From a virus: a stretch of 23,400 nt of DNA. Below the pieces are notes generated by a model. That model had not been told where the DNA came from. It made no database searches and worked only from the letters and a program-made list of their open reading frames with translations. Below are positions 1 through 23,400 of this stretch, in pieces (the stretch's first letter is position 1; each line of letters begins with the position of its first letter). Location: positions 1 to 23,400 of IMG/VR virus record IMGVR_UViG_3300044225_005748; one strand, given 5' to 3'. Both the position numbers and the translations under genes were made by a program.

Positions 1-357
1 AACATTGATACCGAAAGATGGAAACACGTGAGAATTAACAAACCCATACGTGATTTCACAACTTACGATGACACAAACTTCAAAAAAATTTTACAAAGCA
101 CATGGGCAGTAGTGAATCATTCTAGTAATCCAGCAATGGAATCAGTCATTCATGGAATACCGGTATTTGTTTCTGAAGATAGTCTTTGCTACGACGTTGG
201 TAATCATACGTTTGCGGACATAGAACATCCTGCCATGCCAGACAGAACCAATTGGTCTAGTCAACTTGCATACACAGAATGGACTATTGATGAGATACGT
301 TTAGGTGAGCCATGGCAGAGAATAAGAAATAGATTACAGGAAAAATATATTAAATGA
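1..357 (+). CDS. C-terminal part of a capsule-type glycosyltransferase (partial, cut by window edge)
   Basis: The reading frame is open from the first base, so the gene almost certainly begins left of the window; the GTG at 28 is only the first possible start inside it. The visible end carries a pattern typical of surface-polysaccharide glycosyltransferases of the KpsC/capsule-synthesis type: a hydrophobic strand, then HSSNPAMESVIHGIPVFV (donor-site-like loop, small residues, GIP), then an aromatic tail with EWTIDEIRLGEPW. The same layout recurs in the gene at 16705-17619, which supports a shared family. It would transfer a sugar to a glycan in the cytoplasm. It overlaps the next gene by four bases (ATGA), so the two are probably translated together. 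The donor sugar cannot be told. Family fairly likely, exact role unknown. Confidence 0.6.
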   Translation, partial: NIDTERWKHVRINKPIRDFTTYDDTNFKKILQSTWAVVNHSSNPAMESVIHGIPVFVSEDSLCYDVGNHTFADIEHPAMPDRTNWSSQLAYTEWTIDEIRLGEPWQRIRNRLQEKYIK

Positions 358-1091
358 AAACCATAAACTTAAATCAACGTAACGTGATCGAACCCATAGA
401 GTGGACACAGTACAATGGTGAAGAAGTAATCGTAAAGACTATTATCAAGGGTGGCAAAAAAATACAAGAGAAACAATTCTATGAAGATAAAGTAAAGGCG
501 GTGCCAGAAGGTAATGCTTACATCATAGGTAATGGACCCAGCAGGAAAAATTTTGACCTAAAAAAATTACAAGCATCAGGACAAATTTATGGATGCAACG
601 CACTGTATAGAGATTTTATTCCAACGTACTTGGTAAGTGTTGACGCAAAAATGTCTAAAGAAATATCACAGAATAAAGTTTATGAAAAATGTTGGTGTTA
701 CGCTCCTAGCCTAGAAGTAAATCGTAACAAAGGATTGGTGCTTATTCCAAACAATCCACACTACACTTCTGGTAATCAGGCTATCTGGATATCAACTGTG
801 CATGGACATAAAAATATATACATGCTTGGATTTGATTTCAGAGAATATGGCAAGAATCAACTGAATAACATATATCAAGACACAGAAAACTACGGCGAAC
901 GCCACAGCGATGTAATTTTCACAGAATGGCTTACTCAATTTAGAAACATGATCAAGCAAAGACCTTACTGTAATTTCACAGTTGTAAATGACAATCCCGA
1001 AGAATACATGAATCATTTACAGACAGGAACTGACTTAAAAAATACGAGTGTGATTGATTATAAAACTTTTGAATCTACAGTTTTAAATTGA
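354..1091 (+). CDS. DUF115/MptE-like sugar-associated protein
   Basis: A 245-aa protein with an early nucleotide-binding-like strand and loop, AYIIGNGPSRKNFDL (residues about 55-69), followed by a GCNALYRDF segment and an acidic TYLVSVDAKMS strand. This GNGPS...GCN...D order is what I associate with the DUF115/MptE-like family, whose bacterial members include flagellin-glycosylation (Maf-like) proteins. It starts inside the stop of the preceding glycosyltransferase (ATGA), which fits a joint role in glycan synthesis. The C-terminal part has a YMLGFDFREYG strand and an HSDVIF segment typical of nucleotide-sugar-binding folds. No membrane segment or signal peptide. The family call comes from motif memory only; a different Rossmann-type sugar enzyme is possible. 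Confidence 0.5.
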   Translation: MKTINLNQRNVIEPIEWTQYNGEEVIVKTIIKGGKKIQEKQFYEDKVKAVPEGNAYIIGNGPSRKNFDLKKLQASGQIYGCNALYRDFIPTYLVSVDAKMSKEISQNKVYEKCWCYAPSLEVNRNKGLVLIPNNPHYTSGNQAIWISTVHGHKNIYMLGFDFREYGKNQLNNIYQDTENYGERHSDVIFTEWLTQFRNMIKQRPYCNFTVVNDNPEEYMNHLQTGTDLKNTSVIDYKTFESTVLN

Positions 1092-1542
1092 TGCCAGCCA
1101 ATTTTTCTCTCCAACTATAAAAATTTTTATTATGGCTTGATGTTGGATCTTTGATTACAGACATTTGCCATAGGTGCACCATTTCATGCACCAAAGTTTC
1201 TAAAAAATCTTTCCAAGTAGGAAACTTGGTCGATAGTTCAAGATAAAATCTGATTGTAGGATTTTCGTAAGGTATGACATCCTGTCTGCATGTACCTTTG
1301 CGTGACTTTCTGTTGTCCCAATCTGCTACACATTGTCCCCAATAAGTTGGACAACGCTTTATGTGGATATCAACATTTGGTAACATGCTGTTGAAGACAG
1401 ACTTGTTAATGATATAAAACCATCTGTAGGCAACGGATTCTGTTGGATAATAATTTTTTACAGTCGCTCGCTTTTCGAGTGCATTACGCATACGTAATTT
1501 TACTTTTTTCGATATTCTTTTACTTTTTACGCTTTTGCTCAT
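1075..1542 (-). CDS. SprT-like zinc metalloprotease
   Basis: A 155-aa protein with a zinc-protease helix HEMVHLWQ (H119, E120, H123) and a third candidate zinc ligand at H137 in SSHNKNFYSW, the arrangement seen in SprT/Spartan-type proteins. The first 30 residues are strongly basic, which could help bind DNA. SprT-like proteins are related to proteases that act on proteins crosslinked to DNA; a role during phage replication or takeover is inference. The gene runs against its neighbour and its tail overlaps the 354-1091 gene by 17 bases. It is divergent from the gene at 1588. Length is usual for short SprT-like members; the small C-terminal zinc-ribbon of some relatives is absent. Confidence 0.75.
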   Translation of the reverse strand: MSKSVKSKRISKKVKLRMRNALEKRATVKNYYPTESVAYRWFYIINKSVFNSMLPNVDIHIKRCPTYWGQCVADWDNRKSRKGTCRQDVIPYENPTIRFYLELSTKFPTWKDFLETLVHEMVHLWQMSVIKDPTSSHNKNFYSWREKLAGINLKL

Positions 1543-1569
1543 TGACTAACCAATATAGTATGTTATAAT
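1542..1569 (+). promoter_or_regulatory. sigma70-type promoter for the 1588 gene
   Basis: TTGACT at 1542-1547 and TATAAT at 1564-1569 with a 16-bp spacer. The start of transcription would be near 1576, about 12 bases before the ATG at 1588. It reads as a host-type (early) promoter opening the rightward gene run that includes the UvsW helicase. Confidence 0.6.
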
Positions 1570-1581
1570 AGTAATTATCAA
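1552..1581 (-). promoter_or_regulatory. possible divergent promoter for the SprT-like gene
   Basis: On the minus strand TTGATA (1576-1581) and TATATT (1552-1557) are 18 bp apart. Transcription would begin near 1545, only a few bases before the ATG at 1542, so the mRNA would be nearly leaderless. It overlaps the plus-strand promoter, so the two could compete. In AT-rich DNA such boxes also arise by chance. Confidence 0.35.
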
Positions 1582-1587
1582 ATTACC

Positions 1588-2808
1588 ATGCATCAAAATA
1601 GTACAATAAAAACAATCGAAGAGGCTATAGATATAGTAGCATATAATGATGATTTCTGCTCCGATATCAACCTAAAGAACAAGGCCATGAGTCTATCAAT
1701 GGCCAGATGGACTTGGACGGAAAAACAAGGCAAACTAGCAATTTACATTCTCAAACAATGTGAGAAAAATCTCGCAGTCGCAAACATAGATATTTCGGAG
1801 TTATTGAAGACTCCGGTATTTGAATCTACATTCAGAGTGATAGACAAACAAAAATATCTTAAGGTGCTCGTACCCGGCAACAGAAAATGTTTAGTGATGA
1901 AATTTCCTTACCAAGAGAAATTAGTAAATTATATGCGGTGTATCAAAAAAAGAGTAGAAGGAACTCTCATAGTAACATTTGATCAGGAAGAAAAACATTG
2001 GATTTTAGATTATGCAGATACAACTTTATATTGGTGTTTCCTTTTGGCAGTGCGTTATGATTTTGAAATACTAGACGATATAGCAGAGGACTTTTATGCA
2101 GTTCAATTACAAAAGAAAGCCTACAAAAAACCTTACATAGACATAGACAATATTTTAATAAATTTTAATCACGTGGATCCTGCCGTGGAGCAGAACTTTT
2201 TAGATAGGTCAAAAGGCAAACCATTCCTACAAAGGGTAGACATGTTGAAAGATTATTGTGTTGATATTCGCCATAACCATGATATCACCAATCTAACCAA
2301 GAAGATAGCATTTGCACAAGAACAATTCATCGCCGTGGACAGGAGTCTATATCCAAAAGATGCTTTTGTAAAAGCACACATTGACTTAAATTTATTTCCT
2401 TGCCTGATGGTAGGTACATCCTTGATACAGAACGAAGACATCGACGAATTACTTTCGTGGATAGAAGCATGGCGGAACGCTGGTATTATGTCGCATCAAA
2501 TATGTTTTTCATCTCAACAAGCATTGACTTGGAGATCAGGACGTATAATAAAGGATGAGTACAAACGTAAATTAAAAGATATTTTTCACTGGATAGGAAA
2601 TATTAACACACAGCCAAACGAAAAAACAAAAATATTTTGCATAGATACAAGATTCAATCCACCAATGAAGAAAGATATAGACAATTTGCAGTCATCTTTT
2701 CCATTTACCGAAACAAGTTTTTGGCCTACCAGTTCGGACTTTGTCAATAAGGTGGTTGATAATATTCCAAAAAGATTGTACTATGTAACTGATAAAAGAA
2801 ATACATAG
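1588..2808 (+). CDS. Unknown 406-aa phage protein upstream of the UvsW-like helicase
   Basis: I do not recognise this protein. It is soluble-looking, without signal peptide or membrane helices. An early segment, ARWTWTEKQGKLAIYILKQC (about residues 39-58), resembles the Q-motif-like lead-in (aromatic, TxKQ, then a helix) found at the front of some helicases and annealing enzymes, but no Walker A or DExx motif follows. A conspicuous FKYP-like patch and several Trp/Tyr-rich strands follow. It has its own promoter and ends 10 bases before the UvsW-like helicase, so it is probably co-transcribed with it and may be a helicase partner or an inactive relative (inference). Confidence 0.7.
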   Translation: MHQNSTIKTIEEAIDIVAYNDDFCSDINLKNKAMSLSMARWTWTEKQGKLAIYILKQCEKNLAVANIDISELLKTPVFESTFRVIDKQKYLKVLVPGNRKCLVMKFPYQEKLVNYMRCIKKRVEGTLIVTFDQEEKHWILDYADTTLYWCFLLAVRYDFEILDDIAEDFYAVQLQKKAYKKPYIDIDNILINFNHVDPAVEQNFLDRSKGKPFLQRVDMLKDYCVDIRHNHDITNLTKKIAFAQEQFIAVDRSLYPKDAFVKAHIDLNLFPCLMVGTSLIQNEDIDELLSWIEAWRNAGIMSHQICFSSQQALTWRSGRIIKDEYKRKLKDIFHWIGNINTQPNEKTKIFCIDTRFNPPMKKDIDNLQSSFPFTETSFWPTSSDFVNKVVDNIPKRLYYVTDKRNT

Positions 2809-2818
2809 TAGTATAAAA

Positions 2819-4288
2819 ATGAGTTCATGCAAATTGGTAATTAAAGACGAGGTAAACGTAAAGTTTCAAGATTTATCTTTAGAACACAGAAAAAAATTAC
2901 ACACCAAATTTAAATTTGAGATACCTTATGCCAGGCATCTACCCGCGGTAAAACTCGGAAGATGGGACGGAAAGGTTTCGTTTTTTGGTCTTGGTGGTAC
3001 AACATATTTGGCACTGGTCGATCAAATTCTTCCAATATTGGAAGATGCAGGCGTGTACGTTGATTTGAAAGATGAACGACACCAGCATAATTTTGAATTC
3101 CAATTGATAGATCAAAATTTTTTATCAAGCATTCAATGGCCTGACAATCATCCGTGTGCAGGACAAGATATTGTTTTGAGAGATTATCAAGTCGAAGTTA
3201 TTAATAAATTTTTAGAAAATCCTCAAAGCATCCAAGAGGTTGCCACAGGAGCAGGTAAAACAATAATCACAGCCGCCTTGTGCAAACTTGTTGAAAATTA
3301 CGGTAGGACGCTTACGATAGTGCCAAACAAATCATTAGTCACACAAACAGAAGACGACTTTGTTGCATGTAATCTCGATGTTGGCGTATATTACGGAGAT
3401 AGAAAAGAACTAGGTAGACAAAATACAATAGCCACCTGGCAATCATTAAACATACTAGAAAAGAAATCAAAAAACGAACATTCGACAGAATTCCTGGAAG
3501 CCATGCAAGACGTCAATACTATCATAGTCGACGAGGTGCATATGGCCAAAGCAGATGTTCTAAAAAGATTACTGACAGGACCTTTTGCACATTGTGGTAT
3601 TCGATGGGGCCTGACCGGTACTGTACCAAAAGCGGACTTTGAATTCTATGGTTTGAAATGCTCCATAGGAGATGTTAAAAACAAGATTCCGGCAAAAGAA
3701 TTACAAGACAAAGGTGTGTTGGCACAGTGTAACGTGAATGTTTTACAGACGCAGGATCATCCAGAATTTAAAAACTACCAGGAAGAATTAAAATGGTTAA
3801 CGACCGACGACACTCGGATGTCATGGATTGCAAATAAAATAGATGACATTTCCAATTCTGGAAACACATTAATACTTGTGGACAGAATATCCGCTGGAGA
3901 AATTCTAGAGAAGAAGATCAAAGATTCTGTATTCATTTCTGGAGCAACCAAAAATCCAGACAGAAAGGAACACTACGATGAAGTATCTACTGCAAAAAAT
4001 AAAGTTATCATTGCCACATATGGAGTTGCCGCTGTTGGCATTAACATTCCTCGTATTTTTAATCTTGTTCTTATAGAACCAGGAAAGTCCTTTGTGAGAG
4101 TGATACAATCCATAGGCAGAGGCATCAGAAAAGCAGAAGACAAGGATAATGTCCAAATTTGGGACATCACTAGTTCTTGTAAGTTTGCAAAAAGACATCT
4201 AGGACAAAGAAAAAAGTTTTACAAAGAGGCAAATTATCCGTATAATATACAAAAGATAGATTATGAAAATCCTTACATTAGAAAATAA
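2819..4288 (+). CDS. uvsW: UvsW-type superfamily 2 DNA helicase
   Basis: A 489-aa SF2 helicase. The N-terminal 110 residues form a small domain with a GRWDGKVSFF stretch typical of UvsW-like proteins. Then come the Q-like LRDYQ (120-124), Walker A ATGAGKT (142-148), DEVH box (238-241), TGT motif III (266-268), and in the second RecA domain VGINIPR and motif VI QSIGRGIRK (430-438). In T4, UvsW unwinds branched DNA and R-loops, drives fork regression and helps switch from origin- to recombination-dependent replication. Length is close to T4 UvsW (about 500 aa). It starts 10 bases after the 1588 gene and its end overlaps the next gene by 26 bases, placing it within a replication run. All core motifs look intact. 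Confidence 0.85.
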   Translation: MSSCKLVIKDEVNVKFQDLSLEHRKKLHTKFKFEIPYARHLPAVKLGRWDGKVSFFGLGGTTYLALVDQILPILEDAGVYVDLKDERHQHNFEFQLIDQNFLSSIQWPDNHPCAGQDIVLRDYQVEVINKFLENPQSIQEVATGAGKTIITAALCKLVENYGRTLTIVPNKSLVTQTEDDFVACNLDVGVYYGDRKELGRQNTIATWQSLNILEKKSKNEHSTEFLEAMQDVNTIIVDEVHMAKADVLKRLLTGPFAHCGIRWGLTGTVPKADFEFYGLKCSIGDVKNKIPAKELQDKGVLAQCNVNVLQTQDHPEFKNYQEELKWLTTDDTRMSWIANKIDDISNSGNTLILVDRISAGEILEKKIKDSVFISGATKNPDRKEHYDEVSTAKNKVIIATYGVAAVGINIPRIFNLVLIEPGKSFVRVIQSIGRGIRKAEDKDNVQIWDITSSCKFAKRHLGQRKKFYKEANYPYNIQKIDYENPYIRK

Positions 4289-4766
4289 AACATACACTTT
4301 AGAAAAGATACCAGAGTACGTGGACGACAGTTTACGTTTTGCGGTGTTGGACAATTCAAACCCGCAGGATCCTGATTACTATTACATACCCTTAATTTTT
4401 TTAGAAAGTTTCAATGCACCTGCCGCCGTGCTACAAATTGGCCCTCACAAAATCAAAATGCCATTAGATTGGAAAATGATCATAGGAGAAGCGGAGCAAG
4501 GTGAATTACATGTGCTACCAATTACAAGTTTAAATGATAGAGGATTCGAAGCATTCACTTTCAATCCACTTACAGGATCAAAGCCTGATTTTTTTGAAGT
4601 GGACATCGTGGACATTTATCAAGACATAAAATGGTACTTTCCAAAAATGAAGTCTGGCCAGTTACTAGCAGTGCCATTAGAGGACAAACACAATCCAAGA
4701 TGTGCTTATTTCGTAAAGGACATATCTAAGCAATGTGAAAACATAGATTATGGCTCCGCCTGGTAA
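4263..4766 (+). CDS. Conserved T4-like phage protein of unknown function
   Basis: A 167-aa acidic protein with alternating strands and a recognisable central pattern: LQIGPHKIKMPLDWKMIIG, then LPITSLNDRGFEAFTFNP, a DIYQDIKWYFPKMKSGQLL strand, and a closing VDYGSAW-like end. From memory this pattern recurs beside replication genes in marine T4-like phages, with no function known to me. No signal peptide or membrane segment. Its start lies inside the helicase gene (26-base overlap) and its end overlaps the next small gene by 17 bases, so it is translated as part of the same run. A structural or assembly role is as possible as a replication one. Confidence 0.7.
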   Translation: MKILTLENKTYTLEKIPEYVDDSLRFAVLDNSNPQDPDYYYIPLIFLESFNAPAAVLQIGPHKIKMPLDWKMIIGEAEQGELHVLPITSLNDRGFEAFTFNPLTGSKPDFFEVDIVDIYQDIKWYFPKMKSGQLLAVPLEDKHNPRCAYFVKDISKQCENIDYGSAW

Positions 4767-4974
4767 AACTGTAACAATCGAGGCACCAGTGATGATTGTG
4801 GACAACACAGTCATATGGATGGAACAACATTGGTTAGACAATTTTATGGCATGGTTAAAGAAGGAAAAATTAGAGATATCCGGATGGGGATGTGAAAATT
4901 ATAAGTTGAAAGTTGAGTTTGTAGATGCTAAAATGGCAACAATGTTTGGATTAAAATATGGAACAAAAAAGTAA
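4750..4974 (+). CDS. Small conserved phage protein (74 aa)
   Basis: A 74-aa protein nested between overlapping neighbours (17 bases at each end). It has a short beta-rich start (VTIEAPVMIVDNTVIWM), a helix around HWLDNFMAWLKKEKL, and ends with VEFVDAKMATMFGLKYG. That last pattern (D-A-x-M-A-x-M-F-G-L) looks like a small alpha/beta fold whose end packs on a helix. No metal site or nucleic-acid motif is obvious. The tight overlaps argue that it is real and made in step with the proteins around it. Function unknown. Confidence 0.6.
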   Translation: MAPPGKTVTIEAPVMIVDNTVIWMEQHWLDNFMAWLKKEKLEISGWGCENYKLKVEFVDAKMATMFGLKYGTKK

Positions 4975-5413
4975 AAGAAAATTTTTCGAACTTCGTAACG
5001 GGTTGAAGGCAGTTGATTTCCGTAACAAAGATTACTATGATAGGATTGATGACCATGAGCGGTCTTTGTACTCACCTTATATGATAATGCGATATGCAAG
5101 TTCTGTCTCGGGAGATAAGTTTTATCAAGAGCATTATGTTGAAATGGTCAACGAATGTGTTAACAAGCATCTGTTTACGTTGTCAGGCAAACACAAAAAA
5201 CTGTGTTGGATCCTAACTGCGATGTGCGGATCATTGAAACAACAGTTTCATCCATGGATCAAACCAATGAAGAAGGTCCCAAACAAAAGCATGAAACAGT
5301 TGCTTGAAATATTTCCAAGTGCCAAAGAGAGTGATTTGGAAACCTTGGACAAATTGATTACTGACAAAGAACTTGAAGAACTGTTAGAGGACCATGGAAT
5401 CAAATCTAAATAA
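4958..5413 (+). CDS. Conserved T4-like phage protein, possibly clamp-loader small-subunit-like
   Basis: A 151-aa, mostly helical protein. The central part reads KDYYDRIDDHERSLYSPYM, then IMRYASSVSG, then after a helix SGKHKKLCWILTAMCGSL and FHPWIKPMKK, ending in an acidic LxDKELEELL helix. A similar order (NP/SP-x-hydrophobic, RxxS, later helix and W-I/L-K) occurs in the small clamp-loader subunit gp62 of marine T4-like phages, and the replication-gene neighbourhood fits. The match is by eye and weak; it could be another helical adaptor such as a late-transcription factor. It starts 17 bases inside the 4750-4974 gene and overlaps the zinc-finger gene by 20 bases. Confidence 0.6.
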   Translation: MEQKSKRKFFELRNGLKAVDFRNKDYYDRIDDHERSLYSPYMIMRYASSVSGDKFYQEHYVEMVNECVNKHLFTLSGKHKKLCWILTAMCGSLKQQFHPWIKPMKKVPNKSMKQLLEIFPSAKESDLETLDKLITDKELEELLEDHGIKSK

Positions 5414-6080
5414 GTGTCCCTACTGCGGAAAGACTTTCACTAGAGAAAGAACACTACAGGTACATGTTTGCGAACAGAAACGCAGGCATCTACAAAAAAA
5501 TGAAAAATGGGTGCAAACTGCATTTGTTGTTTTTCAAAGATTTTATGAAATACACCAAAGAAGTGGAAAGCCAAAGACATACGATGAATTTTGTAAGTCG
5601 GCCTACTACAATGCATTTGTGAAGTTTGGCAGACACCTGAACCACATCAATCCTTTGTATCCAGAAAAATTTATAGACTATGTCATAACTTCTAAGATCA
5701 AACTCGATCACTGGGCGAGGGACGATTTGTACGAAGCATATCTCGTGGATGTTTTACGATCCGAAACAGTCGAAGACGCACTACGTAGAAGCATACAGAC
5801 AATGATGGAATGGGCAGAACAACAAAGTGTCCAGTGGAGTGACTATTTCAGGTTAGTCAATACATCAAGAGCCGTCCAGCACATACAATATGGTAGGATA
5901 TCACCGTGGTTAGTTCTCGGTTGTCCGGCAGGCAAAAAAATGTTACAATCTTTTACTGACGAACAATTACAAATGATCAATAGATTTATTGATCCAAATT
6001 TTTGGAACAATAAGTTCAGGAACTACCCTGCTGATCTTTTATTTGTAAAAGAAACTGCCAAGGAGGCAAGAATTGAGTAA
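5394..6080 (+). CDS. Phage protein with N-terminal C2H2/C2HC-like zinc finger
   Basis: A 228-aa protein. Residues 8-32 form a zinc-finger-like motif: CPYCGKTFTRERTLQ, then HVCEQKRRH, that is C-x2-C-x12-H followed by C and a later H. Directly after it comes a basic QKRRH patch that could touch nucleic acid. The rest is helical, with a KTYDEFCKSAYYNAFVKFGR segment, a DHWARDDLYEAYLVD segment and a GRISPWLVLG segment. I recall the HxCEQKRRH signature from marine T4-like phages but know of no function. The gene overlaps both neighbours. A DNA- or RNA-binding role in replication or transcription is inference. Zinc-finger proteins of this classical shape are uncommon in phage. Confidence 0.7.
   Translation: MESNLNKCPYCGKTFTRERTLQVHVCEQKRRHLQKNEKWVQTAFVVFQRFYEIHQRSGKPKTYDEFCKSAYYNAFVKFGRHLNHINPLYPEKFIDYVITSKIKLDHWARDDLYEAYLVDVLRSETVEDALRRSIQTMMEWAEQQSVQWSDYFRLVNTSRAVQHIQYGRISPWLVLGCPAGKKMLQSFTDEQLQMINRFIDPNFWNNKFRNYPADLLFVKETAKEARIE
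6060..6066 (+). promoter_or_regulatory. Strong Shine-Dalgarno deciding a TTG start
   Basis: AAGGAGG at 6060-6066 lies six bases before the TTG at 6073. Most genes in the left half show weak or no Shine-Dalgarno sequence, so this full-strength site supports the TTG as a true start although it lies inside the end of the zinc-finger gene. Confidence 0.65.
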
Positions 6081-6291
6081 AAAAATTGACGACATGATCG
6101 AGATAGAACTCGGAGACAGTCTTTTGGTAGTTGGAAGCAATGGCAAATTGAAGAAACTTATTTTGCCTGAATACAAAGACAATATAGAAGAAAGCAAAGG
6201 TACAAAAAAAGTAACAGAGATACTTGAACTTTTTGAACCCAATGCTGGATTGAAAGTTTTTGAACAAATGAACAAAAGGAAAATGAACTAA
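6073..6291 (+). CDS. Small acidic phage protein (72 aa, TTG start)
   Basis: A 72-aa protein that starts with TTG, supported by the AAGGAGG six bases upstream; the start overlaps the zinc-finger gene end by eight bases. It reads as a short beta segment (MIEIELGDSLLVVGSNGKLKK), a charged linker and a C-terminal helix (TEILELFEPNAGLKVFEQM) with a basic tail. It ends exactly at the start of the mini-DnaE gene (TAATG junction), so translation of the two is probably coupled. The DSLLV-GSNGKLKKL start could be an oligomerisation strand. Function unknown; the coupling hints that it may be a partner of the mini-DnaE protein. Confidence 0.6.
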   Translation: MSKKIDDMIEIELGDSLLVVGSNGKLKKLILPEYKDNIEESKGTKKVTEILELFEPNAGLKVFEQMNKRKMN

Positions 6292-6875
6292 TGCCTGATG
6301 TAGATATTGATTTTTTTGATAGGGAGAATGCATTGAAATTATTCAAGCACACAGCGGCCAGTATCATAAAAAATGATCAATCCGAGAAGCACAAGACAGG
6401 TGTTTACTTCCACAGCATTCCTACAGATCCAATAAGCAAAGAAGCCAGCATAGATTATAAAGAGGCGGAAGAAAGAGGATACTTCAAGATAGATTGTTTG
6501 AATGTTAACATCTACAAGGACGTAAAATCAGAACAGGATTTGGTAACATTGATGATACAGGAGCCGGACTGGGACATGTTGAAAGACAAAGTGATAGTTG
6601 ATCAACTTTTCCATCTGAATGGACATTTTGATATTGTGAGCAAACTGGAACCAAAAAACATAGAACAACTAGCGGCTGTATTGGCAATTATTAGACCTGC
6701 CAAGAGACATCTGCTATATAAATTTTGGAAGGAGATTTTAGAAGACGTTTGGAAAAAACCAACAGACGGTTCGTATTTTTTCAAGAAGTCTCACGCAGTT
6801 GCATACGCACATGCGATTGTTGTACAAATGAATCTTATAAAAAATGCACAACTTAAAGAAACACCTACTACATAA
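6291..6875 (+). CDS. Miniature DNA polymerase III alpha (DnaE)-like protein
   Basis: A 194-aa protein that begins exactly at the C-family polymerase catalytic motif: MPDVDIDF, with D3 and D5 in the places of E. coli DnaE D401 and D403. It then keeps, in the right order, an HKTGVYF segment (matching the H-x-GG loop), GYFKIDCLN with an Asp in the place of DnaE D555, an EQLAAVLAIIRPAKR segment matching the ALIRP motif, and FFKKSHAVAYAHA matching the KSHAxxYA motif. Missing are the PHP domain, the first palm half with the RGS motif, most of the fingers, and the OB fold. All three catalytic acids remain, yet it is far too small for a normal polymerase. I recall similar short proteins in marine T4-like phages, without a known role. 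Coupled to the gene before it; overlaps the next by 32 bases. Confidence 0.7.
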   Translation: MPDVDIDFFDRENALKLFKHTAASIIKNDQSEKHKTGVYFHSIPTDPISKEASIDYKEAEERGYFKIDCLNVNIYKDVKSEQDLVTLMIQEPDWDMLKDKVIVDQLFHLNGHFDIVSKLEPKNIEQLAAVLAIIRPAKRHLLYKFWKEILEDVWKKPTDGSYFFKKSHAVAYAHAIVVQMNLIKNAQLKETPTT

Positions 6876-7806
6876 CCTTGATTTCAGCAGTGGGTTTGGA
6901 ATAGACCTGCCAATGTTGAATGATCAACCACGTAATAAATTTTATAGAAACTGCCTCGCGGAATGTAAAGACAAAGTTGTCCTTGACGTGGGGTCGGGCA
7001 CAGGACTTTTGTCGGTCATGGCAATCGACGCTGGTGCGAAAAAAGTTTATGGTTTTGAGATTGATAAGAAGAATTATGAACTGTCACAACACCTAATCGA
7101 GAAGGCAAAGTTACAAGACAAGATAAAAATATTTCACATGGACGTTCTAGACTGCGATCCAAAGAAGTTAGACATAGAACCAATAGATTTTGTCATGAGT
7201 GAAACTTTCGCCAGCGACATCTTTATACAAAATTTCACGCACATCACAGACTATGTGCTACAGAAGTTTCCGCTGGCGAAAAATTGCACAGTCATACCAT
7301 CCAAGATAGAATTGAAAATAAGTGTAGTTGATCAACTCGACAAGAATGATTTCGATCCCGGCGTAAACTTACATAAAGGATTCAAGGATGCAATGAACGA
7401 GGTCGTACAGATATACCGAGACAACTGGAAGCCGCAAGGACAGGTCAGATACAATCAAGAAGTAAACATAGATCAGACACACAACCTGCAGTCAGCAAGA
7501 TTGCACGACGATGTCGTAGAAATTGAAACGGCACAAAGCATCGCAGAGTTTGATATAGATGGCACGACAACGGAACAATTACACATGTTCACTAAATCGT
7601 TTAGATTCGATGAAAAAAAGATAGCACATCCTTATTTGAAAGTGCAATGGACTTTGCACAGAAACGGTGAGCATTTTGATCTCTTCTACCCAGGAAGTCT
7701 CTGGAGAACACTCGGGTTCAAGATAGATCCTGAAAAACCAATGGAGTTTGATGCTAGATTCAACATACAGACAAACAGCCTTATCATAGCACAAAAAGAC
7801 ATCTAG
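6844..7806 (+). CDS. PRMT-like SAM-dependent methyltransferase
   Basis: A 320-aa protein with a clear class I methyltransferase core: motif I VLDVGSGTGLLSV (about 46-58), post-I YGFEID with acidic residue 72, motif II region FHMDVLDCD and then DFVMSETFASDIF (about 115-127). The S-E-x4-D arrangement sits where protein arginine methyltransferases carry the double-E loop, though the second acid is Asp. The C-terminal half is beta-rich as in the PRMT barrel, with KVQWTLHRNGEHFDLFYPG. Protein arginine methyltransferases transfer methyl groups to arginine; the target here, host or phage, is unknown. A small-molecule methyltransferase with a PRMT-like shape is the alternative. The start codon lies within the end of the mini-DnaE gene. 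Confidence 0.75.
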   Translation: MHNLKKHLLHNLDFSSGFGIDLPMLNDQPRNKFYRNCLAECKDKVVLDVGSGTGLLSVMAIDAGAKKVYGFEIDKKNYELSQHLIEKAKLQDKIKIFHMDVLDCDPKKLDIEPIDFVMSETFASDIFIQNFTHITDYVLQKFPLAKNCTVIPSKIELKISVVDQLDKNDFDPGVNLHKGFKDAMNEVVQIYRDNWKPQGQVRYNQEVNIDQTHNLQSARLHDDVVEIETAQSIAEFDIDGTTTEQLHMFTKSFRFDEKKIAHPYLKVQWTLHRNGEHFDLFYPGSLWRTLGFKIDPEKPMEFDARFNIQTNSLIIAQKDI

Positions 7807-7822
7807 ACTAAATATAGTTTTG

Positions 7823-7978
7823 ATGTACCATCAAAAAAAGAAAAAGAAATCCACAAAAAAATCTAAAAGAAAATCTTCAAATTATCGTTCAGAGAGTAAC
7901 AGTTATCAGCCGGATAGTCCTTTAACATTACATTATCTTACAACAGGTGCTATACTTCCTGAAAAAAAAGAAGATTAA
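7823..7978 (+). CDS. Tiny lysine-rich protein (51 aa)
   Basis: An ATG-started frame of 51 codons, 16 bases after the methyltransferase stop. The first 18 residues are nearly all basic (MYHQKKKKKSTKKSKRKSS), followed by a polar, Ser/Tyr-rich middle and SPLTLHYLTTGAILPEK. Such a tail looks like a nucleic-acid- or histone-like short protein. It ends tail to tail with the minus-strand gene (four-base overlap), which is the kind of packing expected of real phage genes. It could also be chance, since lysine codons are common in AT-rich DNA. If the methyltransferase is an arginine or lysine modifier, this basic neighbour would be a possible substrate (speculation). Confidence 0.5.
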   Translation: MYHQKKKKKSTKKSKRKSSNYRSESNSYQPDSPLTLHYLTTGAILPEKKED

Positions 7979-8349
7979 GTGGGTCTACGCATTAACTGGA
8001 TTGTTTTCCTTTTAACCCGCTTCTTCGATATGTCGTCCAATTTTACAACAGGTCCATGCATAATTTTTATGTCTTTTGATGCTAAAGTGACCAGTGTGCT
8101 TCTAAAGTAATTAAAGTCCTTCTTGAGGAATATGTTTATTGGTATTTGCCTATTACTTTCCCACCACCAAGTTTGTCCTAACTTGAGAAATGCCATTTTG
8201 TCCTTTGGTAGCAGAATCCTGCCATAATCGTAGAAACTAGTTACATTGGCATCCTGGTTTTGTATTATGCCTACAAACTCCAGATCGCCTTTGGTAATAA
8301 GCGATAAAAAAGGAAAATTTTCCTTTAAGGTTTCAAAAATCTTGTTCAT
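7975..8349 (-). CDS. Conserved T4-like phage protein (124 aa)
   Basis: A 124-aa, basic-tailed protein with the pattern GDLEFVGIIQNQDANVTSFYDYGRI, then a WWWESNRQIPINIFLK core and KDIKIMHGPVVKLDDI, ending in a run of basic residues. (The named stretches are separate pieces of one protein.) I recall this WWWESNRxIPINIFLK signature from marine T4-like phages, with no assigned function. There is no signal peptide. The gene is transcribed away from the late-type gene at 8382 with a 32-bp gap holding the late-promoter-like box, and it converges on the tiny basic gene. A regulatory or DNA-handling role is possible from its basic end. Confidence 0.65.
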   Translation of the reverse strand: MNKIFETLKENFPFLSLITKGDLEFVGIIQNQDANVTSFYDYGRILLPKDKMAFLKLGQTWWWESNRQIPINIFLKKDFNYFRSTLVTLASKDIKIMHGPVVKLDDISKKRVKRKTIQLMRRPT

Positions 8350-8357
8350 GCTCTATC

Positions 8358-8365
8358 TATAAATA
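8358..8365 (+). promoter_or_regulatory. T4-type late promoter (TATAAATA)
   Basis: An exact TATAAATA box, the T4 late-promoter core recognised by the gp55 sigma factor. Transcription would begin about six bases after it, near 8371, leaving an 11-base leader before the ATG at 8382. Its position just ahead of a virion-type gene fits late expression. Confidence 0.65.
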
Positions 8366-8381
8366 CTGTTAAATATGTATT

Positions 8382-9188
8382 ATGCAAACAGTATCAAGGT
8401 ATTTACTATCACAGTTGGTAATCGCCTATGTAAATGGTTATCACGGGAGGAACTCAAAAGTGTACGATAGACGTTTAACACTGCACAGAGGGGTTAATAA
8501 CCCTATAACCTTCACGTTCAAAAACGAGGATCAAAAGGCGCAGGATATTACATCAAAAACATACGAATTTAATTTAATTGATACAGAAAGCAAGAAATCT
8601 GTGCTTACCAAAAATTTGACTGTGTTGGACGATGGATCCACTGTAAGCACAAGAGGTGATGCAAGTTGCACCATAACAGACGGCGATCTACTAGACTTAG
8701 ATGCAAAATTTTATAATTTTTCCGTTAGGGAAATTGGATCAGATGGTAGTAGAACAATTACATATTCTGATACAGGTTACGCGGCCGCTGGCACAGTTGA
8801 ACTGTTGGATACTGCCTATCCACAGTTTGTTGCGAGTACAGAAGTCAACAGTTTCACAGTTACCACAGGCCCACAATCAAAAACAAGTGCGGCGGTTGAT
8901 GCCCAGCCTGGAAAAAACAACAATAAAGCATTACACAGCATTGCTGTTTACACCAAAAATTTTAGTGGAGAGTTACAAGTGCAAGGCACAATGGTAAGCA
9001 CTTCACCGGTGGATGCCGACTATTTTAACATCACTCTGGACGGACAATCATCAGACAAAGTAACCTTGACAAATTCAACAACGGTTACACATTTCAACTT
9101 TACAGGTGTTTACCAAAACGTTAGGTTCTCATGGGGCAACGCTTCTGGTAATACTGGTAAGATTGACAAAATCCTATATAGACAGTAA
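8382..9188 (+). CDS. Probable virion structural protein (BppU-like N-domain, beta-rich C-domain)
   Basis: A 268-aa, Ser/Thr-rich, beta-rich protein. The first half (about residues 35-140) reads like the adaptor domain seen at the start of baseplate and tail proteins: YDRRLTLHRGVNNPITFTF, a DQKAQDITSKTYEFNLID stretch, then alternating strands. The second half (about 155-268) looks like a carbohydrate-binding-like sandwich with SIAVYTKNFSGELQVQG and a closing GKIDKILYRQ strand. It is led by a TATAAATA box, so late expression is likely. It would be part of the tail or capsid surface. The exact position in the virion cannot be told. No signal peptide, no repeats. Confidence 0.65.
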   Translation: MQTVSRYLLSQLVIAYVNGYHGRNSKVYDRRLTLHRGVNNPITFTFKNEDQKAQDITSKTYEFNLIDTESKKSVLTKNLTVLDDGSTVSTRGDASCTITDGDLLDLDAKFYNFSVREIGSDGSRTITYSDTGYAAAGTVELLDTAYPQFVASTEVNSFTVTTGPQSKTSAAVDAQPGKNNNKALHSIAVYTKNFSGELQVQGTMVSTSPVDADYFNITLDGQSSDKVTLTNSTTVTHFNFTGVYQNVRFSWGNASGNTGKIDKILYRQ

Positions 9189-9197
9189 AATAGTTTT

Positions 9198-10211
9198 ATG
9201 AACCTGATCCAGTCGACTATTCTGACGTCCTTGCCTCCTGGGCAAAAAAAGACACCATCCGGATGGATATCCTTCAACGCACCTTGTTGTGTTTACAACG
9301 GAGAGAACGCAGACAAAAGGAAAAGGGGAGGCATAATGTTATCTGCCGATGGCACGTTAAGTTATCATTGTTTCAACTGTGGATTCAAATCCAGTTACGT
9401 TATTGGACGTAAACTCAATTATAAAATGAGACAACTTATGTCATGGTTTGGCATTGCCGATGATGTAATTAAAAAATTAGCCATTGAGGCAATGAGGCAC
9501 GAAGAGTCTGGTGTAACATATGAGAAGAAAAAATTTGTAAACTTCAATAAAAAAACACTTCCAAAGAACGCACAAAAAATTGAAACATGGTTAGAAAAAT
9601 ATCTAGCAAAAGATCTTACTGACAGGCAGTATGAAAAAATAGACCAATTCTTAACATATCTTTCAAGTAGAGGAATTGATCCAAGTTGGTATGATTTCAG
9701 TTACTCACCTGTGAAAGAATTTGATTTTGATCAACGTGTGATCATCCCTTTTTACTGGAAAGGAGACATTGTTGGATTCACGGGTAGGAGTTTTACTGAT
9801 TCGCCAAAAGCAAAATACTTTACAGAAGTACAACCCGGTTACGTTTTCAATATGGACGCACAAGACTGGTCACGGAAGTTTGTAATAGTAACCGAAGGAC
9901 CTTTTGATGCTATTACCATATCTGGGGTCAGCATATTGGGATCAGAGGTAAATGATACACAAAGGGATTTGCTTAATGGCCTTAACAAAAAAGTCATAGT
10001 AGTTCCGGACAGAGATGCTCCAGGACAAAAATTAGTAGACCAGGCATTGGAATTTGGATGGAGCGTTGCTTTTCCAGAATGGGATAAAACGGTTGGCGAT
10101 GTGGCAGATGCTGTGTTAAAATATGGCAGGCTGTTTACTTTACAATCAATACTAAAAACAACAGAGTCAAGTAAATTGAAAATAGATTTAAAGAGAAAGA
10201 TGTATGGCTGA
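9198..10211 (+). CDS. DNA primase (T4 gp61 / DnaG-type)
   Basis: A 337-aa primase. The zinc-binding end has CC at 30-31 and HCFNCG at 57-62, so one pair of ligands is clear while the usual second-ligand His of CHC2 primases is not obvious. The catalytic Toprim fold shows the acidic motif TEGPFDAITI with E233 and D237, and PDRDAPGQK with DRD at 271-273, the two metal-binding patches of Toprim primases. It would make short RNA primers for lagging-strand synthesis. The gene starts 9 bases after the virion-type gene and its last eight bases overlap the replicative helicase, its natural partner in the T4 primosome. Length matches gp61 (342 aa in T4) well. Confidence 0.85.
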   Translation: MNLIQSTILTSLPPGQKKTPSGWISFNAPCCVYNGENADKRKRGGIMLSADGTLSYHCFNCGFKSSYVIGRKLNYKMRQLMSWFGIADDVIKKLAIEAMRHEESGVTYEKKKFVNFNKKTLPKNAQKIETWLEKYLAKDLTDRQYEKIDQFLTYLSSRGIDPSWYDFSYSPVKEFDFDQRVIIPFYWKGDIVGFTGRSFTDSPKAKYFTEVQPGYVFNMDAQDWSRKFVIVTEGPFDAITISGVSILGSEVNDTQRDLLNGLNKKVIVVPDRDAPGQKLVDQALEFGWSVAFPEWDKTVGDVADAVLKYGRLFTLQSILKTTESSKLKIDLKRKMYG

Positions 10212-11646
10212 TTATTCGTTTGATGTACAAAAATTATATCTAGAAATGTTCTTGGCAGATGCCGAATCGTTTGCTAGGGCACAGAATATTTTTGATCCTG
10301 TGCATTTTGAAAGAAAACTACAACCAATAGCCAAGTTCGTAAAAGAATATTCGGATGAATACAAAGTGATGCCCGATGTTGATCAAGTAAATGCTAAACA
10401 CGAAATCAAACTGAAATCAGCAAAGGATCTCGATCCAAGTCATTTCACTTGGTTGCTTGATGAGTTTGAAAACTTTTCAAGACACAAAGCAATGGAAAAA
10501 GCGATTTTAGAGTCAGCGGATCTACTTGAAAAGGGCGATTACAATCCAGTAGAAGATAAAATTAAACAAGCAGTTAGCATTAGTCTTACAAAAGACTTAG
10601 GTACAGATTACTTCGAGGATCCAAGAGGTAGGTTGGAGGCTTTAAAAAACTCCAACGGGCAGGTCAGCACAGGGTGGCCCAATGTTGATAAGAAGTTATA
10701 TGGTGGGTTCAACAAAGGTGAGTTAAACATATTTGCAGGTGGATCAGGAGCAGGCAAAAGTTTATTCCTACAGAATCTAGCAGTCAACTGGGCAACCGCT
10801 GGCTTGAACTGTGCGTACATCTCGTTTGAGTTGAGTGAACAGTTAGTGGCAATGAGATTGGATTCGATGTTAGCAAACATACCAACTAGGCAAGTAATGA
10901 AAGATATCGAGAACGTTGAAATGAAAGTCAAAATGATGTCAAAGAAATCAGGTGGTATACAGATAAAATATCTGCCAAGTGGTAGCAACGTGAACGATCT
11001 CAAAGCGTACATAAAAGAATTGCAATTAAAACAAAAGAAAAATATTGATTGTATACTGATAGATTATTTGGATCTCATGATGCCAAAATCTAAACGTGTG
11101 TCTCCCGCGGATCTTTTTATAAAGGACAAATATGTTTCTGAAGAATTAAGAAATCTTGCAACAGAATCAAACATTATAATGGCCACGGCATCGCAACTTA
11201 ACAGGGCATCAGTCGAAGAGATCGAGTTTGATCATTCTCACATTGCTGGAGGATTATCGAAAGTGCAAACAGCAGATAACGTTGTTGGTATTTTTACATC
11301 CAGGGCAATGAAAGAGCGTGGCAGATATCAAATACAATTTATGAAGACAAGATCAAGTTCTGGTGTTGGACAAAAAATTGATTTGGAATTTGACATAGAC
11401 ACATTAAGAATAAGAGACCTAGCAGAGGATCCAGAGTACCAACAGTTTAAAAAACAAACTTCAACAATATATGATAACCTCAAACAAAAAAGCAAAATTA
11501 CACCAAGCGGTGCACCAACAGATGCAAGACCCGACAAGGATATAGATCCAAGAAAGGGCGATTCGGTAGGCAAGGTCAAAGCGAATGTTGAAGGAAACAA
11601 ATTAAGAGAATTGCTGAACGAACTTCATTCAGATGAAGAACAATAG
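10204..11646 (+). CDS. Replicative DNA helicase (T4 gp41 / DnaB-type)
   Basis: A 480-aa hexameric helicase. The N-terminal 130 residues form a helical collar, followed by the RecA-type motor: Walker A GGSGAGKS (179-186), GLNCAYISFE with the catalytic Glu near 209, Walker B CILIDYLD (283-290), a TASQLNRAS sensor segment (328-336), and KTRSSSGVG (381-389) carrying the arginine finger. It unwinds the lagging strand ahead of the fork and loads the primase. It is longer by a charged, flexible 60-residue tail rich in Asp, Lys and Pro. It overlaps the primase gene at its start and the SGNH gene at its end. Confidence 0.85.
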   Translation: MADYSFDVQKLYLEMFLADAESFARAQNIFDPVHFERKLQPIAKFVKEYSDEYKVMPDVDQVNAKHEIKLKSAKDLDPSHFTWLLDEFENFSRHKAMEKAILESADLLEKGDYNPVEDKIKQAVSISLTKDLGTDYFEDPRGRLEALKNSNGQVSTGWPNVDKKLYGGFNKGELNIFAGGSGAGKSLFLQNLAVNWATAGLNCAYISFELSEQLVAMRLDSMLANIPTRQVMKDIENVEMKVKMMSKKSGGIQIKYLPSGSNVNDLKAYIKELQLKQKKNIDCILIDYLDLMMPKSKRVSPADLFIKDKYVSEELRNLATESNIIMATASQLNRASVEEIEFDHSHIAGGLSKVQTADNVVGIFTSRAMKERGRYQIQFMKTRSSSGVGQKIDLEFDIDTLRIRDLAEDPEYQQFKKQTSTIYDNLKQKSKITPSGAPTDARPDKDIDPRKGDSVGKVKANVEGNKLRELLNELHSDEEQ

Positions 11647-12283
11647 TGTCATTTATATAAACGGTGACAGTTGGTGTGATAACAGGTATTTCAAGACCTT
11701 ATTAAACAAAACATTTCCAAGTCAATTAATTGTCAATGCGGCAGTGCAGGGCAACTGGAACAGTCAGATCAATGCAACTACTATAAATGATATTAAGTTG
11801 CTGTCCGAAAAATTTAAAAACATAAACTGTTTTGTCTATTACAGCGAGTGCTTGAGAGGATCATCAGAGGACGAGACAATTAAGCAAATGGCAAAACACA
11901 AGACGTATGATAGAATAAATCTATTGCTTGAAGACCTACTGTACAGTTATCATGCCGTACTACAAAAAAAGATAGGTGACCTTTGTAACCTAAACATGAC
12001 AACAGCGTTCATCGACAACTGTGTTCTATCCACAATGCGACCTATGTACCAGGCAATGTTATCCGAGAATCCTTTTCACAAATGTTATTCATTGAGCAAA
12101 CACGTAAAGGATCAGTCTGTATTAAACGCTTTGTTTGACAAAGAAGAAAACGTGAGGTATCTCGACAGCGTGATCGAAAGATGTAAGTTGCTTGAAAGCA
12201 TACCGGGAATGAAAGATTACCATCCTAACAACGAATCTTTGTATGAAATGGTAATTGCGGACATCCAAAACAAACTTGCGTAA
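11633..12283 (+). CDS. SGNH-hydrolase-like protein (first of three in the window)
   Basis: A 216-aa protein starting with a short strand and the SGNH nucleophile block YINGDSWCDN (GDS at 11-13), an NAAVQGNWNSQI segment that supplies Gly and Asn as in SGNH blocks II/III, and a C-terminal KDYHPNNE in which D195 and H197 fit the catalytic Asp-His pair. SGNH enzymes are esterases, lipases and sugar deacetylases; in phages they are often tied to glycan changes. It starts inside the end of the gp41-like gene (14 bases). No signal peptide. The substrate is unknown, and the protein could be a non-catalytic relative. Confidence 0.6.
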   Translation: MKNNSVIYINGDSWCDNRYFKTLLNKTFPSQLIVNAAVQGNWNSQINATTINDIKLLSEKFKNINCFVYYSECLRGSSEDETIKQMAKHKTYDRINLLLEDLLYSYHAVLQKKIGDLCNLNMTTAFIDNCVLSTMRPMYQAMLSENPFHKCYSLSKHVKDQSVLNALFDKEENVRYLDSVIERCKLLESIPGMKDYHPNNESLYEMVIADIQNKLA

Positions 12284-12434
12284 GCGTAAATTTTTTCAAC
12301 AGCGAAAGCAGTAATTTTGCGTAAGATTACTTGTTGACCTCTCATAAAGCACAATTACAACTGCCTATTTTTGTTTGTCTGTTTGTCGCGAGTAATAAAT
12401 AAAATTGCTCAAGGCAATACAGGCAAACATAGGC
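12284..12434. other. Gap with candidate late-type promoter and a TGCGTAA repeat
   Basis: The 151-base gap to the DnaE-type gene holds two TTGCGTAAG/TTTGCGTAAG copies flanking an AT-rich stretch, a lone TTGACC with no good partner box, and AATAAATA at 12394-12401, one base from the T4 late box TATAAATA. If the latter is active, the transcript would begin near 12407, which favours the ATG at 12435 over the TTG at 12405. No gene fits here. Confidence 0.35.
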
Positions 12435-14132
12435 ATGAAAAAAGACAAACAACTAAACGACATCACAAGGCTGTACGATAGATTCATTAGGCAATGTCCA
12501 GGCACAGAAGAATACACGCATAGGCTAGCCGAGGAAACTCAACTCATCCTTCAACTACGATTCGTAGACTACTTCATCCAAATATGTGACATAATGGCAA
12601 TCACCAGGGACATACCACACATGACCCGAGGTTCTGCCGGATCGTCCCTTGTCTGCTATCTGCTTGGCATAACAGATGTAGATCCTGTGGAGTGGGGAAT
12701 ACCCGTGGCAAGATTTCTCAATCCCAACAGAGACGACCTACCTGACGTTGATATTGATTTCCCCCATTATCGTCAGGCGGAGGTCATGCAGAGAATATTT
12801 GATCGCTGGCCCGGAAAGTCTGCCCGAATATCAAACTACGTGCTCTATCAAGATAAGTCGGCAAGGCGTGAAGCGGCAAAGCGATTGGGTGCCAAGGGTA
12901 ATCTCCCTCGCAGGTTTACATATGAATCGGTTGGTGTTGATCCAATCGAAGCAAGGCGCATAGAGAACAAACTTAAAGGCAAAAAAAGATGCATATCAAA
13001 ACACTGCGGAGGAATACTGATGTTTCAAAGACAATTACCCAAAAGCCTATTCACGGCTGAAAATCAAATACTGCTAGACAAGAACGAAGTGGAGGACCTC
13101 GAACACCTCAAGGTGGACATACTGGCCAACCGTGGTCTGTCCCAACTGTTGGAGATAGATCCCACCACGCGATTGGCTGACTATCCGGAAGAGGACCAGG
13201 CCACATCTGACCTCCTGTGCAGAGGAGATGTATTGGGAGTAACGCAGGCAGAGAGTCCGGCAATGAGGAGACTGTTCAGGGCCATACAACCAAAGAGCAT
13301 GAAGGACTGTGTGTTCGCCACAGCACTGATAAGGCCAGTGGCCATATCCGGACGAAAGAAAGCAACCATGTTTCATGACTGGTCACAGGAACGCATGAGC
13401 GACACGATAGTGTACGAGGACGACGCCATAGACAGAATATCCGAGGTACTGAACATCGACAAGTATGAGGCCGACATGTACAGGAGAGCGTTCGCAAAAA
13501 AGAACGAAGAAAAGATAATGGAATTTATAACAAGGCTGGGCAATGATCCACGCAAGGATGAGATCATAACAATGTTACAGTCGTTGTCGGGATTTGGTCT
13601 GTGTAGGGCACACGCGGTGAACCTCGGCAGACTGATATGGGCGTTGGCATACCAGAAGGTACACAACAAAGAGAAATTTTGGCAATCGTGCCTGAAGCAC
13701 TGTCAGGGATCATACAAGCGATGGGTGTACAGGACAGAGGCCAAGCGTGTGGGCATAGAAGTGGTCACACCAAGCAAGTCCGACCATTGGGACACACCAG
13801 AGTTCCAATATCGCAAGTATGGGTGGTGGAGTTCGAGAGATTTCATGCCGGGCATGTACGTGAAAGAGTTATACCTCGACAAGATCGAGTTCGCGGGCAT
13901 GATAGCAAACGGACGGGTGTTCCGTGGCGACAAAGGCAAGTATGTGACATTCCTCACACTAGGAGTTGGTAATGGACAATACATAGATGTCACCATAAAG
14001 AGAGCATTCGCATATAGAGATCATGATGTGGTGTGGGGTCAAGGCACCGTACGGCACAGTAACAATTCCGAATACCTCGAGTGCTACGATGTAAAAGGAT
14101 TTAGGCTAGAAAAATACTTGCATCACAACTAA
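12435..14132 (+). CDS. DnaE-type (C-family) DNA polymerase without PHP domain
   Basis: A 565-aa protein covering the polymerase body of DNA polymerase III alpha. In order: YTHRLAEETQLILQLRFVDYF (start of palm, in two parts), TRGSAGSSLVCYLLGITDVDP, the catalytic PDVDIDF with D104 and D106 (E. coli D401/D403), SKHCGGILMF, LKVDILANRG with D228 (E. coli D555), an SPAMRRLFRAIQP helix, ALIRP, SGFGLCRAHAVN (matching the KSHAxxYA motif), and a C-terminal OB fold around IEFAGMIANGRVFR. What is missing is the 270-residue N-terminal PHP domain. A TTG at 12405 would add ten residues; a stop lies just upstream. Clearly richer in GC than the genes to its left. T4-like phages normally use a B-family enzyme, so this is unusual. 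Confidence 0.8.
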   Translation: MKKDKQLNDITRLYDRFIRQCPGTEEYTHRLAEETQLILQLRFVDYFIQICDIMAITRDIPHMTRGSAGSSLVCYLLGITDVDPVEWGIPVARFLNPNRDDLPDVDIDFPHYRQAEVMQRIFDRWPGKSARISNYVLYQDKSARREAAKRLGAKGNLPRRFTYESVGVDPIEARRIENKLKGKKRCISKHCGGILMFQRQLPKSLFTAENQILLDKNEVEDLEHLKVDILANRGLSQLLEIDPTTRLADYPEEDQATSDLLCRGDVLGVTQAESPAMRRLFRAIQPKSMKDCVFATALIRPVAISGRKKATMFHDWSQERMSDTIVYEDDAIDRISEVLNIDKYEADMYRRAFAKKNEEKIMEFITRLGNDPRKDEIITMLQSLSGFGLCRAHAVNLGRLIWALAYQKVHNKEKFWQSCLKHCQGSYKRWVYRTEAKRVGIEVVTPSKSDHWDTPEFQYRKYGWWSSRDFMPGMYVKELYLDKIEFAGMIANGRVFRGDKGKYVTFLTLGVGNGQYIDVTIKRAFAYRDHDVVWGQGTVRHSNNSEYLECYDVKGFRLEKYLHHN

Positions 14133-14146
14133 TTCTGTTGTATACT
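14118..14146 (+). promoter_or_regulatory. sigma70-type promoter before the TylF-like gene
   Basis: TTGCAT (14118-14123) and TATACT (14141-14146) with an ideal 17-bp spacer, the first box lying in the end of the polymerase gene. Transcription would begin near 14153, on or next to the ATG there, so the mRNA would be leaderless. Confidence 0.5.
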
Positions 14147-14152
14147 CAACAC

Positions 14153-14908
14153 ATGCCAACGTTAGAATACACAATGAATCCAAAATATGTTCACGCCGCG
14201 GTGACGGTGTATGAACATCTAAGGCTGACATTGAAAACACACGCGGAAGACAAATACCATAATGATTCCTTGATGTCTGACATGGTATACTCACCATTGA
14301 CTGTGGTATATCGAAATCCAGATGCATCAGAACCAAGAAAGTTTGATGTGGTAGAGACAAGACGCAAATGGATGCATGACACAGCAAAGGATCCATGGAT
14401 AGAAGGACACTGGGCAGAGTTCGGTGTTCGTGAGGGACAAACCATTGGATACCTATTAGAGGCAAAACCCGATCAGGAAATACACGCATTCGACAGTTGG
14501 GAAGGACTACCAGAGGAATGGCATGATGGAGGTAACAGATACCAAAAGGGAGACATGACCGTGGACATACCAAATTTTCCTCCCAATGTGAAATGCCACA
14601 AAGGATGGTTCAAGGATACTATAGATACATGGCTACAAGAACACAAAGGACCAATGGCATATGTACACATAGACAGCGACCTTTACTCGTCAGCAAAAAC
14701 TGTGCTGAACAAACTCAACGACAGGATAGTGCCGGAAACAATCTTGGTGTTCGACGAAATAGCCAACTTCCGAGGTTCAGGAAAAATGTCCAACTGGTAC
14801 AAACACGAATGGTTGGCACTGAACGAATGGTTGAGAGAGTTCGATCGGGGAGTTGCACCCATAAGAAGAACCTGCATGTATCAGGCCGCTTTCAGAGTCA
14901 CCAAATAA
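14153..14908 (+). CDS. TylF/macrocin-O-methyltransferase-like protein
   Basis: A 251-aa methyltransferase of the TylF family. Marker segments: GHWAEFGVREGQTIGYLLE (SAM-binding loop), IHAFDSWEGLPEEW, and the metal-binding-like YVHIDSDLYSSAKTVLN, then VFDEIANF. TylF-type enzymes methylate a sugar or other small hydroxyl compound with a metal ion; several family members act on glycans. The ATG at 14153 is chosen because a good promoter ends seven bases before it and an upstream TTG (14138) lies inside the promoter; an ATG at 14174 is also possible. It is followed 14 bases later by a radical SAM gene, so the two probably share a transcript. Substrate unknown. Confidence 0.75.
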   Translation: MPTLEYTMNPKYVHAAVTVYEHLRLTLKTHAEDKYHNDSLMSDMVYSPLTVVYRNPDASEPRKFDVVETRRKWMHDTAKDPWIEGHWAEFGVREGQTIGYLLEAKPDQEIHAFDSWEGLPEEWHDGGNRYQKGDMTVDIPNFPPNVKCHKGWFKDTIDTWLQEHKGPMAYVHIDSDLYSSAKTVLNKLNDRIVPETILVFDEIANFRGSGKMSNWYKHEWLALNEWLREFDRGVAPIRRTCMYQAAFRVTK

Positions 14909-14922
14909 CATTAAATATTAGC

Positions 14923-15936
14923 ATGATAGATCAAACACTGCCAACACCAGTGGAATTGGCGTTCGAACCAGTCAATCTCTGCAACGCAAAATGTTTCTGT
15001 TGTCCTTACACATTCTTGCAAGAGGACAAAGAATACAGAGGACAAAAGATGTCAGGGCCACAGATCGAAGAACTGATAGGACAGTTCGCGGCAGGACTTG
15101 AAAAACACAAAGTTCCAAAAATGAAGGCAACCATACAACCATGGAGGTACTCTGACCCTTTGGTTTGCAAAGACCTGGAATTGGTTTTTGAACTTGCCGA
15201 AAAGCACGATCTAAAAGTCATCATCACGACAAACGCTGTAAGTTTCTCAGAGAAAAAATGCGACATAATGAAAAGATACATAAAAAATCTTGCTAACATT
15301 AACATCTCGATAATTGGTTACAACGAAAAAGAGATAAGAGAATACATGGACCTCGACTGGAATGTGACACAGGCAAGATTACGCATGGTACAAAAACTTT
15401 ACCCCGAACTGAGTCAAAAAATGGTGATAGGAGTAAAAAATAAAATACAACACCCGACAAGGAAACAATACGGTCCTGTGATAGAAAAACTACAGGCACT
15501 GACTCTCGGTAGAGTAAAAAAGAAAGTCGGATGGTTGGAGAATAGATTGACCTACAACAAATTCGAAGACGATGGTGTGAGAATGACCATCAACGAAGAT
15601 AAATTCGTGCAAGGCTGTGCAATGGTTCATGGAAAGATCCTGCGTAGGCTCGAAGTAATGGTGGACGGCACTGCTGTATTGTGTTGCGATGATGCCACCA
15701 AGCAGACAAACTTTGGAAATGTTTTTGAAATAGGAATAGAAGGTGTATGGGATAGATTAAGAGAATATCACAACATGATTTACAGTAAGCAGTATTCGGA
15801 CAGGAAAAAAAATATGATATGTAACACGTGTAGCAGAGCAAAATTTAAATGGCGAGACGAGCACAGAGCGGAGTTCATGTCAAAGACACAGGAAATAAAT
15901 TCACAGTACCTACCAAAAACTATAAAAGTTTCCTAG
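14923..15936 (+). CDS. Radical SAM protein with C-terminal SPASM-like domain
   Basis: A 337-aa protein. The radical SAM cluster site is CNAKCFCC (C20, C24, C27; C-x3-C-x2-C), followed by the usual strand run with TTNAVSFS and GYNEKEIREY. The C-terminal part holds an SPASM-like auxiliary cluster: GCAMVHGK (C232), VDGTAVLCCDDA (C254/C255), GNVFEIGIEGVWD, and CNTC (C300, C303). Such proteins use a 5'-deoxyadenosyl radical to change peptides or sugars; the substrate is not evident. The frame is open far upstream (to 14593) but that part overlaps the TylF-like gene in another frame; ATG 14923 puts the cysteine cluster at a normal distance. Its tail overlaps the next (minus-strand) gene by 17 bases. 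Confidence 0.8.
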   Translation: MIDQTLPTPVELAFEPVNLCNAKCFCCPYTFLQEDKEYRGQKMSGPQIEELIGQFAAGLEKHKVPKMKATIQPWRYSDPLVCKDLELVFELAEKHDLKVIITTNAVSFSEKKCDIMKRYIKNLANINISIIGYNEKEIREYMDLDWNVTQARLRMVQKLYPELSQKMVIGVKNKIQHPTRKQYGPVIEKLQALTLGRVKKKVGWLENRLTYNKFEDDGVRMTINEDKFVQGCAMVHGKILRRLEVMVDGTAVLCCDDATKQTNFGNVFEIGIEGVWDRLREYHNMIYSKQYSDRKKNMICNTCSRAKFKWRDEHRAEFMSKTQEINSQYLPKTIKVS

Positions 15937-16708
15937 CATTTACAAACTCATAGAGAAGTTGTCCCCACATGTGATGACCTTGCTGATTAGGGTGTCCATC
16001 ATTTTCACTTTTAGTCCATCCGTTTTTTGCCACGTATTCAAACTGACTCTGCACATAATCCTCGTTTGACACTTGAACTTTGTGGTCTGCACTGCTTCTG
16101 TTTTTGATCTGCATCTGCACATTGTCTTTCACATGTGATGAAGCCTCAAAATTAAAAAATCGATTTGTGTCTATCTGCTTTTTGAAAAGTGCCAGGTCCG
16201 GACGTTGTTTTCCGTTTACATCATTCTCTGGTAAGTCGTTGCTGAGTGCCCAATAGAACACGTAAGGAATCTTGTGATGCTGTAAGAACATCTGCAACAT
16301 TAATATTTCCTCATATAGTTTGACTGTGCTGTCTAACTCAAGATCAAAGTCTTTGTCTCTCATAAAAAAATCATGTTGCCAAAGTTGCCAAGTGCCCCAT
16401 TGGTAGGAAAACTTTAACAGTTCTCCTTTCAATCCACCTTGTTTCTCTTTTGGAGTTTTCATTGTGCTGGTGTAGTCATATCGAAAAGCAGTGGTCCAAC
16501 CAACAGACACGAAGGTGTCTTTCATTCTTTCGGGATTCTGATAAAACCAGTTCATGGTTGTGTTGACTATACGGCGATTGCCTCTTCCGCCCTTTGCTAA
16601 ATTTATAGTAGGGCCAATGCCTAATTTTTCTCCAAGATATTGATGACAACTGTTGTAAGTCTTCTTTGTACTAAAACTGCAACCATTACTGAGGTGATGA
16701 GTTATCAT
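15920..16708 (-). CDS. SGNH-hydrolase-like protein (second of three)
   Basis: A 262-aa protein starting with the nucleophile block LSNGCSFSTKK (S11), then NLAKGGRGNRRIVN (Gly/Asn blocks) and a terminal NDGHPNQQGHHMW with D237 and H239 as the likely catalytic pair. The middle, VSVGWTTAFRYDY and FYWALSNDLPEND, fits the family but no close relative is recognised. There is no signal peptide. It overlaps by four bases (ATGA) with the glycosyltransferase gene that precedes it on the minus strand, so the two are translated in step; a sugar acyl group is the natural substrate guess. Could also be inactive. Confidence 0.65.
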   Translation of the reverse strand: MITHHLSNGCSFSTKKTYNSCHQYLGEKLGIGPTINLAKGGRGNRRIVNTTMNWFYQNPERMKDTFVSVGWTTAFRYDYTSTMKTPKEKQGGLKGELLKFSYQWGTWQLWQHDFFMRDKDFDLELDSTVKLYEEILMLQMFLQHHKIPYVFYWALSNDLPENDVNGKQRPDLALFKKQIDTNRFFNFEASSHVKDNVQMQIKNRSSADHKVQVSNEDYVQSQFEYVAKNGWTKSENDGHPNQQGHHMWGQLLYEFVNARKLL

Positions 16709-17619
16709 ATGCTTTTCCTAATGTGTTGCCAACATGTTCCGTCGGCTAGTTCTTTCTTACTGTACTGACACATACTTATTTTTTTGATCCAATCAAGTTT
16801 GTCATCCATATAGGGCGACTCAATATCTGAAAGAGATATCGAACTGACTTCGTAGGCCATGTTACCTTTGTCACAGGCTATATTTGGTATGCCTGCCAGC
16901 ACGGCATCGACGGCACTGCCGCTACTGAATGTTACCACGCACCATGCCCTGTTAAAGTCATCCTCCAACGGTCTAAGATTATTCGGTAACATATTTTGCA
17001 CCACTTCAACATTGTCAAATGTCTTTTGAATCACTTTGTATCTTCTTTCGTCCTCGTGCCGCGGCAACGGATGTGGTCTGATGACTATTCGCCTGTCGGT
17101 ATGTTTTTTTAGTTCGATTATGGTTTCTTCACACCATTCAAAAATGTCCTTGCCCCTCAGGCTGGCATCTCCGGGGTTCTGCATACATATCACAACATCA
17201 TCTCCTCGCTGTTTCCACGAGACGTTTGGATCTACTCCACATTCAGCAAAAACTTTTTTATAACGTTCGTGGTCAATATGTTCGAATCCCCATTTTGCTT
17301 CATCCCACAAGAAGCCATTGACTCCGGCTCTCACGTGCTCGTGATCTGTTATCCTTGCGTTTCTTCCTATCACTGGAGTCTCGAACTGAACGAACTTTTT
17401 AAAACGTGTGCTGATACTGTTTTTAATCTTATGATGCAGTGACGTCCTGTATGTTTTGAAACTTCCGTAAATGACCGCTGTGTCATATCTCCTAGGGTCC
17501 GGCATGCGGTCAACTAAGATAGATTCATCTCCGCACTTGCGTATTCCTTCATGAAAGTCTTTTAACTTCAATTTATAATGGTGCCTATGGGCAGATGGTA
17601 ATGCTATTGCAACTTTCAT
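16705..17619 (-). CDS. Capsule/surface polysaccharide glycosyltransferase-like protein
   Basis: A 304-aa protein with a glycosyltransferase-B-like layout. N-terminal half: MKVAIALPSAHRHHYKLKL, YDTAVIYGSF. C-terminal half: VVICMQNPGDASLRG, RRIVIRPHPLPRHED, then WCVVTFSSGSAVDAVLAGIP, the donor-site loop, and a tail W-x-x-I-S-x-CQYSKKEL-x-DGT-x-W. The FSSGSA...GIP and the aromatic tail match the partial gene at 1-357. It would move a sugar onto a surface glycan precursor. The gene starts 56 bases from a divergent gene and runs into the SGNH gene with an ATGA overlap. Family fairly sure; donor and acceptor unknown. Confidence 0.7.
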   Translation of the reverse strand: MKVAIALPSAHRHHYKLKLKDFHEGIRKCGDESILVDRMPDPRRYDTAVIYGSFKTYRTSLHHKIKNSISTRFKKFVQFETPVIGRNARITDHEHVRAGVNGFLWDEAKWGFEHIDHERYKKVFAECGVDPNVSWKQRGDDVVICMQNPGDASLRGKDIFEWCEETIIELKKHTDRRIVIRPHPLPRHEDERRYKVIQKTFDNVEVVQNMLPNNLRPLEDDFNRAWCVVTFSSGSAVDAVLAGIPNIACDKGNMAYEVSSISLSDIESPYMDDKLDWIKKISMCQYSKKELADGTCWQHIRKSI

Positions 17620-17675
17620 TTTTTATATTTAAGTGTATGCAGAATGGATAATTATATTTGCATGAGGCGTTTAAA

Positions 17676-17873
17676 ATGGCAATACATCACGATTACAAAA
17701 ACAGACGAGGTGAGAAGAAACTACGTAAGCAACACAAGAGAGACATGCGTAGGTTAAAGAATGCACCTTCGAAAAATACAACACAGCAAGACCAAAAAAA
17801 TGACACATATGTGGCATCTCCTGATGAGGTGATCACTCTAGACCTCATCACTAATCCAAACAAGATCAAATGA
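17676..17873 (+). CDS. Small basic protein (65 aa) coupled to a radical SAM gene
   Basis: A 65-aa protein with a strongly basic, His-containing start (MAIHHDYKNRRGEKKLRKQH), a second basic stretch KRDMRRLKNAPSKN, and an acidic-neutral end VASPDEVITLDLITN. ATG 17676 has a GAGG eight bases upstream; a TTG at 17658 is also in frame but has less support. Its stop overlaps the start of the radical SAM gene (ATGA), so both are probably made together. No cysteines and no obvious leader-core boundary, so if it is a peptide substrate it would be an unusual one. A nucleic-acid-binding small protein is the plainer reading. Confidence 0.55.
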   Translation: MAIHHDYKNRRGEKKLRKQHKRDMRRLKNAPSKNTTQQDQKNDTYVASPDEVITLDLITNPNKIK

Positions 17874-18901
17874 ATATAGACGAACAGAAGTTTGCCTGGT
17901 ATGGAATAGATACCAAAAAGGATCTAAACCTCAGTGCTATTTGTAACAAACCGTTTAGTACAGTGCTCGTTGATAAGTTAGGAGATGTCTATCTGTGTGA
18001 TTGCCAGGCATGGTTACCAGCACCCGTTGGCAATCTACACGAACATAGTTTGGAACAAATCTTTGAGAACGAGAACGCAGAAGAGATACGAGAAACAATG
18101 TTGGATGGGTCATACAAATACTGTAACACAAAGCAGTGTATCTTTCTCAACAACGAATTTATACAGAGACAAGCAACACTTGTACCACCTGTTGAACTAG
18201 TGACCATTAGACTGGGCATAGATGAAAGTTGCAATCTTAGATGTCCTAGTTGTAGAACAGAAATGATATACGACACCGACAGGGACAGTCTCAAAAAGAA
18301 ATTTAGAATAGCAGACAAGGTAATAGATTATTTAAACCATGATGACAACGGACTCAACATCATAATTGGAAGTGATGGTGATCCTTTCGCAAGTCTGGTT
18401 TATAGATATCTAATGAAACACGCACCAAATAAAGGCAGTGTAAGATACAGCATACAAACTAATGGCCTGTTGATAAAAAAAATGATGTTGAGGTTTTCGA
18501 ATGTGTTTAACAATCTACAGATGCTACAAGTCAGCATCGATGGTGCAACAAAAGACACATACGAGAAAATACGTCTCGGCGGTAAATGGGAGAAGATAAA
18601 AGAAAATATGGAACACATATCAAAGGTCAAGGACCAGTACCATTTCCTGTGGCACTTCGACTTTGTGGTTCAACGAGATAACTTCCGGGAGATTCCGATG
18701 CTTTTGGAATGGGCAGACCGGTTAGGCGTTGACGCTGTGAACCTTAAACCCATAGAGGATTGGAACACGTACACTGATATCAAACAATACCAGGTTTGGA
18801 AAAAAGATCATCCCGACTATGACGAGTACAATTCAATAATGAACAGTGTCAAGGATCACCCCAAGATAGCACACAGAAATTTCCATTGGACACTTACCTA
18901 A
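17870..18901 (+). CDS. Radical SAM protein with an N-terminal twitch/SPASM-like domain
   Basis: A 343-aa protein in which the auxiliary-cluster-like module comes first: CNKPFSTVLVDKLGDVYLC (C25, C43, C45), GNLHEHSLEQIF, and C85/C90; the radical SAM site CNLRCPSC (C121, C125, C128) follows. In most family members the SPASM or twitch part is at the C-terminus, so this order is permuted. After the cluster come IIIGSDGDPF, YSIQTNGLLI, LQVSIDGATKDTYEKIR and a DFVVQRDN segment, a normal radical SAM barrel. The end is short and has no second cysteine set. Coupled to the 65-aa protein upstream and convergent with an SGNH gene (eight-base overlap). Substrate unknown; a peptide or sugar is plausible. 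Confidence 0.75.
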   Translation: MNIDEQKFAWYGIDTKKDLNLSAICNKPFSTVLVDKLGDVYLCDCQAWLPAPVGNLHEHSLEQIFENENAEEIRETMLDGSYKYCNTKQCIFLNNEFIQRQATLVPPVELVTIRLGIDESCNLRCPSCRTEMIYDTDRDSLKKKFRIADKVIDYLNHDDNGLNIIIGSDGDPFASLVYRYLMKHAPNKGSVRYSIQTNGLLIKKMMLRFSNVFNNLQMLQVSIDGATKDTYEKIRLGGKWEKIKENMEHISKVKDQYHFLWHFDFVVQRDNFREIPMLLEWADRLGVDAVNLKPIEDWNTYTDIKQYQVWKKDHPDYDEYNSIMNSVKDHPKIAHRNFHWTLT

Positions 18902-19601
18902 GTTTAGTATTGTACTTCCTTAGGAAAAGTTCTGCGAATCTTTCATGATGTTTTATACCGTAGTGTTTGCCATCACTGGCTAGGTCTGGTGTTTGGATGA
19001 TGTCTGTAATCTTTTCAAATTGTTTATCATAGATAGGCCAGCAGTCAGCGAGAGAATGGTCTCTCATTGTGTTTGGCGGCATGTCTATGTTATAAACTTG
19101 TTCTGCAAAGCAATGAAATGTTTTGGCACCGATATGTTCGGCAAATTTCTCAACCATGAATACATTGTGCAGTAGGTTGTGCTTGTCGTTGATTTCTGTG
19201 TTTTGTTTCAGCATGTGGTGGGCACCTGTTATGTTAATGCTTTGATCTTCGTACAGTTCTCTCCGGCTCCACGCGGGCCAACAACATACAATCACTTTGG
19301 GGAACAATACCTTTTCGCTGGCGTAAAGTATCCTTGTCATTAGATCAGCCGAGGCACCCGGTTGCGCCATGTTCCACCATCTAAGGTTGTCGGTGGCACT
19401 TTCTTTAGCGACTATACTACTCCATGTCTGATCTGCTTCCAGTCCTTCTCCGAAAGTGTGACTGCAACCAAGCACCACTGTGTTCTTCTTACCGTTTGGC
19501 AATGGTGTCCATTCCGGGCATCTATAGCCGTGGCTGTTGACCCCGCTATGGTTGTTTGTGAACTTTGGTATTTGATTGTCTGAATAGAATCCGTACTGCA
19601 T
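18894..19601 (-). CDS. SGNH-hydrolase-like protein (third of three)
   Basis: A 235-aa protein with nucleophile block VVLGCSHTFGEG (S47), a QPGASADLMTRIL segment supplying Gly and a nearby Asn, and a terminal SDGKHYG with D210 and H213 as likely catalytic residues. The frame can be extended to a GTG at 19634, but that would run into the tRNA gene (its 3' end), so ATG 19601 is chosen; the tRNA lies 20 bases upstream and points the same way. It is the third SGNH-type protein here. Relatives at 11633 and 15920 differ strongly, so this is not a recent triplication. Substrate unknown. Confidence 0.65.
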   Translation of the reverse strand: MQYGFYSDNQIPKFTNNHSGVNSHGYRCPEWTPLPNGKKNTVVLGCSHTFGEGLEADQTWSSIVAKESATDNLRWWNMAQPGASADLMTRILYASEKVLFPKVIVCCWPAWSRRELYEDQSINITGAHHMLKQNTEINDKHNLLHNVFMVEKFAEHIGAKTFHCFAEQVYNIDMPPNTMRDHSLADCWPIYDKQFEKITDIIQTPDLASDGKHYGIKHHERFAELFLRKYNTKLR

Positions 19602-19620
19602 GGAATATTTACTTACCCTA

Positions 19621-19696
19621 TGGTGCCGCTTCACGGATTCGAACCGCGGACCTACTGATTACAAATCAGTTGCTCTACCAACTGAGCTAAAGCGGC
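19621..19696 (-). tRNA. tRNA-Thr (anticodon UGU)
   Basis: A 76-base tRNA on the minus strand with a perfect 7-bp acceptor stem (GCCGCTT with AAGCGGC), normal D arm (TAGCTCAGTTGGTAGAGCA), a 5-bp anticodon stem ACTGA/TCAGT around loop TTTGTAA, T arm with GGTTCGAATCC, and an encoded CCA end (19621-19623). The anticodon TGT maps to ACA at 19661-19663 on the plus strand. It would read ACA (and other ACN) threonine codons; phage often carry tRNAs that suit their own AT-rich codon use. It shares direction with the SGNH gene 20 bases away. Confidence 0.95.
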
Positions 19697-19719
19697 GTTT
19701 GTGTTAATATAGTACACTA

Positions 19720-19744
19720 TAAACGGTGTGTAGTCTACCGTTTA
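19720..19744. repeat. Perfect inverted repeat between tRNA and the control region
   Basis: TAAACGGT (19720-19727) and ACCGTTTA (19737-19744) are exact inverted copies with a 9-base loop. It lies upstream of the minus-strand tRNA. It may be an operator or a small hairpin in the leader of the tRNA transcript. There is no T-run on either side that would make it a normal terminator. Confidence 0.5.
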
Positions 19745-19829
19745 AACGCACATAGACGCCTGCACACGCATGGTAAAAGCATATCAGTTGTTTGTGTATA
19801 AGAGTGTTTTGTTAAGGTCAAAAACAAAG

Positions 19830-19865
19830 ACCAAAAGAACCAAAATAACCAAATGTACCGAAGAT
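19830..19865. repeat. Degenerate 9-bp tandem repeat (ACCAAANNN x4)
   Basis: Four successive 9-bp units: ACCAAAAGA, ACCAAAATA, ACCAAATGT, ACCGAAGAT. The first seven bases are nearly constant. Could be binding sites near a control region. No gene is well supported in this stretch; the open frame on the plus strand (19770-19964) overlaps the small minus gene and has no start signal. Otherwise 19745-19913 holds nothing I can recognise. Confidence 0.4.
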
Positions 19866-19913
19866 CTTATCTACCTGATAAGAAATCCTGTTCATCATCT
19901 GTATAGGGCCACA

Positions 19914-20072
19914 TTATTGAACCACCTTCCAGTGTGCTGGCCAGTCCGCTTCTTTTTCTTTTGATGATACCACGATGTCGTTGTCCGGTGTTTCATCCCA
20001 ACAGCAATCGTCTCGAGAAACACACCTACTTTCAACATACACCTTCTTAGATTTTTTCTTGTCTTCGTACAT
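19914..20072 (-). CDS. Small Cys/Trp-containing protein (52 aa)
   Basis: A 52-aa frame on the minus strand with a full Shine-Dalgarno (AAGGAG, six bases before the ATG at 20072). It has a basic start (MYEDKKKSKKVYVESR), a cysteine-rich middle CVSRDDCCWDE (three Cys), then an acidic segment and EADWPAHWKVVQ. The three cysteines could bind a metal but there is no second set. It is read from the TGTAAA-box region (20084-20201), so that region could be its own operator. No known family recognised. The good RBS and sound composition make it more likely than the overlapping plus-strand frame. Confidence 0.65.
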   Translation of the reverse strand: MYEDKKKSKKVYVESRCVSRDDCCWDETPDNDIVVSSKEKEADWPAHWKVVQ

Positions 20073-20083
20073 TGTATTCTCCT

Positions 20084-20201
20084 TGTAAACTTTTGTTTGT
20101 AAATTTACTTATTGTAAACTTATTAACAAAATCACGGAAAAGCAAGTCATATGTTGTAAATGATGTAAATGTTTTGTAAATTTAAATTTACAAAATTTAC
20201 A
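20084..20201. repeat. TGTAAA box cluster with a 24-bp perfect palindrome
   Basis: Eight TGTAAA hexamers within 118 bases: plus strand at 20084, 20098, 20113, 20155, 20164 and 20175, and reversed (TTTACA) at 20187 and 20196. At 20172-20195 a perfect 24-bp palindrome is built from them (left half TTTTGTAAATTT); a smaller palindrome GTAAATTTAC sits at 20099-20108. The region is very AT-rich and lies between the divergent small genes at 20072 and 20325. It could be a repressor or activator operator cluster, or iterons of a replication origin. Nothing here encodes a protein. Confidence 0.75.
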
Positions 20202-20229
20202 AATAGTAAATCACCAGTATTAATTTACT

Positions 20230-20305
20230 GCGTCGGTTAAAATAAATACTTTACGTTGATCCCAAAGGGACGGAAGTAGGACAACCGAAGCAACGCACTT
20301 TTTTT
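20230..20305 (+). promoter_or_regulatory. Candidate late promoter and structured leader of the 20325 gene
   Basis: AATAAATA at 20241-20248 is one base from the T4 late box. It is followed by a hairpin TCCC-AAA-GGGA (20260-20270), then AACCG (20283-20287) and ACGC (20293-20296), which pair with CGGTT (20234-20238) and GCGT (20230-20233), and a run of seven T at 20299-20305. The whole could fold as a nested structure ending in a U-tract. If transcription begins at the late box, only the inner hairpin is in the RNA. It may be a leader regulating the gene at 20325 or a short non-coding RNA. Confidence 0.4.
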
Positions 20306-20324
20306 AAGAACAAAGGAGAAGTGT

Positions 20325-20561
20325 GTGAAAAAACTTATACATAGCGTCACATTCAGACATTTACAAATAAGAGTTTACCAAGATGGTGAAGACAATTACG
20401 ATCTGATTTTCACATCTTGTGACTACCCTTATTTCAGAGTACAACATAGAGATTTGGATGCATTGAGTCTGGATCATGTGTACATTCCATTAAGAAATAG
20501 AGCCTGGCTCCTACAGTGGCTTCCACCTAGATGGTGTCATTTTTTAGTAATAGGAACCTAA
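20325..20561 (+). CDS. Small phage protein of unknown function (78 aa)
   Basis: A 78-aa protein starting with GTG, seven bases after an AAGGAG Shine-Dalgarno, one of the best in this window. The start KKLIHSVTFRHLQIRVYQDG and DNYDLIFTSCDYPYF look like alternating strands; the end is rich in Trp and Pro (RAWLLQWLPPRWCHFLVIG). No signal peptide, no known motif. It lies downstream of the structured leader at 20230-20305 and the palindrome cluster, so it may be under special control. I do not recognise it. Confidence 0.6.
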   Translation: MKKLIHSVTFRHLQIRVYQDGEDNYDLIFTSCDYPYFRVQHRDLDALSLDHVYIPLRNRAWLLQWLPPRWCHFLVIGT

Positions 20562-20610
20562 GAACATCACTTCAAAAGATCCAAGATTGCAGGGAATATA
20601 AGAAACTTAT

Positions 20611-20634
20611 CACTTGGTCGTCCGCCGCCAAGTG
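20611..20634. repeat. Perfect hairpin (CACTTGG / CCAAGTG)
   Basis: CACTTGG (20611-20617) and CCAAGTG (20628-20634) pair perfectly with a GC-rich 10-base loop. No T-run follows on either strand, so a normal intrinsic terminator is unlikely. It sits between the 20325 and 20676 genes; a processing or pausing site is possible. Confidence 0.45.
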
Positions 20635-20675
20635 TGTGCTGTTAACTCTCCATCAACATCAATTAAATAATCTGT

Positions 20676-21023
20676 ATGAAAAAACACGACCAAGAACATC
20701 TAGATAAAATTCTATTGCGTCTATCATTGTGCTTGGTGTTGATGTTGATGCTTGTGCAGTGCGGTCCGAAGAATCAAGATATACTGATCAACCCTGACAA
20801 GAAGAAAACACACCCCGCTGAATCCCAGACTGTCACATCCACAGAGAGCGTGATCAATCCCGAGGGCAAGAAGACAAGCAAACCAGGGTCAACGGGTATC
20901 ACCGACTTTGACAGCATGGCAAACATCTTGGGTTGCATGTTCGCTCCGGCGGAGTGTCAGGACAAGAAGGATCTTGCGTCCACAGAGGATCAAAAGGGTG
21001 ACGGCAACAGCGAATCAAAATAA
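20676..21023 (+). CDS. Lipoprotein-like secreted protein (115 aa)
   Basis: A 115-aa protein with a basic start (MKKHDQEHLDKILLR), a hydrophobic stretch LSLCLVLMLMLV and then QCG, which looks like a lipoprotein signal with the conserved Cys at 34; the residue before it is Gln, unusual for a lipobox. The rest is low-complexity: Lys, Thr, Ser, Pro, Gly, with two near repeats INPDKKKTHP and INPEGKKTSKP. This suits a flexible surface or periplasmic peptide. It could be linked to host-surface change. The end overlaps the minus-strand gene at 20990 by 34 bases. Function unknown. Confidence 0.6.
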   Translation: MKKHDQEHLDKILLRLSLCLVLMLMLVQCGPKNQDILINPDKKKTHPAESQTVTSTESVINPEGKKTSKPGSTGITDFDSMANILGCMFAPAECQDKKDLASTEDQKGDGNSESK

Positions 21024-21181
21024 TCCCTAGACACCATTTCTAGTTCCACGGCGTCCGCTCCGTCCTTGTACAGTTGCCTGACATCTTTCAATACCATGCT
21101 GTAGGGGAAGTAACCCCAATGGTATGTTTCCGTCTTGTTGTGTTTTGTGACTTTGACCCTGTAAAAACAATCTCTTTTCAT
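20990..21181 (-). CDS. Small protein, paralogue-like to 22746-22928 (63 aa)
   Basis: A 63-aa frame on the minus strand. It begins MKRDCFYRVKVTK, then a TYHWGYFPYS strand, a helix LKDVRQLYKDG, and AVELEMVSRDYFDSLL. This resembles in order the 60-aa protein at 22746-22928 (CYYEVIVSRD, helix, VIRITKKEYL): both pair a C-[FY]-Y-x-V-x-V start with a closing strand, [ST]-[RK]-x-x-[YF]. The divergent gene at 21193 starts only 11 bases away, so the promoter must lie within one of the genes. No Shine-Dalgarno is visible. Could be chance; the resemblance is the main support. Confidence 0.45.
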   Translation of the reverse strand: MKRDCFYRVKVTKHNKTETYHWGYFPYSMVLKDVRQLYKDGADAVELEMVSRDYFDSLLPSPF

Positions 21182-21192
21182 GTAAATATTTG

Positions 21193-21456
21193 ATGCGTTT
21201 TGTTACTATTGTATTGATATTATGCAGTTTGTCAACTGCCTTACACAGCGACCATCCATTGACATTTGCCGAGTTCGAGGCCAGGGAACAGTTGATGCAG
21301 TATCACGTCAACATAGACGAACTGTTCAAGCAGTTGCGTTACGCCAAGGGTCCTCTGCGAGAAAAGGTGCTGGAAGAGATACAGGACATGTTGCAGTTGA
21401 TAAACCAACAGGTGGAATACATGCTGGAACTAGATCAACAGGCCCATGGTAAATAA
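21193..21456 (+). CDS. Small secreted helical protein (87 aa)
   Basis: An 87-aa protein with a signal-peptide-like start (MRFVTIVLILCSLSTALHS), cut expected after ALHS, then a long amphipathic helix rich in Glu, Gln and Leu (TFAEFEAREQLMQYH, LREKVLEEIQDMLQLIN, VEYMLELDQQ). A TTG just before the ATG is in frame but adds nothing. It would act in the periplasm, probably as a coiled-coil partner. Four bases after its stop comes the tiny membrane protein at 21461, so they may form a pair such as a lysis or entry-blocking device (inference). Not recognised by family. Confidence 0.6.
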   Translation: MRFVTIVLILCSLSTALHSDHPLTFAEFEAREQLMQYHVNIDELFKQLRYAKGPLREKVLEEIQDMLQLINQQVEYMLELDQQAHGK

Positions 21457-21460
21457 TTGC

Positions 21461-21574
21461 ATGTTTTTAACTATCGCATTCATAGTAGGATTCATCGCAG
21501 GTTGGTGGGTAAATGAAAAAGTCGAAAATCTCGGCCAAAAAATAAATCCACTCAACTGGATCAAGAAGAAGTAG
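21461..21574 (+). CDS. Tiny membrane protein (37 aa)
   Basis: A 37-aa frame with one membrane helix ([16 protein letters not shown]), followed by a short polar tail [20 protein letters not shown] with three terminal lysines. The layout (short N-terminal helix, basic end inside) matches a single-pass inner-membrane protein. It starts four bases after the 21193 gene stop and ends overlapping the tail of clpP by 14 bases. Too short for the usual gene finders. Function unknown. Confidence 0.6.
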
Positions 21575-22160
21575 TATCTTCTCTCTTGTCTACAATAGTA
21601 TCTGCCAGGCCATAATCAACGGCCTGCTTCGCGGTCATGAAGTTGTCTCTTTCCATGTCCGTCCTCAACTTATCAACAGGCTGTGCTGTGTGCTTGTGGT
21701 ACACCTCGATCAACTCGTCCTTCCATCTCAACAGTTCCTTGGCCTGTATCTCCACGTCCGATGCCTGTCCCGACGCTCCGCCCAACGGTTGGTGTATCAT
21801 GTGTCTCGCATGTGGCAACATCATCCGCTTGCCTTTGGTGCCGGCGGAGGCCAGCAGTGAACCCATGCTACATGCCTGTCCCATCACCATCGTCCTGATG
21901 TCACACTGTATATACTGCATGGTGTCGTATATGGCCATGCCCGCGGTGACCAGGCCGCCCGGGGAATTGATGTAGAGCGTGATGTCCTTGGTGCTGTCCT
22001 GTGACTCCAGGAACAGCAGTTGACTGCACAGCAGGCTCGCGGAGTGCTCCGATATCGGGCCTTCCAGCATGATGATCCTGTCCTTGAGCAGTCTCGAGAA
22101 TATGTCGTAACTTCTCTCGCCTTTGCTTGTCTGTTCTATCACTATGGGTGTCAGTGGCAT
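21561..22160 (-). CDS. clpP: ClpP serine protease
   Basis: A 199-aa ClpP. From ATG 22160 it reads [19 protein letters not shown], aligning with the mature start of bacterial ClpP, so the frame upstream to a GTG at 22214 is probably promoter rather than coding. Catalytic triad present: Ser in GQACSMG, His in MIHQPLGG, Asp in ERDNFM, at positions equal to S97, H122 and D171 of mature E. coli ClpP. Odd: the residue next to the nucleophilic Ser is Cys instead of the near-invariant Ala. ClpP forms a barrel that degrades proteins fed by Clp ATPases; a phage version may redirect the host complex. The region is GC-rich and looks acquired. No ClpX/ClpA gene is in the window. Confidence 0.9.
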
Positions 22161-22168
22161 ATGTGTGT

Positions 22169-22198
22169 ATTGTAACACAGGGCCGACGGGTGTGTCAA
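22169..22198 (-). promoter_or_regulatory. sigma70-type promoter for clpP (P2)
   Basis: On the minus strand TTGACA (22193-22198), 18-bp spacer, TACAAT (22169-22174). Transcription would begin about 22162, two bases before ATG 22160, so the mRNA is nearly leaderless. This placement is the chief reason for preferring the shorter ClpP start. Confidence 0.55.
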
Positions 22199-22436
22199 CC
22201 ATGTCGCTACACACTCTTGGGAGGGCCTTGCTGTGAACTCACCCCCAACTTTCGAATAGCAGATCACATCTAATTGTTGCAAGGTTTAAATGTGAAATTT
22301 ACTCGAACCACCTCCTTCTAAACCAACCCACTCGGGCGCCTAAAAGAATTTAGTGTGCGTTACACCTCTGCCGAAGCGTTGTTCCGCCACCAAGGCCTAG
22401 AATTAATTAGGTTCTAGGTTGTGTGTAGTTGTTCTC
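22199..22436 (-). ncRNA. Unexplained leader or non-coding RNA upstream of clpP
   Basis: The stretch between the promoter P1 and clpP has no supported gene. Transcribed from P1, it begins with a perfect stem CCTAGAA/TTCTAGG (22396-22402 and 22412-22418), then a G-rich part, a lone extended Shine-Dalgarno-like AGAAGGAGGTG with no start codon at working distance, a T-loop-like GGTTCGAGT, and near its end TTGGG...CCCAA, which can form another stem. It may be a long clpP leader or a separate RNA. I looked for tmRNA, 6S, SRP and RNase P signatures and found none. Confidence 0.4.
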
Positions 22437-22465
22437 ATTATAGCACGGTATTACCTAAAGGTCAA
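22437..22465 (-). promoter_or_regulatory. Strong sigma70-type promoter (P1)
   Basis: On the minus strand TTGACC (22460-22465), ideal 17-bp spacer, perfect TATAAT (22437-22442). It is the best promoter in the window and points toward clpP, with about 270 bases between its start and the clpP ATG. Confidence 0.7.
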
Positions 22466-22496
22466 CCAACTATTTTGGTAAATTGGCGATTGGGGG

Positions 22497-22580
22497 TTAT
22501 ATGATGTGTTTCTCGGTGTATTCCATGTTCCACACTAATTTATCATCCGGGACGTGCGGATCACACCGTGGCGTGTGCAT
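22497..22580 (-). CDS. Possible tiny protein (27 aa), in frame after the 38-aa gene
   Basis: A 27-codon frame on the minus strand (MHTPRCDPHVPDDKLVWNM, then EYTEKHII). It follows the stop of the 22596-22712 gene in the same frame, with five sense codons between that TGA and its ATG. The composition looks biological but length is too small to judge. It may instead be the end of a longer protein interrupted by the TGA. Confidence 0.3.
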   Translation of the reverse strand: MHTPRCDPHVPDDKLVWNMEYTEKHII

Positions 22581-22595
22581 GACAGGTATGTGGGA

Positions 22596-22712
22596 TCAAC
22601 CGAAAGTGGTCCAGTTCCATGGATCCTTGAACTTGTCTTCATCTGATCGATAGGGACTGCACAGGCATCTTATGAACAGTCCTATCAGTATTCCTATCAA
22701 CATCCACGTCAT
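22596..22712 (-). CDS. Tiny membrane protein (38 aa)
   Basis: A 38-aa frame on the minus strand with one membrane helix MTWMLIGILIGLFIRCLC, then SPYRSDEDKFKDPWNWTTFG. The basic residue after the helix and a polar, aromatic tail suggest a single-pass inner-membrane peptide. It is the fourth member of the minus-strand cluster that begins at 23215. The two cysteines after the helix may anchor a lipid or form a bond. A continued frame after the stop gives a second plausible stretch (see findings). Confidence 0.5.
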   Translation of the reverse strand: MTWMLIGILIGLFIRCLCSPYRSDEDKFKDPWNWTTFG

Positions 22713-22723
22713 TATATGAGTAC

Positions 22724-22970
22724 TTATTTCTCGTGTGCAAATTTTTCAAATCTCAGAAACACCGGCCAGGTATTCTTTTTTCGTGATGCGTATCACACCC
22801 ACAACTGCATAGCGAGATTCTAGGCTGGCACGTAATTGATCCGCATCTGACTCGGTCACGAAGGCCGCATACTCGTGGTGCATGAGATCGTCGGTGTCCC
22901 TGCTCACTATGACCTCGTAGTAGCACATTCGTTATTTCCGCTGTGCAAATTTTTTGAATCTCAGGTACAC
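22724..22970 (-). repeat. 39-bp imperfect direct repeat (22724-22762 and 22932-22970)
   Basis: Two copies match at 32 of 39 bases, the core being TGTGCAAATTTTT..AATCTCAG. In the copy at 22932 the bases encode the end of the 46-aa membrane protein (YLRFKKFAQRK). In the copy at 22724 the equivalent frame would read FLRFEKFAHEK but has no start codon, so it looks like the leftover of a second copy of that gene. The stop of the 60-aa gene falls inside it. Confidence 0.55.
22746..22928 (-). CDS. Small protein, paralogue-like to 20990-21181 (60 aa)
   Basis: A 60-aa frame on the minus strand, MCYYEVIVSRDTDDLMHHEY, an acidic helix ESDADQLRASLESR, and VVGVIRITKKEYLAGV. It is a small alpha/beta design with a strand-helix-strand order. 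It starts three bases after the stop of the membrane gene at 22932, so it belongs to that cluster. It resembles the 20990-21181 frame in layout. No family recognised. No cysteine pair or metal site beyond C2. Confidence 0.5.
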   Translation of the reverse strand: MCYYEVIVSRDTDDLMHHEYAAFVTESDADQLRASLESRYAVVGVIRITKKEYLAGVSEI

Positions 22971-23072
22971 ATCACGATGAGGTCGTTGGCCCGCCCTGTA
23001 ACTGCTGATCACACCCATGACAACACCGGGCACTATGAATACGGCAAGTATCACGAGAGTGGTCTTGATCAT
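22932..23072 (-). CDS. Tiny membrane protein (46 aa)
   Basis: A 46-aa frame with one clean membrane helix, MIKTTLVILAVFIVPGVVMG, followed by a basic tail SSYRAGQRPHRDVYLRFKK. ATG 23072 overlaps the TGA of the preceding 48-aa gene (ATGA), which argues that both are real and coupled. A longer frame reaching 23243 exists but carries no support before this ATG. Its C-terminal coding bases recur as a remnant at 22724. Probably an inner-membrane peptide; function unknown. Confidence 0.6.
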   Translation of the reverse strand: MIKTTLVILAVFIVPGVVMGVISSYRAGQRPHRDVYLRFKKFAQRK

Positions 23073-23215
23073 AGCAGTGTTCCGTTGACATGACCCAGAT
23101 ACAGTGCGATAACGACAGCACTGACAAATATACCTGCTATTATGTAAACGATCTCCATGTAAAGTATATATGCGTCCAAAACCGGTATGAGCAGGCCGTA
23201 CAGACCGCTGTGCAT
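23069..23215 (-). CDS. Tiny membrane protein (48 aa)
   Basis: A 48-aa frame on the minus strand: MHSGLYGLLIPVLDAY, a short polar step, then a membrane helix IVYIIAGIFVSAVVIALYLG and GHVNGTLL. An internal ATG (residue 20) would give a 29-aa single-helix protein starting at the second stretch. Its stop overlaps the start of the 46-aa gene (ATGA). A Shine-Dalgarno is not obvious. It may open the cluster of small membrane proteins on this strand. Confidence 0.5.
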   Translation of the reverse strand: MHSGLYGLLIPVLDAYILYMEIVYIIAGIFVSAVVIALYLGHVNGTLL

Positions 23216-23400
23216 TTTTTTTAATATGGGGGTATTTTATCATCCGGCCGGTGATTCTTCCACCATGGGTTCGTTGCTCATTACCAAAAAAAATACCAGT
23301 TCAAAAAAGGCATGCGACCAGCCCCTACCTTACCGACCTTTCTGACCAAGCCGTCGCATCCATGGCATAGCCTGGTGCCTGCTGTGTCGTGCTGTGTCGT
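23216..23400. other. Edge region without a supported gene; 10-bp tandem repeat at the end
   Basis: Only very short frames (10-13 codons) are found on the minus strand. The last 20 bases are an exact tandem copy of the 10-mer GCTGTGTCGT (23381-23390 and 23391-23400), which may continue beyond the window. Confidence 0.4.

Follow-up and report, generated by a model that had tools for sequence, protein, structure and literature searches.

We analyzed a 23,400-nt stretch of viral DNA (IMG/VR record IMGVR_UViG_3300044225_005748), hereafter called the window, and confirmed that it encodes a C-family (DnaE-type) DNA polymerase, pol565, with a palm, thumb, fingers, OB fold, and all catalytic residues. 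The enzyme lacks both the PHP domain and the HhH/clamp-binding region. On balance, we favor the view that pol565 is a catalytically competent, minimized C-family polymerase that serves as a second, special-purpose enzyme beside the B-family gp43 of Rak2-related marine jumbo myophages. The gene, its active-site motifs, and its C-terminal domain are as follows:

12435-14132, + strand: pol565, a PHP-less C-family DNA polymerase of 565 amino acids (Pfam, PHROG, PDB, HHalign, and an AF2 model examined with Foldseek and VIA)
12627-12635, + strand: RGS motif of the palm, residues 65-67
12744-12752, + strand: catalytic D104 and D106 (PDVDIDF), located by alignment
13116-13118, + strand: catalytic D228 (KVDIL)
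13857-14105, + strand: C-terminal OB fold, about residues 475-557 (DSSP strands in the model; VIA)

The open reading frame (ORF) ends at 14132 and could start at 12405 (TTG) or 12435 (ATG). We assigned the start to the ATG, because a conserved noncoding leader reaches 12435 and the longer frame is absent in most relatives. Pfam detected DNA_pol3_alpha (8e-41) and DNA_pol3_finger (PF17657; 5e-16) and no further domain, pol565 matched PHROG 405 (5e-67), and a PDB sequence search returned DnaE proteins. Using HHalign, we aligned residues 24-447, comprising the palm, thumb, and fingers, to residues 318-815 of E. coli DnaE, where the alignment ends. We built the structure model from 43 relatives; its confidence is modest (mean pLDDT 63.5). 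The palm-thumb-fingers portion of the model matches all DnaE and PolC structures, the best match being E. coli DnaE 286-813 (Z 24.7, 333 residues aligned; VIA), and residues 480-558 of the model resemble the OB folds of SSB and PriB (Z about 8).

RGS65-67, D104, D106, K226, D228, R300, and H393 are the same in every one of the 115 aligned rows, in which a few contigs are counted twice. From the alignment, we take D104 and D106 to be the equivalents of E. coli D401 and D403, and D228 corresponds to E. coli D555. A preliminary description of the window had proposed a full DnaE palm, fingers, and OB fold with all motifs and no PHP domain, and this was borne out by Pfam, HHalign, VIA, and the invariant residues. 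It had also raised the possibility that the catalytic aspartates are lost in relatives; all three are kept in every row.

Pol565 thus resembles bacterial DnaE/Pol III alpha (E. coli DnaE; T. aquaticus, 3E0D) in its palm, thumb, fingers, and C-terminal OB fold, its three catalytic aspartates, its RGS motif, and its SHA-type finger motif. It differs in having no PHP domain, no HhH/clamp-binding region, and no tau-binding C-terminal domain, and in its length (565 residues versus about 1160); identity is 25-30%. Pfam did not find PF02811 (PHP) in pol565, and the pol565 family has 55-65 residues ahead of the RGS motif, compared to 305-421 in the full-length DnaE proteins that we measured from phages, plasmids, and bacteria. 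Only about 28 residues separate the end of the fingers (447) from the start of the OB fold (475), indicating that the HhH/clamp-binding region is absent. The architecture first described was therefore correct as to PHP and must be widened to include loss of the (HhH)2/beta-clamp-binding region. A clamp-binding motif, which that description suggested looking for, was not evident: a crude motif scan of the family revealed no convincing conserved candidate.

We rejected a truncated ORF, frameshift, or assembly artifact as the source of the missing PHP domain, because the length and start of pol565 are constant in more than 100 contigs with differing upstream sequence and because PHP-coding DNA is absent nearby. 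A search for a stand-alone PHP domain that might act in trans was negative across 17 records, among them the complete genomes of LR756508, Phosso, and GAP32, while the control was positive in 14 of 14 genomes. DnaQ is present in GAP32 and LR756508; none was seen in the lineage fragments searched.

The PHP domain is described as strictly conserved among C-family polymerases and needed for stability, and mutations in this domain destabilize E. coli Pol III (PMC3666897), which weighs against a competent PHP-less enzyme. The conserved core of the family is defined as PHP, Pol3, and (HhH)2 (PMC3919608). In the literature searched, which included few subscription papers, we saw no natural C-family polymerase described as lacking PHP. 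The DnaE-like polymerases of Streptomyces phage Lika, E. coli phage ECML-117, Mycobacterium phage Sebata, and Gordonia phage Zany are, like pol565, C-family and phage-borne, but in these proteins the RGS motif is preceded by 305-421 residues, a PHP-sized N terminus. A 574-residue protein of the uncultured 484-kb phage LR756508 shares the architecture without PHP (38% identity across 98% of the length) and falls in the same clade (100/100), although its gene has a different neighborhood and the record is unannotated. Two PHROG profiles, phrog_11165 and phrog_21652, may already contain such proteins, unremarked. In the marine jumbo phage cluster PGC_A, a gene with the DnaE-type domain PF07733 occurs in 51.9% of genomes (PMC9123017), and this gene probably includes the pol565 family. 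The accessible part of that survey gives a domain match only and does not describe the absence of PHP, the status of a second polymerase, or a promoter.

Several genes to the left of pol565 helped us to place the phage:

2819-4288, + strand: UvsW-like helicase (phrog_16, 6e-77; syntenic and 49%-54% identical in GAP32, PBECO4, and Phosso)
6291-6875, + strand: phrog_11778, 194 amino acids, apparent C-terminal half of a miniature split DnaE (DxD, third Asp, and fingers motifs)
8382-9188, + strand: virion structural protein homolog (phrog_14467, 5e-18; late-promoter motif at 8359-8365)
9198-10211, + strand: DNA primase, gp61/DnaG-like (phrog_47, 1e-42; syntenic)
10204-11646, + strand: DnaB-like replicative helicase, gp41-like (phrog_19, 8e-74; DnaB_C)

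The order of these genes (UvsW, four small conserved ORFs, phrog_11778, virion-type protein, primase, DnaB) is that of GAP32, PBECO4, Phosso, and Atu_ph07. By synteny, the phage is a Rak2/GAP32/Atu_ph07-type jumbo myophage. The earlier label "T4-like" fits its T4-type replication genes and not the phage itself, as the same synteny led us to reject an ordinary T4 phage.

T4-like phages use a B-family polymerase, and the C-family gene had been put forward as either a replacement or a second polymerase. A B-family polymerase is present in GAP32, PBECO4, Phosso, and all eight of the largest Rak2-like IMG/VR contigs (228-462 kb), and Atu_ph07 encodes one of gp43 type (PMC6102473). The complete 484-kb LR756508 carries its PHP-less pol565 homolog and a B-family polymerase together. 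Since complete relatives encode a B-family gp43, a second polymerase is the better reading. In LR756508.1, the gp43-type polymerase (259363-267288; L115:4364-12288) is in two ORFs, of 1017 and 621 amino acids, separated by about 3 kb with other small ORFs.

Looking for gp43, as the preliminary description had proposed, thus located it in complete relatives; it was not found on pol565 contigs of the lineage, fragments of up to 108 kb, and none of 80 gp43 loci with 10-kb flanks was linked to pol565. Its absence from these contigs is uninformative, because they are fragments and because in Phosso, the nearest of the complete relatives tested, over 160 kb separate gp43 from the UvsW-DnaB module. 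The window itself represents a 23.4-kb fragment, and its gp43 would lie outside the fragments covered. Pol565 could instead be the main replicase of the lineage, a nonorthologous replacement for gp43, as might be expected from the lack of a B-family polymerase on every pol565-bearing contig of the lineage, the position of pol565 directly after primase and DnaB in most contigs, and its fully conserved active site. We consider this unlikely. The contigs in question are the fragments just described, LR756508 has both enzymes, and sister contigs without pol565 are awkward for a sole replicase; moreover, pol565 has no HhH/clamp-binding region and a late-type promoter. We therefore continue to favor a second polymerase, which would coexist with gp43 in the lineage of the window.

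At least 500 relatives of pol565 were present in viral contigs among the matches listed, most of them marine. Across 2080 contig pairs, mean amino acid identity was 0.81 while identity at four-fold sites was 0.455, indicating strong purifying selection. In some close relatives, pol565 is missing at this position and is not elsewhere on those contigs, and thus it is not essential everywhere. On the dnaB tree, the presence of pol565 requires 5 changes, compared to 19 with shuffled labels, and the contigs lacking it are nested within the clade of the window, indicating local loss.

The GC content of pol565 (0.479) does differ from that of the genes to its left (about 0.37-0.40), as first described, but the separate acquisition read from this difference did not withstand comparison with dnaB. 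Pairwise divergences of pol565 and dnaB rise in step (Spearman 0.93). In 63 of 65 contigs, pol565 also exceeds dnaB in GC at four-fold sites, and the two values are correlated (r 0.85). On these data, we rejected the recent horizontal acquisition read from GC; they show that pol565 and dnaB have been co-inherited over a long time. The missing domains and GC difference would also fit a bacterial dnaE that was acquired horizontally and is now decaying. This is very improbable given a length and start that are constant across more than 100 relatives, the invariant active site, the strong purifying selection, the conserved promoter and leader, and the co-divergence with dnaB.

The region to the right of pol565 (14138-19634) is a variable cassette whose gene content and order differ among relatives. 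It contains a TylF-type methyltransferase gene, two radical-SAM/SPASM genes, and SGNH-like and glycosyltransferase-like genes. A ClpP protease gene (21561-22214, - strand) stands out by its GC3 of 0.68, much higher than elsewhere in the window, and has a relative with 80% identity on L063.

To place the protein in the C-family, as had been suggested, we built a small tree. The pol565 family formed one clade (100/100) on a long branch that fell outside DnaE1 and outside both of the DnaE2 proteins sampled, which were only two. This placement bears on whether pol565 is a translesion or mutagenesis polymerase, functionally like DnaE2/ImuC. The best NCBIfam match of pol565 is the error-prone model PRK05672 (8e-52, in a single stretch), which narrowly outscores the DnaE models, and the proofreading and clamp domains are absent, as might suit such an enzyme. 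We nonetheless regard this role as improbable, since pol565 has its own long branch in the core tree, the best NCBIfam model for the LR756508 homolog is DnaE1, imuA and imuB are absent near pol565, and DnaE2 retains the PHP domain.

For a close bacterial source, one scan of genome contigs with strict patterns returned only a distant partial DnaE on an archaeal MAG contig. A contig binned as Pacearchaeota (L116; DAKN01000015.1) carries genes for a PHP-containing DnaE and a clamp-loader-like protein, and perhaps for a clamp-like one; it appears to be a phage contig placed in an archaeal bin. We left "Listeria phage LM 4-11-1" and "Staphylococcus phage SA 1306 Kay" out of the phage evidence because both records are unverified and bacterial-looking. 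In the unverified "phage" records OR847208.1 and OR844993.1, DnaE is like bacterial chromosomal DnaE, probably reflecting host contamination.

Two elements lie immediately upstream of pol565:

12395-12401, + strand: ATAAATA, a T4-type late-promoter-like motif
12405-12434, + strand: conserved untranslated leader, present once in the window, carrying three AGGCA repeats at a spacing of about 10 nt

The window contains three copies of ATAAATA, the T4 late-promoter core, which is below chance expectation; two of these copies directly precede the virion-type gene and pol565. Among distinct upstream regions, the exact word was found before pol565 in 47 of 72 (5.1 expected) and before the virion gene in 30 of 31. 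It was absent before dnaB (0/44), primase (0/38), and the mini-DnaE gene (0/28; 0/110 in total), and the late motif never precedes dnaB, primase, or helicase in relatives. The motif is a 7-mer, and the 25 pol565 regions without the exact word include some that read GATAATTA. It is kept even in lineages whose polymerases are 68%-73% identical, and was not found before the pol565 homolog of LR756508. A TATAAATA-like late motif has been reported in the Rak2-like phage CBB (PMC5259590). Because ATAAATA precedes pol565 and the virion gene and never dnaB, primase, or helicase, a late function is suggested for pol565, which may be expressed late in infection and separately from the adjoining replication genes.

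The leader with AGGCA repeats occurs only before pol565 and is absent wherever pol565 is absent. The exact 35-base leader was present in seven viral contigs, with pol565 directly after it in all seven. It is kept across diverged relatives and could be a translational control element. We set aside a hairpin in the leader, as its 4-5 bp stem is not conserved in all relatives.

How might such an enzyme be used? The PHP domain (scaffold, proofreading site, and dock for epsilon) and the HhH/clamp region are gone, and pol565 would thus be expected to show low processivity and have no proofreading of its own. The retained OB fold may engage single-stranded DNA. With a late-type promoter, pol565 would act late in infection, together with whatever partners it may have, perhaps filling gaps or repairing replicated or recombining DNA before packaging. 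Alternatively, it might be packaged in the virion. If so, it could act at the start of infection, for example by filling in gaps or termini of the injected genome. The T4-type late motif common to pol565 and the virion gene is consistent with this idea, but late timing is also compatible with repair before packaging and pol565 adjoins no structural cluster beyond the one virion-type gene; we therefore consider action at the start of infection rather unlikely. A second, special-purpose polymerase that works late on replicated DNA remains our preferred reading.

The window holds another C-family gene, phrog_11778, which the preliminary account of a C-family polymerase missed along with the late promoter and the HhH/clamp loss. 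D3, D5, K66, D68, R135, and H168 are identical in 42 of 42 relatives. In a model of this protein (pLDDT 88.6), the best 14 structural matches were all PolC/DnaE (Z 5.2-8.8, up to 190 of 194 residues), and the best unrelated fold reached Z 3.4 (VIA). An N-terminal half of about 175 amino acids is encoded elsewhere, near the clamp loader gp44, in complete or cultured Rak2-like phages. Using HHalign, the N-half ends at E. coli DnaE residue 393 and the C-half begins at 396. Among the best 40 phage records for the C-half, 39 were also listed for the N-half; no N-half was seen in fragments of the lineage of the window. Together, the two halves resemble a miniature C-family polymerase encoded in two pieces. 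The CBB paper comments on the N-half alone, as a "truncated" DNA polymerase III alpha (CBB_328, 172 aa; PMC5259590). CBB_328 and phrog_11778 are remnants of C-family enzymes from phages of the same type, and the window has the phrog_11778 half, but together they constitute the split polymerase, while pol565 is a separate, continuous enzyme. A small gene (7975-8349, - strand) is always beside the C-half and is conserved as far as GAP32 and PBECO4.

We tentatively propose that the C-family polymerase has been reduced twice, independently, in these jumbo phages, a joint claim that we rate below an even chance. One product would be pol565, late and possibly virion-borne; the other would be an enzyme of ~370 residues, split into two subunits whose genes lie tens to hundreds of kilobases apart. 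Both would exist beside the B-family replicase.

Hundreds of marine phage contigs therefore carry a natural C-family enzyme that has no PHP domain or HhH/clamp region and an intact active site. Pol565 provides a direct natural test of the role of the PHP domain and a compact C-family enzyme suited to biochemical work. It also hints at an additional DNA polymerase used late in infection by jumbo phages. If the proposal of two reductions is true, these phages would break the rule that C-family polymerases all need PHP and would encode the smallest C-family enzymes known.
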